The notes beneath the pieces were generated by a model that saw only the letters and a program-made list of their open reading frames with translations, searched no databases and had not been told where the DNA came from. A stretch of DNA of 64,000 nucleotides, from contig CALJNC010000027.1 in assembly GCA_937981995.1 (NCBI GenBank), positions 1 through 64,000 of the forward strand, read 5' to 3'. Shown one piece after another: positions 1 to 64,000 of the stretch; within the stretch, counting starts at the first letter, position 1, and every line of letters starts with the position of its first letter. The stretch comes from an uncultured Chitinophagaceae bacterium (lineage in GTDB: Bacteria > Bacteroidota > Bacteroidia > Chitinophagales > Chitinophagaceae). Made by a program: the position numbers and the translations under genes.

Positions 1-209
1 CAGACAAACTGGTTTGGTAAAATACTTTGGGGCTAAACTCTTTACGACCTTGCATACCCTAAAATTAATTTGCTACTACTATTATTTTTTCGTCAGTAAT
101 CCACTTTGTGTTAATTTTATATGAGTTGTGCAACAGGCTCATCAGCTATAAGTAATGCGGGCATTGTAATAACCGCAATTGAACGAATACCAAACCGCAA
201 CAGCGTAGC

Positions 210-285
210 TTTGGCTAACAACATTACAGCTTGAGTGAGTGCTCCGTAAGTCCGCACTACTCATAGCCAAATCGTTAGCTGTAAT
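210..285. other. attC-like palindromic recombination site (putative)
   Basis: Nested inverted repeats are visible: GCTAAC (214-219) against GTTAGC (274-279), TTTGGCTA (210-217) against TAGCCAAA (264-271), ATTACAGCT (223-231) against AGCTGTAAT (277-285), and an inner hairpin GAGTGAGTGC (233-242) against GCACTACTC (254-262) in which one base is left unpaired. Outer simple sites around an imperfect hairpin with an extrahelical base is the architecture of integron attC sites. The next start codon lies 18 nt after the last GTTAGC base, as expected for a cassette gene. The core differs from the canonical GTTRRRY at one base and no integrase is in the window, so this is an inference. The rest of 1-297 shows no gene; it has a short TGCGG/CCGCA inverted repeat near 155-175. 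Confidence 0.4.
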
Positions 286-297
286 TAAGAGAAAAAA

Positions 298-1194
298 ATG
301 AAAATCCAGAATACAAAAGACTTCATGCGAGGAATAAATGTCTACATTTCATCGAGAGAAATAGAAGTACTCAAATATGGAAATATAGAAGTATTTTGTA
401 ATGAATATGATGATGACAATTACATTAAATTAATTATCGGAGGCAGAGAATATTGGATAAGTTTTGAAGAAAAAAGGAGAGTTACAAAATCATTTATTCA
501 TTTATATGACTATGAAAGGGAAAAACCTTCAATGATTCAATTTACGTTAGATGATTCAAATTTTAAAATTAGTAATGATAGATTTAAACTAATCCAAAAT
601 AGAGGAACTACAATTGGACGAAAGGTAAAAGGAATGAAAGAGCAATTCCAAAATCGTATGTATGATTTGGGATTTAATAAGGATAATATAATCGTAGAAG
701 GAAAAATTAAAAATCCAAATTTTGATAATATTCTTACGGACATTTTCAATTGGGTCGAAATAAGATTGAAAACAAAGTTAGAACTTGAATCAAAATATAG
801 GAATGTTGAGAATATTTCAAATGAGAATGAATCTTGGATAGACACAGGTGAAGTAGAAGATATTAATTCCAAAACTGAAGGTGGAAAAAAAGTAATTATT
901 TCCATAAAAGCTGAAAGAGATAATTCACTAAGGAATAAAGCTATTAAATATCACGGAACAACTTGTATGGCTTGTGGATTCAACTTTAAAGAATTTTACG
1001 GTGATTGGTCTGATAACTATATCGAAGTTCACCATCTAATACCTCTCAATGATTACAAGGAAAGAGAAACTGATGTAAAATTAGATTTAGCTGTTTTGTG
1101 TGCAAATTGTCATAGAATGGTTCATAAAAAAAGAAATATGGTTTTAACAATCGAAGAATTGAAAGGAAAAATAAAAACTAAAGCTAACAATTGA
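298..1194 (+). CDS. HNH endonuclease (McrA-like)
   Basis: The C-terminal third is an HNH nuclease fold: CxxC at residues 223-226, the His pair at 245-246 in an EVHHLIPL context, then CxxCH at 268-272 and a final His at 276. The four Cys are the expected structural zinc ligands, and H246, N270 and H276 fit the catalytic HNH set. Residues 1-200 match nothing I recognise and may be a DNA- or modification-recognition module, as in type IV-like or stand-alone defence nucleases. The gene sits alone between an attC-like site and a REP-like palindrome, and its last codons contain a second GCTAAC (1183-1188). It is very AT-rich. This context suggests acquired DNA. A defence role is plausible but unproven. 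Confidence 0.85.
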   Translation: MKIQNTKDFMRGINVYISSREIEVLKYGNIEVFCNEYDDDNYIKLIIGGREYWISFEEKRRVTKSFIHLYDYEREKPSMIQFTLDDSNFKISNDRFKLIQNRGTTIGRKVKGMKEQFQNRMYDLGFNKDNIIVEGKIKNPNFDNILTDIFNWVEIRLKTKLELESKYRNVENISNENESWIDTGEVEDINSKTEGGKKVIISIKAERDNSLRNKAIKYHGTTCMACGFNFKEFYGDWSDNYIEVHHLIPLNDYKERETDVKLDLAVLCANCHRMVHKKRNMVLTIEELKGKIKTKANN

Positions 1195-1204
1195 TGACCA
1201 CAGC

Positions 1205-1252
1205 ATATCCTCCTTTGTCGGAGACGCTTGGTATCACCGATCCGTCGCACAT
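1205..1252. repeat. REP-like palindromic element
   Basis: A GC-richer stretch in an AT-rich intergenic region. It contains CTCC/GGAG arms (about 1209-1223) and a further CGGAGACG to CGATCCG segment that can fold back. Short, GC-rich, imperfect palindromes between genes resemble the REP sequences associated with Y1 (RAYT) transposases in Bacteroidota. No such transposase is in the window. It sits where the 3' half of a cassette site would be expected after the HNH gene. Confidence 0.3.
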
Positions 1253-1294
1253 CAAACCTGAAATCTAAAATCCAATCAAATACTAAGTTGAAAA

Positions 1295-1813
1295 ATGGCA
1301 GAAATATCATTTGGAAAAGCTAAACTAACTGATTCATTAAGAATATCCGTTTTGCTTAAAACTGTTTATATGCAAACATATGCTGTTGATGGAGTCACCT
1401 TTGAATTTGCGAGCTTCATCACAAAAAGGTTCTCTATTGAACATATTGAAAGTATAATTAAAAAGAACCCATTACAACTTATTGTTGCCTATCAAAATGA
1501 AAACCCAATAGGAGTGGCTGAAATTATTTTTGATAGTACTTGTCCAATTAGAAACATATCCATTACTGAATTAAGTAAATTGTATGTTCTAGAGCGATTT
1601 TACGGAAGAGGTATTGGATTCAGACTACTCCAGTCGGTTGAAAATGAGCTTATAAATAATGGCCTTAAAGAACTAAACCTTGAAGTTTGGAAACAAAACG
1701 AAAGAGCCATTGCTTTTTATAAGAAACATGGGTTTATTTCCATAGGCAATGTGGATTTTCCTATGGAATATAATACGTATAAAAACTACGTAATGAATAA
1801 AAAATTGATCTAG
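1295..1813 (+). CDS. GNAT family N-acetyltransferase
   Basis: 172 residues with the GNAT acetyl-CoA pyrophosphate loop RFYGRGIG at residues 101-108, followed by the typical helix. Near the C-terminus a segment of the NERAIAFYKKHGF type marks motif B of the family. GNAT enzymes move an acetyl group from acetyl-CoA to an amine; the substrate cannot be read from sequence. The gene is separated from the HNH nuclease by a REP-like palindrome and followed by another, so it belongs to the same accessory patch. No promoter match was recognised. Cassette-borne GNAT genes are common, but resistance or toxin functions are not shown here. Confidence 0.85.
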   Translation: MAEISFGKAKLTDSLRISVLLKTVYMQTYAVDGVTFEFASFITKRFSIEHIESIIKKNPLQLIVAYQNENPIGVAEIIFDSTCPIRNISITELSKLYVLERFYGRGIGFRLLQSVENELINNGLKELNLEVWKQNERAIAFYKKHGFISIGNVDFPMEYNTYKNYVMNKKLI

Positions 1814-1849
1814 AAATATATAATAAAAACGAAAGTAAATTCTTCCCCG

Positions 1850-1900
1850 TCGAGACTCTAGAAGAGGACTCAGAGGCAGGAGCTAAGCAGAGTCCGTTCC
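1850..1900. repeat. REP-like palindromic element
   Basis: Contains GGACTC (1866-1871) and GAGTCC (1890-1895) as arms of a hairpin, with GACTC at 1854-1858 giving an alternative pairing partner. It is a GC-rich insert in an AT-rich gap between the GNAT gene and a convergent radical SAM gene. It may act as a REP element or as a processing or termination stem; there is no T-run. Confidence 0.3.
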
Positions 1901-1935
1901 GCTTTACAAAAAGAGACTTCTTCAAAGAAATGTAT

Positions 1936-4137
1936 TTACAACTCCACCACTCCAAATTCCTTAATCTTCTTCACAGCTTTCGAATACCAAAACAATTCAA
2001 AGTCTTCAAAGGAATTTTCATAATCGGCTTGCAAGTCACTAAGTTTTAAAATGTCTTTATTGTGGATAGAAATTTGATTGAGCATTTTCACCAGCCACTC
2101 CCCTTTTTCCTTTTCTAATTTTACAGATAAACTTTCGGTATTAGAGTGCGCTATAAGTTCTACTTGTTCTTTCTTAGTTGCTATAACTTCAGGTGCGCTA
2201 TGAAGCCAAACTAATTTTGTATTTGGTTTTAGTGAAATACTTTCTTCTTCGATTAAACATTGCTCTATATAATCTGGTTCAATCGTCGTAGTGGGAATTT
2301 CAACATCAAACCAATCTTGCAAATCATACTCAAAGCACATGCCGTGCATATAATTGTATAAAGACTTTTTTAAACCAAAAGAAAACTGATCATGATCTAT
2401 ACCCGTGCTATCTGTAAATTCTACATCATTATTAGCGAATTTGATTTCTTTTAGATTCGGTACAATGCCATAGGCTTCAGGATCTAAACCAATGGGGCTA
2501 TGCGCTGTTAAAGCAAACTGATGCCAAAAGCCAGATTGTACAATGCCGAGTTCAAATAACTGCCGTACCATTTCTAAACTATCCACGGTTTCTTGCACTG
2601 TTTGACTTGGATAGCCATACATTAAATAAGCGTGCACCATCATGCCCGCCTCGGTAAAGTTACGCGTCACTTTTGCTACTTGTTCTACGGTTACACCTTT
2701 GTCAATTAGTTTCAATAATCGATCGGAAGCAACTTCCAACCCTCCTGAAACAGCAATGCAACCCGAAGCTTTTAATAGCTTGCATAAGTCTGCTGTAAAG
2801 CTTTTTTCAAAACGAATGTTGGTCCACCAAGTGACCGTTAATCGTCTTCTTATAATTTCTATAGCCACGGCTTTCATTAAAGCAGGTGGCGCCGCTTCGT
2901 CTACAAAGTGAAAACCATACTCGCACGTTTGCTCTATGATCGTTTCCATTCTATCCACCAACAAATTGGCTGTAAGCGGTTCGTAAGTTTTGATATAATC
3001 TAAACTTACATCGCAAAACGTACACTTGCCCCAATAGCAACCATGCGCCATGGTGAGTTTATTCCACCGTCCATCGCTCCACAAACTATGCATAGGATTG
3101 GCCACTTCTATTACAGAAATATATTCTTGCAATTTCAAATCAGCATAATCCGGTGTGCCTAAATCTGCTTGTTTATAATCTTGCCGTAGCGAAAAATCAT
3201 TATAAACCACGGCATCATTTTCTAAATGAAAGGTGCGTTTTAAAAGTGGCTTCTCCGTAGGATTTTTAATTTGATCGAACAATAATTCAATGGGCAATTC
3301 GCCATCGTCCAAGGTGATAAAATCAAAAAAATCAAAAACACGCTTATCTTTCAGCGAGCGCAATTCTGTATTCGGGAAACCGCCTCCCATGGCAATTCTA
3401 ATATCAGGAAAATGCGCTTTAATATATTGCGCGCATCGAAACGCACTTAATAAGTTTCCCGGAAAAGGAACTGAAAAACAAACGAGTTTAGGTTGTTGTT
3501 CTTTTAACTTTTCTGCTAAAATTTGAATTGTGAAGTTGTCTACAAAACTTAGGTCTTGCTGAAGTTCTTCATACAGTTCATCAAAAGAATTGGCACTCCG
3601 TCCTAATCGTTCAGCATAGCGCGAAAAACCAAAATGCTCGTCTACACATTCCACAATAAAATCGGCCAAGTCCTCAAGATAAAGCGTACATAAATGTTTG
3701 GCTTTGTCTTGCATACCCATGTTGCCAAAGGCCCACTCCATATCATCCAACTGCTCAAACCGACTAGCCTGTGGCAAAAAATTACCGCTACAAACTTGCC
3801 GAGCTAAGCTAGCATTTTTTCCTTGCAGAAAAAGAATGACCGCATCAATCGTTTTGATATAACCTTCTCTTAGCTGATAAATTCTGTTGGCATTTTTACT
3901 TTGAAGCGCTTCGTTTTTTTCAATACGGTCAAACAGTTGAGTCAAGCCTTTAGTGCTGAAGAGTGCCAAGGTCACTTCTATACCTAAATCCATTTGATAG
4001 GAATCAATTCCTTTTGTATTTAAAAAACCTTTTAAATAGGCCGTTGCAGGATAGGGCGTATTGAGTTGGGTAAAAGGTGGCGTTATGAGAAGTATGTTTG
4101 ACAAGGTATCTTTTAAAGGAAATAAAGATACTTGCAA
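1936..4137 (-). CDS. B12-binding-domain radical SAM protein
   Basis: 733 residues. The N-terminus (LLITPPFTQLNTPYPATAYLKGF, residues about 17-39) and the segment 200-290 fit the cobalamin-binding half of the B12-radical SAM family; the GGGFPNTE stretch near 251 is typical of it. The iron-sulfur ligands are C367, C372 and C375, spaced CX4CX2C rather than the usual CX3CX2C. A TIM-barrel half follows, including an SGGLEVASDRLL segment. The product is unknown; members catalyse methylations or ring changes on diverse substrates. The start used is a TTG; a second in-frame TTG at 4104 fits the family N-terminus equally well and lies below a near -7 element (TATCTTTA, minus strand, 4130-4123). No biosynthetic partner gene is adjacent. 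Confidence 0.85.
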   Translation of the reverse strand: MQVSLFPLKDTLSNILLITPPFTQLNTPYPATAYLKGFLNTKGIDSYQMDLGIEVTLALFSTKGLTQLFDRIEKNEALQSKNANRIYQLREGYIKTIDAVILFLQGKNASLARQVCSGNFLPQASRFEQLDDMEWAFGNMGMQDKAKHLCTLYLEDLADFIVECVDEHFGFSRYAERLGRSANSFDELYEELQQDLSFVDNFTIQILAEKLKEQQPKLVCFSVPFPGNLLSAFRCAQYIKAHFPDIRIAMGGGFPNTELRSLKDKRVFDFFDFITLDDGELPIELLFDQIKNPTEKPLLKRTFHLENDAVVYNDFSLRQDYKQADLGTPDYADLKLQEYISVIEVANPMHSLWSDGRWNKLTMAHGCYWGKCTFCDVSLDYIKTYEPLTANLLVDRMETIIEQTCEYGFHFVDEAAPPALMKAVAIEIIRRRLTVTWWTNIRFEKSFTADLCKLLKASGCIAVSGGLEVASDRLLKLIDKGVTVEQVAKVTRNFTEAGMMVHAYLMYGYPSQTVQETVDSLEMVRQLFELGIVQSGFWHQFALTAHSPIGLDPEAYGIVPNLKEIKFANNDVEFTDSTGIDHDQFSFGLKKSLYNYMHGMCFEYDLQDWFDVEIPTTTIEPDYIEQCLIEEESISLKPNTKLVWLHSAPEVIATKKEQVELIAHSNTESLSVKLEKEKGEWLVKMLNQISIHNKDILKLSDLQADYENSFEDFELFWYSKAVKKIKEFGVVEL

Positions 4138-4251
4138 GCGTGCTTAAACGATACTTTATTCAAAATAGAAAGTGAAAATAATATGTAAATTAATTATTAA
4201 ACTCAACATTTTAGCAGTCAATACTTTATCTTTATTTTTCAAATAATTAAA

Positions 4252-4866
4252 ATGAAAAAATTAGTATTCGCTCTTGTTGTTTTACTTACGGCATTTATGA
4301 GCACAAACGCACAAGTTGGAACCAAACCTGCACCTGAGGTTGATCCTAATGGACCAAAAATTGAGTTTAAAAAAGTATTGCATAACTACGGTACAATTGA
4401 AAATGGAGCTGATGGTACCTGTGAATTTAAGTTTAAGAATACAGGAAAAAAACCTCTAAAAATATCTAACTGTAGAGCAAGTTGTGGTTGTACTATCCCA
4501 TCTTGGCCTAGAGAAGAAATAAAACCAGGAAAATCTTCTACTATCAAAGTAAAGTATGACACGAAACGTACAGGAGGTATCCATAAAACAATTACAATTA
4601 CTTCTAATGCAATAAACGAACCACGTAAAGTGCTTACAATTAAAGGACAGATTAAAGCACCAAAAAATGCGTTAACTAAACAAACTGCTGCTCAAAAAGC
4701 GGCGGCTCAAAAACTTGCTGCTGAAAAAAAGGCTCAACTAGAAGCTCAAAAAGCTGCGGCTGAAAAAGTAGCGGCTGAAAAAGCTGCAGCTGAAGCTGCC
4801 GAAAAAGCAAGGATTGAAAAATCTAAAAGAAAAAGATGGTACCAATTTTGGAAGAAAAAAGCGTAA
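4252..4866 (+). CDS. DUF1573 domain exported protein with Ala/Lys-rich tail
   Basis: 204 residues. A signal peptide (residues 1-20, cleavage after TNA or NAQ) is followed by a DUF1573 Ig-like domain (about 33-140) with the family's FKNTG and SCGCT motifs. Residues 141-190 are an Ala/Lys/Glu-rich repeat likely to form a long helix. The protein ends in a strongly basic, aromatic tail (KRKRWYQFWKKKA). DUF1573 proteins are periplasmic or surface proteins of Bacteroidota with no settled function. A strong terminator follows, so the gene is probably monocistronic. The tail could bind lipid A, peptidoglycan or DNA; that is inference. Confidence 0.8.
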   Translation: MKKLVFALVVLLTAFMSTNAQVGTKPAPEVDPNGPKIEFKKVLHNYGTIENGADGTCEFKFKNTGKKPLKISNCRASCGCTIPSWPREEIKPGKSSTIKVKYDTKRTGGIHKTITITSNAINEPRKVLTIKGQIKAPKNALTKQTAAQKAAAQKLAAEKKAQLEAQKAAAEKVAAEKAAAEAAEKARIEKSKRKRWYQFWKKKA

Positions 4867-4881
4867 CGAATAGTTCAATAT

Positions 4882-4916
4882 AAAAATGACCCGCCTTGGC
4901 GGGTCATTTTTTTTAT
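4882..4916. terminator. Intrinsic terminator, bidirectional
   Basis: A perfect stem of 14 bp (4882-4895 against 4898-4911) with ATGACCCGCC as its core, flanked by A-run and T-run. It lies between the convergent DUF1573 gene and the cysteine dioxygenase gene, so it can serve both strands. Confidence 0.9.
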
Positions 4917-4934
4917 TATTCCTTTCTAAAATTA

Positions 4935-5477
4935 TTACTGTACTAATATATCATCAGGGCATGTGTCATAACTCATCACTTTTGTTTCAAAGCAATTGGT
5001 TTCCTTATTAAATACATCACACTCATCTATTGGTGAGGCGTATACATGTAAAGTACATCCCCTCTGGTCTGTTTCATTTAGCAATTGATGATAACCCATT
5101 TTATCTTCCATATAGGTTAAATCACCTGCTTCTAAGGTCATACTTTTTGTTTCAACTAACTCTTCAGCTTCGTTTTTTACAAATCGCTTTTCGGTCAAAG
5201 CCCCTTCTACCTGGTATACCCAGCAATCCTGTCCTCCATGACCATGTATAGGCGTAATACATTGAGCAGACCAACAAATTAGTATTAACTCATAACCTTC
5301 CGTCCTATGCACACAGTTTCTGGTGTAACCATTGTCACACCAAGTAGCATATTGTTCAAAATCATTTTTTTGTAATCGAAGTCCTTTTAAAATTTGTGGA
5401 ACTTCATTTTTTTTAGCTTGATCTAATTTTAAAATCAGATCGCCCAAACTATCGGTATCACTATCAGTATCATCCAT
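4935..5477 (-). CDS. cdo: Cysteine dioxygenase (type I)
   Basis: 180 residues with the cupin signature of cysteine dioxygenase. H78 and H80 (PIHGHGGQDCWVYQVEG) and H130 are the likely iron ligands. C85 and Y146 correspond to the Cys-Tyr cross-link pair of the mammalian enzyme, and YTRN at 51-54 to the substrate-carboxylate-binding arginine. The enzyme oxidises L-cysteine with O2 to cysteine sulfinate. The gene is divergent from a PLP decarboxylase of the cysteine sulfinate/glutamate group, which together would give hypotaurine. A TATATTTG -7 element ends 9 nt before the ATG. Substrate assignment (cysteine rather than 3-mercaptopropionate) is supported by the Cys and Tyr pair but not proven. 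Confidence 0.88.
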   Translation of the reverse strand: MDDTDSDTDSLGDLILKLDQAKKNEVPQILKGLRLQKNDFEQYATWCDNGYTRNCVHRTEGYELILICWSAQCITPIHGHGGQDCWVYQVEGALTEKRFVKNEAEELVETKSMTLEAGDLTYMEDKMGYHQLLNETDQRGCTLHVYASPIDECDVFNKETNCFETKVMSYDTCPDDILVQ

Positions 5478-5486
5478 ATATTGTTA

Positions 5487-5494
5487 CAAATATA
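5487..5494 (-). promoter_or_regulatory. cdo promoter -7 element
   Basis: TATATTTG on the minus strand, an exact TAnnTTTG match, 9 nt before the cdo start codon. No -33 TTG was found at the usual spacing. Confidence 0.55.
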
Positions 5495-5633
5495 AGAAAC
5501 TGCCCTATTTATAGGAGTTAGTTCAGGGTTAAGGAAAGCAAAAAAAACAATTGAATTAAGTGTTTTTAGCGTTAAAAAGACCAAATAATAGTAGATAACC
5601 CCTAAAAAGGAGCACTTTTGTACAAATTACGTT

Positions 5634-7028
5634 TTGATAGAATTAGAAAGGAGTTTAGAAGTATTTAATAGAATAATAAAAGATTTACTAGCAGACGAAG
5701 AGTTAAAACCAGTTGCGGAGCATATCCCCTCGGCTAGGCTTTACAACCGTTTGGATTTAAAACTCCGAAAAGAAGGTATCAGCTCAGCTGAATTAGAAAA
5801 ATCACTAAAAGACCTAGTTTTCACAACCCCACGCACTGCAACAAATGCTTTTTTTAATCAATTATTTGGTGGCCGTCAAGACAAAGCAATTCTTGGCGAT
5901 TTACTAGCTGTAATGCTCAATAATAGCATGTATACTTATAAAGCGGCCGGTCCGCAAATTGGCGTAGAAAAGGTGGTACTAAGAGAAGTGTGTGATCTTA
6001 TAGGTTGGGATAAAAACTCAGATGGCACACTAGCTCCTGGAGGATCTATGACCAACTTTATGGGTATGCTCATGGCTCGTGATGCTTTTAATGAAAAAAC
6101 AAGGTTTGAAGGCGTACACCAAAAAATGACGGTTTATACATCCAAAGAATCGCATTATAGTACACCAAAAAATGCAGCATTCGCAGGTATTGGAAGAGAC
6201 AATGTACGTAAAATAGCTTCAGACGATTATGGCAGGATGGACAACACCATTTTACGAAAAACAATTGAGGAAGATATCGTAAATGGGTTCCACCCTATTT
6301 TGATTAATTGTACCGCCGGAACAACCGTTTTAGGAGCATTTGATAATATTGAAGAAGCAAGTATCATAGCAAAAGAGTTTAATATTTGGCTTCATGTTGA
6401 TGGTGCTTATTGCGGCTCAGTTTTATTCAGTAAAAAATATAAACACCTTATTGCGGGTATAGAAAAAGTAGATTCTTTTTCGATTAATGCACATAAAATG
6501 TTAGGTACACCTTTAGGTTGTTCACTCATCGTTGTAAAGGATAAAAAACACCTACACGATTCTTTTTCAAATGATGCCACCTACCTATATCAAACGGATC
6601 ATGATGAATTTAATCTTGGTAAAACATCAATCCAATGTGGCCGTAGAAATGATGCACTCAAACTTTGGGTACTTTGGAAAAGCGTTGGAACCAATGGTTT
6701 AGAACTAATTGTAGACAAGCAATTAGAACTAGCTGATACGGCACGAGATTATATAAGAAATCATACTGATTATATTGATTACAGCGTAGATGATTCTGTT
6801 TCGATATGCTTCAATTATAAAGGAATTCCAGCTCGTGATATTTGTACCCTTTTGTACGAGCACTCTGAACTTTTAGTTGGCTATGGTTCTTTCGGTAAAG
6901 ATGAATTTATTCGTTTGGTAACAATAAATGCAACCAATGAAAATGAAGACATTTTAAATTTCTTCAAAATAATGGAAACATTTGTAGAAGAGAATGAGGT
7001 TTTGTTTTTGAAAGAAAAAGCAAACTAA
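5634..7028 (+). CDS. PLP-dependent decarboxylase, cysteine sulfinate/glutamate type
   Basis: 464 residues of the group II amino acid decarboxylase family. K288 in SINAHKMLG is the Schiff-base lysine; HVDGAY (254-259) and H174 in SKESHYS contact PLP. The FFNQLFGG (73-80) and IQCGRRNDALKLW segments resemble animal cysteine sulfinate decarboxylase and its relatives. The best guess is decarboxylation of cysteine sulfinate to hypotaurine, given the divergent cysteine dioxygenase; aspartate or glutamate decarboxylation remains possible. The start is a TTG because no ATG fits upstream of the conserved region. AGGAG about 20 nt upstream is too far to act as a ribosome site. Confidence 0.8.
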   Translation: MIELERSLEVFNRIIKDLLADEELKPVAEHIPSARLYNRLDLKLRKEGISSAELEKSLKDLVFTTPRTATNAFFNQLFGGRQDKAILGDLLAVMLNNSMYTYKAAGPQIGVEKVVLREVCDLIGWDKNSDGTLAPGGSMTNFMGMLMARDAFNEKTRFEGVHQKMTVYTSKESHYSTPKNAAFAGIGRDNVRKIASDDYGRMDNTILRKTIEEDIVNGFHPILINCTAGTTVLGAFDNIEEASIIAKEFNIWLHVDGAYCGSVLFSKKYKHLIAGIEKVDSFSINAHKMLGTPLGCSLIVVKDKKHLHDSFSNDATYLYQTDHDEFNLGKTSIQCGRRNDALKLWVLWKSVGTNGLELIVDKQLELADTARDYIRNHTDYIDYSVDDSVSICFNYKGIPARDICTLLYEHSELLVGYGSFGKDEFIRLVTINATNENEDILNFFKIMETFVEENEVLFLKEKAN

Positions 7029-7030
7029 CT

Positions 7031-7073
7031 TAAGAGATTTTCAGTCCTAGGGCTCATTGCTCTTAATCTCTTA
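7031..7073. terminator. Stem-loop after decarboxylase gene (possible terminator)
   Basis: Inverted repeat TAAGAGATT (7031-7039) against AATCTCTTA (7065-7073) with a 25-nt loop, 3 nt after the stop codon. There is no clear T-run, so termination is uncertain. The rest of the gap to 7186 shows only a near -7 element (TATATTCG, 7175-7182) 4 nt before the next ATG. Confidence 0.3.
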
Positions 7074-7186
7074 TTGATTAGTTTATCGGCACTTCAAAAT
7101 TTATCGCACCATAAGATTGATATGTTACCTTAGTAGCAGGACATAGGTTACTATAATATCCTAGTTCAAAAACCTATATTCGCACT

Positions 7187-8710
7187 ATGCTAACCAAAAT
7201 CATTGTCCTTTCCATTTACGTTGCCATACTTTTTATAATTGGTTGGGTAGCATCCAAGCGTGTGAATACCATGAGCGATTACTACGTAGGTGGTAAAAAT
7301 CTTGGATTTTGGGCCGTGGCATTTTCGGCACGTGCTACCGGCGAAAGTGGTTGGCTATTAATAGGACTAACGGGTATGGGTGCTATGTCTGGCTTATCAG
7401 CTTATTGGGTAGTAGTTGGCGAAGTACTAGGTGTAGCCGTTTCTTGGTGGCTCATGGCCAAAAAATTTAAACGAAAATCTGACCAATACCAATCCATTAC
7501 TGTACCTGATTATTTACAATCGCATTTTAAAAGTTCTACGAGTACCTTACGCATAATTGCCGCATCGGTTCTAGCCATATTTGTTGTCATATATGTAAGT
7601 GCTCAAATTGATGCTACTGGGGTTGCTTTTGAATCTATGCTAGGTGGGAGGCAACATTTGTTTGGCGATGTTTATACAAATATTACGTATCACTGGGGCG
7701 CTATAATTGGTTTCTTGATTGTGTTGGCCTACATATTCATTGGTGGATTTGTAGCGGTGGTTTGGTCTGATTTCTTTCAAGGGGTCCTCATGTTTTTTGG
7801 ACTCATTTTATTGCCAATTGTTGTTTGGTTTCAAATGGATCATGGACAAGGAATTATTGATGGCCTAAATAGTATTGACCCAGCCCTTACAAATATTTGG
7901 GGCGGACATGAAGATGTTTGGATGAATATTTTTGCCATGTTGGGCTTTGCAATGATTGGCCTAGGTTTTTTGGGCTCGCCGCAGGTTTATGTGCGATTTA
8001 TGTCTATCAAAGAAGAAAGCGAAATAGACAAGGGAAAATGGGTAGCTGTCATCTTTACTTTATTGACCGATGCTGCAGCTGTAACCATTGGAATTTTAGC
8101 AAGAATATTTTTTACCGAACAAGGTGATGACCCTGTTGCACTATTGGGTGTTGGAGGTAAAGAAGTATTGGATATGGTTACTACTCAATTCTTACCCAAT
8201 GTATTAATTGCCGTTTATGTGGCTATCGTATTATCTGCTATAATGAGCACCATTGACAGCTTGTTGGTATTAGCTTCTAGTGCTATAACTCGCGACTTCT
8301 ATCAAAAGATTTTTAGGCCCGATCTCAAAGACGAAGAGCTTACCAATATTTCCCGAATGGTTACCTTGGCAATGGCATTATTGGCTTTGGGCTTAGCCAT
8401 GCTAACGGCCTACCTCTCGCCAGAACGGCAAATTTTCTGGACAATGATTTTTGGATGGTCTGGCATTGCAGCTACCTTTTGCCCTGTTATTATTCTTTCA
8501 CTTTTTTGGAAAGGCTACACTGAAAAAGGAGCAATAGCTTCCATGATTTCTGGTTTCTTATGTGTCCCAATATTTAAGTTCTATTTTCAAAACTTGGAGA
8601 GTGTAGGTGCTTATTTTGAAAAACTAGATGTGCTTGCACCTTCGTTTGCGGTAGCAATGATAGTAGGTGTTATCGTAAGTAAAATCACTAAAAAGCAATA
8701 TGTTTCTTAA
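7187..8710 (+). CDS. Sodium:solute symporter, PutP-like
   Basis: 507 residues, about 13 hydrophobic segments. The SDYYVGGKNLGFW start and SARATGESGWLLIGLTGMG stretch (residues about 43-62) match the PutP/proline branch of the solute:sodium symporter family (SSS), where the SGWL motif lies next to the Na+ and substrate sites. It sits in the inner membrane and imports a small organic solute with Na+. Proline is the default guess; a link to sulfur amino acids or taurine is suggested only by its neighbours. ATG start 4 nt after TATATTCG, one mismatch from TAnnTTTG. Confidence 0.85.
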   Translation: MLTKIIVLSIYVAILFIIGWVASKRVNTMSDYYVGGKNLGFWAVAFSARATGESGWLLIGLTGMGAMSGLSAYWVVVGEVLGVAVSWWLMAKKFKRKSDQYQSITVPDYLQSHFKSSTSTLRIIAASVLAIFVVIYVSAQIDATGVAFESMLGGRQHLFGDVYTNITYHWGAIIGFLIVLAYIFIGGFVAVVWSDFFQGVLMFFGLILLPIVVWFQMDHGQGIIDGLNSIDPALTNIWGGHEDVWMNIFAMLGFAMIGLGFLGSPQVYVRFMSIKEESEIDKGKWVAVIFTLLTDAAAVTIGILARIFFTEQGDDPVALLGVGGKEVLDMVTTQFLPNVLIAVYVAIVLSAIMSTIDSLLVLASSAITRDFYQKIFRPDLKDEELTNISRMVTLAMALLALGLAMLTAYLSPERQIFWTMIFGWSGIAATFCPVIILSLFWKGYTEKGAIASMISGFLCVPIFKFYFQNLESVGAYFEKLDVLAPSFAVAMIVGVIVSKITKKQYVS

Positions 8711-8784
8711 TCAAATAGTTCTTAAAGAAAAACTAAAGTTGTAATTATTTATAACACTCCCCGTCTGTTTATAAAATAAGAACC

Positions 8785-9204
8785 ATGAACAGATTAGTCC
8801 TTTTACTTTTAGCAGCAACACTAACCATTACATCTTGTAAAAAAGAAGACACTCCTAAAACTGTTGACAATGATTTTATGCCTGCGGCTACGGATTCATT
8901 AATTGCCATGGGGAATTTTATTAATGAAGTACACCCTACAAGTGGCATAGTAAAACTTTATCAAAACGATACAGATTATACTTTAGAAATTGAAAATTTA
9001 CAATCTGATAATGGACCCGATTTGAGAGTATATATATCAGCAGATAAGGGAATTAGCAACTCAATTTCCTTAGGAGCACTTAAGGCAGTAAGTGGAAATT
9101 TTTCCTATACTTTCCCAAGAAGCTCTGATATTTCAAATAAGGATAACGTCCTTATTTGGTGCGAGGATTTTAGCGTCCTTTTTGGATCGGCTATTTTACA
9201 ATAA
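8785..9204 (+). CDS. DM13-domain lipoprotein
   Basis: 139 residues. Lipoprotein signal with C18 in TITSC, followed by a DM13 domain (residues about 38-138): GIVKLYQ, a PDLRVYIS strand and the closing NVLIWCEDFSVLFGSA segment with the conserved Cys of the family. DM13 is a small beta-sandwich proposed to take part in electron transfer or redox reactions at the cell surface. It lies between the symporter and a convergent J-domain gene with only 1 nt separating the stops. Function beyond the domain is not known. Confidence 0.8.
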   Translation: MNRLVLLLLAATLTITSCKKEDTPKTVDNDFMPAATDSLIAMGNFINEVHPTSGIVKLYQNDTDYTLEIENLQSDNGPDLRVYISADKGISNSISLGALKAVSGNFSYTFPRSSDISNKDNVLIWCEDFSVLFGSAILQ

Positions 9205-9205
9205 G

Positions 9206-9670
9206 CTATAATGCAATGGGCGCTTTCTCTTCTTCCTGCGCCTTCTTGCTTTGTCTGTACGTATAAGCGTGTAGCACATTTCTTTTTGCAAATCGTAATT
9301 GCTTAGCGGCATTTAAAAACTTCAAATATTGATTTTTAGCAATGCCAAAATATTCATAGGTAGCGCCATTCATAAAAGTAATTTCAAGCAATAAACCTTT
9401 GTGTTTAAAATCGTCAATGCCCGTTTCTATCGTTGCTAAATATTCCTTTTCGTTCGCTTTTTTTGTTTCCTGTGCTATACTTACCAAAAAATGGTAGCCA
9501 TCAATAATCTCTTTGCCTTTCAGTTTGGCTTCTTCATGCATAGGATCAGTTTCTTGAAACTTATCGGGGTGCCATTCCTTTACTAAATTACGATAGGTGG
9601 TTTTTAATGCTTTTAAATCCGTTGCCGGAGTTACATTAAATAGCTTTTTATATTGAGCAATTCGCTTCAT
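9206..9670 (-). CDS. J-domain protein with KTSC domain
   Basis: 154 residues. The N-terminal 65 residues form a J-domain with the HPD motif (EWHPDKF, residues about 33-39), which stimulates the ATPase of a DnaK/Hsp70. Residues about 85-140 match the KTSC domain (FMNGATYEYFGI followed by a helix), a small module of unknown function. It lacks the zinc-finger and client-binding domains of DnaJ, so it is probably a specialised co-chaperone or RNA-linked J-protein. Start ATG; no promoter match seen. Confidence 0.82.
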   Translation of the reverse strand: MKRIAQYKKLFNVTPATDLKALKTTYRNLVKEWHPDKFQETDPMHEEAKLKGKEIIDGYHFLVSIAQETKKANEKEYLATIETGIDDFKHKGLLLEITFMNGATYEYFGIAKNQYLKFLNAAKQLRFAKRNVLHAYTYRQSKKAQEEEKAPIAL

Positions 9671-9803
9671 AGTCAGTGGTTTGAGGTGCGCGAAGTTAGG
9701 AATATATAAATAGCCGCCTGTGTTTATTTTGTTATTGACAATTCATGAAAAAATTGCCTTTAGCTTACCAAAACCTCATTAGGCTCTGTATTTTAGCAAA
9801 CTC

Positions 9804-11639
9804 ATGAAAAATTTATTTTTATTTCTTATCGTTTTAATTACAATAGCATCATGTGATTCTATTGACTCCACGTATAATACTTTCCCTGAAGGTGAAAAAG
9901 ATCATACCAATTCAAACTTTGACAAAGCAAAAACTAAGCACCTAGATTGGAATGCCGAAATTAATTTTGACGAGAAAAAAATTAATGCAACCGCTAAATG
10001 GACTTTTGAAAACAAAGGAACCGACGAGCTAATTTTAGACATTAAGGATATAGAAGTAAGTAAAGTAGTACTAGCGGATAAGGAAGTTGAATTTGAAATA
10101 AGAGCGGTTGACTCCATGGGCGATGCGCTAATTATTCCTATTGGTAAAAATGATAGCACCGTTGAAATTACCTACTCAGCTGGAGGTGGTGTAGCTATTC
10201 AATGGTTAGCAAAAGAACAAACTGCTGGTAAAAAAATGCCATACTTGTTTACCCAATGTGAGAGTATTTATGCTAGAACACTTGTACCTTGCCAGGATGC
10301 TCCTGCTAATAGAATTACTTACAACGCAACGGTAAAAGTACCTACTGGAATGATGGCAGTAATGAGCGCAAAAAACCCAAAACAAAAAAATGCAGAAGGA
10401 ATATATAAGTTTGAAATGGAACTCCCAATTGTAACTTATATGATTGCTTTGGCTGCAGGTGATATTGAATATAAAGCAATTGACGCACGCAGCGGAGTAT
10501 ATACTGAACCTTCTATGCTGGCAAAGTGCGCACGAGAATTAGAAGATATTCCTTCCATGATAGCAGCCGCTGAAAAATTAGGCGGCCCTTACCCTTGGGG
10601 TAATTACGACGTTTTAGTATGCCCACCCTCCTTTCCTATTGGAGGAATGGAAAACCCACGATTGACATTTGCTACGCCTACAATAATTGCAGGAGATAAA
10701 AGTCTAGTTTCTTTAATTGCCCATGAGCTAGCGCATAGCTGGAGTGGAAATTTAGTTACCAATAGCAATTGGAATGACCTATGGCTAAACGAAGGCTTCA
10801 CTTCATACTTTGAAAAAAGAATTATGGAAGAAATAACCGATAAGGATTATACCGAAATGCTTTGGGAAATTGCTTACCAAGATTTACAGGCTGACTTAAA
10901 AGATTTTAAAGAAAATAAATGGAATGACACACGATTAAAAGTTGATCTCAAAAACCGTCACCCTGAGGAGTGTTTCTCTGCCATACCATATGACAAAGGA
11001 GCATTATTTTTAAGAACATTAGAAGAAACGGTAGGCCGTGAAAAGTTTGATATATGGTTATCAAAGTATTTTGCTGCTCATAAATTCACACCAATGAACA
11101 CTGGCATGGCAGTTAAGTATATGGAAGAAAACTTAGACTTGCAAAATGCCGATATTGATATCCAAGAATGGATTTTCAAACCCGGCCTTCCTGAGAAAAC
11201 AGCTTATGTTTTCCCTAAGCGTTTTAAAAAGATTGACGATGCAACTAAAACTTTTTTAGCCAACCCTAGAAATGCTGAGTCCTTAAACGCAAGATCATGG
11301 AGCACGCATGAATGGTTATACTTCCTGCGCAAATTACCTAAACCTATGGAAACTAAAACCTTGCGTACGCTAGATGCAAGTTATGCTCTTACAGGGATAG
11401 GCAACTCGGAAATTGCAGATGAATGGTATTTACAAGCGATTGCTTCAAAGTATGAAAGAGCCTACCCTGCTATGGAAAAATTTCTAAAATCTGTAGGGCG
11501 TAAAAAGTTCTTAGAACCACTTTATAAGGAACTGGTAAAAACTGAAGATGGTAAAAAACTAGCTATTCGTATTTTGGATGAGGCAGCGCCCAACTATCAT
11601 CCATTAGCAGCTAGAAAAATGCGCACAATTGTAAAATAA
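9804..11639 (+). CDS. M1 family metallopeptidase (lipoprotein aminopeptidase)
   Basis: 611 residues. Lipoprotein signal with C17 (TIASC). The GGMEN exopeptidase motif is at 280-284 and the zinc site HELAH (307-311) with E330 in WLNEGFTSYFE as the third ligand. The C-terminal helical domain (about 480-610) resembles leukotriene A4 hydrolase rather than the long aminopeptidase N tail. It should remove N-terminal amino acids from peptides, probably in the periplasm or at the outer membrane. It is convergent with the AtpI-like gene (10 nt between stops). All catalytic residues are present. Confidence 0.93.
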   Translation: MKNLFLFLIVLITIASCDSIDSTYNTFPEGEKDHTNSNFDKAKTKHLDWNAEINFDEKKINATAKWTFENKGTDELILDIKDIEVSKVVLADKEVEFEIRAVDSMGDALIIPIGKNDSTVEITYSAGGGVAIQWLAKEQTAGKKMPYLFTQCESIYARTLVPCQDAPANRITYNATVKVPTGMMAVMSAKNPKQKNAEGIYKFEMELPIVTYMIALAAGDIEYKAIDARSGVYTEPSMLAKCARELEDIPSMIAAAEKLGGPYPWGNYDVLVCPPSFPIGGMENPRLTFATPTIIAGDKSLVSLIAHELAHSWSGNLVTNSNWNDLWLNEGFTSYFEKRIMEEITDKDYTEMLWEIAYQDLQADLKDFKENKWNDTRLKVDLKNRHPEECFSAIPYDKGALFLRTLEETVGREKFDIWLSKYFAAHKFTPMNTGMAVKYMEENLDLQNADIDIQEWIFKPGLPEKTAYVFPKRFKKIDDATKTFLANPRNAESLNARSWSTHEWLYFLRKLPKPMETKTLRTLDASYALTGIGNSEIADEWYLQAIASKYERAYPAMEKFLKSVGRKKFLEPLYKELVKTEDGKKLAIRILDEAAPNYHPLAARKMRTIVK

Positions 11640-11649
11640 TTTCAAGCTA

Positions 11650-12024
11650 CTATTTAGTTCTTGAAGACTTTGCAAGAAAACCCGTTTCAATGGTTGTGTA
11701 TATGATATACATAAACATGAGGCCCATTATGTCGCCTAAATTTATATCCTCTCTATTCATTACAATATAAATAAGACCAAAAAGAATAGCCAGGAAAAAT
11801 TTAAGAAAAGTCCCGCCCATTACGCCACGAACAAATTGACCATTATTCTCACTACGAGTATACTTACTTCCTATGGCATAGGATAAAATTGATAAGGCAA
11901 AAATTACAGCATTCCCTATCATCATTACATTAAAGCTAAAGGCATCAGATTGTTTTAAAACAAAAATAATGGCCGTAAGTACAGCAAATAAAGCAACTAG
12001 TATTGTATAAAATTTTTTATTCAT
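11650..12024 (-). CDS. AtpI-like small membrane protein of the ATP synthase leader cluster
   Basis: 124 residues with four hydrophobic segments (about 5-25, 33-52, 75-97, 100-118). It does not carry a clear domain signature, but its size, topology and place after atpZ match the protein found between atpZ and atpB in many Bacteroidota ATP synthase operons. Its ATG overlaps the atpZ stop by 4 nt, so translation is likely coupled. In this window the gene after it is the convergent M1 peptidase, not atpB. It may assist assembly of the c-ring or Mg2+ uptake, as proposed for AtpI; inference. Confidence 0.65.
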   Translation of the reverse strand: MNKKFYTILVALFAVLTAIIFVLKQSDAFSFNVMMIGNAVIFALSILSYAIGSKYTRSENNGQFVRGVMGGTFLKFFLAILFGLIYIVMNREDINLGDIMGLMFMYIIYTTIETGFLAKSSRTK

Positions 12025-12221
12025 TTTTTCTTATTTGTATCTCGTATTACTTGGTATAAAAAACTACCCAAAGCAATAAGAGGTAGTAAAAGTAAAAATA
12101 TTGGAAATGATAATTCAAAGTATTGGTCTAATTTATAACCAATAAAAAAAGCCACACCTAGTGTGGCCAATATTTGAAATGCCATACCGGCATATTTCTT
12201 TAATTCATTATTACCCCGCAT
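12021..12221 (-). CDS. atpZ: AtpZ/AtpI family protein
   Basis: 66 residues with two membrane helices (about 9-28 and 33-55), a Gly in each helix (GVAFFIGYKLD) and the ALGSFLYQVIRD end typical of AtpZ-type F1Fo accessory proteins. The reading frame is open further upstream, but that part runs in a shadow frame of the bactofilin gene; the ATG at 12221 overlaps the bactofilin stop by 11 nt and gives the correct family length. AtpZ proteins are thought to help Fo assembly or act as Mg2+/Ca2+ channels with AtpI. The cluster lacks the ATP synthase structural genes. Confidence 0.75.
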   Translation of the reverse strand: MRGNNELKKYAGMAFQILATLGVAFFIGYKLDQYFELSFPIFLLLLPLIALGSFLYQVIRDTNKKK

Positions 12222-12726
12222 TAGAAGAACTAGGCGCACTTGTGCTAGCGCCTGGGGTTGGAGTAGCTGGCTTAGGACTAGCAGGAACAGTTGCTGCTGT
12301 ACCCATGCTACAATTACCATTAAACTGCACACCACTTTCCATTACTAATTTACCAGTTTGTATATCTCCGTCTACTTTTGCGCTGGATTTAAGGAAAAGG
12401 ATATCAGCTACTTTAAGCTTACCGTCTACTTTACCCGAAATTTCAGCATGTTGACAAAGCACATCGCCTTCCACAGTTCCTGCAGAACCAATTACAACCT
12501 TCCCTTTTGAAGTTAATGTTCCTTTTACAACTCCTTCGATTTGTATATTACCTTCAATTTTCACATTACCATCAATCTGCGTACCTTGAGATATAATAGT
12601 TGAACCTCCCGACCTTGTAGGACTTGGCGTTGGAGCAGCCGTTGCAGTAGGAGTAGGTCTTGGTGCTGGTGAAGGGTTTGAAGGCGCTTCTGGCTTCGTA
12701 TCTTTATTGCTTGAAAAAATAGACAT
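12211..12726 (-). CDS. Bactofilin (polymer-forming cytoskeletal protein)
   Basis: 171 residues from the ATG at 12726. A Pro/Ala/Thr-rich N-terminal tail is followed by the bactofilin beta-helix (residues about 45-140): STIISQGTQIDGNVKIEGNIQIEG with regularly spaced Gly and hydrophobics, then a disordered Pro/Ala/Ser tail. Bactofilins polymerise without nucleotide and organise cell-wall enzymes. An in-frame TTG at 12750 lies inside the -7 promoter element (TATCTTTG) and is therefore rejected. The neighbour upstream is an M23-type membrane protein lacking its peptidase domain; bactofilin and M23 peptidase genes are commonly paired. Confidence 0.9.
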   Translation of the reverse strand: MSIFSSNKDTKPEAPSNPSPAPRPTPTATAAPTPSPTRSGGSTIISQGTQIDGNVKIEGNIQIEGVVKGTLTSKGKVVIGSAGTVEGDVLCQHAEISGKVDGKLKVADILFLKSSAKVDGDIQTGKLVMESGVQFNGNCSMGTAATVPASPKPATPTPGASTSAPSSSNAG

Positions 12727-12747
12727 AATTTTATATAAGAATTTTGC

Positions 12748-12755
12748 CAAAGATA
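12748..12755 (-). promoter_or_regulatory. Bactofilin operon promoter -7 element
   Basis: TATCTTTG on the minus strand, an exact TAnnTTTG match, 21 nt before the bactofilin ATG. It decides against the TTG start at 12750 and would drive bactofilin, atpZ and the AtpI-like gene. Confidence 0.55.
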
Positions 12756-12837
12756 ATAAAACAGAAATATCTTAAAAGAGATATGCTAAATTTATTAAAG
12801 TTTTTTTGATTGAGAAAAAAGTGAATGTAAGGTCTAA

Positions 12838-13326
12838 TTATTTTTTACGATTGGTACCTGGCTGAAGCAATATTTTTTTAGCTATTTTATTACGCGTTTC
12901 TACCTTCTCCACGTTTTGCATGCCAGCGCTCATTAATTCTTGGGTACTTAGGCTATTTGTATCTTTTACCATGGTAGTGTCCATTACGTTAAGAGCATTT
13001 TGTACTAATTTAAAGGAAGCTCTTTCATAATTTTCAAGTGAATCAACTTGTTGCTGTAATTGTATTATTTTATTACGACTATTTTGTGTCTCAAAACCAG
13101 GTATATAGTACTTTATAGGTGTAAAAAGGAATAAAAAACTAAGCAAAAGAAAAGAACCTACTATAAAAATTGAAACGAAAGCATAGAGGCTCTTTTTGGT
13201 TAAGGCAAAATGCAGCATTTCCTCTCCGTCTATGGCATTTCTAATCCTTAAGTCATAGGGTGCATTCATCCTTTTGAAGAAATTCTTCAAAAGATGACGC
13301 CTCCCTACCCCGCTCACTTTCTTCAT
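12838..13326 (-). CDS. Membrane-anchored coiled-coil protein, M23-peptidase N-terminal module without peptidase
   Basis: 162 residues: a cytoplasmic basic segment, one membrane helix (about 50-72), the FTPIKYYIPGF motif just outside it, and a coiled coil (about 80-105). This order is that of the N-terminal half of the M23 (LytM) metallopeptidases that partner bactofilins in Bacteroidota. The protein stops where the peptidase domain should begin, and no M23 zinc motif is found in any frame of the following gap (12751-12837). It may be a truncated gene or a regulatory paralogue. It lies 112 nt upstream of the bactofilin ATG on the same strand. Confidence 0.6.
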   Translation of the reverse strand: MKKVSGVGRRHLLKNFFKRMNAPYDLRIRNAIDGEEMLHFALTKKSLYAFVSIFIVGSFLLLSFLFLFTPIKYYIPGFETQNSRNKIIQLQQQVDSLENYERASFKLVQNALNVMDTTMVKDTNSLSTQELMSAGMQNVEKVETRNKIAKKILLQPGTNRKK

Positions 13327-13451
13327 GAACAGCTAAGATATTGAATTAGACCATAAGTTTAAAAATTGTTCCCCTATATCCTAATTCCTGCGCAGCCTTT
13401 ATTAATCTTGGATTTAAGTAATTATTATGTTTTTTATAACGTTAATTAAAA

Positions 13452-13459
13452 TATTTTTG
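13452..13459 (+). promoter_or_regulatory. Promoter -7 element for the PorW-like gene
   Basis: TATTTTTG, an exact TAnnTTTG match, 21 nt before the TTG start codon. No clear -33 element at the usual distance. GTAGGAG directly after it may be part of the short leader. Confidence 0.4.
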
Positions 13460-13480
13460 TAGGAGTTCTAAAATCTTAAT

Positions 13481-16400
13481 TTGTCACATTTAAAGCGCTT
13501 TGCGTTCATGCTGTTTATTTTGTTAGCTACCATGGTAGCTCAAAATTGTTATGGGCAAACAAATTCGGATACTGAAAAAGCAAGACTGCGATATGAAAAT
13601 GAACTTAAGCGAAAAGATAGCATAATTAATGCTGCAAAGCTTAGACGTAAACAAGACTCCATTCAACGTGTAGTAAAAAAACAGCAACTCATACAATATC
13701 GGGATAGTATGAAACGTGCTATTGTGGAACGTAGAAGATTAGATAGTGTAAAACGAGCTGAGTTAAAATTAAAGTTGCTTGCTGAGCGCAAAAAGCAAGA
13801 CAGCATACGTAATGCCCAACGCGAAGAACTTCAACGGGTAATTGCAGAAAGAAAAAGAATTGCAGATAGTATGCGCGTGGTGCGTAAGGCGCGAACAGAT
13901 AGCATGTCAGCAGCTAGAACCAAAGCAAGATTGGCGCGAGAAGCATTAAAAAAATATAAAAACAGCAAACGATACAAAGACAGTGTAGCCCAAGTGCGTC
14001 AAGTACGGCGAGACAGCATAAAAAATGAACGGGATACCCGACTAGCTAAAATTAAAGAAGAGCGAACCCGGAAGCTAGACAGCATAAAAAAGGTAAGAAC
14101 AGCTCAAATAGCAAAAGTAAAAAAAGATCGACAGCGGATTATGGATAGCACCATAGCCGCCCGCACTAAGTATACCGACAGTGTACGCACGGCCCGGAAA
14201 AAACTTACCGAAGCTTTAAAACTGGCCAGAGTAAAAAGAAAAGACTCCTTAGAGAAAGTAAGGAGCAAAGCTAAAATTGCCACGGCTAAAAATAAGAAAA
14301 AGCAGAAATCAATATCGGAATTAAAAAAAGAAGAAGCTGATAAAATACATGCTCGAAAACAAGGAAGTTGGACAAATGAAAAACTCCTAAAAAAGGGTTG
14401 GAATATAAAGCGTCGTATTTGGCAAAATACGGTTACAAGGTATAATTCGTATTACAATGCTGAGCGCAAGTACTCCGATGCTATGACCCGATTAACCGAT
14501 CGATATAAAGAATCATTTACTGAGCAAATTTCGCTTTACCCATATGATTTGGAGAGTGGGCTTTCCGCAGTCGGAAGTGATATGGACACGGTAATAAAAA
14601 AATGTGCTTATGATACCCATATCCATGACCCTAGGTCTAAATGGTTTGACAATCTTTATTTATTAATGGGTAAAGCGTTTTTCTTTAAGAATGATTATGA
14701 TGGTGCCATCACAGCTTTTCAATATGTAGTCAATGAGTATAAAGATGGCGATGCTAAAAAGAAACAAAAAAGAGGCTATGTAAAACTTCCTGAGCTCAAC
14801 GAAATAAAACTTGATAAAGAAAATAAAGTAAGGCTAGCTACAGAAGAAAAACGCACAGGACTAAAACTCCTAGCCCACCACCCTATACGCAATGAAGCTT
14901 TATTATGGCTAGCACGGGCGCATACTAAAAACCAACAATTTAGCGAAGCACAATCATTGCTTACTATTATGAAAGAGGATAAAATTTTCCCTGATAGATT
15001 ACGTAGTGATTTATATATGGCTATGGCTGAGTTTAATTTTGAACAAGGAAATGACTTATCTGCAATTGAGCCTTTAGAAAAAGCGCTCAAACAAAAATCA
15101 ATAAGTAAAGAAAAGAAAAATAGGGTCAGTTACTTACTTGCTCAATTGTATGCCCAGGATGGCAACCTAACAAGATCTAATGAATATTTCAACAATGCAT
15201 TAAAGGAAAAGCTGTCTATTGAAATGGAATATTTTACCAAATTAAACTTAGCTCAAAATGCCATTAGTGGTAACGGAAATAAAGCAGAAGCAATAAAAGG
15301 ATTAGAATCACTTGCACGGGCAGATAAGTTTGATAAGTGGAAAGCTCAATCTTATTTAAGCCTAGGAAAAATACTACAAGATACGGAACCAGAAACTGCG
15401 TTGAAAAACTTTAATAGCTCTCTAACTTCTGAAAAAAATAAAAATTTAAAAGCAGCTGCTTTTTTAGGAAAGGGTGAAATATATTACGAACAAGCTAAGT
15501 ATGCCAAAGCAAAATTAGCCTATGACTCAGTAGTTATTTTTTCAAAAAATGCTAAACCTGCCTTAGCCAATATGGAGCAAGTGCAATTGCGTAAAGAGGT
15601 ACTAGAAAGCTTAATAAAATATACAGACATTATAAGTACAGAAGATAGCTTGCAAGCTCTTTCTCGTAAAAGTGAAAAAGAACAAATTACGGTTATTAAA
15701 AAAGAGCTACGCCGCATTGCCAAGGAGAAAAAAGACAAAATCAAAGCAGAAAGTGCTAAGCTACAAGCGGTGCAACTCACACCTGGGAAATTTGATAAAA
15801 ACGCATGGTATTTTTATAAAAACACAACCGTGCAACAAGGCCTTGTAGAATTTAAAACCAAATGGGGCGAAAGAAAACTAAACGATAATTGGCGTAGAAG
15901 TGCCAGCCAAGGAATTAATGCAGGTGGAATTTTAGCTGGAACGGATAGCACATTAAATAATGCTAAACAAAGTGTAAGTAAAAATGCTGAGGTAAGAAAT
16001 TTACTTGCGCAATTATATCGAACACCATCTGATTTTACTGAGTCAGATGATAAAATAAAAGAAGCTTACTTTCAACTTGGACTTATATATTCTTCTCGAT
16101 TAGAAGAATATACTAAAAGCATACAAACTTTAGAAGCACTGAATTTAAGATATCAAAATCATGATCAAATAGCAGCTACATATTATAGTATGGCATTGAG
16201 TTATGAAAAATTAAATCAAAAGGCTAAAGCAGATGCCTTGCATACTAAAATCAAAAAAGAATTTCCTAATAGCCAATTTGCAAAACTCATACAAGGCAAC
16301 TCAGCTGAAGCAAATAAAAAATATGCACTGATAGAAGAAATGTATGATACGGCTTATCAAATGCTACAACGTTATGAATACAACAATGCTTTAAGTAATG

Positions 16401-17023
16401 CAACCGCTTCCCTATCCAAGTATCCCGAGAGTGTTCTTAGTTCAAAGTTCGAGTTGGTTCTTGCTAAATCATTGGCAGGTTTAAAAAACATAGATTCTTC
16501 TATTACTATAACTGAAAATATTATAAAAGATTATCCCGGATCAAAAGAGCAGCAATATGCACAAGATTTTTTGCGTTATCTCAAAAAAGTAAAGTCTGGT
16601 ACGCTAGCTTCTGATGGTGGAGACAAAACTAAAAAAGCTGTAAAAAAAGATCCTAATGCAGTGTACACTTTGGATAAAAGTGAAGAACATTTCTTTATGC
16701 TTTACCTCACTAAAATTGATGGTAAAACATTGGCACTAAAAGCAGGATTTAGCGATTACAATGTAATCAAACACTCAGCTAAAAGGCTCAAAACCAAAAT
16801 GAATTTGATTACTGCAAAAACGGGCACCCTTACCATAGTTGAATTTAAAAATGCAGATCGGGCAAAACGCTACGCAAAACAAACTCGTAGTGAACCTAAG
16901 TTATTTTCGCAGGTTAATGTGGGAGATTATAAAGCGATGACTATTTCTAAGTCTAATTTTAAAGAACTACTTAAGACTAGAAAAGTAGCTGAGTATTTAA
17001 AGTTTTATAAAGAGAAATATTAA
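13481..17023 (+). CDS. PorW/SprE-like TPR protein of the type IX secretion system
   Basis: 1180 residues. Signal peptide (1-25), then a basic, helical repeat region (about 30-285), then the PorW/SprE core: NSYYNAERKY near 325, an LLMGKAFFFKNDYDGAITAFQ TPR near 390, further TPRs to about 740, and a second TPR block at 860-1010. A SPOR-like tail region (about 1050-1180, KIDGKTLALKAGFSDYN) closes the protein. PorW/SprE is an outer-membrane-associated component required for T9SS secretion and gliding in studied Bacteroidota. The N-terminal repeat has DS residues in an 11-residue register. TTG start; an ATG nine codons on would shorten the signal peptide's charged end. No lipobox is evident, unlike P. 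gingivalis PorW. Confidence 0.75.
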   Translation: MSHLKRFAFMLFILLATMVAQNCYGQTNSDTEKARLRYENELKRKDSIINAAKLRRKQDSIQRVVKKQQLIQYRDSMKRAIVERRRLDSVKRAELKLKLLAERKKQDSIRNAQREELQRVIAERKRIADSMRVVRKARTDSMSAARTKARLAREALKKYKNSKRYKDSVAQVRQVRRDSIKNERDTRLAKIKEERTRKLDSIKKVRTAQIAKVKKDRQRIMDSTIAARTKYTDSVRTARKKLTEALKLARVKRKDSLEKVRSKAKIATAKNKKKQKSISELKKEEADKIHARKQGSWTNEKLLKKGWNIKRRIWQNTVTRYNSYYNAERKYSDAMTRLTDRYKESFTEQISLYPYDLESGLSAVGSDMDTVIKKCAYDTHIHDPRSKWFDNLYLLMGKAFFFKNDYDGAITAFQYVVNEYKDGDAKKKQKRGYVKLPELNEIKLDKENKVRLATEEKRTGLKLLAHHPIRNEALLWLARAHTKNQQFSEAQSLLTIMKEDKIFPDRLRSDLYMAMAEFNFEQGNDLSAIEPLEKALKQKSISKEKKNRVSYLLAQLYAQDGNLTRSNEYFNNALKEKLSIEMEYFTKLNLAQNAISGNGNKAEAIKGLESLARADKFDKWKAQSYLSLGKILQDTEPETALKNFNSSLTSEKNKNLKAAAFLGKGEIYYEQAKYAKAKLAYDSVVIFSKNAKPALANMEQVQLRKEVLESLIKYTDIISTEDSLQALSRKSEKEQITVIKKELRRIAKEKKDKIKAESAKLQAVQLTPGKFDKNAWYFYKNTTVQQGLVEFKTKWGERKLNDNWRRSASQGINAGGILAGTDSTLNNAKQSVSKNAEVRNLLAQLYRTPSDFTESDDKIKEAYFQLGLIYSSRLEEYTKSIQTLEALNLRYQNHDQIAATYYSMALSYEKLNQKAKADALHTKIKKEFPNSQFAKLIQGNSAEANKKYALIEEMYDTAYQMLQRYEYNNALSNATASLSKYPESVLSSKFELVLAKSLAGLKNIDSSITITENIIKDYPGSKEQQYAQDFLRYLKKVKSGTLASDGGDKTKKAVKKDPNAVYTLDKSEEHFFMLYLTKIDGKTLALKAGFSDYNVIKHSAKRLKTKMNLITAKTGTLTIVEFKNADRAKRYAKQTRSEPKLFSQVNVGDYKAMTISKSNFKELLKTRKVAEYLKFYKEKY

Positions 17024-17395
17024 TTACTTTTTATCAAGAAGCATTTTTACAGCTAGAACGATCATTAAAATTGCAAAAAGTTTTTTCATTAAAGCAGGGT
17101 CTACCCCTACGGCAACTTTGCTTCCAAAAAAACCTCCAATCATAAATCCGACAGCTAAAAAAATAGCCACCTTCCAATTGACCATACCTTCTTTAGTATA
17201 GTTCATGGCGGCAATTAAACTAACAGGTATAGATAACATGGCTAAGGTTGTACCCTGGGCAGTTTGCTGACTTAAACCAAAAATCATAACCAAAGCAGGA
17301 ACAATAACTACTCCACCACCAATTCCAAACAAGCCACTTAGAATTCCTGCTACAATTCCTACTATTAATACGCCTCCTATATAATATACTGTCAT
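17024..17395 (-). CDS. TauE/SafE family membrane protein, single-repeat form
   Basis: 123 residues with four hydrophobic helices and the glycine-rich SGLFGIGGGVVIVPALV motif (about 20-37) of the TauE/SafE sulfite/organosulfur exporter family. Usual members are about 250 residues with two such repeats; this is a half-size form, which is also known and probably works as a dimer. A pairing half is not in the window. It could export sulfite or sulfonates. It is convergent with the PorW-like gene, the two stop codons abutting with no gap. Confidence 0.8.
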   Translation of the reverse strand: MTVYYIGGVLIVGIVAGILSGLFGIGGGVVIVPALVMIFGLSQQTAQGTTLAMLSIPVSLIAAMNYTKEGMVNWKVAIFLAVGFMIGGFFGSKVAVGVDPALMKKLFAILMIVLAVKMLLDKK

Positions 17396-17476
17396 CAGTA
17401 TCTCCTATTTTGTTTACGTTGCAATAATAGCTTGCAAAAGCCGTTATTATATGTGTATTAACTTTTGGATTAAAGA

Positions 17477-17507
17477 TTTGGTTAATTGATTCAAAAAATT
17501 ATCTTTG
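17477..17507 (+). promoter_or_regulatory. exb-ton operon promoter
   Basis: TTTG (17477-17480), 19-nt spacer, then TATCTTTG (17500-17507): both elements of the Bacteroidota -33/-7 promoter at normal spacing, with the exbB ATG 41 nt downstream. One of the best promoter matches in the window. Confidence 0.7.
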
Positions 17508-17548
17508 TTATCTTAATAAAATTAAAAACAATATAAAGAAAATCTATT

Positions 17549-18382
17549 ATGGCAGACGCAAAAAAAACTGTAGCTAAAGTTGCATCAACAGCTGACCCGA
17601 AAAAAAACTCAGGACACTTTTGGTTAAATCTAGGAATCATAATTGTGTGTATGATTATATCTCACTCAATATTTTACTTAGTATTTGGTGCTGACTCTAA
17701 CTTTAGAGATGCTGCTCATCATGAGCCAGCAAATATGATGGGAACTATCAGACAAGGAGGATGGGTTGTTCCAATCCTTATGGGTACATTATTAGTATGT
17801 CTTGCCTTTGTTGTAGAAAGAGGCTTAACTATTTTCCGTTCAAGAGGTAAAATGGGGAACGCTGAATTTATACGTAAAGTACAGCACCACTTAGGTAATA
17901 AAAACGTACAAGCAGCAATTGCTGAATGTGATAAGCAATCTGGTAGTGTAGGTAACGTAATGAAAGCTGGCTTAATAAAGTATGGCGAAATGACTACAAA
18001 TACTGAATTAGATACGGATCAAAAGATTGCAGCTATCAAAAAAGAAATTGAAGAGACTACTTCATTAGAATTACCAATATTAGAGAAAAATTTAGTTTTC
18101 TTATCTACTATATCTTCGGCGGCAACTCTTTTGGGTCTGTTTGGTACGGTACTAGGAATGTTAAGTGCCTTCTCTGCAATGGCTGAAGCTGGAGCTCCTG
18201 ATGCAAATAAACTTGCTGCTGGTATCTCTGAGGCACTTGTTAATACTGCATTGGGTATAGGTACATCATTTATTGCTGTAATTGCTTATAACTTCTACAC
18301 TACCATTATCGATAATATTACTTACGGTATTGATGAGAGTGGATTTACCCTTGAGCAAACGTTCTTGGCTAACTATAAATAA
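17549..18382 (+). CDS. exbB: MotA/TolQ/ExbB proton channel protein
   Basis: 277 residues with three main membrane helices: one near 75-95 and a pair at about 185-215 and 225-250 in the conserved LSTISSAATLLGLFGTVLGML and GISEALVNTALGIG segments. An extra N-terminal helix (25-45) precedes them. ExbB forms the pentameric stator which, with ExbD and TonB, uses the proton motive force to energise outer-membrane transporters. First gene of a four-gene operon with two exbD and tonB. Confidence 0.92.
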   Translation: MADAKKTVAKVASTADPKKNSGHFWLNLGIIIVCMIISHSIFYLVFGADSNFRDAAHHEPANMMGTIRQGGWVVPILMGTLLVCLAFVVERGLTIFRSRGKMGNAEFIRKVQHHLGNKNVQAAIAECDKQSGSVGNVMKAGLIKYGEMTTNTELDTDQKIAAIKKEIEETTSLELPILEKNLVFLSTISSAATLLGLFGTVLGMLSAFSAMAEAGAPDANKLAAGISEALVNTALGIGTSFIAVIAYNFYTTIIDNITYGIDESGFTLEQTFLANYK

Positions 18383-18400
18383 TTTAAAAAAAAGCAGAAT

Positions 18401-19063
18401 ATGCCAAAGAATAAATTACCCAGGAAAAGCACGCACATTGACATGACGGCAATGTGCGATGTAGCCTTCCTGTTGCTTACATTCTTTATGTTGGCAACAA
18501 AGTTTAAACCTGATGAGCCAGTTATTGTAACTACTCCTTCTTCTATATCTCAAATTAAAATACCGCCCAACGCAATCCTACTTACTATGGATCCTAAAGG
18601 CCAAGTATTTTTTGGGTATGATAATACTGAAGCAAAGGCGATTATGATAAAAGATATGAGTGAATCTCGAATGCTTAATCTAACACCAGAAGAACAGCAG
18701 CAATTTGTAATTGGAGCATCTTTTGGAGGATCATTGAGTCAATTAAAAGAATACTTATCACTTGACCCTTATGAAAGAAAGAAATTTCCGTTTAAGGGAG
18801 TACCAATTAATGATAGCTCATCTGATTTAACCTATAACGAACTTGTATATTGGGTTCAAAGTGCAAGATCAGCTGGAGACAACATTGGAAAAACTCCAAG
18901 AATATGTATTAAAGCTGACTCTAAAACACCTTACCCTAAAGTGAAAAAGGTTCTTGATATATTGGTTGACAACGAAATAGATCGTTTTAACTTGATTACG
19001 AGTGCTGAAGCAATTCCATCAGGGAGTGCTGCAGACATAGCACAACAAGGAACGGACGGATAA
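18401..19063 (+). CDS. exbD: ExbD/TolR family protein (first copy)
   Basis: 220 residues. One membrane helix near residues 17-35, with the conserved proton-path Asp in HIDMTAMCDVAFLLLTFFML (D20). The periplasmic domain is longer than usual because of an insertion (about 85-140). It starts 18 nt after exbB. It differs clearly from the second copy, so heterodimeric ExbD is possible. Confidence 0.9.
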   Translation: MPKNKLPRKSTHIDMTAMCDVAFLLLTFFMLATKFKPDEPVIVTTPSSISQIKIPPNAILLTMDPKGQVFFGYDNTEAKAIMIKDMSESRMLNLTPEEQQQFVIGASFGGSLSQLKEYLSLDPYERKKFPFKGVPINDSSSDLTYNELVYWVQSARSAGDNIGKTPRICIKADSKTPYPKVKKVLDILVDNEIDRFNLITSAEAIPSGSAADIAQQGTDG

Positions 19064-19099
19064 ATAATTATAAATAGATAACCATTAAAAAAATATAAA

Positions 19100-19684
19100 A
19101 TGGCTGATATAGAAGTAAAAGGAGGAAAAAAAGGTGGATCGAAACGGAAAAAGCTTTCAACGAGGGTGGATTTAACTCCAATGGTTGATTTAGGTTTTTT
19201 ACTTATTACATTTTTTATGTTTACCACTACCATGGCTAAACCTAAAACAATGGAGATTATAATGCCTTCTAAGAAAAAAACACCGAAGCCTAATAAGGTT
19301 AAAGATTATACCGCAATGACCATTCTTTTAAGTAAGAAAAATAAAGTTTACTATTATTATGGTATCGGTAGCGATCCTGCAAATCCTCCTAAAATTGAAT
19401 TAACTGATTTTAAACCACAAGGTGGTTTACGCGATGCTATTATAAAATTAAAAAATAATGTGGCGGAATATAAACAGGTAAATGTTAATCAACCAGGTGT
19501 AGAGGCTTCTGATGAAGCAACCATATTAATAAAGCCAGATACTAATAGTACCTATGCTGATATGGTAAATTCTCTTGACGAAATGCAAATTAATGGGATT
19601 GAAACATATGCATTAATTGATATTACAAAGGAAGATAGAAGCTTTATTAAGCTTAAAGACAATGTTCAATCATCAGGCAATTAA
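19100..19684 (+). CDS. exbD: ExbD/TolR family protein (second copy)
   Basis: 194 residues. A basic N-terminus (GGKKGGSKRKK) precedes the membrane helix with the conserved VDLTPMVDLGFLLITFFMF, D30 being the proton-path aspartate. The periplasmic domain carries an insertion with the YYYYGIGSDPANPP stretch. It follows the first exbD by 36 nt and precedes tonB by 45 nt. Two ExbD paralogues in one Ton operon is common in Bacteroidota. Confidence 0.9.
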   Translation: MADIEVKGGKKGGSKRKKLSTRVDLTPMVDLGFLLITFFMFTTTMAKPKTMEIIMPSKKKTPKPNKVKDYTAMTILLSKKNKVYYYYGIGSDPANPPKIELTDFKPQGGLRDAIIKLKNNVAEYKQVNVNQPGVEASDEATILIKPDTNSTYADMVNSLDEMQINGIETYALIDITKEDRSFIKLKDNVQSSGN

Positions 19685-19729
19685 TTATGGAAATTGAACA
19701 AAAAATGCATCTTAAATAAAAAGTAGATT

Positions 19730-20575
19730 ATGGACTTTAAAAATATTTTAAAAACAGATTACTTAGATCTTATCTTCAATAAGAGAAATAAGGAGTATGG
19801 CGCTTATGAGTTACGTAAGAATTATAACAAACGGATACGTACGGCTGGGATAATTGTAGCCGTAGCAGCGCTTCTTATTGGATCAATACCTGTAATAGCA
19901 GGCTTAATTGGAGAAAAGAATAAGAAAAAAGAAAAACCAATGGTTAAAAAGGTGAAGCTAAAAGCTCCGCCACCCGTAACCAAAAAAGTAAAACCACCTC
20001 CCCCACCACCACCTCCGCCACCACCACCAAAGGTGAAGCCGCAGGTTAAGTTTACACCTCCTAAAATTGTAAAAAAGGAAGAAGTAAAAGAGGAGGAAAA
20101 ACCACCACCAAAGAAGAAATTAGAGAAAGCAGCTGCTAGTACCGTAACTGTAAAAGGTGATACATCAGCAGATTTAAACACACCGGTAATTGCCAAAGTT
20201 GATAAAGCTAAAGCAGCGGTTGAGCCGCCACCAGTTAAGAAAAAGGTTATTTCTAACGAAATCTTTACAGCGGTTGAGCAAGAAGCATCTTTCCCAGGTG
20301 GAGAAGACAAAATGCTTGAATGGTTAGGTAATAACATTAGCTATCCAAGAATCGCGAGTGAAAATGGAATTACTGGTATTGTATACATCACCTTTGTAGT
20401 AAACAGAGATGGTAGTATTGAGCAAGCTAAAATTGAGCGTAATATCGGTGGTGGCTGTGGTGAAGAAGCTGTAAGAGCCGTAAAGAAAATGCCTAAGTGG
20501 AAAGCAGCCAAAAACAACGGTCAAGCGGTAAGATCTTACTTTACACTACCCGTTCAGTTTACTGAGCCTGAATAA
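19730..20575 (+). CDS. tonB: Energy transducer TonB
   Basis: 281 residues. The N-terminus has the LDLIFNKRNKEYGAYELRKNY motif of Bacteroidota TonB, then one membrane helix (about 38-60), a proline/lysine-rich spacer including a run of twelve prolines (about 88-100), and the TonB C-terminal domain (about 185-280: FPGGEDKMLEWLGNNISYP, GTVYI-like strand and the final LPVQF). It spans the periplasm and passes ExbBD energy to TonB-dependent receptors. A terminator follows, closing the operon. Confidence 0.93.
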   Translation: MDFKNILKTDYLDLIFNKRNKEYGAYELRKNYNKRIRTAGIIVAVAALLIGSIPVIAGLIGEKNKKKEKPMVKKVKLKAPPPVTKKVKPPPPPPPPPPPPKVKPQVKFTPPKIVKKEEVKEEEKPPPKKKLEKAAASTVTVKGDTSADLNTPVIAKVDKAKAAVEPPPVKKKVISNEIFTAVEQEASFPGGEDKMLEWLGNNISYPRIASENGITGIVYITFVVNRDGSIEQAKIERNIGGGCGEEAVRAVKKMPKWKAAKNNGQAVRSYFTLPVQFTEPE

Positions 20576-20594
20576 ACAATAATAAATGAATCTT

Positions 20595-20629
20595 ATCCCG
20601 TCTTGCAATAAGCGTGACGGGATTTTTTT
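20595..20629 (+). terminator. Intrinsic terminator of the exb-ton operon
   Basis: ATCCCGTC (20595-20602) pairs with GACGGGAT (20616-20623), followed by a T-run. Located 20 nt after the tonB stop. Confidence 0.85.
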
Positions 20630-20663
20630 ATGCTTTTTTTAAGGTCTAGGCTCTTTATTTTAT

Positions 20664-20671
20664 TACTTTTG
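20664..20671 (+). promoter_or_regulatory. queA promoter -7 element
   Basis: TACTTTTG, an exact TAnnTTTG match ending 8 nt before the queA ATG, so the leader would be only a few nucleotides. Confidence 0.5.
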
Positions 20672-20679
20672 CGCTTTCT

Positions 20680-21735
20680 ATGAAACTATCTAAATTCAAG
20701 TACGATTTACCTGTAAAACTTATTGCACAATACCCTTCAAAACAACGCGAGGGAAGCCGTCTAATGGTTGTGCATAAAGACACAGGCGAATTTGAGCACC
20801 GCAAGTTTTCTGATATAATTGATTATTTCAATGAAGACGATGTGATGGTGGTGAATAATACGAAGGTATTTAACGCAAGACTATTTGGACAAAAAGAAAA
20901 AACCGGTGCTAAAATCGAGGTTTTCTTATTGCGTGAGTTAAATGCCGATAATGCACTTTGGGATGTAATAGTAGAACCTGCCCGTAAAATACGTGTAGGG
21001 AATAAACTTTACTTTGGTGCTGATAATTCTTTGATTGCCGAGGTAATAGATAACACAACTTCAAGAGGAAGAACGATCCGATTTTTGTTTGACGGAACTA
21101 ATGAAGAGCTTAAGCTTAAGCTAGAAGAGTTAGGAGAAACTCCCCTACCAAAATATATTAAAAGAAGACCAGAGGCAATTGATCGTGAGCGATATCAAAC
21201 GGTATATGCTTCTCGCCCTGGTGCCGTAGCAGCTCCAACTGCTGGATTGCACTTTAGCGAAAACTTAATAAGAAAACTAGAAATCAAAGGAATCGAATTT
21301 GCACAAGTTACATTACATACTGGCTTAGGTACCTTTAGCCCAATTGAAGTGGAAGATATTACCAAACATAAAATGGAGGCTGAGTATTTTCAAATAAAGC
21401 AGGAAGCTTGTGATTCAATAAATGAAGCTAAGTTACGTGGTAGCCGAATTTGCTCAGTAGGTACTACTACTATACGCGCAATGGAATCTTCTTTAACCAC
21501 AAGAAAACTATTAAAACCAAATGAAGGGTGGACAAATATTTTTATTTATCCCAAACCAAACTTTGATTTTTCTTTGAATGATTCATTGATAACAAACTTC
21601 CACTTACCGAGAACAAGCTTGCTAATATTGGTTACAGCATTTATGGGACACGATTTAACCATGAAAGCCTACAAAGAAGCTATCAAAAAGAAATACAACT
21701 TCTTTAGCTATGGAGATGCCATGCTAATTGTTTAA
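20680..21735 (+). CDS. queA: tRNA preQ1(34) S-adenosylmethionine ribosyltransferase-isomerase
   Basis: 351 residues, full length for QueA. The start [19 protein letters not shown], the APTAGLHFS motif (about 185-193), [13 protein letters not shown] and the C-terminal [19 protein letters not shown] segment are all family hallmarks. QueA transfers and isomerises the ribosyl part of SAM onto preQ1 at tRNA position 34, forming epoxyqueuosine. It acts in the cytoplasm. The stop codon overlaps that of the convergent tamB gene. Confidence 0.97.
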
Positions 21736-24700
21736 AAGGAAATTTTAGAAATCATTTGAAGAGCCGTTGGAAAAGACGGTTCTTCTTTTTTTATTGAACT
21801 TGTTTTCTCTTCAGCATTGCCATCAAATTCTTCTTTGATAGTCGAGCTACTGCTACGTTTCTTTCTTTTAAATAAATCATTCCATTTATTAAACGATCGC
21901 TTATAATTTAAGCCTACTCCTCCACGAGTAACAGGTTCATTCTCTACATAATCAAATGTACTTACTCTGAAGGCACTTAAACTATACCGCCCATCAAGCG
22001 TAAGAAGATATTGCCCTCTAAAATCACCATTATAGGTGAAATTGTTATTCGCAGTGGAATTTGAACCGGCATCAGTTACATCGACGCTATTACCAAAGTT
22101 TACAATAAAACGATCTTTAAAAAAGCTCCCCTGGAATCCTACATTAAATTGATCTCTTCTTCCAAAACCACTTGTAGCAGCATCCGCTGAATAATTTTTA
22201 TACCCTACATTCACGGTTATATTAGGTATGCCTAGTTTATTAATACCACTAGTTAAGCCTTGCGAGAAAGCTGAACTAATCATATCAGAGGCGGTAGATA
22301 TTGTCGTATTTCCTGCAAGATTACCAGTATTTAAACCGCCTGATGAAGGCTTAAAACTATTAAAGAGAAGTAGCATACCCGCTTGATAAATCACGTCCTC
22401 CTGATTTCGTTTTACTTTTAGTAGCTCTTGCTGTGCTATCCCACCTATATCATTATTATTAGGTTGGGTAATATCAAATGTAATATCAGGTTTTGATAAC
22501 TGACCGGCTAAATCTATTGATACGTGAGTATTTTCTAAATTCTTAGAACGATTAATTTCATTTTCTACCTCATCACCAGGCGAGTTGGCTAATAGCTGCT
22601 CCGCCTTATCGCTAATTAATGAGTACAAAGCTGCTTTGGTTTTATAAACGGCTTTCATGTCTAGTATTGCATTATACGCATCGCCACTCCATGTAATTGT
22701 CCCTCCTTCTTCTAAATCAAAATCACGGCTTAATAAACCTCTAAAATTAAATTTATACAACCCTTCCTTCACCGTAAATGTGTTATACATTTCGATCTCA
22801 TCATTCCCTAAATCTACATTTAAAGAAATATTTCCACTCCCTCTAGCCTCAATCTTCTCCTGTGTATTAGGGTCTAATATTATGGTTGCTAAAACCTTAG
22901 GAGTAGCCTTAATATCCATATTTACTTTAAAGTAGCTATTAGCATGTTTCTTTACTTTTTGATTCTGAAAGCGCCCTAAACTTTTAAACTTTATAAAATC
23001 ATACTTGCCTACATCTCCACCATTCTCAAGCGGCATATAAAATCGACCCTTTTCTAAAGGCTCCGCTTTAATATTCATTACTATATCATCTATTGGTCCT
23101 CTAATATCCATATCTAGGGTGGTAGGGATATAACCGTAGAACAACTCGCCATTAAACTGATCAGTATTTAAACCTAAAATATTATCAGAACTAACATTTA
23201 AACGCAAACGATACTTATCATAATTAGAATGTGTAATGGTACCCGTAACCAAAGCACTGCCTTGATTTACTTTACGATCATCATAAATAGTAATTGGTTT
23301 AAACAAAATAGCACGTTTATTCATTTGTAACTCAATATCATCCATCGTATAAGAACATCCGGTAAATACAACGCTTAATCCTACATTTTTAAGTGATAAA
23401 TCGCCTAGAATTGTTGGGTTGTCAAAAGTTCCTGTAACATCTACTTTTCCTGTAGCCTCACCTCGTAAGCTATCAATAGTGCCAGCCACATACTGCTGAG
23501 CAAACGATATAGGCGTTTGATTTAAGTTGGCGGTAAAATTTAATTTATTTTCATTAAAATTCACTTTACCATTGGTATATAAAAAGGCATCTTCTTTTTC
23601 AATTTTTGAACTTTCAAGAATCGTTAATTCATTCAAACCTTTATTGTAATTAAAGTCTATTACAGCAGCACCTAATGTGTCTTGATTTATTCCTAGGTAG
23701 TCAACTGTATTCAAGCTGCCATTTATATCAGCGTTCCCCCAAATATCAGTGATATTAACTTTTGAATTTACCCTACCTTGAAAAGCCAAATCTTTAGAAT
23801 CAATATAGTTTGTAATCTTTTCTAAATCTAAATTTTGAATTTCAACAGTAGCATCATTTGTGACTCCATTGAAGTCAGAATTAAAAATAAAATGTTGATT
23901 CCCATTTTGAACAAATACATCAGTTGCATACAATATACCTTCTTTAGTATACTGGATTGGCTGAACAGCTAGCAGCCTATACTTATCTTCTTTTACAATA
24001 AAAGTAGAAGGGTTTACTACCACTTCTATCCTATCATTAAATGCAACCCCAATTCCATCAAGATTTGCTTCACCTAAAAAGTCGTCTACAGGATTTGTTT
24101 TTAGGTTAAAACGAATTGAATCTTGAGATACCCCTAAATTCAATGTTGCATCTTTTATAATTTCAGACTTACCTGCAAACAACTGAGCTGCAAATATTTC
24201 AGAATTCAATACCGATCGATTCCCGTTAGATTTTATACCTACCTGGCTTAGTTTAAAACCATCATATGTTACTTCTGGCACAATGCCTACCAAGTTTAAT
24301 TTTTGACTTAGTGTATTTATGTTTCCTTGGATCGTAGTGCCAGAATCTATAGAAAGCTTTGGCTCATAAATTTGAATAATCTTATTAGCGTCGCGTACAA
24401 GCACATCAAAATCAAAAATTTCATTTTCGGGCAATCGCTCACGCTTTATATAAGTAGGTAAATAATAATGCATAAAGGAACGTACTGCCTTATCTATTCC
24501 TTGTATTGAATAACGTCCAACTATACGCGCATCTGCCACCGTACTTTTTAAATCAAGCACCTTACCTGAACTATCGGTATAATAAGAATTTAAACGCAAG
24601 CTAGGCACTCTAATAACTTCATTGTCATAGCTCAGTATCATATCCTGCATGATGGCCTTACCAACAAAATCATCAATATTTTCTCCTTCAAAATCAAGGT

Positions 24701-26594
24701 TTACTTTTCCTTTGACCATTACGTCTTGCTCCGTAAGACCCAAGGTTTTTAAATTGACTTTTAGTATATCTGATTTAAAATCAAAAACGGGGCGTTCTCC
24801 GCTTAAATCAAGATTCCCTTTAAAATCAAAACCTAAATTAGGATCTCCTGATTTAGCTATCCCACTAAAACGTTTATTGCGCACGTCGCCATTTACCTTA
24901 ATATTTTCGTAGCGATCACCATCAAAATAAATTTCTCCTACTTCGGCATTTACATTAGCCGATACAGTTTCGAAATCAAAACCTTGCCCTTGTATAGAAC
25001 CTTTGGCACTTACAATTCCAATATCTTTTCTTCCTAATATCTTACCTAGATTTAATTTCTTGGCATGTATGTATCCATCGTAGCTAGGTTTTGTGCCGTT
25101 CAAATCCATAAACATATCTACATCTGTACTGCCATGATTGGTTACAAGCGCACCATCTGCATTAAACCTTGTGGTAGTGCCTTTAAAACTGCCTTTAAAA
25201 TCAACTTGGCTTAAACTTTTCCATCGTATAGCCTCGGTATTAGCCTCAGGAGCAATGCGTATAATTTCCCTACCAGTGGTTAACAAACGCTCAGCTTCAA
25301 TATCAAAAAAGGTATTATTTACGTCTGCCAAACCTGTTATTCGTGCCTTACCTTTAAAATCAATTTCAGGACCTACGGCATGAATCTCAGGAATAAAAAG
25401 ATTGTCAACCGTTCCTTCTGCCTTACCATTAAGCTTGGCATAAGTAGGTAATTGAGAAATGTTTCCTGCAAAAAAAGCAATATCTCGTTTATCAATGGAG
25501 CTATTTTTAAATCGAGCGTACATCCTAACCGCATTGATATACTCATCAAAATCATGGAAATTAGCGTACTCCATTCGGTAGTAATCACGTACAATTGAAT
25601 GATTTGTTTCTATATATAAATCAGTAAGCTCCGTTAGCTGTTGTGTAAGCTTAACGTGCGCTTTAAATTTTTTTAAATTTAAACCAGAACGTTCTTTCGT
25701 ACGTAAGTTTACAATATCCGCAACAACCGTATCACCAACTACATTTAATTCTTCTAAATCAAGCTGAATATTTTTTGCTACAATATGTCGTTCATCAAAT
25801 CTGCCTGGTACAGAAATATGACCATTACGCTGGTACTCAAAGTTTACATCCTCCAAGTTTAAATTATTTAGCCTAACGGCAATATTCTCAGGATTAAAGG
25901 CGGTCCCCCAACTGCTATGGTCTGATGATATCTTTTTATTCTTAGGTTTGCCTCTTTTATATTCTTTAAAAACAACATTTGTATTGGCAATATCTACTTT
26001 ATTGATATTAAAAACTAAGGCCTCTATATCAAAACCATTTACTTTTAATTCTAGCTCGCCTACTTGTGTTACCAGATCCTGACCAAGCCATTGGTCCAGC
26101 ATTGCAAATCGCACATCCTTTACATTTAAATTTTTAAGATCAATTTTTGGAGGAGCTGATGTTGTGGTATCCTCATCATCTTCTGTAGCAAACGCTTTTT
26201 CTATAAATGAGTAGTTCCAATCTTTACTATCTTTTGGCCTAATTAAATTAATTACACCACCTTCCAACTGTACATTTTTTATTACGGATGTTTTATCGTT
26301 CCATAAGTCTGAAATAATAGAGGTAGAATTTGCACTAAAGTCTCCAATATATGCTAAGGTGTCTTGCTTTTGATCTTCAATGTAAAGGCCCTTAAAATGT
26401 ACTCGATTTAAGAAGTCAACTTTGACTTTATCAATAGTAACCTTGGTATCCAATTTGTCACTTAGCCAAGTAGTGGCCTCTTGTGCAAGCCGATTTTGGG
26501 TTTTTTCTTGCTTTAAGGCAAAAACAATGACCACAACTAGCAGTAGTACTACTAATAGTAGGATTCCTAATATTTTAACTATGCGCTTAAGCAC
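21732..26594 (-). CDS. tamB: Translocation/assembly module TamB-like protein
   Basis: 1620 residues. One N-terminal membrane helix (about 5-27), then a very long beta-rich, repetitive body of the AsmA-like/TamB bridge type, and the DUF490 C-terminal domain (about 1180-1550) with a [20 protein letters not shown]-type strand and [10 protein letters not shown]. TamB-like proteins span the periplasm and help insert outer-membrane proteins or carry phospholipids. The start codon is GTG; a TAATTTTG element ends 4 nt upstream, implying a leaderless message. The protein ends with a Bacteroidota-specific basic tail after the beta-barrel-like terminal region. Confidence 0.9.
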
Positions 26595-26598
26595 TACT

Positions 26599-26606
26599 CA
26601 AAATTA
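26599..26606 (-). promoter_or_regulatory. tamB promoter -7 element, leaderless spacing
   Basis: TAATTTTG on the minus strand, 4 nt before the tamB GTG. It matches TAnnTTTG exactly. Confidence 0.5.
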
Positions 26607-26687
26607 CAACTTATTTAACCCGAAATATGACATTAAAATGTAACAAAAGGTGAATAAATAATTTAATTTAGTTGAAAACCAATTTAT

Positions 26688-27086
26688 ATGAAATACGGAT
26701 TGTCTGCACTTACATTAGTACTTATAGTTTTCTTATCTTTTGGCTGCCGAAAAAAGAACTCAGCAGGATTGGGAGGTGATAATGAATTACAGATTACAGC
26801 CAAGCATCATACTGTTGTTTTAGATAGTATGACCGTGTATTTAAAGTTTAATACTCAAGACGCTCCTACTGCCCTATCAGATTATGATATACAAGCAGAA
26901 GTAAAAGATTATAATGGCGAGAAAATTGCTGTTTTTACGGGTTTAAAAGAAGGCGAATATTATATGTACGGCTACGGTTGGGACCCTTTTTTACCTGATA
27001 ATGTAGAAGGAGGACTACCTATTGAAATAAGCAATGAAAGTACACCTATTGAATATGATCTACAGGTTACGGAAGCGGGTCATTAA
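26688..27086 (+). CDS. Lipoprotein of unknown function
   Basis: 132 residues. Lipoprotein signal with C20 (LSFGC), then about 110 residues of acidic, beta-rich sequence (LKFNTQDAPTALSDYDI, DYNGEKIAVFTGLKEGEYYMYGYGW). I do not recognise a family; the layout resembles a single carboxypeptidase-regulatory-like or prealbumin-like beta sandwich, an inference from the DYNG and GEYYMYGYG pattern. It lies divergent from tamB and ends in a bidirectional terminator shared with the S46 peptidase. Confidence 0.65.
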   Translation: MKYGLSALTLVLIVFLSFGCRKKNSAGLGGDNELQITAKHHTVVLDSMTVYLKFNTQDAPTALSDYDIQAEVKDYNGEKIAVFTGLKEGEYYMYGYGWDPFLPDNVEGGLPIEISNESTPIEYDLQVTEAGH

Positions 27087-27129
27087 GCAGGACGAATACT
27101 TAAAACTAACTTAGCAAATAATAAAATTA

Positions 27130-27168
27130 AAAAAAGGACGAAGCAATTATCGCTTTGTCCTTTTTTTT
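27130..27168. terminator. Intrinsic terminator, bidirectional
   Basis: AAAAAAGGACGAAGC pairs with GCTTTGTCCTTTTTT with one mismatch and a 7-nt loop, A-run and T-run at the two ends. It lies between the lipoprotein gene and the convergent S46 peptidase gene. Confidence 0.85.
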
Positions 27169-27184
27169 AAAATTCCTATATCAA

Positions 27185-29308
27185 TTAATAGTGGCGCGTT
27201 TCTACAATATCCATTTCGTCTATAATCCACTTCGCATTTCCAAATTTTTCAATTATAAAAAGAACGTAACGAACGTCAACCGATATATTTCTACAAAGGT
27301 TTACATCGTAGTTTATATCACTCATGGTTCCCTCCCAAATTCTATCAAAATTGGTTCCTATCAACTCACCGTATGCATTCATAATTGGGCTACCAGAATT
27401 ACCACCTGTTGTGTGCAATGATGATAACAAACAAACCGGTACATCCTTCTTTCCTTTATGCCAAGTAGCATAACGTCCAAAGTCTTTTTTCTCATATAAA
27501 TCAACCAAACGCTGTGGCATATTAAACTCTTCAACTTCTGTATTGCGCTTGCGTACTGCTCCACCCAATGTTGTGTACATATTATACTGCATGCCGTCTT
27601 GTGCTTCTAAACCTTCCATTTTACCATAGGTCAATCGTAGGCTAAAGTTAGCATCAGGGTAAAGTGGTTTTTTAGACTGCTCTCTTAACCCTTGCATATA
27701 CGTTCTATAGTTTTCGCGCAAGCTAATAATATCTGGGCGCAAATCTGTAAGCACTTTTTTATTTTCTGTTGTAATATATTTACTAGCAAGGTATACTGGG
27801 TCTTCTTTTATAGCCTTGGTAATATCTAATGGATTTTGAGAATCCAGCAGGGTATTCAATTTAGAAATGTCAGAAAAAACAGAACTAGAATACATAGCCT
27901 GAACACTTTGATCACTGATTTCATTTGCCTCACCAAACTTAGTACGATACATCTCATACAAAGCCGTTGTGATTTTACGATCGGTTTCTACATCCATTCG
28001 TTTTATTCCACTGGCAATTCGTTTTACAATACGTTTAAAATCATCTTTTCTACTATATAAATCATTTACGGTAAGTAAAGAATCGCCATAACGCCCTAGA
28101 GCTACTAACTCAGAAGCACGTAAACATTCCCTGATATAATTATACTGCAATTCATTTTGTTCTTTATTCTGATATAGCGCTTTTTGCTTGTCTATAATAT
28201 CACCGTATTTTGCCCAACGTACAGGATTTTTTCTAGCCCAGGATAAAAACTCACGCTCCTTTGCTTTCTTTTTATTAACAGCATCATTTAGTTTCAGGCC
28301 TAATAATTCTCCCTGCCACTTTTTATAGTAATTTGCTACACGCGCTTGCTTACTTGCATACTTTATAAAGTTTGCTTTGCTCTCTTTCATGGCCGCTTCC
28401 ATATAGCCCAATCTCTTAGCGCGTATTTTTATACGTGCAGGATCTAGCACATTCATCGTTTCATTAATTCCATCGCTAGTTAAGTACTGCTGTGTACTCC
28501 CAGGAAAACCATACACCATTGAAAAATCTCCTTCTTGTAGGCCACCAATATTAATTTTAAAATGACGCTTGGGGTTGTAAGGAACATTATCCTCGCTATA
28601 GGCAGCCGCTTTATTATCCTTATTGGCATAAATTCTAAATACGCCAAAGTCTCCGGTATGTCTTGGCCAAGCCCAGTTATCGGTATCTCCACCAAATTTA
28701 CCTATCCCATTAGGAGGGAAAGCTACCAAACGCACATCATTGTAACGCTCTATATAAAACATATAATACTCATTGCCATAGAAAAAAGATTTTAAACTAA
28801 TTTCCAAACCACTTTCAAGTGCTGCTTTTTCTTTAATAGATTTTGCTCGTGCCTTAATTTTTTTATCACGGGTTTCCTTATCCATGTCCTCCGTTATGCC
28901 ATCCATAATTGATGCAGTTACATCTTCTATCTTTCTGATAAAACGCACCGATAATCCTGGGCAAGGTATTTCCTCTCCTTGATTTTTTGCAAAAAATCCA
29001 TCAGTCAGATAATCATTTTTCACACTGCTCAAATTATTTACGGTGCCATAACCGCAGTGATGATTTGTAAATACTAATCCTTTATTCGAAACAACTTCTC
29101 CGGTACAGCCGCCGCCAAAAATTAAAATGGCATCTTTTAAACTTCCGTCACGCACCGAGTAAATATCCTCTGCCGATATTTTAAGCCCCTTGGCCTTCAT
29201 ATCTTTTTCGTTGATTTCTTGCAATAAAAATGGTAGCCACATCCCCTCGCCTGCAAAAGCGCCTAGTGTGCATAAAAATAGTAGTATAGTTAAAATGAAT
29301 TTTCTCAT
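27185..29308 (-). CDS. S46 family dipeptidyl peptidase (DPP11-like)
   Basis: 707 residues from the ATG at 29308, which gives a clean signal peptide (MRKFILTILLFLCTLGAFA). The S46 features are present: the HHCGYG histidine (about 85-90), a catalytic Asp in the middle part, and the GGNSGSP serine near the C-terminus. The residue after NFD near the end is Arg (NFDRIWEG); in P. gingivalis Arg at this place marks the Asp/Glu-specific DPP11 and Gly marks DPP7. So the likely role is release of dipeptides with acidic residues at P1 in the periplasm. A longer reading frame (to 29380) begins inside the promoter region and is rejected. Confidence 0.9.
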   Translation of the reverse strand: MRKFILTILLFLCTLGAFAGEGMWLPFLLQEINEKDMKAKGLKISAEDIYSVRDGSLKDAILIFGGGCTGEVVSNKGLVFTNHHCGYGTVNNLSSVKNDYLTDGFFAKNQGEEIPCPGLSVRFIRKIEDVTASIMDGITEDMDKETRDKKIKARAKSIKEKAALESGLEISLKSFFYGNEYYMFYIERYNDVRLVAFPPNGIGKFGGDTDNWAWPRHTGDFGVFRIYANKDNKAAAYSEDNVPYNPKRHFKINIGGLQEGDFSMVYGFPGSTQQYLTSDGINETMNVLDPARIKIRAKRLGYMEAAMKESKANFIKYASKQARVANYYKKWQGELLGLKLNDAVNKKKAKEREFLSWARKNPVRWAKYGDIIDKQKALYQNKEQNELQYNYIRECLRASELVALGRYGDSLLTVNDLYSRKDDFKRIVKRIASGIKRMDVETDRKITTALYEMYRTKFGEANEISDQSVQAMYSSSVFSDISKLNTLLDSQNPLDITKAIKEDPVYLASKYITTENKKVLTDLRPDIISLRENYRTYMQGLREQSKKPLYPDANFSLRLTYGKMEGLEAQDGMQYNMYTTLGGAVRKRNTEVEEFNMPQRLVDLYEKKDFGRYATWHKGKKDVPVCLLSSLHTTGGNSGSPIMNAYGELIGTNFDRIWEGTMSDINYDVNLCRNISVDVRYVLFIIEKFGNAKWIIDEMDIVETRHY

Positions 29309-29326
29309 GCTGTTCTTTACTTTCGT

Positions 29327-29334
29327 CAAATATA
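29327..29334 (-). promoter_or_regulatory. S46 peptidase promoter -7 element
   Basis: TATATTTG on the minus strand, 18 nt before the ATG at 29308. It supports that start rather than the one at 29380. Confidence 0.5.
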
Positions 29335-29433
29335 GCAAATAGTGATTAGTGTAAGGCGAATAGGGATTTGGAATTATCAACTAAAAACGAAGCGCAAAAG
29401 CTACTAGACAATCATACCCTATAATCCAAATAG

Positions 29434-30024
29434 ATGTTCATTGAACCAAACATAAAAAACAGAAAAAGCGGCTGGATCGAAGTAGTTTGCGGCTCTATGT
29501 TTAGCGGGAAAACAGAAGAATTAATTAGGAGATTAAAACGTGCACAGTTTTCGCAGCATAGCGTGGCCATTTTTAAACCTGCAACAGATAATCGATATCA
29601 TGAATCTGATATTGTATCACATGATGGTGTGCGCATTAAAAGTATGGCTGTTGCTAAAGCTGAAGACATCTTAAATAAAACAGAAGACATAGATGTAGTA
29701 GGAATAGATGAGGTTCAATTTTTTGATATGGATATTGTGAAAGTGGTACAAGAATTAGCTCTTAAACAAACAAGAGTTATTTGCGCTGGGCTTGATATGG
29801 ATTTCAATAAAAATGGTTTTGGCCCTATGCCCGAACTTTTAGCGCAGGCGGATTATGTAACTAAGGTGCATGCTATTTGCTCAGTATGTGGCGACATGGC
29901 AAATTACAGCTATCGTAAAACGGCCAGTAAAGAAACGGTAGTACTAGGAGAAAAGGATGTGTATGAACCGCGATGCCGATCATGCTTTGAACGTGATGAT
30001 AAAAAGCAAGGGGTAATATTTTAA
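29434..30024 (+). CDS. tdk: Thymidine kinase
   Basis: 196 residues. The Walker A loop is GSMFSGKTEELIRRL (about 21-35), the DEVQFFD Walker B is near 92-98, and the zinc-binding cysteines CxxC near 148-151 and CxxC near 183-186 are present, as in type II thymidine kinases. It phosphorylates thymidine with ATP for salvage of dTTP. It is followed at 2 nt by two small membrane-protein genes on the same strand. Confidence 0.95.
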   Translation: MFIEPNIKNRKSGWIEVVCGSMFSGKTEELIRRLKRAQFSQHSVAIFKPATDNRYHESDIVSHDGVRIKSMAVAKAEDILNKTEDIDVVGIDEVQFFDMDIVKVVQELALKQTRVICAGLDMDFNKNGFGPMPELLAQADYVTKVHAICSVCGDMANYSYRKTASKETVVLGEKDVYEPRCRSCFERDDKKQGVIF

Positions 30025-30026
30025 TT

Positions 30027-30353
30027 ATGAACTTATACAACATAGTAAAAAGGTTCAAGGCACTTTCGCCTTTAAAAAAGGCATTCGTAAAAAGTATTTT
30101 CTACCTTCTTATTTCTTTTATAGGTGTTTTAATTTTTACCCAGAAACAATTTCCCTACCAACTTATTTCAATAGCTTGTTTAATCTTCGGCTTATGGCAT
30201 TTTATACTTTTAGTTGCATATGCCCAATTCTTAATTGACGAAATTTGGCCACCCAAATATGATATAGATATAAAACTTCCAAAAAAAATTAAAGAGAAAG
30301 AATTACGCGATAACTGCTTTCTGGTTTTTAGCACTTGTATTAATGATAATTGA
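30027..30353 (+). CDS. Small membrane protein of unknown function
   Basis: 108 residues with two hydrophobic helices (about 20-38 and 46-72) and a basic C-terminal tail (KLPKKIKEKELRD). No family is recognised. It starts 2 nt after tdk and overlaps the next gene by 11 nt, so the three are probably co-transcribed. A topology of cytoplasmic ends is suggested by the Lys-rich tail and N-terminus. Confidence 0.55.
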   Translation: MNLYNIVKRFKALSPLKKAFVKSIFYLLISFIGVLIFTQKQFPYQLISIACLIFGLWHFILLVAYAQFLIDEIWPPKYDIDIKLPKKIKEKELRDNCFLVFSTCINDN

Positions 30354-30801
30354 AATTCCCAAAATTGATAATACAATTAACGGTACTACCCTCTTTTGGC
30401 GATGGGCTTCCACAGGATTGATATTGGCAATAGTAATTACAATATACCTTAAAAGAAAAAAAAGTCTATTTGACGAATATTCTGAAACTCGAATAGGAGT
30501 ACACTTTGGACTTTTCCTTGGACTATTTCTTCTATTACCTGGAATTGGCAGTTTAATAAATCATTCCTTTGCATCTAACGAAACAAATTGTATTGAAACA
30601 GAGATTAAAAGAAAGAGTCTCGGAGCAAGTAAATTAAGAAGTCGTTTTATTTTTCCAACAAATCCAGTATTACAAAATGAGCGCTTTGATGTAACAAATC
30701 ATTTTTACAATCAGATAGAACAAGGCGACACAATCATTACTTGTTTAAAAGAAGGAGCACTTGGATATACTTTTGTAGATCAATTTAAGCTAAATCAATA
30801 A
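30343..30801 (+). CDS. Small membrane protein of unknown function
   Basis: 152 residues: two hydrophobic helices (about 16-34 and 50-70) followed by an 80-residue soluble tail that would face the periplasm. The tail has two Cys (CIETE and TCLKEG) that could pair. No family is recognised. It overlaps the previous gene by 11 nt; the pair look like a two-component membrane unit downstream of thymidine kinase. It converges on the cytochrome c peroxidase gene with a 2-nt gap. Confidence 0.55.
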   Translation: MIIEIPKIDNTINGTTLFWRWASTGLILAIVITIYLKRKKSLFDEYSETRIGVHFGLFLGLFLLLPGIGSLINHSFASNETNCIETEIKRKSLGASKLRSRFIFPTNPVLQNERFDVTNHFYNQIEQGDTIITCLKEGALGYTFVDQFKLNQ

Positions 30802-30803
30802 AA

Positions 30804-31784
30804 CTATTTATACCGATCGTCAGTCAAAGACTCCAAGAAAGCAATTAAGTCTTCCTTTTCCTGTTCAGTTAAACCAATTTTACGTGGCATAAGGCTATCG
30901 ATAGCATAAGGTTGCTTTACAAACTGTATTGGATCGTCGTAGTAATCAATAACCTCCCGCAAAGTCTTAAACATTCCATTGTGCATGTAAGGCGCTGTAA
31001 TAGCCACATTGCGCAAACCAGGTATTTTAAACTTGCCTATGTCTTCTACCCGCTTTGTTACATTATATCGCCCAGAATCATTCAAAGCTTTTCCATCAAA
31101 CAATCCAATATTTTTAAACTCATCGCTTGTAAAATCTGGTGTATAATGGCAGTCAAAACATTTGGTTTTGGTACCCGTAAATAATTCTCTTCCTCGAATC
31201 ATTTGTGCCGTCATGCCACTTGGCTCGTCATCATTTAACCAACGATCGTTGGGCGTATCTTCTGTCTCTAAGCTTTTTTCAAAGGCAGATATTGCTTGGA
31301 TTATGTTTTTCCTATTTGGTTTGGACTGATAGATTTTTTTAAATAATTTTTGATACTCTTTTACACCTTGAATTCTAGCTACTGCTGAGTCAAAAGGTAA
31401 ATTCATTTCATCGAGATTTTCTACAGGAAATACAACTTGATCTTCTAAACTATGCGCACGCCCATCCCAAAAAACAGAATCACGAAAAGCAACATTCATA
31501 ACAGAAGGCGCATTGCGATTACCAATTGCACCTCCTACCCCAATACTTAATGCGGCAGTATCTGCAAATGCAAAAGCTGGAATATGACAACTACCACAAT
31601 TAATACTTCGATCACTTGAAAGGATATTGTCAAAAAAAAGTTTCTCCCCTAAAGTAATTTCAGAATTTACTTCAACTACTTTCTTATCTCCAATAGGCTT
31701 AACCGAGCAGGCTAATAAACCAACACCAATTATTGCAAGCAAAGCAATTGATAAAACAGATTTTGAAAAGTATTTTTGCATCAT
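30804..31784 (-). CDS. Di-heme cytochrome c peroxidase (CcpA/MauG family) lipoprotein
   Basis: 326 residues from the first of two adjacent ATG codons. Lipobox with C26 (GLLAC). The two heme motifs CxxCH are at 63-67 and 209-213, the size and spacing of the bacterial di-heme peroxidase family. It should reduce H2O2 in the periplasm with electrons from c-type cytochromes; MauG-like oxidase roles are possible. The reading frame runs on upstream to 31958 but that part overlaps trmH and has no signal peptide at its head, so 31784 is chosen. Its start codon overlaps that of trmH by 2 nt. Confidence 0.9.
   Translation of the reverse strand: MMQKYFSKSVLSIALLAIIGVGLLACSVKPIGDKKVVEVNSEITLGEKLFFDNILSSDRSINCGSCHIPAFAFADTAALSIGVGGAIGNRNAPSVMNVAFRDSVFWDGRAHSLEDQVVFPVENLDEMNLPFDSAVARIQGVKEYQKLFKKIYQSKPNRKNIIQAISAFEKSLETEDTPNDRWLNDDEPSGMTAQMIRGRELFTGTKTKCFDCHYTPDFTSDEFKNIGLFDGKALNDSGRYNVTKRVEDIGKFKIPGLRNVAITAPYMHNGMFKTLREVIDYYDDPIQFVKQPYAIDSLMPRKIGLTEQEKEDLIAFLESLTDDRYK
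31748..31778 (+). promoter_or_regulatory. trmH promoter inside the peroxidase coding sequence
   Basis: TTG (31748-31750), 20-nt spacer, TATTTTTG (31771-31778), then 4 nt to the trmH ATG. Both elements match the Bacteroidota consensus and lie within codons 2-12 of the divergent peroxidase gene. Confidence 0.65.
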
Positions 31785-32373
31785 GACTCCAGAGCGTGCC
31801 GCAAAGGTAAATAAGGTTTTAAGTAAAAGGCAAAATGACCTAAGCGTAATTATAGAAAATGTTACTGACCCGCATAATATAGCTGCCGTAATGCGCACAT
31901 GCGATGCGGTAGGCATAAGTGAACTCTTTGTGCTGAATACCAAAATCAATACGCACAAGCGTTTTGGAACAAGAAGTAGCTCAAGTGCTCAAAAATGGAT
32001 GCACACGCAACAATTTACTGATTTGGAGGAATGTATGGCGGTAGTAAAGAAAAAGTATAAACGAATTTTTGCAACCCATTTAGGTGAAAGCTCTCAAACT
32101 ATATACGAAATGGATTTTACTGAGCCTATTGCACTAGTATTTGGCAATGAAAAAAGAGGCGTAAGCGATGAGATTAGGGCCCTTTGCGACGGCAATTTTA
32201 TTATACCACAGGTAGGTATGATTTCTTCCTTAAATATATCTGTAGCTTGCGCTGTTACTATTTATGAGGCTTATCGCCAAAAAGAGGCAAAAGGGCATTA
32301 TGATAGTATGAAACTAAATGCTGAACAAAAGGCTTCCCTTTTTGATTACTGGAATATCAAAGAAAATATATAA
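31783..32373 (+). CDS. trmH: tRNA (guanosine-2'-O)-methyltransferase TrmH
   Basis: 196 residues. The N-terminus (MTPERAAKVNKVLSKRQ, then PHNIAAVMRTCDAVGI) lines up with E. coli TrmH from its first residue. The SPOUT motifs follow: an LVFGNEKRGVS motif 2 (about 126-136) and SSLNISVACAVTIYEA motif 3 (about 153-168). It methylates the 2'-OH of G18 in tRNA with SAM. The start codon is fixed by this alignment and by the promoter 4 nt upstream, so the message is leaderless. A tRNA-His gene lies 50 nt downstream with its own -7 element. Confidence 0.93.
   Translation: MTPERAAKVNKVLSKRQNDLSVIIENVTDPHNIAAVMRTCDAVGISELFVLNTKINTHKRFGTRSSSSAQKWMHTQQFTDLEECMAVVKKKYKRIFATHLGESSQTIYEMDFTEPIALVFGNEKRGVSDEIRALCDGNFIIPQVGMISSLNISVACAVTIYEAYRQKEAKGHYDSMKLNAEQKASLFDYWNIKENI
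31802..31834 (-). promoter_or_regulatory. Peroxidase promoter inside the trmH coding sequence
   Basis: On the minus strand TTTG (31834-31831), 21-nt spacer, TACCTTTG (31809-31802), then 17 nt to the peroxidase ATG. Both elements lie within codons 7-18 of trmH. Confidence 0.6.
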
Positions 32374-32402
32374 TAGTATAGATTTTAAAATGTTTTTTTA
32401 TT

Positions 32403-32410
32403 TACATTTG
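32403..32410 (+). promoter_or_regulatory. tRNA-His promoter -7 element
   Basis: TACATTTG, exact TAnnTTTG, 13 nt before the tRNA 5' end; gives the tRNA its own promoter independent of trmH. Confidence 0.55.
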
Positions 32411-32423
32411 CCCACCTTATACG

Positions 32424-32500
32424 GACATTGTAGCTCAGTTGGTTAGAGCATCGGTTTGTGGTACCGAGGGTCGGGGGTTCGAGCCCCCTCATTGTCCCCA
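32424..32500 (+). tRNA. tRNA-His (anticodon GTG)
   Basis: The cloverleaf is complete: D stem GCTC/GAGC, anticodon stem TCGGT/ACCGA with loop TTGTGGT (anticodon GTG), T stem GGGGG/CCCCT with TTCGAGC loop, and an encoded CCA end. A G at 32423 gives the extra G-1 opposite discriminator C, the histidine identity pair. The acceptor stem GACATTG/CATTGTC has a T-T mismatch at the fifth pair. The gap 32374-32644 otherwise holds its promoter and terminator. Confidence 0.95.
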
Positions 32501-32507
32501 TTAGATT

Positions 32508-32538
32508 AAAAGAGATTGCTTTGGCAGTCTCTTTTTTT
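32508..32538 (+). terminator. Intrinsic terminator after tRNA-His
   Basis: AAAGAGATTGC pairs with GCAGTCTCTTT with one mismatch and a 3-4 nt loop, followed by a T-run. It begins 8 nt after the CCA end. Confidence 0.8.
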
Positions 32539-32644
32539 ATATTTCAAGCTTATCCCCAAGCCAACAATAAGATTTTACAATAAAGTGAATTAGTTTTTTT
32601 TGTTATCAACTAATTAGTTCTGACTTTTATCATTAGATAAAGCA

Positions 32645-33532
32645 GTGAGCAGTAAGAAAGAAATAGAAGCCCTTTTTAAATTATTAGACGATCCTGATGA
32701 AATGATTTTTTCATCCGTTTCTGAAAAATTAAAAGAGATTGGACCTAGCATAATTCCACGCTTGGAAGAATACTGGCTAGACTCAGAAGAAGAGCTAGTA
32801 CAAGGACGCGTTGAATCACTGATTCAAAAAGTGAGCTTAGTAGATATTAAAGAAAAATTCTCTACTTGGGAAGAGGACTCTACCGCTTCTTTATTTGAGG
32901 CCATGGTGCTTTTGAGTAAATACATTGATCCAAACCTAAAGGAAGAAAAACTAAAAAATACACTCAAAAGTATTCATAGATCCTGCTGGCTTGAGTTAAA
33001 CAACTACCTTACGCCACTTGAAGAAATACATATCATTAATAGTATTTTTTACAGCATGTATAAGTTATCTGCTGAGCGTAATGCGCTGAAAGATTCAAGC
33101 ACGTACTATTTAAATAATGTTTTGGAGCATCGAAAAGGAAATCAATTTTCACTAGCGCTTATTTATCTAATGATTACTAAGATGCTAGACATTCCCGTGT
33201 TTGCATTAAAAATTTCAAATTTTGTAGTGTTAGGTTATGTAAGTACGCTGTACGATTTTAATCTTGGAGCCGAAAGCCCAACTATGAGTACCCAATTTTT
33301 TATTGAACCTACCGAGGGTACTATACTTTCAAAACAAGACGTAGACAGTTTTATAAAAAAATATAAAGTAGAATTTACTGAGGATAGCTTTAAACCGCTT
33401 AAAAACAAGGAATTTGTGCATCACTTTACACTTGCCTTAGCTCGAAGCTACGATGAAGCTAACGAGCATGACAAAGCAGCGGATATACGTTCTCTTTTAT
33501 CTGATTCTAATTTAGATTTAGGTGAATCTTAG
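32645..33532 (+). CDS. SirB1-type transglutaminase-like protein
   Basis: 295 residues. Residues 1-60 look like HEAT-type helices (LFKLLDDPDEMIFSSVSEKLKEIGP). Residues about 95-240 match the SirB1/transglutaminase-like core: YYLNNVLEHRKGNQFSLALIYLMI followed by KISNFVVLGY, where family members have a PGHFLV segment with the catalytic-type His. That His is absent here (replaced in the ISNFVV segment), as is the Cys, so it is probably not an active protease. GTG start. Function unknown; SirB1 is linked to stress or regulation in other bacteria. Confidence 0.75.
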   Translation: MSSKKEIEALFKLLDDPDEMIFSSVSEKLKEIGPSIIPRLEEYWLDSEEELVQGRVESLIQKVSLVDIKEKFSTWEEDSTASLFEAMVLLSKYIDPNLKEEKLKNTLKSIHRSCWLELNNYLTPLEEIHIINSIFYSMYKLSAERNALKDSSTYYLNNVLEHRKGNQFSLALIYLMITKMLDIPVFALKISNFVVLGYVSTLYDFNLGAESPTMSTQFFIEPTEGTILSKQDVDSFIKKYKVEFTEDSFKPLKNKEFVHHFTLALARSYDEANEHDKAADIRSLLSDSNLDLGES

Positions 33533-33585
33533 CATTCAATCGGTTTGATTTCTCTTGTGTTTTTAATACATTCGTAGAGAATACC

Positions 33586-34143
33586 GTGTCTCAAAAACCA
33601 GAACAATTTACAGACCAGCAACTTATACTGCAATATGTGCAGCATGAGGATAAGAATGCCCTAGGTAAATTGTTTGAGCGTTATTACCACCTAGTATATG
33701 GTGTGGGTATGAAATACATGAAAAACAGCGATAAAGCCAAGGATGTAGCAATGCAGGTTTTTGAAAAGTTAATCACAGACCTTAAAAAGCACGATATACA
33801 GCATTTTAAGTCTTGGTTGTACCGTGTAGCGCAGAATGCTTGCCTTATGGAGCTGCGTAAAAACAAAACAATAACCAAACCCATAGAGGAAAACCTATTG
33901 GGCAATATGGAAAACGAAGCAGAACTGCATCAAGTAGTTGAGAAAGAGAAAATGTTGATGAATATGGAGCAAGAACTAGATAAGCTACCACCTGATCAGC
34001 AAAAATGTATAAAGCTTTTTTACTTGGAACGCAGAACATATAATGATATTTGTGAGACAACAGGCTTTACCTTTAAGCAGGTAAAAAGTTTTATACAAAA
34101 CGGAAAAAGAAACTTAAAGATTAAATTATCAGCCACCGGGTGA
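33586..34143 (+). CDS. ECF-type RNA polymerase sigma factor
   Basis: 185 residues with sigma region 2 (about 25-95: LFERYYHLVYGVGMKYMKNSDKAKDVAMQVFEKL) and region 4 (about 125-178: LPPDQQKCIKLFYLERRTYNDIC with an HTH). This is the ECF subfamily that directs RNA polymerase to special promoters. GTG start. Its stop overlaps the next GTG by 4 nt (GTGA), so it is coupled to an anti-sigma-like membrane protein, the usual partner arrangement. Confidence 0.92.
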   Translation: MSQKPEQFTDQQLILQYVQHEDKNALGKLFERYYHLVYGVGMKYMKNSDKAKDVAMQVFEKLITDLKKHDIQHFKSWLYRVAQNACLMELRKNKTITKPIEENLLGNMENEAELHQVVEKEKMLMNMEQELDKLPPDQQKCIKLFYLERRTYNDICETTGFTFKQVKSFIQNGKRNLKIKLSATG

Positions 34144-35417
34144 GCAATTTAGATAACATATTATCCCATAGTGACTGCCTAAAACAAGAGCAGCTTCAAC
34201 ACTACTTAGAAAATAAGCTAGAGAAGGAAGAGGTATATTCTATTGAAATCCACTTGATTGATTGTATGTTTTGTAGTGATGCATTAGAGGGTTTACAAAT
34301 TCTTGATGCAGAAACGAACGAAGCCAATATTGCAGACATACGAAAAGATGTAACAGCATTACTTAAAAAAGAAGACGACAAAGCAGCCTTAATTACAAAA
34401 ACGGAGACCGCCTCCCCTAGCAAATTAACAGCCCAAAAAGGTGGCAAACGTATTTCTTGGGCAGCAGTAGCTGGTATTTTCTTTCTGGTATTTGGTGGCG
34501 GCTTGGTAGTATTTTCTTACATAAACAATAATAGCGATTGGTTTGGAAATAAAGGAGAACAATACTCAAAAGTAAAAAGCACAATGGAAGGGAATAGTGA
34601 AATGGAAGCAGTTAAAAAACGTTCTCCTGAATTTGAAAACATAAGCATTGAAGCTGCTGACTTACCAGGAGCTGATCTAAAAAAAGAAAAGAAAGTAGCA
34701 AAATCTAGTAAGGATAATATTGATTTTAATAATAGCAAAAAAACAATAAATAAGAATATTGTCAAGAAAAGCACAGTTGAGGAGGAATCTAATGATGCTA
34801 CTGAAACTAGAAAAGAAATTATTGCCAAAGCAACTACACCCAAAATGGCTCAAAGCCCAAGTTCACGAGCTACACAAGATATTGGTATTTCACAAGAGAA
34901 GGATTCAGAACTAGTTACTAAAAATGAAAATCAACGAGGCAAACAAGACCTGAGTTCATTAAATACTTATTACCGTCCTAAATCTGAGGCTGGACTAAAG
35001 GATATCAACGGAATAAATGACAAAGAAAACAAAGCCATTGTAGCCAAATCTAAAAAGCGATCTAAAAAAGATGTAAGTATAGCTGGCGGTCGTGCAGACG
35101 AAACTGCATATATGATAGATAAAGTGCAAACTCAGGGAGCAAAGAAAAAAACTAGGTCGCAATACTATAGCTCGCTTGAATTAGGAAATGAAGCTTATGG
35201 CAAAAAAGAATACAAAACGAGTATCAAGTATTACAAAAAAGCCTTGCGTTCAAAAACGCTAAAGAATAGAAATGAAGTTCTTTTTAAACTAGCTTTAGCC
35301 TACGAAAAAACAAATAACATAAGTAGAGCTGAAAAAATTTACGAGCAACTAGAAGATATATCTAGCTATAAAAAAAGTGCTACAGAAGGCCTACGAAGAG
35401 TAAGAGCTAGAAGATAG
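34140..35417 (+). CDS. Membrane protein with zinc-finger anti-sigma motif and TPR tail
   Basis: 425 residues. The N-terminus carries an HX3CX2C motif (H38, C42, C45), the zinc site of ZAS anti-sigma factors. A single membrane helix at about 106-127 follows, then about 200 polar, low-complexity residues and a C-terminal TPR-like region (about 340-420: YYSSLELGNEAYGKKEYKTSIKYYKKAL). The natural reading is a sigma-binding cytoplasmic head with a periplasmic sensing tail. The overlap with the sigma gene and the zinc motif support this. The TPR outer domain is not usual and suggests a protein-protein signal. Confidence 0.75.
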   Translation: MSNLDNILSHSDCLKQEQLQHYLENKLEKEEVYSIEIHLIDCMFCSDALEGLQILDAETNEANIADIRKDVTALLKKEDDKAALITKTETASPSKLTAQKGGKRISWAAVAGIFFLVFGGGLVVFSYINNNSDWFGNKGEQYSKVKSTMEGNSEMEAVKKRSPEFENISIEAADLPGADLKKEKKVAKSSKDNIDFNNSKKTINKNIVKKSTVEEESNDATETRKEIIAKATTPKMAQSPSSRATQDIGISQEKDSELVTKNENQRGKQDLSSLNTYYRPKSEAGLKDINGINDKENKAIVAKSKKRSKKDVSIAGGRADETAYMIDKVQTQGAKKKTRSQYYSSLELGNEAYGKKEYKTSIKYYKKALRSKTLKNRNEVLFKLALAYEKTNNISRAEKIYEQLEDISSYKKSATEGLRRVRARR

Positions 35418-35418
35418 C

Positions 35419-35937
35419 TTACGCATTCTCAGACATAAAGTACCATAACCCCATTAATACAACCAATAGTATTCCTACTATTAATATAGTAATCGTCTTT
35501 TTCTGTGCTTTATTTATTGATTCCAATTGATTCATATCACCCAATCGATTAATCGTTCTTTCCAACTTATCAAAAGCTGTAGGACCTTTTACAATAAAAT
35601 CAAACGCACCATTTTTGATACTTTCTTTAGCGATTTCCATATCATCCTTACCTGAGAACATAAATACCTTTGTACCTGGAGAAATTTTGCTAATAACTTT
35701 TAATACTTCTATACCGTTTTTAGCATCAGCTTTTTGTGAGCTTAAATGATAATCTAAAACAATTATCTCAGGATGCTGGCTTTTGATATCGGCCATAGCA
35801 GACTCACCATCTGAGTATGATTTCACTTCAAATACATAACGATCTTTAATGTAGTCTTGAATCATCTCAACCTGAATTGGATCATCATCAATTACAAATA
35901 ATTTCCTGGTATCGTCAAATAGGGCTTTATCTTCCAT
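35419..35937 (-). CDS. Response-regulator receiver protein with C-terminal membrane helix
   Basis: 172 residues. The receiver domain is complete: acidic pocket D17-D19, phospho-acceptor D62 (VLDYHL), S95 (FMFSGKDD) and K117 (FIVKGP). No output domain follows; a linker (125-147) leads to one hydrophobic helix (about 148-168) and a short tail. This would tether a receiver to the membrane. No histidine kinase is nearby. It converges on the ZAS-TPR gene with a 1-nt gap. Confidence 0.85.
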   Translation of the reverse strand: MEDKALFDDTRKLFVIDDDPIQVEMIQDYIKDRYVFEVKSYSDGESAMADIKSQHPEIIVLDYHLSSQKADAKNGIEVLKVISKISPGTKVFMFSGKDDMEIAKESIKNGAFDFIVKGPTAFDKLERTINRLGDMNQLESINKAQKKTITILIVGILLVVLMGLWYFMSENA

Positions 35938-35987
35938 AGGTTTGTTTTTACAAATGTAATTTACATAAATAGATATTTATGTGCAAC

Positions 35988-36431
35988 TTAATGATTCCTT
36001 ATCTCTTTTAAAAAATGGTAGCCCTTTGGCACGAAGCCATGTTGCTTATAAAACCTGTGTGCTTTTTCATTTTCTAAATAAGCATCTAGCATGATAATAT
36101 TGCAATTATTCTCAAGGGCAAGTTGATCTATAAATTTTAAAAACTCACTACCAAATCCTTTGCCCTGAAAGGCAGGAGAAATAATAAAATTATCAATCTC
36201 AAGATATTTGCCTGTATAGTATTTTGTAGCTATCCAACAACCGCAAATCCCTATTAGCACGTTATCATTATAGGCTAGGTACAATTTATAATTACCAGCA
36301 TCCCGCATCTCGGCCGTGTATTGCCAGTATGCCTCCTTACTCAATAAAGGATTTAATATACTTACCAATGGCAAGGCCAAGGTATAATCATCTTTAGTTT
36401 TTGCTACTTGAAAGCTTACTTTAGAACTCAT
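35988..36431 (-). CDS. GNAT family N-acetyltransferase
   Basis: 147 residues from the ATG at 36431; the open frame runs upstream into the preceding gene but the family fold begins here. It has the GNAT loop FQGKGFGSEFLKF (about 90-103) and a closing AHRFYKQHGFVPKGYHF segment. Substrate unknown. The gene overlaps the end of the outer-membrane protein gene by 11 nt, so the two are probably one transcript. Confidence 0.85.
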   Translation of the reverse strand: MSSKVSFQVAKTKDDYTLALPLVSILNPLLSKEAYWQYTAEMRDAGNYKLYLAYNDNVLIGICGCWIATKYYTGKYLEIDNFIISPAFQGKGFGSEFLKFIDQLALENNCNIIMLDAYLENEKAHRFYKQHGFVPKGYHFLKEIRNH

Positions 36432-37107
36432 AGAAATTCTCAAAGCGCTCATATCTATCTTCCTCAGTAAGACTAATACTCCACCCAAATTGAACTCCAA
36501 TCGTTTTATTACGCGTAACTGCGTATTGCGGATTTATATCTTTGGAACCTACATCATAAAATGCGCCCATATAAAATCCTTTATTTAACTCAAGACCTGC
36601 TTTAAACTTAAAACCATAGTCCCAAGGTGTAATTTGATCTCTTAAATAATCTTTACCTACTCTTAATTCTCCTGCATCAACATTCTTATAGTTTTGCTCC
36701 AATACATAGTTTGAGTAAACTAATCTACCAGCATAAATACCTGCACCTGCAAATAAGAACCCTCTTTTTACATCAAGCTTGCCTGTAATACATACCGGCA
36801 TTTGAATATAGCCAAGGTTATTTGTAAATTTTTCTGATACTGATGCAGACTCTAACTCATACGCTCCTCCCTTAAAGGAATAAAGAATTTCAGGTTGAAT
36901 ACTTAAAAAATCAGTTAGTAAAATATCCCCCATAGCTCCAACACTAAAATTGAGCTTGGTATTAAAAATACCTTGGAATTTATTGTTGTTTGAAGACTGT
37001 ATCTGACGATTAAAATTAAAGCCCATCATTGGAGCTATACGCACTTGCGCATGGGCAACACCCACAAAACAAATGGCAGTTAAAAGAAGAATTGTACGTT
37101 TAAGCAT
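36421..37107 (-). CDS. PorT-like outer-membrane beta-barrel protein
   Basis: 228 residues. Signal peptide (cleavage after AHA, residue 20) then alternating beta strands of the OMP_b-brl family: FNRQIQSSNNN, QPEILYSFKGGAYE, LGYIQMPVCITGKLDV, FFAGAGIYAGRLV and a closing IGVQFGWSISL. This is the PorT-type barrel; PorT itself is a T9SS outer-membrane protein, but many barrels of this size are unrelated. A PorW-like gene elsewhere in the window makes a T9SS link possible. The final residues are acidic and lack a classical terminal Phe strand. Confidence 0.7.
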   Translation of the reverse strand: MLKRTILLLTAICFVGVAHAQVRIAPMMGFNFNRQIQSSNNNKFQGIFNTKLNFSVGAMGDILLTDFLSIQPEILYSFKGGAYELESASVSEKFTNNLGYIQMPVCITGKLDVKRGFLFAGAGIYAGRLVYSNYVLEQNYKNVDAGELRVGKDYLRDQITPWDYGFKFKAGLELNKGFYMGAFYDVGSKDINPQYAVTRNKTIGVQFGWSISLTEEDRYERFENFYEF

Positions 37108-37205
37108 AAACTTTCTTTGATTAAGTAGGCAAAATAAAGAAAGATGTCGCTATAAAAAAACTTTTAACCATATAATCAACTCACAGGATAGTGGAAATAT
37201 TCGCT

Positions 37206-37213
37206 TACTTTTG
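37206..37213 (+). promoter_or_regulatory. panB promoter -7 element
   Basis: TACTTTTG, exact TAnnTTTG. A TTG inside it (37211) would be the start if the longer panB frame were used, so the element favours the TTG at 37229. Confidence 0.55.
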
Positions 37214-37228
37214 TGCAAAATTTTTACT

Positions 37229-38053
37229 TTGAGCACAGAACTAAAGAAAAAAGAGTTTAAGAAGATAACCACATTAGCATTATTAGCTATGAAACAACGT
37301 GGTGAGAAGATATCCATGCTTACGGCTTATGACTACTCCATGGCACAAATACTGGATCAAGCTGGGATTGATGTTCTATTGGTTGGAGATAGCGCAAGTA
37401 ATGTATTTGCAGGTCATGAGACAACATTACCTATTACCTTGGATCAAATGATTTATCATGCTCAATCAGTAATTAGAGCCATTGAACGCTGTTTAGTAGT
37501 AGTCGATTTACCTTTTGGTAGCTACCAAGGCAACTCACGCGAGGCTTTAGCATCAGCAATTAGAATAATGAAAGAATCTGGAGCGCACTCCGTAAAAATG
37601 GAGGGCGGAAGTGAAATTCTTGAAAGTGTGACTAGAATCATTGGTTCTGGCATACCTGTAATGGGGCATTTAGGGCTTACGCCACAAAGTATTTATCAAT
37701 TTGGTACGTATACCGTAAGAGCCAAGGAAGAAGAAGAAGCTGAGGAGTTAATTCGTAATGCAAAGGTTTTAGAAGATGCTGGCTGTTATGCAATCGTCTT
37801 AGAAAAAATACCGGCTACATTGGGTAAAAAAGTAGCTGAATCTTTATCTATTCCAGTAATTGGTATAGGAGCAGGAAACGATGTAGACGGTCAGGTATTA
37901 GTAATGCATGATATGCTGGGAATTACTAAAGACTTCTCTCCTCGCTTCTTAAGGAGATATGCTGATTTATATAAGGATATAACAGATGCTACTAAAGGTT
38001 ATATAGCTGATGTAAAAAGTGGTAACTTCCCTAATGATAAGGAGCAGTATTAA
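37229..38053 (+). CDS. panB: 3-methyl-2-oxobutanoate hydroxymethyltransferase
   Basis: 274 residues, first step of the pantothenate (vitamin B5/CoA) pathway. It transfers a methylene group from methylene-tetrahydrofolate to ketoisovalerate. Motifs: [34 protein letters not shown] (the metal and substrate part), [18 protein letters not shown] and the PVIGIGAG loop. The start is TTG at 37229, chosen because the upstream TTG at 37211 lies inside the -7 element and homologues start with a similar segment before [10 protein letters not shown]. Confidence 0.95.
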
Positions 38054-38054
38054 A

Positions 38055-38243
38055 TTAATATTCTCTCTTAAAGAATATAGTTGATACAAACAAGGACCCT
38101 ATCAAAAGAGCCACAAACTCTTTGCTGTTAAACACATCACTAAACTCATGTATTTTACCTCCTCTAAAAAAGAACATAAAATACACAGCATATATTATGA
38201 AAATTATGCCCAATACAATAATAGTTTTGCGTCCTGCGTTCAT
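38055..38243 (-). CDS. Small two-helix membrane protein
   Basis: 62 residues: hydrophobic helices at about 8-26 and 42-58 with a polar turn (GGKIHEFSDVFNSKE) between them. ATG start. No family recognised. It ends 1 nt after the panB stop on the opposite strand and lies 44 nt upstream of no other minus-strand gene in its own operon. It is retained because of the clean topology and fit into the gap; weak support. Confidence 0.45.
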   Translation of the reverse strand: MNAGRKTIIVLGIIFIIYAVYFMFFFRGGKIHEFSDVFNSKEFVALLIGSLFVSTIFFKREY

Positions 38244-38287
38244 CTGAAATACTTTTGACGGCTAAGGAAACATTTAATTACAAAAAG

Positions 38288-39604
38288 TTATTTCTCTTTA
38301 AACTCAACACCAAATTCCTTAAGCTCTTCTAAAACAGGTTTATACACTGAACGCATGGTTGGAATCTGTACACCAGATAAATCTTTAAAGCCTTCCGTTA
38401 AAAATAACTTGGTAAAAATGGCCATTGGAAGTCCTACACATTTTGCCATGGCAGTATCCGTAGCATTTTGACCTTTTACTAATAAACTACTCTCTAATTG
38501 CTTAGAATCTCCATCTTGCTCATATTCTATATCATGATGAAAAACTAATAAGTCTTTATCCTCAGCAGCAAGTTTCCATTTTTCTTCAATTACTTTTTGC
38601 ATGACCTTAGCTGGTACTTGATCACCTTCCAATTCTATTTTTTTATTGGTATCAATTTCAAGAAATTGAATTAAACCTAATGCAATTTCATCTGCTCCAA
38701 TGAAATTTAATTTTTCTTCTAATGAGCTCCCTTCAATAGATTTACTTGCTATAAGCATCCACTCATTTAAGCTCATTCCGCTTACGTCAAATGCATTTTG
38801 ATCATCGGTTAGGCTTAAGCTTATAACGGCTGCCCATCCTTTTACAAATTCAGGGTGGCGCAAGGTGGCTCTAAGAATTGTATGAGCGTTTTCTAATTCA
38901 TAATCATCTTTATACTTCATAGAATCTCTATTAGCATAAGCTGAAAGTGTGCCGTAACCATCTACCTCTACTGAAGAACATTCTTTATACAAATGCCTAT
39001 ATTCCCTATGGTACTTCTTTTCATTCATTAAAAAAGTTGCTCCACTACCTCCTGCTCTTACAATATTCCATGGATTCCATGATACTTTATAATGCCAAGG
39101 GTTATTATCACTCTCTGGTGCCACTAAACCACCACAATAAGATTGAAAAGAGGTAACCTTACCTCCATCACTTCTTATATCATCAATCAATTCCATTGCG
39201 CTCATATGATCAATACCCGGGTCAGCACCCATTTCATTCATTAGAACGATGTCTGCATCTTTTGCAGCTTGATCTAATTTTCTAATTTCATCAGATACAT
39301 AAGATGCGGTAACAAGGTCTGTTTTATACTTTACACAATCATGTGCCACATGTATATGTAAAAAATGAGGCAATAAAGAAATAACAATATCTGCCTTTTG
39401 TACCTCTTCCCCACGCTTAGTTGGCTCATTGATATCAAGCTCTAGCGCCTCCGCATTGGGTCTTCCTTCTATTTTAGACTCCACAAGCGATTTGTTACGA
39501 TCAGCTATCATAATCTGCCAGTTGTATTTACCAGCTCGCTCAATAAGATAATCAATCAAAGCCGTTGCTGACTTTCCTGCTCCTAGTACTAATATCCTTT
39601 TCAT
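38288..39604 (-). CDS. Saccharopine dehydrogenase family protein
   Basis: 438 residues with an N-terminal Rossmann fold (VLGAGKSATALIDYLIERA, about 5-23) and the C-terminal saccharopine dehydrogenase domain (MGADPGIDHMSAMELID and FQSYCGGLVAPESDNNPWHYKVSWNP). Related enzymes include the lysine-ketoglutarate/saccharopine reductases of lysine catabolism and the spermidine-linked family. The Gly-rich GGSGATFLMNEKKY part is typical. Substrate not certain; lysine degradation is the usual Bacteroidota assignment. Confidence 0.88.
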   Translation of the reverse strand: MKRILVLGAGKSATALIDYLIERAGKYNWQIMIADRNKSLVESKIEGRPNAEALELDINEPTKRGEEVQKADIVISLLPHFLHIHVAHDCVKYKTDLVTASYVSDEIRKLDQAAKDADIVLMNEMGADPGIDHMSAMELIDDIRSDGGKVTSFQSYCGGLVAPESDNNPWHYKVSWNPWNIVRAGGSGATFLMNEKKYHREYRHLYKECSSVEVDGYGTLSAYANRDSMKYKDDYELENAHTILRATLRHPEFVKGWAAVISLSLTDDQNAFDVSGMSLNEWMLIASKSIEGSSLEEKLNFIGADEIALGLIQFLEIDTNKKIELEGDQVPAKVMQKVIEEKWKLAAEDKDLLVFHHDIEYEQDGDSKQLESSLLVKGQNATDTAMAKCVGLPMAIFTKLFLTEGFKDLSGVQIPTMRSVYKPVLEELKEFGVEFKEK

Positions 39605-39636
39605 TTCTTATTAACTATTTACAATTATAAAAACTG

Positions 39637-39644
39637 TACCTTTG
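39637..39644 (+). promoter_or_regulatory. Promoter -7 element for the small lipoprotein gene
   Basis: TACCTTTG, exact TAnnTTTG, 27 nt before the ATG of the 44-residue lipoprotein. Confidence 0.5.
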
Positions 39645-39671
39645 AGCAAATAAACACTAAGTATTTAGATA

Positions 39672-39806
39672 ATGAAAAAGAAAAACGCATTATTATTATT
39701 GATTCTTTTCACAATTACTGTAGCCATATCTTCATGCGCAACTAAAAAGAAATATGGTTGTCCTGAACGTATTGTAATGACACAGTCAACTCAAGCTATT
39801 TCTTAA
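39672..39806 (+). CDS. Tiny lipoprotein, 44 residues
   Basis: Starts ATG after a -7 element and reads MKKKNALLLLILFTITVAISSC with a lipobox Cys at residue 22, then a 22-residue mature part, ATKKKYGCPERIVMTQS and a short tail. A further Cys at residue 30 could form a disulfide. A lipoprotein signal followed by such a small body is common in Bacteroidota (entericidin-like position, but no family recognised). It precedes ytxJ by 12 nt and may be co-transcribed. Confidence 0.65.
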   Translation: MKKKNALLLLILFTITVAISSCATKKKYGCPERIVMTQSTQAIS

Positions 39807-39818
39807 ATACCTGTCACT

Positions 39819-40157
39819 TTGAATTGGCTTCCACTTACAAGCTTGGAGCAACTTGACACTATCAAAGAGCAAAGCTTTACTAAACCTATTGTACTATTTA
39901 AGCATAGTACGAGATGTTCAATAAGTGATATGGCCAAAGGTCGATTAGATAGAAGCCCAGATAATACAAACGCAGATTTTTACTACCTAGATTTAATTGC
40001 ACACCGTGATATCTCAAGTGAGATTGCTGAGCGATTTAAAGTAAACCATGAATCTCCTCAAATACTCCTTATTCTAAATGGCGAATGCACCTATGCCGAA
40101 AGCCATATGGGAATTAGAATGGAAGAAATAGAAGAACAGCTTAATCAAGCTAGCTAA
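39819..40157 (+). CDS. ytxJ: Bacillithiol-system redox protein YtxJ
   Basis: 112 residues with the YtxJ-type thioredoxin-like fold. The signature FKHSTRCSIS (about 28-37) contains the single conserved Cys (monothiol, bacilliredoxin-like) and a cis-Pro-containing HESPQILLI follows near 85-93. It should act on mixed disulfides with bacillithiol. TTG start is the only one that keeps the N-terminal WLPLTSLEQLDTI strand. The stop overlaps the folB stop on the other strand by 4 nt. Bacillithiol synthesis genes are not in the window. Confidence 0.85.
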   Translation: MNWLPLTSLEQLDTIKEQSFTKPIVLFKHSTRCSISDMAKGRLDRSPDNTNADFYYLDLIAHRDISSEIAERFKVNHESPQILLILNGECTYAESHMGIRMEEIEEQLNQAS

Positions 40158-40486
40158 TATTCTTTTTCTAGTATCACCTCACTACTTTCTACCATAGCTC
40201 CTAATGGTGGATTTTTCTTTTTAATTGAAACAAATAAGTAATCGCAAGGTTTAATCTTTTGCTGAATATCTTTTTCAATTTCTGTTATTAATGTTTCTAG
40301 ATAATCCATTCTTCTTGAGAAATTTTCTTTTACAATATCTAGCAAATCAGCATAATCAATAAAAGCAGTTTCATCTTTAGCTCCCACTTTTACATTTACT
40401 ATAAATTCGTTTCCTAGTTTTTGTTCTTCATCAAAAGCACCATGATAGGCAATAAACGAAATATTATTTAAGGATACATACAACAT
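40154..40486 (-). CDS. folB: Dihydroneopterin aldolase
   Basis: 110 residues. The FolB fold is clear: MLYVSLNNISFIAYHGAFDEEQKLGNEFIVNVKV with the conserved Tyr/His/Gly and Glu positions, and a final VKKKNPPLGAMVESSEV-type strand (about 90-106, ends in the substrate-binding Glu area). It converts dihydroneopterin to hydroxymethyl-dihydropterin in folate synthesis. It lies 1 nt downstream of the cytochrome/propeller lipoprotein gene on the same strand. Confidence 0.92.
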   Translation of the reverse strand: MLYVSLNNISFIAYHGAFDEEQKLGNEFIVNVKVGAKDETAFIDYADLLDIVKENFSRRMDYLETLITEIEKDIQQKIKPCDYLFVSIKKKNPPLGAMVESSEVILEKEY

Positions 40487-40487
40487 A

Positions 40488-41963
40488 TTAATCGGTTATT
40501 ATTACTGCATAAGGATCAACAGATAATTCCTGACGATCCAACTTTTTTTCCCACGTATTAATATCAAATACTTCAAAGAAACCATTTCTACCAGCACATT
40601 CTGAGATATGGTGCGGTGGCGGACCCGAAGCGTCAGCATTTCTACTTGCTACAAATAACTCGCCTGTGGTTTCATTTACAGCCATACCATGTGGCTGAAA
40701 AAATCGGCCGTACAACGTTTTTACTACCTGTAAAGTATTCATATCAATCACCTCTACTGAGCCTTTTAAAGTAGGAAAGTTTGGATTAGGCTCCTCACTA
40801 CAACTTACAAAAAGTAAATTCTTTTGCTTACTTACAGCAAACTCCAAAGGCAACTTGCCTACGGGTATTACTTGCAATAATGAGTCTGCCTTGGCATCAA
40901 ACACTCGTACTTCATTACTGCTTTGACATGTAAAAAAATATTTACTCCTATCTGGACTAAAAATAACCTCATGTGGGTCATAGGTATTACTAGCAAAATT
41001 TGGCACTTGCCCTTTTACTAAACTAATGGCATCGTTTCTAAAAGCAGCGGGAATAAAGCGATAAAACGTATTACCAAATTGTGAGGTTACATAAATCGTA
41101 TCGCCGGTTGTAGTTATTTCAATACCATGTGGCGATTCAAAAAGTTTGGGACTCGATTGGTACATCTGCGTTAAGCTCATACTGCTTGTATTAATTTTGG
41201 CAAGCCTACCGTTAGTCAGGTCTGACACATAAGCAGTAGAACCATCATCAGTTAATTTAATTACATTCCATCCTCCTTCTCCAATTTCTACTTCGCCTAC
41301 CAAGTTACCCGTACTTGTTTCAAATTTTTGCACCACGTCTCCTGCCACAAAACATGCGTACCAATACTTACCATCTTTACTAATATCTAAAAAGTGCGGT
41401 GACTCAATACTTTGCTTTTTTCCTATGGTAATGTAACGCATAATCAATTTGCTTTTAGCATCAATAATTGAAATGGCATCACATCCTTGATTAGAAACAA
41501 TTACCTTCTTACGTGTTTCAAAATCATAAGCAAAAGGAATCTCACCTCTACTATTTTTACAACCATTCTCTATCCAAGATTTTATAGTTTTTACTTCATC
41601 CCTGGTCAACTTATCTCCATTCAAAGGCATTTGCGGCTCAGCGCTTAAGCCTAAATCCTCATAAGAGTTTATGAATTGAAATAAGGAAGAAAACTCTGGT
41701 CTGAAAGGAATAACAACACTCCCACTTACTCCTGCATCATAAACCAAGTTGCTCCAAGTAGTTAAGTTTAATCCTGCCGCGTTTTGAAAACTCTTATCGT
41801 TATGACAACCTGCCGTTGCACATTTATTTTCAAAAATTCGTTGTACTTCTGCAGGAAACTCCCCTTCAGGATTTAAAACCTGCGGATCTTTTTTACAAGA
41901 GTGTACTATTAACAAAAAGGTTATAGATAACACTATAACCCCTATTGATATCTTAGACTTCAT
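40488..41963 (-). CDS. Lipoprotein with cytochrome-like heme motif and YVTN beta-propeller
   Basis: 491 residues from the ATG at 41963 (the frame is open upstream to 42023 but that part lies in the trxB gene). Lipoprotein signal with C23 (IVHSC). A heme-type motif follows, C48-x4-C53-H54 (CATAGCHN), with an extra spacing of four residues, plus M and H in the next stretch that could be axial ligands. Residues about 150-480 contain WD/YVTN-like propeller repeats (SIIDAKSKLIMRYITIG, YVSDLTNGRLAKI, VYVTSQFGNTF-like). Role: possible periplasmic electron-transfer or surface sensor protein. Substrate unknown. Confidence 0.75.
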   Translation of the reverse strand: MKSKISIGVIVLSITFLLIVHSCKKDPQVLNPEGEFPAEVQRIFENKCATAGCHNDKSFQNAAGLNLTTWSNLVYDAGVSGSVVIPFRPEFSSLFQFINSYEDLGLSAEPQMPLNGDKLTRDEVKTIKSWIENGCKNSRGEIPFAYDFETRKKVIVSNQGCDAISIIDAKSKLIMRYITIGKKQSIESPHFLDISKDGKYWYACFVAGDVVQKFETSTGNLVGEVEIGEGGWNVIKLTDDGSTAYVSDLTNGRLAKINTSSMSLTQMYQSSPKLFESPHGIEITTTGDTIYVTSQFGNTFYRFIPAAFRNDAISLVKGQVPNFASNTYDPHEVIFSPDRSKYFFTCQSSNEVRVFDAKADSLLQVIPVGKLPLEFAVSKQKNLLFVSCSEEPNPNFPTLKGSVEVIDMNTLQVVKTLYGRFFQPHGMAVNETTGELFVASRNADASGPPPHHISECAGRNGFFEVFDINTWEKKLDRQELSVDPYAVIITD

Positions 41964-41968
41964 ATTTA

Positions 41969-42913
41969 CTAATGTAAGCCTTTTTCGCTTAACCAACGCT
42001 CCGCATCCAAAGCAGCTTGACAACCAGATCCTGCAGCAGTTACTGCTTGGCGGTATATTTTATCTTGCAAATCTCCACAGCAGAATAAACCTTCTACATT
42101 GGTTTTACTCGTACCGGGTGTAGTTTTTACATAACCCGCATCGTCCATATCTACTATATCTTTTAGTAAATCTGAGTTTGGTTTATGACCAATTGCCACA
42201 AAAAAGGCATCCAATTTAATTTCTTGTGTCTCTCCAGTTTTATTATTTTTCACTCGTACACCCTCTACCTTTTTATCTCCAAGAACTTCATCAGTTTCTG
42301 TGTTCCAGTAAATCTTAATATTTTCAGTAGCATTTACACGATCAGCCATTACTGCCGATGCTCTCATTTCGTCTTTGCGCACAAACATATGTACTGTAGG
42401 ACATAGTTTTGAAAGATAAAGCGCTTCTTCAGCAGCTGTATCTCCAGCTCCTACTATAGCCACTTCTTTACCCTTAAAGAAAAATCCATCACATACTGCA
42501 CAAGCACTTACACCGCTGCCGTTTAATCTTGTTTCGCTTTCCAATCCTAACCACTTAGCAGATGCTCCTGTAGCCATAATAACTGAATCAGCTTCAATCA
42601 TTTTTTCTTCATCTATTTCAACTTTAAACGGACGACTACTGGCGTCAATTTTAGTTACCATACCATAACGAATATCAGTACCCATTCTGCCAGCTTGTTT
42701 TTCAAAGTCTTGCATCATTTGAGGCCCCATTATTCCATCAGGATATCCTGGGTAATTTTCTACATCAGTGGTAATCATTAATTGACCACCTGGCTGAATA
42801 CCTTGATACATTAAAGGTTTCATATTAGCACGTGCCGCATAAATTGCCGCCGTATATCCTGCAGGACCAGAACCTACAATCAACAATTTTACTTTTTCGA
42901 TTTCTTCGCTCAT
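41969..42913 (-). CDS. trxB: Thioredoxin-disulfide reductase
   Basis: 314 residues. FAD-binding GSGPAGYTAA (14-23), redox CAVC (138-141), NADPH-binding GAGDTAAEEA (about 154-163) and the C-terminal GLFCCGDLQD FAD motif are all present. It reduces thioredoxin with NADPH. It is followed after 5 nt by the propeller lipoprotein and preceded by the DUF4249 gene on the same strand. No direct -7 match was seen upstream of its start. Confidence 0.95.
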   Translation of the reverse strand: MSEEIEKVKLLIVGSGPAGYTAAIYAARANMKPLMYQGIQPGGQLMITTDVENYPGYPDGIMGPQMMQDFEKQAGRMGTDIRYGMVTKIDASSRPFKVEIDEEKMIEADSVIMATGASAKWLGLESETRLNGSGVSACAVCDGFFFKGKEVAIVGAGDTAAEEALYLSKLCPTVHMFVRKDEMRASAVMADRVNATENIKIYWNTETDEVLGDKKVEGVRVKNNKTGETQEIKLDAFFVAIGHKPNSDLLKDIVDMDDAGYVKTTPGTSKTNVEGLFCCGDLQDKIYRQAVTAAGSGCQAALDAERWLSEKGLH

Positions 42914-42939
42914 TATTTTAAGTGTTTTTATATTAGTCG

Positions 42940-43851
42940 TTATTGTTCGTTATTAATTACAGAATTATATGCATTGCCAAAACCTGACCATACACCATAA
43001 GCACCATTGCTTACGTTTGTTTGTACTTGTATGGGCGAGGCAAATGGATTCCCTACACTACCCTCAGCAAAATCTAAGGTTTTCCAAAATTCATACACCT
43101 TTGCATCCATTGCTGAAAGCTTAATTTCTATTGTATCTCCTTTTAGGGAGTAACTATTTATATCATCAAATGCATTGAGGGTAGAATCCTGATTGGACCA
43201 GCCTAAAAATAAATCAGCTGGTAAGGTTTTACCATTGATATATACATCATCAAAACGCGAGGTAAATGGCTCAATAAAATCCGTTTGATTATAACCATTT
43301 CCATTTCGTCTAGTAAAATACTTATAGTAGTTACCTAATGTGTCAGGATCTGTAAATGTTGCAATTAACCTATATACTGAGTCTGGCTCAAAGCGTGCTT
43401 CTTTTTTAAAGTACAGTGAGTCTACACCATCACAAGCTGGTATAGTCGTTACTGCTTCATACAACTCATTATCAAGTGTAATTTCTAATTTGTAGGTATG
43501 ATTTGTTTTCCCATTTTCAAAATCACTAAACAATGGATCAGAAGGACTAATCGTATAAAACGTAAGTGGGTCAATGGTGATAGGAAACAATTGAATTCGT
43601 TTATTGTTATCAGTAAGGTCAGTTACCCAAACCTCGGCGTCGGTTACAAATTCGACATTGTTTAAATCAATCTTATCAAAAAAACCAATCGTTTTTGTTA
43701 AGCCTACAATAGGTTGCTGATCATTTGCAATAGAACCTTCTACAACCAACTTTGGGTCACTTTCTTGTAGTGGGATACTAATTTCTTTTTCGCATGATGC
43801 AAAAAGCAAAATTACCAAAGGAAAAAATAAATATAGCCATGAAATTTTCAC
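42940..43851 (-). CDS. DUF4249 lipoprotein
   Basis: 303 residues. Lipobox with C20 (LFASC); DUF4249 features follow (EKEISIPLQESDPKLVVEGSI, a mid TDAEVWVTDL, and later ANVDSLYFKKEA-type segments). DUF4249 proteins are surface lipoproteins usually encoded next to a TonB-dependent receptor (SusC-type). No such receptor is present here, but a tonB gene lies upstream (60 nt). The start is GTG with TACTTTTG 5 nt upstream; a very short or absent leader is implied. Confidence 0.8.
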   Translation of the reverse strand: MKISWLYLFFPLVILLFASCEKEISIPLQESDPKLVVEGSIANDQQPIVGLTKTIGFFDKIDLNNVEFVTDAEVWVTDLTDNNKRIQLFPITIDPLTFYTISPSDPLFSDFENGKTNHTYKLEITLDNELYEAVTTIPACDGVDSLYFKKEARFEPDSVYRLIATFTDPDTLGNYYKYFTRRNGNGYNQTDFIEPFTSRFDDVYINGKTLPADLFLGWSNQDSTLNAFDDINSYSLKGDTIEIKLSAMDAKVYEFWKTLDFAEGSVGNPFASPIQVQTNVSNGAYGVWSGFGNAYNSVINNEQ

Positions 43852-43856
43852 GGCTA

Positions 43857-43864
43857 CAAAAGTA
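43857..43864 (-). promoter_or_regulatory. DUF4249 gene promoter -7 element
   Basis: TACTTTTG on the minus strand, exact TAnnTTTG, 5 nt before the GTG start. Confidence 0.5.
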
Positions 43865-43911
43865 AGGCGAAACCGATAAACCGAATCGTTAATTCTTATG
43901 GAATTAAAGCA

Positions 43912-44766
43912 CTACAATTCAAACTCAATAGGCAGCACAAAAGAATAATTAACCTTATTCCCTCCATTAGAAGCAGGCGACCAAATGGGCATAGATTTTA
44001 TAACTCTAGTAGCTTCGCGGTCGCAACCCATACCTAAGCCTTTAAGCACCTTTACATCAGAAATCTTGCCTTTTGTATTTACAATAAATTGCACATAAAC
44101 TAGTCCTTGTAGCTCATTCTCTGCTGCCATTTTAGGATACTTTATCCGATCGCGTAAGTATTCAAGCATGGCGTCTTCCCCTCCAGGAAACTCTGGCTTT
44201 ACCTCAGCATAATCAACGGGTGTAGGATCTGGTATAGGTACAACCGCCTTGGTAGTTGTTGCTGGTCCGGCATTGTTAGGATTCCCACCTGGGTCAATTG
44301 CCGTCGTAGATTTACCTACTCCTCCATGACCTGCAGTTCTTGGATCTGAAGTTGTAGGTACACCCGTTTTATTTACTGCAATTGGTCCTGGATCTTGTGG
44401 CTTCACATCCTTTTCAACTGGCTTAGGCACAGCTTTTGTTTCTACAATTACGGGTGGTGCTGTTTTGGGTGCAGCATTCTCAAGTATGGGAGCAGCAACA
44501 GCTGGCTTAGTACTAACTAAAATTACATCCTCAAGGAGTTTCATTTTTTCTCCTACATACTCTGGCACATCAGTTATTGGATCTACGTCTTTGTGAATTA
44601 CATACTGCACTCCATAAAATAATAGAATACTTAATGTAGTAATTGCTATGGCTTGCCGCATTCTTACAGGATACTCCTTTCTGAGCGCATAGGCTCCATA
44701 GTCTTTGTTTTTGCCTCTGAACAATATGTCCAGATGCTCTGTTTCTAAATAATTTAGATTTTGCAT
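43912..44766 (-). CDS. tonB: Energy transducer TonB (second copy)
   Basis: 284 residues. Same layout as the exb-linked TonB: LDILFRGKNKDYGAYALRKEY at 12-32, membrane helix (about 38-57), a Pro/Ala/Thr-rich spacer (about 90-190) and the C-terminal domain (about 190-284) with a FPGGEDAMLEYLRDRIKYP start and a GKISDVKVLKGLGMGCD segment. No exbB or exbD is adjacent. It may serve a subset of receptors, using the ExbBD from elsewhere. Confidence 0.9.
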   Translation of the reverse strand: MQNLNYLETEHLDILFRGKNKDYGAYALRKEYPVRMRQAIAITTLSILLFYGVQYVIHKDVDPITDVPEYVGEKMKLLEDVILVSTKPAVAAPILENAAPKTAPPVIVETKAVPKPVEKDVKPQDPGPIAVNKTGVPTTSDPRTAGHGGVGKSTTAIDPGGNPNNAGPATTTKAVVPIPDPTPVDYAEVKPEFPGGEDAMLEYLRDRIKYPKMAAENELQGLVYVQFIVNTKGKISDVKVLKGLGMGCDREATRVIKSMPIWSPASNGGNKVNYSFVLPIEFEL

Positions 44767-45076
44767 TGTTTATAGAATATTGGTGAAGTAATTCTATAGC
44801 ATATCAGTTTTATAGTTTAGTGAAGTACAGTTATTTCATATAATATTAGAACGCTCCTTTGCGCAAAAGATTATTTACACATTGTCATTTTATGGTAATA
44901 AATTGAATGACGTTACTTATTAAAACTTAACGAGACTTACAGAGGAAATTGAACCTAATGATGCATTTAATAGTGATAAGCATTAAGACGGCGAATCAGA
45001 ACATGCAAATAACCCAAGGCCCTGCGAGCCAAATTGAGTTAATCGAAAAAGAATAGAAAATCGTGCGAAAAGGCTT
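44767..45076. other. Intergenic stretch without a supported gene
   Basis: 310 nt between the second tonB and the T9SS cargo gene. No -7 element exactly matching TAnnTTTG in tonB orientation, no terminator-like hairpin with T-run. A 32-codon reading frame (44958-45056, plus strand) has no supporting features and is not called. Confidence 0.6.
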
Positions 45077-46195
45077 TTACTCCTTTATTACCTTCTGACT
45101 ATAATTATAGCCTTCAAAATCTGTAATATTCAAAAGATAAACTCCTTTGGCAAAAGAGGTTAAAGGGATTGTTTCGAGATACGTACCATTTTCAAAAACA
45201 ATTCTTTTTTTATAAACCAACTTCCCTTCCATATCAGTCAAGGTAAATTCTACCATATCTAAGATCCCATTTTGATAATCGATTGTAAGGTAATCTCTGG
45301 CAGGGTTGGGAGAAATACGTAGGCCAGATTGTTCACTAAGATAAATATTCAATGCATTGTAAAAATCCTCATTCCCATCGTAATCTACACTACTTAGTCT
45401 GTAATAATTATTGCCAATTTCAGGCTTCGTATGTTTATAGCTATACGTAATTTGCTCAGTACTATTACCATTAGTTGACTTACTTTCAATGGTAGCAATC
45501 TTGGTTAATTTATCAATATCTTGTCCGTGGTATAGGTTAAAATAATCATTATTCTCTTCATTAAGGCTAGTCCAACTTAGTTGATTATACCCTGGCATTT
45601 TATTTCCAATAAATTTTTGCAACTCCACACCAAGCCCAATAGCCACTGTGTAAGAAAAAGAGCTGGTATTATCATCTGACAAATTATTACTTGTAGAAGT
45701 ATTAGGTGAAGGATTAAGATTTACATTAAAACCATTTGTTGGTGCCGCCATGGTAGAATTAGATGTTACCTTATAATCAACCGTTATAGTGCCCATACTA
45801 TTAGCAGGGATTGGTTTATTTTGAGTACCAATCAATGTGTTACCAAAAACATCATATGTCCAAGTAAAATAGGATTGCATACTGCCTGTAACACCATTAT
45901 TAGGCATAGCTGGATTAGGAACACCTCGAAGTAATGAAATACTTACTACATTTTCTTGCCCTACTACATACGGCAAAGCCGAAGATCCTGTATTGCCAAA
46001 TTCTATAGTAAACAAGGCTGTACCATTATCCTCAGCAAAAGGCATAGGTGCGGGCGCAATAGACCCATTACTTACATAAGGGTTATATACTTGTGCCATT
46101 AAGCTCAAAGGCAGCATAAATACTAGAGTTAATAGACAATTTTTAAGAAAGGCGTGGCCATTAAAACCAGCAGAGGAGGTAAATAAAGTGCTCAT
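45077..46195 (-). CDS. T9SS-secreted protein with type A C-terminal sorting domain
   Basis: 372 residues. Signal peptide (about 16-35, ending SLMAQ) followed by a beta-sandwich region of the DUF11-like kind (FTIEFGNTGSSALPYVVGQ at about 50-68) and an FNIII/sorting linker (VELQKFIGNKMPGYNQLSW, 190-208). The C-terminus (about 296-372: ISPNPARDYLTIDY, LTDMEGKLVYKK, FAKGVYLLNITDFEG) is a type A T9SS sorting domain, so the protein is exported across the outer membrane and anchored or released. Function unknown. The -7 element TACATTTG lies 19 nt before the ATG. Confidence 0.85.
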   Translation of the reverse strand: MSTLFTSSAGFNGHAFLKNCLLTLVFMLPLSLMAQVYNPYVSNGSIAPAPMPFAEDNGTALFTIEFGNTGSSALPYVVGQENVVSISLLRGVPNPAMPNNGVTGSMQSYFTWTYDVFGNTLIGTQNKPIPANSMGTITVDYKVTSNSTMAAPTNGFNVNLNPSPNTSTSNNLSDDNTSSFSYTVAIGLGVELQKFIGNKMPGYNQLSWTSLNEENNDYFNLYHGQDIDKLTKIATIESKSTNGNSTEQITYSYKHTKPEIGNNYYRLSSVDYDGNEDFYNALNIYLSEQSGLRISPNPARDYLTIDYQNGILDMVEFTLTDMEGKLVYKKRIVFENGTYLETIPLTSFAKGVYLLNITDFEGYNYSQKVIKE

Positions 46196-46214
46196 AATAC
46201 AATTAAAGTGAGGC

Positions 46215-46222
46215 CAAATGTA
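46215..46222 (-). promoter_or_regulatory. Promoter -7 element for the T9SS cargo gene
   Basis: TACATTTG on the minus strand, exact TAnnTTTG, 19 nt before the ATG. Confidence 0.5.
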
Positions 46223-46341
46223 AATGATACAACTTAAAACATAAAAAAATTAATACGAAATGAAATGTCAACAACTATAGAATAACATATTTCGGCAAAA
46301 GCCTTAATACTACTAACATTGCACCATTAAGATTTAAAGCT

Positions 46342-46878
46342 ATGATTCTTTCTGACACACGCATACTTGAAGAAATTGAAAAACAGACAATTAAGATTGA
46401 ACCTTATAACCGTTCTGAGTTAGGATCAAATTCATATGATGTGCATTTAGGTAAAAACCTAGCTATTTATGTAGATCATGTAATTGATGCTAAAAAACAC
46501 AATGAGATTGAACATTTTGATATCCCAGAAGAAGGATTTGTATTAGAGCCAGGACGTTTTTATTTAGGCGTAACAGAGGAATATACCGAAACACATGCAC
46601 ACGTTCCATTCCTTGAAGGTAAAAGTAGTACTGGGCGTTTAGGAATAGATATACATGCCACAGCAGGGAAAGGTGATGTAGGTTTTTGTGGTAATTGGAC
46701 CTTAGAAATTTCAGTAAAAGTTCCAGTACGAGTTTATGCAGGTATGCCCATTGGGCAATTAATCTACTTCCCGGTAGAAGGTGAAATTGAAGTGCCCTAC
46801 AATAAAAAGAAAGGTGCTAAGTATAGCGGCCAACCAAATCGTCCTGTAGAAAGTATGATGTGGAAGAATAAATTTTAA
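46342..46878 (+). CDS. dcd: dCTP deaminase
   Basis: 178 residues. GSNSYDVHLGKNL (about 27-39), FLEGKSSTGRLGIDIHATAG (about 91-110) with the catalytic-type Ser/Arg, and the FGNWTLEIS-like segment with the active-site Glu (about 118-127) are present, as in the trimeric dCTP deaminase family. It forms dUTP from dCTP for thymidylate synthesis. Followed by ccmE 66 nt away with its own promoter. Confidence 0.93.
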   Translation: MILSDTRILEEIEKQTIKIEPYNRSELGSNSYDVHLGKNLAIYVDHVIDAKKHNEIEHFDIPEEGFVLEPGRFYLGVTEEYTETHAHVPFLEGKSSTGRLGIDIHATAGKGDVGFCGNWTLEISVKVPVRVYAGMPIGQLIYFPVEGEIEVPYNKKKGAKYSGQPNRPVESMMWKNKF

Positions 46879-46932
46879 CGCCCATACCCTTAAATATAGT
46901 TGCCCTTTCAAGCTTCCAATTGCTTTGCGTCG

Positions 46933-46940
46933 TAACTTTG
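46933..46940 (+). promoter_or_regulatory. ccmE promoter -7 element, leaderless spacing
   Basis: TAACTTTG, exact TAnnTTTG, 4 nt before the ccmE ATG. Confidence 0.55.
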
Positions 46941-46944
46941 AAGC

Positions 46945-47337
46945 ATGAAAACTTCTCACATTATTATATTAGTTGTAATTGCAGCAGCTTTTGGTATAAT
47001 CGTAAGTATGGTAGGTGATTTTAGCTCAAAAGAAACCTTTGATACCGCAGCTAAAAAACCTAGCAAAGAATATCAAATTGTAGCTGTTTTGGATACCATT
47101 AATCATTCAATGGAGTACGATCCAATTCAGGATCCAAATCGTTTTGTTTTTTATGCAACCGATGAAGCTGGTAAAACACAAAAAGTAATTTTTACAGGTG
47201 CCAAACCTCAAGATTTTGAGCGAAGCGAAAAACTTACTATGACTGGAAAAATGGACGGCTCATCTTTTAGATGCAGGGAAATTTTAATGAAATGCCCTTC
47301 TAAGTACAATACAGATCAAATTGCAATAGGCACCTAA
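46945..47337 (+). CDS. ccmE: Cytochrome c maturation protein CcmE, CxxxY type
   Basis: 130 residues: membrane helix (about 5-23), then the CcmE beta-barrel (about 40-115) with FVFYATDEAGKTQKVIFTG. The heme-binding HxxxY of classical CcmE is replaced by C117-P-S-K-Y121, the CxxxY form described for the variant System I. CcmE is a periplasmic heme chaperone that receives heme from CcmC and passes it to CcmF for attachment to apocytochrome c. It is immediately followed (11 nt) by the CcmF/CcsA gene. CcmA-D are not in the window. Confidence 0.88.
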   Translation: MKTSHIIILVVIAAAFGIIVSMVGDFSSKETFDTAAKKPSKEYQIVAVLDTINHSMEYDPIQDPNRFVFYATDEAGKTQKVIFTGAKPQDFERSEKLTMTGKMDGSSFRCREILMKCPSKYNTDQIAIGT

Positions 47338-47348
47338 GATTAAAATAA

Positions 47349-49757
47349 ATGGAGTTTCAAGGAGAACAACTTATATGGGGAGAAATTGGTCACTTTAGCG
47401 TTCTGCTTTCTTTTATGGCATCGCTTATTGGCTGTATCGCTTTTTACCTTTCGGAAAAATCAAGATTAATAACAAACGAAACCAATTGGTACAAAATTGG
47501 TAAGACGAGTTTCTTCATTCATAGCATAGCTGTATTCACTATTTTTTCAATCTTATTTTATCTCATATTTAATCATAGATATGAGTATCATTATGTTTGG
47601 TCTCATTCTAACAATGAGCTCCCCTTTAAGTATTTACTTAGCTGTTTTTGGGAAGGGCAAGAAGGAAGTTTTTTGCTATGGCTTATCTGGCATTGTGTAT
47701 TAGGTGTCATTTTCTTATTACGAAAAAAATCAAAATGGAGTGCAGGCGTAATGGCTGTTGTAAGTTTAGCACAGTTCTTTTTAAGCATCTCCTTATTAGG
47801 TCTTGTTTTCTTTGGCGAAAAAATTGGCAGTAGCCCTTTTGCTCTTCTAAGAGAAGAAATGATAAATGCACCCATTTTTCAGCGAGCAGATTATTTAAGC
47901 CTAATTAAAGATGGTAATGGGCTTAATCCGCTACTTCAAAATTATTGGATGGTAATTCACCCGCCCGTACTTTTTTTGGGATTTGCTTCTACCCTTTTTC
48001 CGTTTGCCTATGCAATTATTGGGCTTTGGAAAAATGAATACAAAGATTGGGTTAAACCTGTTTTACGCTGGGCTTTATTTGGAAGCATGATATTAGGTAC
48101 AGGAATTATCATGGGGGGCATGTGGGCTTACGAAAGTTTAAACTTTGGTGGCTATTGGGCTTGGGACCCAGTAGAAAACGCATCGCTCGTTCCTTGGCTT
48201 GTATTAATTGCAGGCTTACATACTGTGGTTATTTATAAAGCAACTGGCTATTCCTTAAAAGCAACTCTTTTCTTTTTTATCCTCAGTTTTAGCTTAGTAC
48301 TCTACTCTACTTTCCTTACACGCACGGGTGTACTTGGAGAAACTTCTGTACATGCATTTACAGGTGAAGGAAACTATCTTGGCATCTATCTTTTAATATA
48401 CCTGGGTGTATTTTTAATTGGCGGACTTACTCTTTTTGCAGTACGCTATAAGTCAATACCTGATCATAAAAAAGAAGAAGATTTAAGCAGCCGTGAGTTT
48501 TGGATGTTTATTGGTGCATTGGTACTTATTATTTCATCGGTACAAATAACCTACACCACTTCACTACCAGTATGGAATGAAATTTTTGGAACCAAACTAG
48601 CTATTACGGATCCTGTTCAACATTATAATAAAATTCAAATTTGGGTAGCTATTATTCTAGCACTTGCTACGGCAATGGTTTACTTTTTTAAATTCAAAAA
48701 GACTAATTGGCACACCTTCCTTAAAAAATTAAGCATTCCATTTATTGCATCTGTTCTTGTTGGCGGTATGGTCTGTTATTTCCAAAAAATCACCTCGGTG
48801 CCCGTAGCTATTTTAGCTATCTGTAGCATATTTACCATTATAGCCAATGTATATTACATTAGTCAAACGCAAAAATTAAAGATTGCAAAATGGGGTGGCA
48901 ATATGGCGCATATCGGCTTTGGTTTAATGCTAATAGGCATTGTACTATCTTCCTATAACAAAAATGTAATTTCAATTAACCACTTAGGCGTAGAGCTTCC
49001 TATGGGTAAAGAAAAACCCGAAGAGAATCAAAAAGAAAGCCGAGAGAATGTTTTACTTTTTAGAAACAAGCCTACAAAAATGGACGACTATTGGGTTACC
49101 TATAAAGGCGATACTACCATAGGACCTAACCATTATTATCGCGTAAACTATTTGCGCAAAGAAGGTGATAAAGTAATAGAAGATTTTACATTAGAGCCAA
49201 ACGCACAGATAAATCCTAAAATGGGATTAGTGGCTAACCCAGACACCAAACACTATTTGACAAAGGATGTATTCACGTATTTAACTACTGCAATTGATAA
49301 GTCTAAAATAAAAGATACTTCGAGTTTTAAATCTCGAAAGGTAAAAATTGGAGATAGTATTTATTTTGCAAATGGTGTAATGGTATTTACTGGTTTTGAC
49401 CCAAACATTAGCAACCCTCTTTACAAAAAACAACAAGGCGATGTAGCGGTTTCTGCTAAACTTGCCATGATGGATTTACAAGGAAATAAAGCAACTGCCT
49501 CGCCAGTATATTATATTAGAGATGGAGCTGAGTATCGAATTGTTGACACCATGACCAATTTTGATTTAGAAGTACGTGTAGGTAAAATAATACCGTCAGA
49601 AGAATCAGTACAAATTGAATACAAACAACCCGAAGCTTTAAATGATTATATAACCATGAAAGCAATTGTATTCCCGTACATAAACCTTTTATGGATTGGT
49701 ACCTTTATCATGGTCATTGGTTTCTTGATTAGCCTGTTCAAGAGATTTTACAGCTAA
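47349..49757 (+). CDS. ccmF: Cytochrome c biogenesis heme-handling protein, CcmF/CcsA family
   Basis: 802 residues with about 14 hydrophobic helices. The tryptophan-rich heme-handling WWD-type motif is at about 271-282 (GGYWAWDPVENASLVPW), and HPPVLFLG-like and other conserved His regions precede it. After residue about 560 there is a soluble periplasmic part and a final helix (about 780-798). It ligates heme to CxxCH motifs of cytochromes c. It follows ccmE directly, so the two form a transcription unit. Length matches CcmF rather than the shorter CcsA. Confidence 0.92.
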   Translation: MEFQGEQLIWGEIGHFSVLLSFMASLIGCIAFYLSEKSRLITNETNWYKIGKTSFFIHSIAVFTIFSILFYLIFNHRYEYHYVWSHSNNELPFKYLLSCFWEGQEGSFLLWLIWHCVLGVIFLLRKKSKWSAGVMAVVSLAQFFLSISLLGLVFFGEKIGSSPFALLREEMINAPIFQRADYLSLIKDGNGLNPLLQNYWMVIHPPVLFLGFASTLFPFAYAIIGLWKNEYKDWVKPVLRWALFGSMILGTGIIMGGMWAYESLNFGGYWAWDPVENASLVPWLVLIAGLHTVVIYKATGYSLKATLFFFILSFSLVLYSTFLTRTGVLGETSVHAFTGEGNYLGIYLLIYLGVFLIGGLTLFAVRYKSIPDHKKEEDLSSREFWMFIGALVLIISSVQITYTTSLPVWNEIFGTKLAITDPVQHYNKIQIWVAIILALATAMVYFFKFKKTNWHTFLKKLSIPFIASVLVGGMVCYFQKITSVPVAILAICSIFTIIANVYYISQTQKLKIAKWGGNMAHIGFGLMLIGIVLSSYNKNVISINHLGVELPMGKEKPEENQKESRENVLLFRNKPTKMDDYWVTYKGDTTIGPNHYYRVNYLRKEGDKVIEDFTLEPNAQINPKMGLVANPDTKHYLTKDVFTYLTTAIDKSKIKDTSSFKSRKVKIGDSIYFANGVMVFTGFDPNISNPLYKKQQGDVAVSAKLAMMDLQGNKATASPVYYIRDGAEYRIVDTMTNFDLEVRVGKIIPSEESVQIEYKQPEALNDYITMKAIVFPYINLLWIGTFIMVIGFLISLFKRFYS

Positions 49758-49810
49758 ATGACAGCTCGTAAACCAAAAATTATTTATATTTACTATAGAA
49801 TATCTAAACC

Positions 49811-50356
49811 ATGAAAAGATCTTTTTATACCATATTAGCAGTTTGCTCCTTCGCAATGCTTAGCATGTTTACTTCATGTGAGCCAGAACCTTGCGACCTT
49901 GTAAATTGTGCTTATAGCGGAATTTGTGATGCTGGGTCCTGTATTTGCCAAGTAGGATACGAAGGAATTCATTGTGAAACTATTGCGCGCGATAAATTTA
50001 CAGACAATGGAATATACAGTGTAAATGAAGATGGCACACTATCTCCTCAAGCACAATACACTACTAGCATTGAGGAAGGTCCACAGGTAAATCAAATATT
50101 ACTAAAAAACTTTAGAAATTTAGGTTTTATTGTTACAGCTACTGTATCTCATGATACGCTTTGGATTGCACCACAAGATCATGGTGGCTATCGTATCGAA
50201 GGTAGAGGGATTATTACTGGTAAAAATCCAGTAGGACGTCATTATTACCAAGACGCAATTATTAATATCACATACAAATCAACTAACTTAACTACTATGG
50301 CAGTAGATGAGTATGGAACAAATGGTTCTCAGCCTTCTGACTGGAATAAGAACTAA
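49811..50356 (+). CDS. EGF-like domain lipoprotein
   Basis: 181 residues. Lipobox with C23 (MFTSC). Residues 23-56 carry an EGF-like set of six cysteines (PCDLVNCAYSGICDAGSC, then ICQVGYEGIHCE). The rest (about 57-181) is a beta-rich domain I do not recognise, with FTDNGIYSVNEDGTL and IDGRGI-like strands. EGF modules are rare in bacteria but recurring in Bacteroidota surface proteins, so an outer-membrane or extracellular binding role is likely. It has a strong terminator behind it. Confidence 0.8.
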   Translation: MKRSFYTILAVCSFAMLSMFTSCEPEPCDLVNCAYSGICDAGSCICQVGYEGIHCETIARDKFTDNGIYSVNEDGTLSPQAQYTTSIEEGPQVNQILLKNFRNLGFIVTATVSHDTLWIAPQDHGGYRIEGRGIITGKNPVGRHYYQDAIINITYKSTNLTTMAVDEYGTNGSQPSDWNKN

Positions 50357-50377
50357 ATAAAAAAATAATTTTAATTT

Positions 50378-50406
50378 TAGTCACGCATAGGCGTGACTAT
50401 TTTTTT
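50378..50406. terminator. Intrinsic terminator, bidirectional, overlapping a stop codon
   Basis: TAGTCACGC (50378-50386) pairs with GCGTGACTA (50391-50399) around a 4-nt loop, with a T-run after it on the plus strand and A/T stretch before it. The TAG stop of the convergent methyltransferase gene is part of the right arm (50397-50399). Confidence 0.85.
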
Positions 50407-51554
50407 GCCAATCGGGCAACAAACAAAGTATCAGCTTGGATTTTTGTACCATTTAAATAAGCTGAATCTATCAACCTAAATTCTTTGTGGATTCCAAGAA
50501 AAGCTTCTATTACTTCTTCATTTTCTTTATTAAAAACGGAGCAAGTTATATAAAGCAACTCCCCTTTTTCTTTCAACCTAGTAATAGAATTCTTTAGGAT
50601 ATCTAGCTGTCTTTTTTGAAAACGATTTACCTCCTTTTTATCAAAATAGTAAAACTGCTCTGGTGTGCGTGCCCAGGTACCACTACCTGTACATGGAGCA
50701 TCGCAAATAATAAAATCAAATGCAGCATCACCTAAAACAGTTAATTCTTTTTCTTTGTTTACGTTAAGCTCAGCAATTGTTTCAGCTTCTAAATTATAAA
50801 GCTCAAACCGTTGAATTAAACTACGCAAAATAGTAGCACGTACATCTGTTACCGTTAGCTCAACCTTTGGGTATTTGTCTAAAAGAAGAATACTTTTACC
50901 TCCACTACCTGCACAACAATCCCATACGCTTTGAGCTTCCTTTAAGGCTGGAAAAAAGTTACTCGTTTGCTGCGAATTTAAATCCTGCACAACATAATCT
51001 TTTGCTTTAAAAAAGCTTTCAAGCTTGGTTTTAGGCGGAAAAGCGTAACAGTTCTCTGATATCTTTTTACCATTATTCGCTCCTATTGCAACTGTGTATT
51101 TATCAACACTATTCTGGCGAAATCGAATAAACACCTGTGGCTCTTGATAAAATGATAAACGATAATCGCTTGTATTTATTTTAGGCGAAATTTCGTCTTG
51201 CGTTCTAAACGTATCTCTCAGTTCATACGTTTTATGTAAGTAGTCAAAGCGTTCTTTAAAAGGAAGCGAACAATAACCCCCAAGTTCAGCTAAATCTTCC
51301 GGCAGAAAATCAAGATGCAAATCACCTTTAAGCAAAAGATAAAAATATACTCGCTGCCTAATACTTAGATGACGATTTTCACGTCCCATTCTAAATACAC
51401 CGTATAAATACTCGGCGATATTTCTACGATCCCTTGAGCCAAATTTTTTATTCTTTTTAAAATACTTTTTTAAGAATAAATGCAAAGGTTCTTGACCGTT
51501 ATATAGCTCAAAAATTACCTCAACCTGTCGTATGTGATGCTCAATAAATTTCAT
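50397..51554 (-). CDS. RsmB/NOP-family RNA m5C methyltransferase
   Basis: 385 residues. The catalytic motif is CDAPCTGSGTWARTPE (about 287-302) with the general-acid Cys, and the nucleophile Cys is in YITCSVFNKENEEV (about 338-351). SAM binding is through DCCAGSGGKS (about 215-224). An N-terminal NusB-like part (1-130) is present, as in RsmB. It transfers a methyl group to C5 of a cytosine in rRNA or tRNA; the target is not readable. It shares a base with the carboxylase gene stop. Confidence 0.9.
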   Translation of the reverse strand: MKFIEHHIRQVEVIFELYNGQEPLHLFLKKYFKKNKKFGSRDRRNIAEYLYGVFRMGRENRHLSIRQRVYFYLLLKGDLHLDFLPEDLAELGGYCSLPFKERFDYLHKTYELRDTFRTQDEISPKINTSDYRLSFYQEPQVFIRFRQNSVDKYTVAIGANNGKKISENCYAFPPKTKLESFFKAKDYVVQDLNSQQTSNFFPALKEAQSVWDCCAGSGGKSILLLDKYPKVELTVTDVRATILRSLIQRFELYNLEAETIAELNVNKEKELTVLGDAAFDFIICDAPCTGSGTWARTPEQFYYFDKKEVNRFQKRQLDILKNSITRLKEKGELLYITCSVFNKENEEVIEAFLGIHKEFRLIDSAYLNGTKIQADTLFVARLAKK

Positions 51555-53191
51555 TACACTTGAAAAACACCTACATTATGTTCTTCAATTTTGGGATTCA
51601 TATTGGCTGCTTTGATACCTTCACTAATCACCTTGCGCGTATCACCTGGATCAATTATGGCATCTACCCATAAGCGTGCTGCTGCATAATACGGCGTAGT
51701 TTGCTTAGCATACTTATCCATTATATCCTTCAGCATTTTCTTTTCTGTTTCAGGCTTAATCGTCTCTCCTTTTTTCTTCAGGGCCGCAACTTGTATTTGT
51801 AACAATACCTTAGCCGCTTGTGCCCCTCCCATTACAGCCAGCTTAGCATTGGGCCAAGCGTAAATAAACCTTGGATCATAGGCTTTGCCACACATTGCAT
51901 AGTTACCAGCACCGTAGCTATTACCAATAATCACAGTAATTTTAGGAACCACTGAGTTTGAAACTGCATTTACCAATTTAGCGCCGTCCTTAATAATTCC
52001 AGCATGTTCACTTCTACTGCCAACCATGAAGCCGGTTACATCTTGCAAGAAAACTAAGGGCACCTTTTTCTGATTACAATTCATAATAAAGCGCGCTGCT
52101 TTATCAGCACTATCATTATAAATTACCCCACCAATTTGCAATTCGCCTTTGGCTGTTTTTATTATTTCTCTTTGATTGGCTACAATTCCAACAGCCCAAC
52201 CATCAATCCTTGCATAACCACAAACGATTGTTTTTCCGTAGGATTTTTTAAATTCTTCAAATTCACCGGCATCCGTAATTTTATTAATTACCTCACGTAC
52301 ATCATAGGGTTTACTATTATCTGCACTTACAATGCCGTAAATACTTTTAGGTGTTTTGGCTTTTTGAGGCTCAATTCTATCAAAACCAGCTTTAGGCTTC
52401 TCGCCTAATTTATTCATTATTTTCTTTACCTGATCAATACATTCTTTTTCGGTATCAAACTCATAGTCGGCTATCCCGCTAATTTCATTATGGGTTTGCG
52501 AGCCGCCTAAGGTCTCAGAATCAACATCCTCTCCTATGGCAGCTTTTACCAAGTAAGGACCCGCTAGGTAAATTGAGCCATTGCCTTTTACCATAAGCGT
52601 TTCATCGCTCATGATAGGCAAATAAGCACCACCTGCTACACAGCTACCCATTACGGCTGCAATTTGCGTAATACCCATGGCACTCATTTTAGCATTGTTT
52701 CTAAAAATGCGACCAAAGTGTTCTTTGTCAGGAAATATTTCATCTTGCATTGGCAGAAAAACACCCGCACTATCTACCAGATAAATAACAGGCAAGTGAT
52801 TTTCCATTGCAATTTCTTGCATGCGCAAGTTTTTCTTACCGGTCATTGGAAACCATGCACCGGCTTTTACCGTATTATCATTAGCAATGATCATACATTG
52901 CCTGCCGCTAACATATCCTATACCTGCCACAGTCCCTCCAGCAGGACAACCACCATATTCTTCATACATCTCATATGCAGCAAAGGCTCCTAGCTCAATA
53001 AAATTTGAACCTTTATCAATCAAATATTTTACACGATCGCGCGGACTTAACTTACCCTTGGCTTTATTTCGTTCATGGTATTTCTTTCCGCCACCCTCTT
53101 CAATCTTATTGAGTTTTTGCTTTGTAGCACTCCAAAGCAGTTTCATTTTATCCTCGTTTTTATTAAACTGTAAGTCTTGCTTTTTTGCCAT
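51554..53191 (-). CDS. Acyl-CoA carboxylase beta subunit (carboxyltransferase)
   Basis: 545 residues, full length for the MCC/PCC beta family. Motifs: YGGCPAGGTVAGIGYVSG (about 80-98), DSAGVFLPMQDEIFPDKEHFGRIF (about 143-166), GSCVAGGAYLPIMSDE (biotin/carboxyl transfer, about 185-200) and GNSYGAGNYAMCGKAYDPRF (about 425-444). It moves CO2 from carboxybiotin to an acyl-CoA, most like methylcrotonyl-CoA carboxylase. No biotin-carboxylase alpha subunit is in the window. Divergent from lysC with a palindromic promoter between. Confidence 0.9.
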   Translation of the reverse strand: MAKKQDLQFNKNEDKMKLLWSATKQKLNKIEEGGGKKYHERNKAKGKLSPRDRVKYLIDKGSNFIELGAFAAYEMYEEYGGCPAGGTVAGIGYVSGRQCMIIANDNTVKAGAWFPMTGKKNLRMQEIAMENHLPVIYLVDSAGVFLPMQDEIFPDKEHFGRIFRNNAKMSAMGITQIAAVMGSCVAGGAYLPIMSDETLMVKGNGSIYLAGPYLVKAAIGEDVDSETLGGSQTHNEISGIADYEFDTEKECIDQVKKIMNKLGEKPKAGFDRIEPQKAKTPKSIYGIVSADNSKPYDVREVINKITDAGEFEEFKKSYGKTIVCGYARIDGWAVGIVANQREIIKTAKGELQIGGVIYNDSADKAARFIMNCNQKKVPLVFLQDVTGFMVGSRSEHAGIIKDGAKLVNAVSNSVVPKITVIIGNSYGAGNYAMCGKAYDPRFIYAWPNAKLAVMGGAQAAKVLLQIQVAALKKKGETIKPETEKKMLKDIMDKYAKQTTPYYAAARLWVDAIIDPGDTRKVISEGIKAANMNPKIEEHNVGVFQV

Positions 53192-53215
53192 AAATATTCT
53201 GATATTGAATTACTC

Positions 53216-53243
53216 CAAAAGTAGTTATTACAAACTACTTTTG
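53216..53243. promoter_or_regulatory. Palindromic divergent promoter of the carboxylase and lysC
   Basis: A perfect inverted repeat with 11-bp arms: 53216-53226 and 53233-53243 separated by 6 nt. The left arm read on the minus strand and the right arm read on the plus strand each end in TACTTTTG, an exact TAnnTTTG -7 element. So one element is 53216-53223 (minus, carboxylase) and the other 53236-53243 (plus, lysC). Confidence 0.6.
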
Positions 53244-53247
53244 AGTG

Positions 53248-54513
53248 GTGAAAGTTTTCAAATTTGGTGGCGCTTCCATTGAAAGTGTCGAACGTACAAA
53301 AAAGGTAGTAGAAATCATTAAAAACAATAATGATGGTAAAATGCTGGTTGTTATTTCTGCAATGGGCAAAACAACAAATGCCTTAGAGGAAATCGTCAAT
53401 TTACTATTTGACGATAATAAGGAGGGCGCTTTGGAAAAACTCAAGGACTTAAAGGAAAAGCATATTGCCTATGCAACCGAACTTTTAGATGGAGATACCG
53501 CGAAATGCAAAGACAAACTAAACGAAATTTTTACCGAAACTGAATGGACAATCAATGAACCATTAGAAAGAGGCTACAACTATTTCTATGATCAAATTGT
53601 ATGTGCTGGCGAGCTAGCTTCTACCTCTATTATTACTTTATATTTAAGTAAATTAAACATTGATAATCAATGGATAGACGCAAGAGATATAATAAGAACA
53701 AATGATACATATCGTGATGCAAAAGTAGATTGGAACTTTACTAATCAAAAAGTTTCAGAAGCAATTACACCCTTATTAGAAAAAGGAAAGCTTGTAATAA
53801 GCCAGGGTTTTATAGGAGCCACTGATGAAAATAATTCAACCACACTAGGACGAGAAGGATCAGATTTTAGCGCTGCTATTTTTGCTGCAGCCTTACATGC
53901 TGAAAGCGTAACAATTTGGAAAGATGTGCCCTCTTTGCTCAATGCTGACCCAAAACAATTTGAGAACACGGTACCTATTACCAATATTAGCTACCGCGAA
54001 ACAATTGAAATGGCGTTTTACGGTGCGCAAGTAATTCACCCTAAAACTCTAAAACCCCTACACAATAAAAATATACCTCTTTATGTGAAGTGCTTTTTGG
54101 ACGAAAGCCTACCAGGTACCAAAGTACAATCACAAGAAGATTATGTGGCCTACCCACCAATGATGGTATGGAAAAAAAATCAGGTACTTATAAGTCTAAC
54201 CACATCTGATCTATCCTTTATTACCGAAGGCAACCTTGCAAACCTTTATAGCATATTCTATGCCCACAAGGCCAAGATGAATATAATACAGAATGGCGCT
54301 ATAGGATTTGTAACTTGTATTGACAATCGCCCAAAAAAGGTCGAAAACTTGATAAACGAATTATCAGAGGAGTATAAAGTAAAGCACTCAGCAGGTCTTG
54401 ACATACTTACCATTAGACATTATACCAAAGGTTGCGAAGAAGAGTTTTTAAAGGATAGAGATGTACTCCTTACCCAACAAACCAAGACAACAATGAAATT
54501 TGTCTTAAAATAA
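53248..54513 (+). CDS. lysC: Aspartate kinase
   Basis: 421 residues from the GTG at 53248; homologues begin KVFKFGGAS here, and an in-frame GTG at 53245 is only 1 nt after the -7 element. KFGGAS (3-8) is the ATP-binding start; GREGSDFSAA and DVPSLLNADPKQF mark the kinase core, and two ACT-type segments follow (about 300-421). It phosphorylates aspartate, first step to lysine, threonine and methionine. The -7 element ends 4 nt before the start, so transcription should begin at or next to the GTG (leaderless). Confidence 0.93.
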   Translation: MKVFKFGGASIESVERTKKVVEIIKNNNDGKMLVVISAMGKTTNALEEIVNLLFDDNKEGALEKLKDLKEKHIAYATELLDGDTAKCKDKLNEIFTETEWTINEPLERGYNYFYDQIVCAGELASTSIITLYLSKLNIDNQWIDARDIIRTNDTYRDAKVDWNFTNQKVSEAITPLLEKGKLVISQGFIGATDENNSTTLGREGSDFSAAIFAAALHAESVTIWKDVPSLLNADPKQFENTVPITNISYRETIEMAFYGAQVIHPKTLKPLHNKNIPLYVKCFLDESLPGTKVQSQEDYVAYPPMMVWKKNQVLISLTTSDLSFITEGNLANLYSIFYAHKAKMNIIQNGAIGFVTCIDNRPKKVENLINELSEEYKVKHSAGLDILTIRHYTKGCEEEFLKDRDVLLTQQTKTTMKFVLK

Positions 54514-54609
54514 CCAACCCACCAACTCATATTTACGTCATATTATAAGAATCTATGCATAGACTCTTATAAACCGGGCTGCCATTTGGCTCTAAATTCG
54601 TATTTTTAT

Positions 54610-56829
54610 ATGGTGAAAACAATCTATAGTACTCTCATATTCCTGACAATATCCTTATTTGCAACTGCGCAAACAATAGTGTATGAAGAGTTTTTAAATG
54701 CTGAAATCAAACATAATGGAAGTAACATCTTAAGCCCTTTTTGTGGTGGCATTAATTCATCCCAACCAAACCATGCTGATTTAAACAATGATGGCAAAAA
54801 GGACATTACCATTTATGATGAAAATACACGAACTATTAAAACATTTATAAATGTTGGCAACGCGGGAGAGACAAAATACGAGTACCAACCCAAGTATGCC
54901 AAAAATTTCCCCTTTATCAATTATTACCTAAAACTAATAGATTACAATTGTGATAGTGTACCAGATTTAATACATAAAGGTTCAGCAGGCTTCAGTATTT
55001 ATAGAGGAAAATACAATTCAAATAATGAGTTGACCTTTGACTTCTACCAAGAACTATTCTATGCAGGCAATTTTGGACCTGTAAATGCTTATGTTCAACC
55101 AAATGATATTCCAATAGTAGCGGATATTGACAATGATGGTGACTTAGACTTTGCCTCTTTTGATGTCTTGGGCTCCTATTGCCCTTGGTATAAAAATCTG
55201 CAAGTAGAAAATAACCTTCCTTGTGACAGCATAAAAATTATTCTTGGTGACCCTTGTTATGGTAAAATGTATCAAACTTTTTTAAGAACGCACGAGTTAA
55301 ATTTAAATGCAGCATGTCAAGTTGTTGTAACTCCTAGTAGCAATAAAAAACAACGCCATAGTGGAAATTGCATTTTATCAATTGATATGAATGGCGACGG
55401 ACTAAAGGATATGTTGGGTGCAAATATTTCATTTAGCGATGCTCAATTACTTATTAATACAGGCACTAGTACCGCACCAAAATTCACAATTCAAGATACG
55501 CTTTTTGATGCCGACGGACATCAATTAGAGTTAGGCACATGGCCTTCACCTTTCTATTTTGATATTGATAATGACAATGATAAAGATTTAGTTTTTACAC
55601 CGCATAACGATAATATAAGCAGTGCTAATTATAATGCTATGGCGGTTTATCGCAATGATGGCACAACCGCAAACCCAAACTTTAAATGGACAAATGATAG
55701 CGCATTTGTAGATCAAATAATAGACGTAGGACGTAATAGCCACCCTACCCTGTTTGATTATGACAAAGACGGTAAAGAAGATTTATTTATAGGAGGCGAA
55801 GGGTATTATAACACCACCAGTAAAAGTAGAGTAAGTCATATATACCATTATAAAAATACGAGCACAGTTGGTAATGTATCCTTTGAGTTAGTTACCAATG
55901 ATTTTTTAAACCTTACAACTCAAAACTATCAAGGCATCTATCCCACATTTGGCGACATTACAGGTGACGGAATTGATGATCTAGTTTTTGGTAATGACTC
56001 GGGCACTATTGTAGTTTATGAGAATATGGCTACAAGTAATACCTCACAAGCTAACTTCAATTTTCTAACAAATAATTATATAGGTATTGATGTAGGCAAT
56101 TATAGTTTCCCATTAATTCATGACCTAAACGCAGACGGAAAAACTGACTTACTAATTGGATGCGAGGCAGGAACACTTTGGTTATACGAAGACACAAGTG
56201 CTACAAGCAACAAAGAATTTAAACGAATAGATAGTGCCATAAGCGGCATTAAAACCGGTAGCATTTTCTCATTTTTCTCGTATGGAGTACCCTATATAGG
56301 TTCAGTGGATAGTTCAAATAAAGAGTACTTACTCGTAGGTACTACCAATGGAACGGTGGAACGCTATGATAATTTTTACAACCAACATACAAACTGGATA
56401 CGTAAAGATTCTAATATGGCCGAAATACAAACTGCTTACCGAGCAGCTCCTGCTGTTGGCGACCTAGATGGCGACCTAAGACCAGAACTTTTAATTGGAA
56501 ACCAAAATGGCGGCCTACGCTTATTTCAATTTGTAAAAAATATTGATAGCTCAGTGAATACTCGGAATCTGGTTAAAAACTCAATTTCAATACAATTATT
56601 CCCTAATCCTGTAAGTAACGCACTTTGGATAAAAGCGCCTCAAAACATTAGCTCCTTGGAGTCTTATAAAATATTTGACGTATCTGGTAGAATGGTAAAA
56701 GAACATAAAACAACACTTGAACTAGCCTACCCTATTACAACATCAGATTTATCTAGTGGTTTATACTTTATTGAAGTTTCATTTGGCAAAGACTTACTGG
56801 CAATAGGTAAGTTTATGAAAAAGAACTAG
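54610..56829 (+). CDS. FG-GAP repeat protein with T9SS type A sorting domain
   Basis: 739 residues from the ATG at 54610, which gives a signal peptide (MVKTIYSTLIFLTISLFATAQ); an in-frame TTG at 54586 adds eight unlike residues. The body has about eight FG-GAP/VCBS-type calcium motifs (DLNNDGKKD, DIDNDGDLD, DMNGDGLKD, DIDNDNDKD, DYDKDGKED, DITGDGIDD, DLNADGKTD) forming an integrin-like propeller. The C-terminus (about 660-739: LFPNPVSNALWI, YKIFDVSGRMVKEH, SSGLYFIEVSF) is a type A sorting domain. It is exported by the T9SS, probably as a surface adhesin-like or enzyme-associated protein; function not known. Confidence 0.88.
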   Translation: MVKTIYSTLIFLTISLFATAQTIVYEEFLNAEIKHNGSNILSPFCGGINSSQPNHADLNNDGKKDITIYDENTRTIKTFINVGNAGETKYEYQPKYAKNFPFINYYLKLIDYNCDSVPDLIHKGSAGFSIYRGKYNSNNELTFDFYQELFYAGNFGPVNAYVQPNDIPIVADIDNDGDLDFASFDVLGSYCPWYKNLQVENNLPCDSIKIILGDPCYGKMYQTFLRTHELNLNAACQVVVTPSSNKKQRHSGNCILSIDMNGDGLKDMLGANISFSDAQLLINTGTSTAPKFTIQDTLFDADGHQLELGTWPSPFYFDIDNDNDKDLVFTPHNDNISSANYNAMAVYRNDGTTANPNFKWTNDSAFVDQIIDVGRNSHPTLFDYDKDGKEDLFIGGEGYYNTTSKSRVSHIYHYKNTSTVGNVSFELVTNDFLNLTTQNYQGIYPTFGDITGDGIDDLVFGNDSGTIVVYENMATSNTSQANFNFLTNNYIGIDVGNYSFPLIHDLNADGKTDLLIGCEAGTLWLYEDTSATSNKEFKRIDSAISGIKTGSIFSFFSYGVPYIGSVDSSNKEYLLVGTTNGTVERYDNFYNQHTNWIRKDSNMAEIQTAYRAAPAVGDLDGDLRPELLIGNQNGGLRLFQFVKNIDSSVNTRNLVKNSISIQLFPNPVSNALWIKAPQNISSLESYKIFDVSGRMVKEHKTTLELAYPITTSDLSSGLYFIEVSFGKDLLAIGKFMKKN

Positions 56830-56883
56830 CGCAAAGCACTGTTAAGGTTTTTACTAAAAAGCTATTATTGTTGCTTTCAATTC

Positions 56884-56891
56884 TATCTTTG
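56884..56891 (+). promoter_or_regulatory. ribBA promoter -7 element
   Basis: TATCTTTG, exact TAnnTTTG, ending 7 nt before the ATG. The leader is too short for an FMN riboswitch. Confidence 0.5.
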
Positions 56892-56898
56892 CAAGTAC

Positions 56899-58116
56899 AT
56901 GGATGCAATAAAATTTCACAGTATTGAAGAAGCAATTGAGGATGTCAAAAATGGCAAACTTGTAATTGTAGTAGACGACGAGGATCGTGAAAATGAAGGC
57001 GACTTTTTATGCGCAGCTCAAGCAGTTACGCCTGAAATAATAAACTTTATGGCGCGCGAAGGACGTGGTTTAATTTGCGCACCGCTATTAGAAGAACGCT
57101 GCGACGAGCTTAAGCTTGATGCCATGGTTGCCGAAAATAAAAATACCGACACACTTAAAACAGCCTTTACCGTATCAGTAGATTTAATTGGCCATGGTTG
57201 CACAACGGGTATTTCTGCGCAGGACCGCTCTAAAACAATACAAGCATTAATTCATCCTGACACAAAACCAGAGGAACTTGCCCGACCAGGACATATTTTC
57301 CCATTACGAGCTCGAAAAGGAGGTGTATTACGCCGAGCGGGTCATACAGAGGCGGCCATAGATTTAGCTAGACTTGCTGGCTTTGAGCCCGCAGGAGTAA
57401 TAGTAGAAATCATGAGTGAGGACGGCACGATGGCAAGATTGCCTGAGCTTGTAGAACTTTCAAAAAAACTAGATCTTAAATTAATATGCATACAAGATTT
57501 GATTAATTATCGAATGGAGCAAGAAGATTATGTAAAAGAAGAGATAAGAGTAAAAATGCCAACGCAATACGGTGATTTTGAATTAGTAACATTTGAAGAC
57601 ACCAAAACAAATGAGCTACATCATGCAATGATTAAAGGGAGGTGGGAGAAAGATGAGCCATTATTAGTACGTGTGCATAGTTCATGTTTTACAGGTGATA
57701 TTCTACATTCAATGCGCTGCGATTGTGGCGAGCAGTTAAATGCAGCATTGGCCCTAGTTGAAAAAGAAGGTAAAGGTGTTGTGCTTTATATGAATCAAGA
57801 AGGCCGAGGCATTGGCTTGCTTAATAAATTAAAAGCTTATAAACTGCAGGAGGAAGGATATGATACTGTTGAGGCTAATTTAAAACTTGGTTTCTCAATG
57901 GATGCACGCGATTATGGAGTTGGTGCTCAGATTTTACGCAAGCTTAATATTTCTAATATTCGTTTAATTTCCAATAATCCTAAAAAACGTGCTGGCTTGC
58001 TAGGCTATGGACTTCAAATAGTAGAAACGGTGCCTATTGAAATCAAACCAAATACACATAACGAAAAGTATTTAACTACAAAACGAGACAAACTGGGCCA
58101 TAATATTTTAAAATAG
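56899..58116 (+). CDS. ribBA: Bifunctional 3,4-dihydroxy-2-butanone-4-phosphate synthase / GTP cyclohydrolase II
   Basis: 405 residues. RibB part (1-200): [16 protein letters not shown] (about 26-41) with the metal-binding Glu and [16 protein letters not shown]. RibA part (about 205-400): [18 protein letters not shown], where the three Cys are the zinc ligands, and NQEGRGIGL. The two parts start the riboflavin pathway from ribulose-5-phosphate and GTP. No riboswitch is present upstream. Confidence 0.97.
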
Positions 58117-58136
58117 ACTAAGTACCTTAGCCTGGC

Positions 58137-58715
58137 ATGCTTCAAACGCTTTTAAAAGAAATAAAATCTTGCACCGTATGTCAGGAGACCTTACCATTTG
58201 GTTGTAATCCTGTTCTCAACGCAAGTAAAAAAAGCAAAATATTAATAATTGGGCAAGCACCAGGGTTAAAAGTTCATAATACTGGTATTCCTTGGAATGA
58301 TGCTAGCGGTAATAACCTACGTAAATGGCTCAATGTAGATGAATCAACATTCTACAATCCGGATAATTTTGCTATAGTTCCCATGGGATTTTGCTATCCG
58401 GGTACTGGAAAAAACGGAGATTATCCACCTAAAAAAGAATGCGCTCCACTATGGCATAAATCCTTAATTGATTATATGCCCGAGCTCGAACTCACCTTAT
58501 TAATAGGACTCCATGCACAGAAATACTACCTAGGCAAAACATTAAAGAAAAACTTAACTGAAACTGTAAAGGCCTATAATGAATACTTGCCCAAATATCT
58601 GCCATTACCTCACCCATCTCCTAGAAATAATATTTGGCAAAAGAAAAATCAGTGGTTTCCTCACGATGTCCTACCCGCATTAAAAGAACAAGTGAGTAAC
58701 TTAATAAACGTTTAA
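58137..58715 (+). CDS. Uracil-DNA glycosylase superfamily protein
   Basis: 192 residues. The GQAPGLKVHNTGIPWNDASG segment (about 39-58) is the active-site motif A of the UDG superfamily and HPSPRNN (about 162-168) is motif B. Two cysteines near the N-terminus (CTVC, 12-15) may be part of an iron-sulfur cluster as in family 4, but the other two expected cysteines are not clear. It should remove uracil or related bases from DNA. Follows ribBA by 20 nt. Confidence 0.85.
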   Translation: MLQTLLKEIKSCTVCQETLPFGCNPVLNASKKSKILIIGQAPGLKVHNTGIPWNDASGNNLRKWLNVDESTFYNPDNFAIVPMGFCYPGTGKNGDYPPKKECAPLWHKSLIDYMPELELTLLIGLHAQKYYLGKTLKKNLTETVKAYNEYLPKYLPLPHPSPRNNIWQKKNQWFPHDVLPALKEQVSNLINV

Positions 58716-58737
58716 GTAATACAAACAATTCTATTTG

Positions 58738-58745
58738 TACATTTG
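58738..58745 (+). promoter_or_regulatory. Promoter -7 element of the CorC-like gene
   Basis: TACATTTG, exact TAnnTTTG, 10 nt before the ATG. Confidence 0.5.
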
Positions 58746-58755
58746 AAGTATAACT

Positions 58756-59829
58756 ATGGCATTCTTATTAGGTTTTTTTCTACTTTCAATTGTCTTCTCA
58801 TTTTTATGTTCAGTTTGGGAAGCAGTACTTTTATCAGTTACTCCATCCTACATTAAACGTAAGGAACAAGATGACCCTACAACAGGGAAACTCTTAGCAT
58901 CTCTCAAAAAAGATATTGACAAACCTTTATCAGCTATTCTTACTTTAAATACAATTGCTCATACGGTTGGAGCTATTGGTGTAGGTGCACAGGCAGGTAA
59001 AATATTTGGAGCTAACAAACTTGATATTTTTGGATTTGAGTTATCGTATGAATCTATTGTAGCAACCGTAATGACTTTAGCTATTCTTTTTTTATCAGAA
59101 ATTATACCTAAAACCATTGGTGCAAATAACTGGAAATCATTAGCTCCATTTACTGCAAAATCTTTACAATTTTTATCTATGTTGCTTAAACCATTTATTT
59201 GGGTAAGTTCTAAAATTACCGGCTTCTTAAAAAAGGATAAAAGTAAAAGTGTATTTAGCAAACAGGATTTCTCAGCTATGGTTGATGTAGTAAGTGAGAG
59301 TGGCGATCTTTCCTTAGAAGATCATAAACTTATAAAAAACCTATTACAATTTGACGACTTAGCTGTCCGCGATATCATGACACCAAGAACAGTTATGATT
59401 ATGGCCGATGAATCTTTAAGCATGGATGATTTCTATAAAAAAAATAAAGTCCGCTCCTTCTCAAGAATTCCTTTGTATCAAGAAACGAAAGATGAAGTAA
59501 CGGGTATTTTATTGAAAGATCATTTGCTACAACACTTACTTGAAGGTGACCCTACTGCTCCACTAAGCAGCATTAGCCGCGAGGCTACTTTTGTACCTGG
59601 CTCAATGACCATGCGTAAAGTATTTGAAACTTTAAACGAAAAGCAAGAGCACCTTGCTATTGTTGTAGATGAATATGGTGGCGTAATGGGCTTAGTAACC
59701 TTGGAGGATATTATTGAAACCTTATTTGGCTTTGAAATAGTTGATGAAACAGATGCGATTACTGATCCGCAAAAATTTGCTAGGCAAAAATGGGAAGCAA
59801 GAGCTAAGAAGCTTGGCTTGATTGAATAA
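58756..59829 (+). CDS. CNNM/CorC-like transporter-associated protein
   Basis: 357 residues: a DUF21 membrane domain (about 1-170, four helices, with ILTLNTIAHTVGAIGVGAQ and SEIIPKTIGANNWK), then a CBS pair (about 205-330: DIMTPRTVMIMADESLS and HLAIVVDEYGGVMGLVTLEDIIE). The usual C-terminal CorC_HlyC domain is missing; the protein ends soon after the CBS pair. It may move Mg2+ or regulate it; often called hemolysin but there is no evidence for that activity. Confidence 0.88.
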   Translation: MAFLLGFFLLSIVFSFLCSVWEAVLLSVTPSYIKRKEQDDPTTGKLLASLKKDIDKPLSAILTLNTIAHTVGAIGVGAQAGKIFGANKLDIFGFELSYESIVATVMTLAILFLSEIIPKTIGANNWKSLAPFTAKSLQFLSMLLKPFIWVSSKITGFLKKDKSKSVFSKQDFSAMVDVVSESGDLSLEDHKLIKNLLQFDDLAVRDIMTPRTVMIMADESLSMDDFYKKNKVRSFSRIPLYQETKDEVTGILLKDHLLQHLLEGDPTAPLSSISREATFVPGSMTMRKVFETLNEKQEHLAIVVDEYGGVMGLVTLEDIIETLFGFEIVDETDAITDPQKFARQKWEARAKKLGLIE

Positions 59830-59903
59830 AATATACTGAATTAAAAGATTGCTAAAACTGCTGCAATAACAAGAGGAAAAGGTTCTGACTTAAATCCTTT
59901 TTT

Positions 59904-59911
59904 TATATTTG
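59904..59911 (+). promoter_or_regulatory. Promoter -7 element of the MauE-thioredoxin gene
   Basis: TATATTTG, exact TAnnTTTG, 28 nt before the ATG. Confidence 0.5.
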
Positions 59912-59939
59912 TAGAGACACCAAAACATCTTAACGAATT

Positions 59940-61175
59940 ATGGAAAAACCAAGCAATTTTTTTAGTAGAAATAAGAATGCAATCGCATGGATTATACGAA
60001 TTGTTATTTTCATTTTATTCCTAGTTTCGGCATTAGCCAAAATGTACAAATCTATTGTTCCATTAGAACCATCAATTTGGGGATTTGAAAAACAATTAGT
60101 TGACCTTGGCATTTGCGATTGGTGTTGGGCGCATTACTTAGCTCGTATAATTATTGGTATTGAATTAGCTCTAGCTTTTGCCATACTGCAACCTCACTTA
60201 CTTAAGAAAATTGTAATACCCGTTACGATTGCCTTGCTGGCCGCATTTTGCATTCATTTAGGAATTCAAATGGCTGAACTAGGCATTTTTGCTGATAGTA
60301 ATTGTGGGTGTTTCGGAGAACTAATACCAATGACACCCTTTGAGGCTTTTGTAAAAAATATTATCGCCATTGGTTTACTTGTTTGGTTATTTAAGCTGCT
60401 GCCCACTAAAAAAGAATCATGGCGAAATATGATTAACCTAATTGCCATATTTTTAGCTTGTGCATTATTTATGTTTATAGCTTTTCCTTTTTGCCCTTGT
60501 GGAAAAGAAAACCCAAATACTATTGCAACAAGCCTTCCATTAAAAGATACTGCCCAGATTGTAGAAACTGAAACAAAACAGATTGATAGTATTCAAACCG
60601 CTTTGGCAAATGACAGTCTCCTTTCAGCAAATGAGAAACAACGAATCCAAGACTCATTAAACCTAGCAAAAACGAACTTAGAAAAGGAAGAAGCAGCTCG
60701 TAAAAAAGCTGAAGAAGAGCGCAAAGTAAAAGAAGCCGAAGAAGCAAAAAAAGCAGTAGCTGCAGGTCCCAAAGCAGTAGTTTCAAGGTTTGCTACAATG
60801 AATACGTTTAGCGGTAAAAAAGTAAATGTAGATCAAGGCAAAAAAACGATTTGCATGTTTGCGCCAGGTTGTGACCATTGCCAACACACAGCTAAGTTAT
60901 TGGGCGAGCTTGCCAAGAAAGGCAATACCCCTCCTGTATTTATTTACTTCATGGACGAAGAGCCAGAAAAAATTCCTGAGTTTTTTGAAAAGGCAGGTGT
61001 TACATTCCCTTATCAAGTATTAGGTATTGGTAACTTTTGGGACCTTTTATCTGAAGGAAGTACTCCAGGAGTATTTGGAATGTGGAATGGCAACATTATT
61101 CAAACCTATGAGGGCATTGCCGAAAATGAATTTGACTTAGAGAAATTTAAGAAATTTGCTTTACCCCAAAAATAA
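59940..61175 (+). CDS. BT_3928-type protein: MauE/DoxX membrane domain plus thioredoxin-like domain
   Basis: 411 residues. Residues 1-190 hold four or five helices of the MauE/DoxX kind with several Cys in the membrane domain (CDWCWAHYL, CGCFGEL, CPCG). A charged Lys/Glu/Ala helix (about 220-285) follows, then a thioredoxin-like domain (about 290-411) with the redox motif CDHC in APGCDHCQHTAK. The design suggests electrons pass from the membrane disulfide reductase part to the periplasmic thioredoxin, like DsbD or VKOR systems. This is an inference. Confidence 0.82.
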   Translation: MEKPSNFFSRNKNAIAWIIRIVIFILFLVSALAKMYKSIVPLEPSIWGFEKQLVDLGICDWCWAHYLARIIIGIELALAFAILQPHLLKKIVIPVTIALLAAFCIHLGIQMAELGIFADSNCGCFGELIPMTPFEAFVKNIIAIGLLVWLFKLLPTKKESWRNMINLIAIFLACALFMFIAFPFCPCGKENPNTIATSLPLKDTAQIVETETKQIDSIQTALANDSLLSANEKQRIQDSLNLAKTNLEKEEAARKKAEEERKVKEAEEAKKAVAAGPKAVVSRFATMNTFSGKKVNVDQGKKTICMFAPGCDHCQHTAKLLGELAKKGNTPPVFIYFMDEEPEKIPEFFEKAGVTFPYQVLGIGNFWDLLSEGSTPGVFGMWNGNIIQTYEGIAENEFDLEKFKKFALPQK

Positions 61176-61249
61176 ATTGTACTATTTCTGTCATTTTCTT
61201 GTAATGAATTAATCTAGCATACGTCAAATGTTTGTATTAAATTTACGGC

Positions 61250-61819
61250 ATGGCTAATACGCTTAACCCTAAAGGATGGGTAAAAAACTATGCTGATTAT
61301 TTGTACAATCACGCTATGTATCGAACAAGAAATTCAGCATTATCAGAAGATTTAGTACAAGATACTTTTGTTTCTGCTTATAAAGCAAAAGATAATTTTA
61401 AAGGTGCTGCAAGTGAAAAAACTTGGTTGGTTACAATACTAAAAAATAAAATTATTGATCATTATAGAAAGGCATCTACTCGCAAGCAAGTGAATGTTTC
61501 GCAATTAGGCGATGCTGCGGATTACTTTTTTGATACTACGAATGAAGATGGTGCCAATGGCTCACCAAGAGGTGCTCAAATGCAAACAGAAGGCATGAAC
61601 CTTACTGAACAAAATGAATTAAACGGTATCCTATTTAGCTGTTTTGATAAACTGCCGGAGAAGTGGGGTGAGATAAGTAAAATGAAACTAGTTGACGACG
61701 CAACAACCGAGGAAATAACCAAGGCATTTAATATCACAAAAAGTAACTTTTGGGTTATATTGCACAGAGCAAAATTACAATTGCGCGAGTGCCTACAACA
61801 TAATTGGGTAAACGAATAA
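61250..61819 (+). CDS. ECF-type RNA polymerase sigma factor
   Basis: 189 residues with region 2 (about 20-75: LSEDLVQDTFVSAYKAKDNFKGAASEKTWLVTI) and region 4 (about 120-180: KLPEKWGEISKMKLVDDATTEEI then an HTH). It is followed 2 nt later by a small protein with a zinc anti-sigma motif, so the two are a likely sigma/anti-sigma pair. A near -7 element TAAATTTA ends 4 nt before the ATG. Confidence 0.9.
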   Translation: MANTLNPKGWVKNYADYLYNHAMYRTRNSALSEDLVQDTFVSAYKAKDNFKGAASEKTWLVTILKNKIIDHYRKASTRKQVNVSQLGDAADYFFDTTNEDGANGSPRGAQMQTEGMNLTEQNELNGILFSCFDKLPEKWGEISKMKLVDDATTEEITKAFNITKSNFWVILHRAKLQLRECLQHNWVNE

Positions 61820-61821
61820 GC

Positions 61822-62094
61822 ATGGAAGAAGAACAAGAAATACCTAAATCAGTAATTATAGACTGTAGTACGGCTGCCCTGCTTAATACCATTAAAGAGG
61901 CTGGTGATATTACTTTTTATCAACGGATCCAATTAGCCTATCACAATATGGGCTGCTCCCTTTGCAAACTATGGGCAAAACATTCAGCTAAGGTTACTAA
62001 AATGATGAAAAACGCATTTGCCGATGGCGAACACAAAATGTCCGAAGAGAAAAAAGAGAAAATGGAAAAAAAAATGGACGATCTATTTATTTAA
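61822..62094 (+). CDS. Small soluble zinc anti-sigma-like protein
   Basis: 90 residues from the ATG at 61822; upstream in-frame TTG lies in the sigma gene. It has the ZAS zinc motif HX3CX2C (H41, C45, C48) in YHNMGCSLCKLW and an upstream helix, then a Lys/Glu-rich C-terminal helix. There is no membrane segment, so it would act as a cytoplasmic anti-sigma or redox-sensing partner of the sigma factor 2 nt upstream. Family is known from other bacteria as short zf-HC2 anti-sigma proteins. Confidence 0.72.
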   Translation: MEEEQEIPKSVIIDCSTAALLNTIKEAGDITFYQRIQLAYHNMGCSLCKLWAKHSAKVTKMMKNAFADGEHKMSEEKKEKMEKKMDDLFI

Positions 62095-62097
62095 ATT

Positions 62098-63153
62098 TTG
62101 TTTCAATTTTTAGTAAAAAAAATATTGAATTCCTTCCTCGTCTTACTAGGCGTTGTAACCCTTGTATTCTTCTTATTTTTTGTACTACTACCAGCTGACC
62201 CTGCCAGATTAACTATGGGACAACGCAGCGATGCGAAGACTATTGAAAATGTACGCAAGGAGTTGTACCTCGATAAGCCATTACCTACTCAATTTGGTTT
62301 GTATTTAAATGATCTATCGCCTCTAGGAATCCATTATAAATCTGATAAAGAAAAATACGAATACGCTTCTCTATTAAATTTAGGAGATAAAAAAACAATC
62401 GCTATAAAAAAGCCATACTTGCGACGCTCTTATCAGAGCAAAATTAAAGTGTGGGACTTACTCATGGACGCCTTTCCTGGTACCTTAATTTTAGCATTCC
62501 TTTCCATAATCATTGCAACCATTGTAGGAATTTTCTTGGGTATTGTTGCGGCCGTAAAACATAACAGCTGGTTAGATACTACTGCGATTTTTACATCTGT
62601 GCTGGGAATTTCAGCTCCTAGCTTTTTTGCGGGTATTCTAATTGCATATCTCTTTGGTTTTTTACTAAGCGATTATACCGGCCTTGGTATTATATCTCCT
62701 CTGTGGGACTATGATCCAATATTGGGTAAACAAATACGGCTTAAGAGCTTGATTTTACCAGTTATTACATTGAGCATACGTCCAATGGCCATTATCACCC
62801 AAATTACACGTACGGCAATGCTAGACGTCTTGAATCAAGATTATATACGCACAGCCTACGCTAAAGGCTTACGCAAAAAAGCGGTGATATGGAAACATGC
62901 TTTACGTAATGCATTAAACCCAGTTGTTACCTCAGTATCAGGATGGTTTGCTGAGCTATTGGCTGGTAGCTTTTTTATTGAATATATTTTTGGTTGGAAA
63001 GGCATAGGAAAAGTAACGGTAGATGCCTTGAACAAATTTGACTTCCCAGTAGTTATGGGCAGTGTAATATTTACAGCAACCTTCTTTATTGTAATAAATA
63101 TATTGGTTGACTTTCTTTACGCTATTATTGATCCCAGGATAAAGAATTATTAA
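62098..63153 (+). CDS. ABC transporter permease, dipeptide/oligopeptide type
   Basis: 351 residues with six or seven helices (DppB/OppB-like). The EAA loop, AYAKGLRKKAVIWKHALRNA (about 258-277), contacts the ATPase. A first helix, a periplasmic domain (about 40-120) with an insertion, and helices at 125-350 follow. It should import peptides or nickel-type ligands with a binding protein and ATPases that are not in the window. TTG start, 3 nt after the anti-sigma stop. Confidence 0.88.
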   Translation: MFQFLVKKILNSFLVLLGVVTLVFFLFFVLLPADPARLTMGQRSDAKTIENVRKELYLDKPLPTQFGLYLNDLSPLGIHYKSDKEKYEYASLLNLGDKKTIAIKKPYLRRSYQSKIKVWDLLMDAFPGTLILAFLSIIIATIVGIFLGIVAAVKHNSWLDTTAIFTSVLGISAPSFFAGILIAYLFGFLLSDYTGLGIISPLWDYDPILGKQIRLKSLILPVITLSIRPMAIITQITRTAMLDVLNQDYIRTAYAKGLRKKAVIWKHALRNALNPVVTSVSGWFAELLAGSFFIEYIFGWKGIGKVTVDALNKFDFPVVMGSVIFTATFFIVINILVDFLYAIIDPRIKNY

Positions 63154-63237
63154 AATGAATTTTGTTTAAAGTATTAAAGTTTGTTGCATTTTTTTATAAC
63201 ACACTTTTCTTGTTTAGGCCAAACCTATTGCTAAAAA

Positions 63238-64000
63238 TTAGAGCCTAACATACTCTACAAACTCCTCCCACTCCTCTTTTTGCCTTCCTTTCATTACTCT
63301 TGGAAATTTATTCATGGCACCTGTTTTTCCTTTCTTTTCTAAAAAATCTAAAAAGGCAGATGATGGTAGTACTTCTACAAAAACATTTTTTAAGGCATGC
63401 TCTCTTTCTACTTCATAATCGTCATTCAACTCGCATAAGGTCTTATCTATCATATTCCTCACTTCTTCCTTATCAACAGGTTCATCGCAGCTTACATACC
63501 ACTTATGAGCAAACATACCATCATAAGGAAAGCCAACTACGGTAAATTCCTTTATTGCAACGCCTAATTTTTGCTGCGTTTGCTCAATGGCTTTATTCAT
63601 ATTATCTACACTTAAATGCTCACCACATAAACTAAGGAATTGCTTCGTTCTACCTACAATTACAATTTCTGCTTCGGCCACATTGGTAAAGCGTAGCACA
63701 TCGCCTATTAGGTAACGCCAAGCTCCTGAGCAAGAGCTTATTACAATAGCGTAATCTTTATTTTCTACAACTTCATGTATTCTATATGCTTTAGAACCTT
63801 GTTTTATCTCGCCGTCGTCAGTAAAGTTTTCAGAAACAAAAGGCACGAACTCGTAAAATATTGAATTATTGGTTATTAGCGAAATGCCCTTAACACCTGG
63901 TCTTGACTGAAACCCAAACGAGCCTTCACTTGCCATATAGGTTTCAATAAAAACAATAGTATGACCCAATACTTTTTTAAAACTCTCACGATAGGGCTCA
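63238..64000 (-). CDS. GH3 auxin-responsive promoter family protein, 5' truncated
   Basis: The 3' part of a minus-strand gene; it runs open beyond the last base of the window (frame EPYRESFKKVLGHTIVF...). The GH3 features are FIETYMASEGSFGFQ, ISLITNNSIFYEFVPF, YRLIGDVLRFTNV-like and a VVGRTKQFLSLCGEHLS segment. GH3 proteins are acyl-adenylate-forming enzymes that amidate acids; bacterial members in Bacteroidota have no known substrate. The stop at 63238-63240 and the C-terminal KGRQKEEWEEFVEYVRL end are complete. Confidence 0.85.
   Translation of the reverse strand, partial: EPYRESFKKVLGHTIVFIETYMASEGSFGFQSRPGVKGISLITNNSIFYEFVPFVSENFTDDGEIKQGSKAYRIHEVVENKDYAIVISSCSGAWRYLIGDVLRFTNVAEAEIVIVGRTKQFLSLCGEHLSVDNMNKAIEQTQQKLGVAIKEFTVVGFPYDGMFAHKWYVSCDEPVDKEEVRNMIDKTLCELNDDYEVEREHALKNVFVEVLPSSAFLDFLEKKGKTGAMNKFPRVMKGRQKEEWEEFVEYVRL

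Follow-up and report, generated by a model that had tools for sequence, protein, structure and literature searches.

A trmH gene on the plus strand and a ccp gene on the minus strand stand head to head in the 64,000-nt window, the whole stretch of DNA analyzed in this work (contig CALJNC010000027.1; its genome is designated G000, and two congeners are designated G001 and G002). Their start codons have two bases in common, and a promoter-like element of each gene lies inside the coding sequence of the other. This layout is real and is repeated in one sister species, and an annotation artefact was rejected since G002 repeats it. The explanation that we consider best, and reasonably probable as a whole, is a spacer-less head-to-head pair with crossed promoters, a leaderless trmH mRNA, and mild interference. 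The features of the locus are as follows.

30804-31784, minus strand: ccp, CCP/MauG-type di-heme gene; start ATG 31784-31782, 326 aa; alternative ATG 31781-31779
31783-32373, plus strand: trmH; start ATG 31783-31785, 196 aa
31783-31784, both strands: bases common to the two start codons, within the palindromic CATG 31782-31785; same in G002
31748-31750, plus strand: possible trmH -33 TTG, N20 spacing; weak
31771-31778, plus strand: trmH -7 element TATTTTTG, exact TAnnTTTG, 4 nt before the ATG, in ccp codons 3-5
31802-31809, minus strand: ccp -7 element TACCTTTG, exact TAnnTTTG, 17 nt before the ATG, in trmH codons 7-9
31831-31834, minus strand: ccp -33 TTTG, N21 spacing, over trmH codons 17-18; same motif and spacing in G002
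31783-31797, no strand: predicted 5′-end overlap of the transcripts, 15 bp; predicted starts 31783 (trmH) and 31797 (ccp)

Gene products and crossed promoter elements

The overlap of the start codons had been claimed in a sequence-only reading of this DNA, and its coordinates, 31783-31785 on the plus strand and 31784-31782 on the minus strand, agree with the sequence, in which bases 31783-31784 belong to both ATGs. CATG is its own reverse complement, and an ATG that follows a C is accompanied by an opposite-strand ATG every time. Because of this palindrome, the sharing of two bases is unremarkable when taken alone. The unusual point is that both ATGs of the CATG are gene starts.

Among 12 NCBIfam families, TrmH scored best for the plus-strand protein, with residue 1 aligned to profile position 1, yet the score of 176.4 bits lies below the equivalog cut-off of 227 bits, and for this reason the product is called a TrmH homolog. 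The protein also matches PF00588 above the cut-off, and its alignment with 1v2x, which we take to be the TrmH of T. thermophilus, begins at residue 3. When this alignment was inspected by eye, equivalents of Asn35, Arg41, Glu124, Ser150, and Asn152, the T. thermophilus TrmH residues named in passages of PMC5372735, were all matched. The plus-strand gene thus appears to encode a TrmH homolog, a putative tRNA (Gm18) 2′-O-methyltransferase (SPOUT).

Two neighboring features were noted. A tRNA-His (32424-32500) begins 51 nt past the end of trmH and, by eye, has its own TACATTTG at 32403-32410. Farther on, in 33586-35417, a 185-aa ORF resembling, by eye, an ECF-type sigma factor has a 4-nt overlap with a 425-aa ORF that could be a candidate anti-sigma or membrane partner.

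The ccp protein reached 170 bits with PF03150 (cut-off, 25.6), and two CxxCH heme motifs (CGSCH and CFDCH) and a lipobox-like LLAC were recognized by eye. The NCBIfam cut-offs for MbnH (217 versus 363 bits) and MauG (199 versus 444 bits) were not reached. These matches place the predicted protein in the CCP/MauG di-heme family, outside the named NCBIfam subgroups MbnH and MauG. The label "oxidative-stress enzyme," given to it in the sequence-only reading, is a guess, with both subgroup models below their cut-offs.

Promoters are defined here as motif matches, from which transcription starts were predicted, and the criterion was that of the Bacteroidota primary sigma factor, i.e., TAnnTTTG at -7 and TTTG at about -33. 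For ccp both elements are exact, and for trmH the -7 element is exact and the -33 element is TTG only. The earlier claim that a promoter-like element of each gene lies inside the opposite gene was thus borne out in both coordinates and motifs. The two -7 elements are separate, 23 bp apart, and face each other, and a shared symmetrical bidirectional promoter was rejected on account of these separate elements (31771-31778 on the plus strand and 31802-31809 on the minus strand). Another near-match to the motif, TACTTTTC, lies on the minus strand 18 nt to the left of where trmH begins; its transcription start would fall inside ccp, and it was put aside.

The short distance between the trmH -7 element and its ATG was compared with other genes. 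The genome sample comprised 415,409 bases, i.e., the window plus 351,409 bases of further stretches (L221 to L240), or 15% of the genome. For each of 345 genes, the ATGs considered were those no more than 120 nt from the gene start, six at most. With trmH excluded, exact TAnnTTTG elements preceded these candidate ATGs in 0 cases at gaps of 0 to 3 nt and in 10 cases at a gap of 4 nt, versus a mean of 2.1 per gap over gaps of 8 to 30 (Poisson, 8e-5); 8 further cases were found at 7 nt in the genome sample. As a control, none of 2,246 internal ATGs had the motif at gap 4. Likewise, the motif lies within 45 nt upstream of the ATG at 37 of 120 distinct trmH loci; at 18 of the 37 it is 4 to 7 nt away, and at none is it closer. 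Because the exact motif is most frequent in the genome sample at the 4-nt distance and is absent from all shorter ones, the trmH mRNA is probably leaderless, starting at or next to its AUG. The same 4-nt minimum underlies the predicted 15-bp overlap of the two transcripts.

The pattern of TAnnTTTG, 4 nt, and ATG also suggests a class of leaderless genes in this Chitinophagaceae-grouping genome. Such a candidate class contrasts with a phylum in which two transcript maps, as excerpted, found leaderless mRNAs to be scarce: they make up 5.5% of the mapped mRNAs of F. psychrophilum (PMC9723704), and 5′ untranslated regions of less than 10 nt account for about 3.7% in B. thetaiotaomicron (PMC7366714).

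Distribution and history of the interlocked starts

Three genomes of the genus were compared, among which G001 is only 70% complete. Between G002 and G000, trmH and ccp are 69% and 59% identical in protein and 68% and 63% identical in DNA, respectively. In G002, the start codons again have two bases in common, ccp again has a TTTG at N21, and the -7 elements, TACTTTTG for trmH and TATCTTTG for ccp, are both exact and occupy the same places as in G000. A trmH -33 element was not found in G002 at N17 to N23. In G001, a different gene, on the same strand, lies upstream of trmH, with no ccp there.

The codons that carry the elements were then compared between G000 and G002. Around the trmH -7 element, 5 of 6 columns at ccp residues 2-7 (QKYFS) are kept, versus 3 of 25 elsewhere in the ccp signal region (Fisher p 0.0018, for a stretch picked after the alignment had been viewed). 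There was no difference between ccp residues 2-8 and the whole rest of the protein (5/7 versus 185/314 kept; p 0.70). Synonymous tests, which counted unchanged codons among those for identical residues, gave no significant differences for trmH codons 2-9 (5/6 versus 58/124; p 0.11), trmH codons 2-18 (7/13 versus 56/117; p 0.77), and ccp codons 2-8 (4/5 versus 91/178; p 0.37). Conservation of the interlock is weak evidence of regulatory selection, because coding constraint holds the geometry once it has formed.

Beyond the genus, ccp orthologs in the family and order samples examined are otherwise not beside trmH. In the family sample (195 genomes), 28 ccp orthologs reached 49% identity or more and were all recovered as loci; trmH adjoins only those of G000 and G002. 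In the order sample, from which G002 is absent, a ccp ortholog at E 1e-75 was present in 74 of 396 genomes; G000 alone has an adjacent trmH among the 72 checked (G432 and G454 were left out, the flanks were about 1.5 to 2 kb, and that of G256 is cut by a contig end).

The trmH loci named here are the best 80 of the 132 found, and for that reason close relatives are over-represented among them. Within these best 80, ccp lies divergently beside trmH at five further loci (L076, L087, L089, L090, and L112). At four of the five, the ccp start is 60 to 83 nt left of the trmH start, i.e., 59 to 82 nt lie between them (the L087 ccp start was chosen among several, and the gaps were worked out from element positions). 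These four spaced pairs have an exact ccp -7 element 4 to 5 nt before its own ATG, unlike G000. The trmH -7 element lies to the right of it with at most one mismatch, a layout of ordinary back-to-back promoters. At L076 (near 2940-3003), the ccp frame extends without a stop as far as the CATG overlap, but a better-looking start, resembling that of a signal peptide and with TAATTTCG 4 nt before it, was recognized by eye about 58 nt farther in; this ambiguous locus was counted, with doubt, as a non-interlocked pair. L076 may represent an intermediate state.

Among the loci examined, then, the interlock was found in G000 and G002 only. Whether relatives keep the arrangement, a check proposed in the sequence-only reading, has a divided answer: it stands for G002, and it fails for G001 and for four of the five other pairs.

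To see how often the ccp promoter motifs occur inside trmH, we counted trmH loci at least 45% identical, aligned from residues 1 to 3, and with an ATG there. TAnnTTTG occurs on the antisense strand within the first 60 nt of trmH at 2/2 interlocked loci, 0/5 other ccp-trmH loci, and 6/113 loci without ccp, and the same motif together with a TTTG at N17 to N23 at 2/2, 0/5, and 0/113, respectively; the two interlocked loci are related and are not two independent events. The ccp promoter inside trmH could in principle be a free product of conserved TrmH residues, but these counts argue against it.

In the trmH tree, the bootstrap of which had yet to settle fully, a single clade of 10 rows (support, 100/96) contains all seven ccp-trmH loci, and within it G000 and G002 are sisters (100/81). 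The other rows of the clade, in which other genes adjoin trmH, are L113 (on a very long branch beside G000/G002), L008 (the G001 locus), and L096, which pairs with L008. Mapping of the ccp-trmH pair on this tree needs three changes, and a single gain entails two losses. The simplest reading would be an old divergent pair whose spacer was lost in the G000/G002 branch and whose pairing was lost twice; separate gains of the pairing are a possible alternative history. The interlock is probably derived relative to the spaced pairs. The tree also holds, among Bacteroidota rows, the trmH genes of contigs labeled Azovibrio (L097), Streptomyces griseus (L098), and Phycisphaerales (L153). These contigs are probably mislabeled or misbinned, with L153 unsure on its long branch.

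Possible interference and competing readings

According to the explanation that we favor, trmH would be transcribed from the TAnnTTTG promoter in the first ccp codons, and ccp from the TTTG-N21-TAnnTTTG promoter in the first trmH codons with a leader of about 13 nt. With promoters facing each other and transcripts overlapping by about 15 nt, polymerase would occupy one promoter at a time, and each transcript would run across the promoter of the other gene. If both promoters are active, RNA polymerases would therefore compete for the same DNA. Mild reciprocal interference between the two promoters is plausible on this geometry, as a by-product that would be noticeable only if one side were strongly activated. 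Loss of a 59- to 82-nt spacer would have produced the interlock, which would then have persisted since both flanks are coding. Promoter overlap does not by itself imply interference, because the basal activity of five bidirectional promoters tested in E. coli was too low for competition, as described in the available part of PMC12825309; the same source reports that strongly activated promoters of this type can repress the divergent transcript.

We give serious weight, short of acceptance, to a passive compaction in which the spacer was lost and both promoters act independently since neither is strong. Its anatomy is that of the favored explanation, from which it differs only in predicting no measurable interference, and the confidences held in the two are not exclusive. 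It is consistent with the ordinary divergent pair at related loci, with a genome of 2.73 Mb, and with a pair that shows no tie to stress in this analysis. Compaction is not general in this genome, however. A first ORF caller, which took the first ATG of the longest ORFs, found 57 divergent pairs with both partners of at least 100 aa in the 415,409 bases, with a smallest spacing of 38 bp; it dropped ccp/trmH and was thus blind to such pairs. A second caller, tolerant of overlapping 5′ ends, found 55 divergent pairs, of which three possibly overlap, ccp/trmH included. By eye, the other two were set aside: one has a 129-aa partner that is a shadow within the intact ORF of a secreted protein, and in the other, a signal-peptide start lies farther in, which leaves a spacing of about 57 nt. 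Besides ccp/trmH, no divergent pair of less than 38 bp was left in the 415-kb sample after the two callers and these inspections. The retention of QKYFS within a diverged signal peptide also speaks against a purely passive history.

A misassigned ccp start, at 31781 or elsewhere, by which the genes would abut without overlap, is rather unlikely but deserves consideration. The ccp N terminus reads MMQKYF, with the second in-frame ATG (31781-31779) one codon on, and its use as the start would give a 1-bp gap in place of the overlap. This tandem ATG, which leaves one codon of doubt, makes the statement in the sequence-only reading that both starts are fixed too strong for ccp. The later start is also favored by a GGAG that precedes the second ATG by five bases on the strand of ccp. 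On the other side, the homolog in G002 begins MQQKYF and has a single ATG at that place, the overlapping one, its other in-frame starts lying 43 and 58 nt inside trmH; the GGAG is missing in G002, and the available text of PMC9723704 describes Shine-Dalgarno sequences as absent in flavobacteria. We prefer, on this comparison, the overlapping ATG (31784-31782) as the probable start. A start far upstream within trmH was rejected, since the signal-peptide-like stretch begins at the overlap, though the ORF is open to 31958. Even with a start at 31781, the remainder of the best explanation could stand, and the crossed promoter layout would be the same.

It is improbable that the crossed-promoter interference has been selected as a reciprocal switch, in which inducing the di-heme enzyme would reduce TrmH and vice versa. 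The overlap of the predicted polymerase footprints, the retention of both -7 elements in G002, and the repression of divergent transcripts upon strong activation in E. coli (PMC12825309, in part) are in its favor. Set against them are the confinement of the interlock to two genomes of one branch, the spaced starts and back-to-back -7 elements at four of the five other loci, the finding in PMC12825309 that none of five E. coli promoters had enough basal activity to compete, and coding constraint, which is sufficient by itself to keep the geometry. We consider selection for a switch possible but do not favor it over by-product interference. The link between oxidative stress and tRNA modification drawn in the sequence-only reading finds no support in this distribution, and the separate, spaced promoters in relatives that were to speak against the interlock do occur at the wider range, at four of the five other pairs, with L076 ambiguous. 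Such a link is not absurd in principle: bacterial tRNA 2′-O-methylation is regulated under stress, to judge by the title of PMC7736821.

Still less credit is due to a mutual-exclusion switch free of both spacer and regulator, formed by two facing promoters within the 5′ coding ends of the opposite genes, one of which would yield a leaderless mRNA. In such a switch, the choice made by polymerase at an 80-bp stretch would set the ratio of exported heme enzyme to tRNA methyltransferase and would be kept in the genus for that purpose. Least likely of all is an RNA effect, in which the 15-nt complementary 5′ ends would pair in trans and block the trmH AUG and the ccp leader: the geometry gives a perfect 15-bp duplex (predicted, -27.2 kcal/mol here and -22.4 in G002), but such complementarity is inherent to any transcripts with crossed starts, both RNAs would have to be abundant together, and the start sites are themselves predictions.

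Relation to known systems and significance

Convergent promoters with transcriptional interference are known from phages, and in the excludon, divergent genes have overlapping transcripts, one of them with a long antisense 5′ region by which the opposite gene is controlled. A limited literature search found no paper that joins trmH, cytochrome c peroxidase, and divergent transcription.

Head-to-head genes that share start bases are likewise found among the short divergent overlaps cataloged in PMC2174442 and PMC2478687 (both in part), where they are rare and strongly under-represented: 331 divergent versus 12,737 codirectional overlaps were counted in 58 prokaryotic species, 274 of the 331 were at least 5 nt long, and those of more than 60 bp are described as misannotations (PMC2478687). 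Unlike the cataloged cases, the ccp/trmH overlap is backed by a congener and by promoter elements. The E. coli bidirectional promoters of PMC12825309, as excerpted, resemble this locus in that polymerase binds one stretch in two exclusive orientations. There, a single pseudo-symmetrical sequence is used, with starts mostly 18 bp apart, whereas ccp/trmH has two facing -7 elements 23 bp apart and transcripts that are predicted to cross. Face-to-face promoters with transcriptional interference, for which occlusion and collision are expected (PMC6593788, in part), share the facing orientation; the predicted starts of ccp/trmH are only about 15 bp apart, and each predicted promoter lies inside a conserved coding 5′ end. 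The excludon (PMC10936155 and PMC4179725, in part) likewise consists of divergent genes with overlapping transcripts, but ccp/trmH has a predicted overlap of about 15 nt and is not expected to make a long antisense leader.

Both overlapping divergent genes and facing promoters are thus known, and ccp/trmH is an unusually compact variant in which crossed promoters lie in both coding starts and one mRNA is probably leaderless. About 80 bp accommodate coding sequence, both start codons, and two facing promoters, and the spaced relatives provide a built-in comparison. The locus would offer a clean test of the superimposition of coding and promoter signals and of interference at very short spacing.
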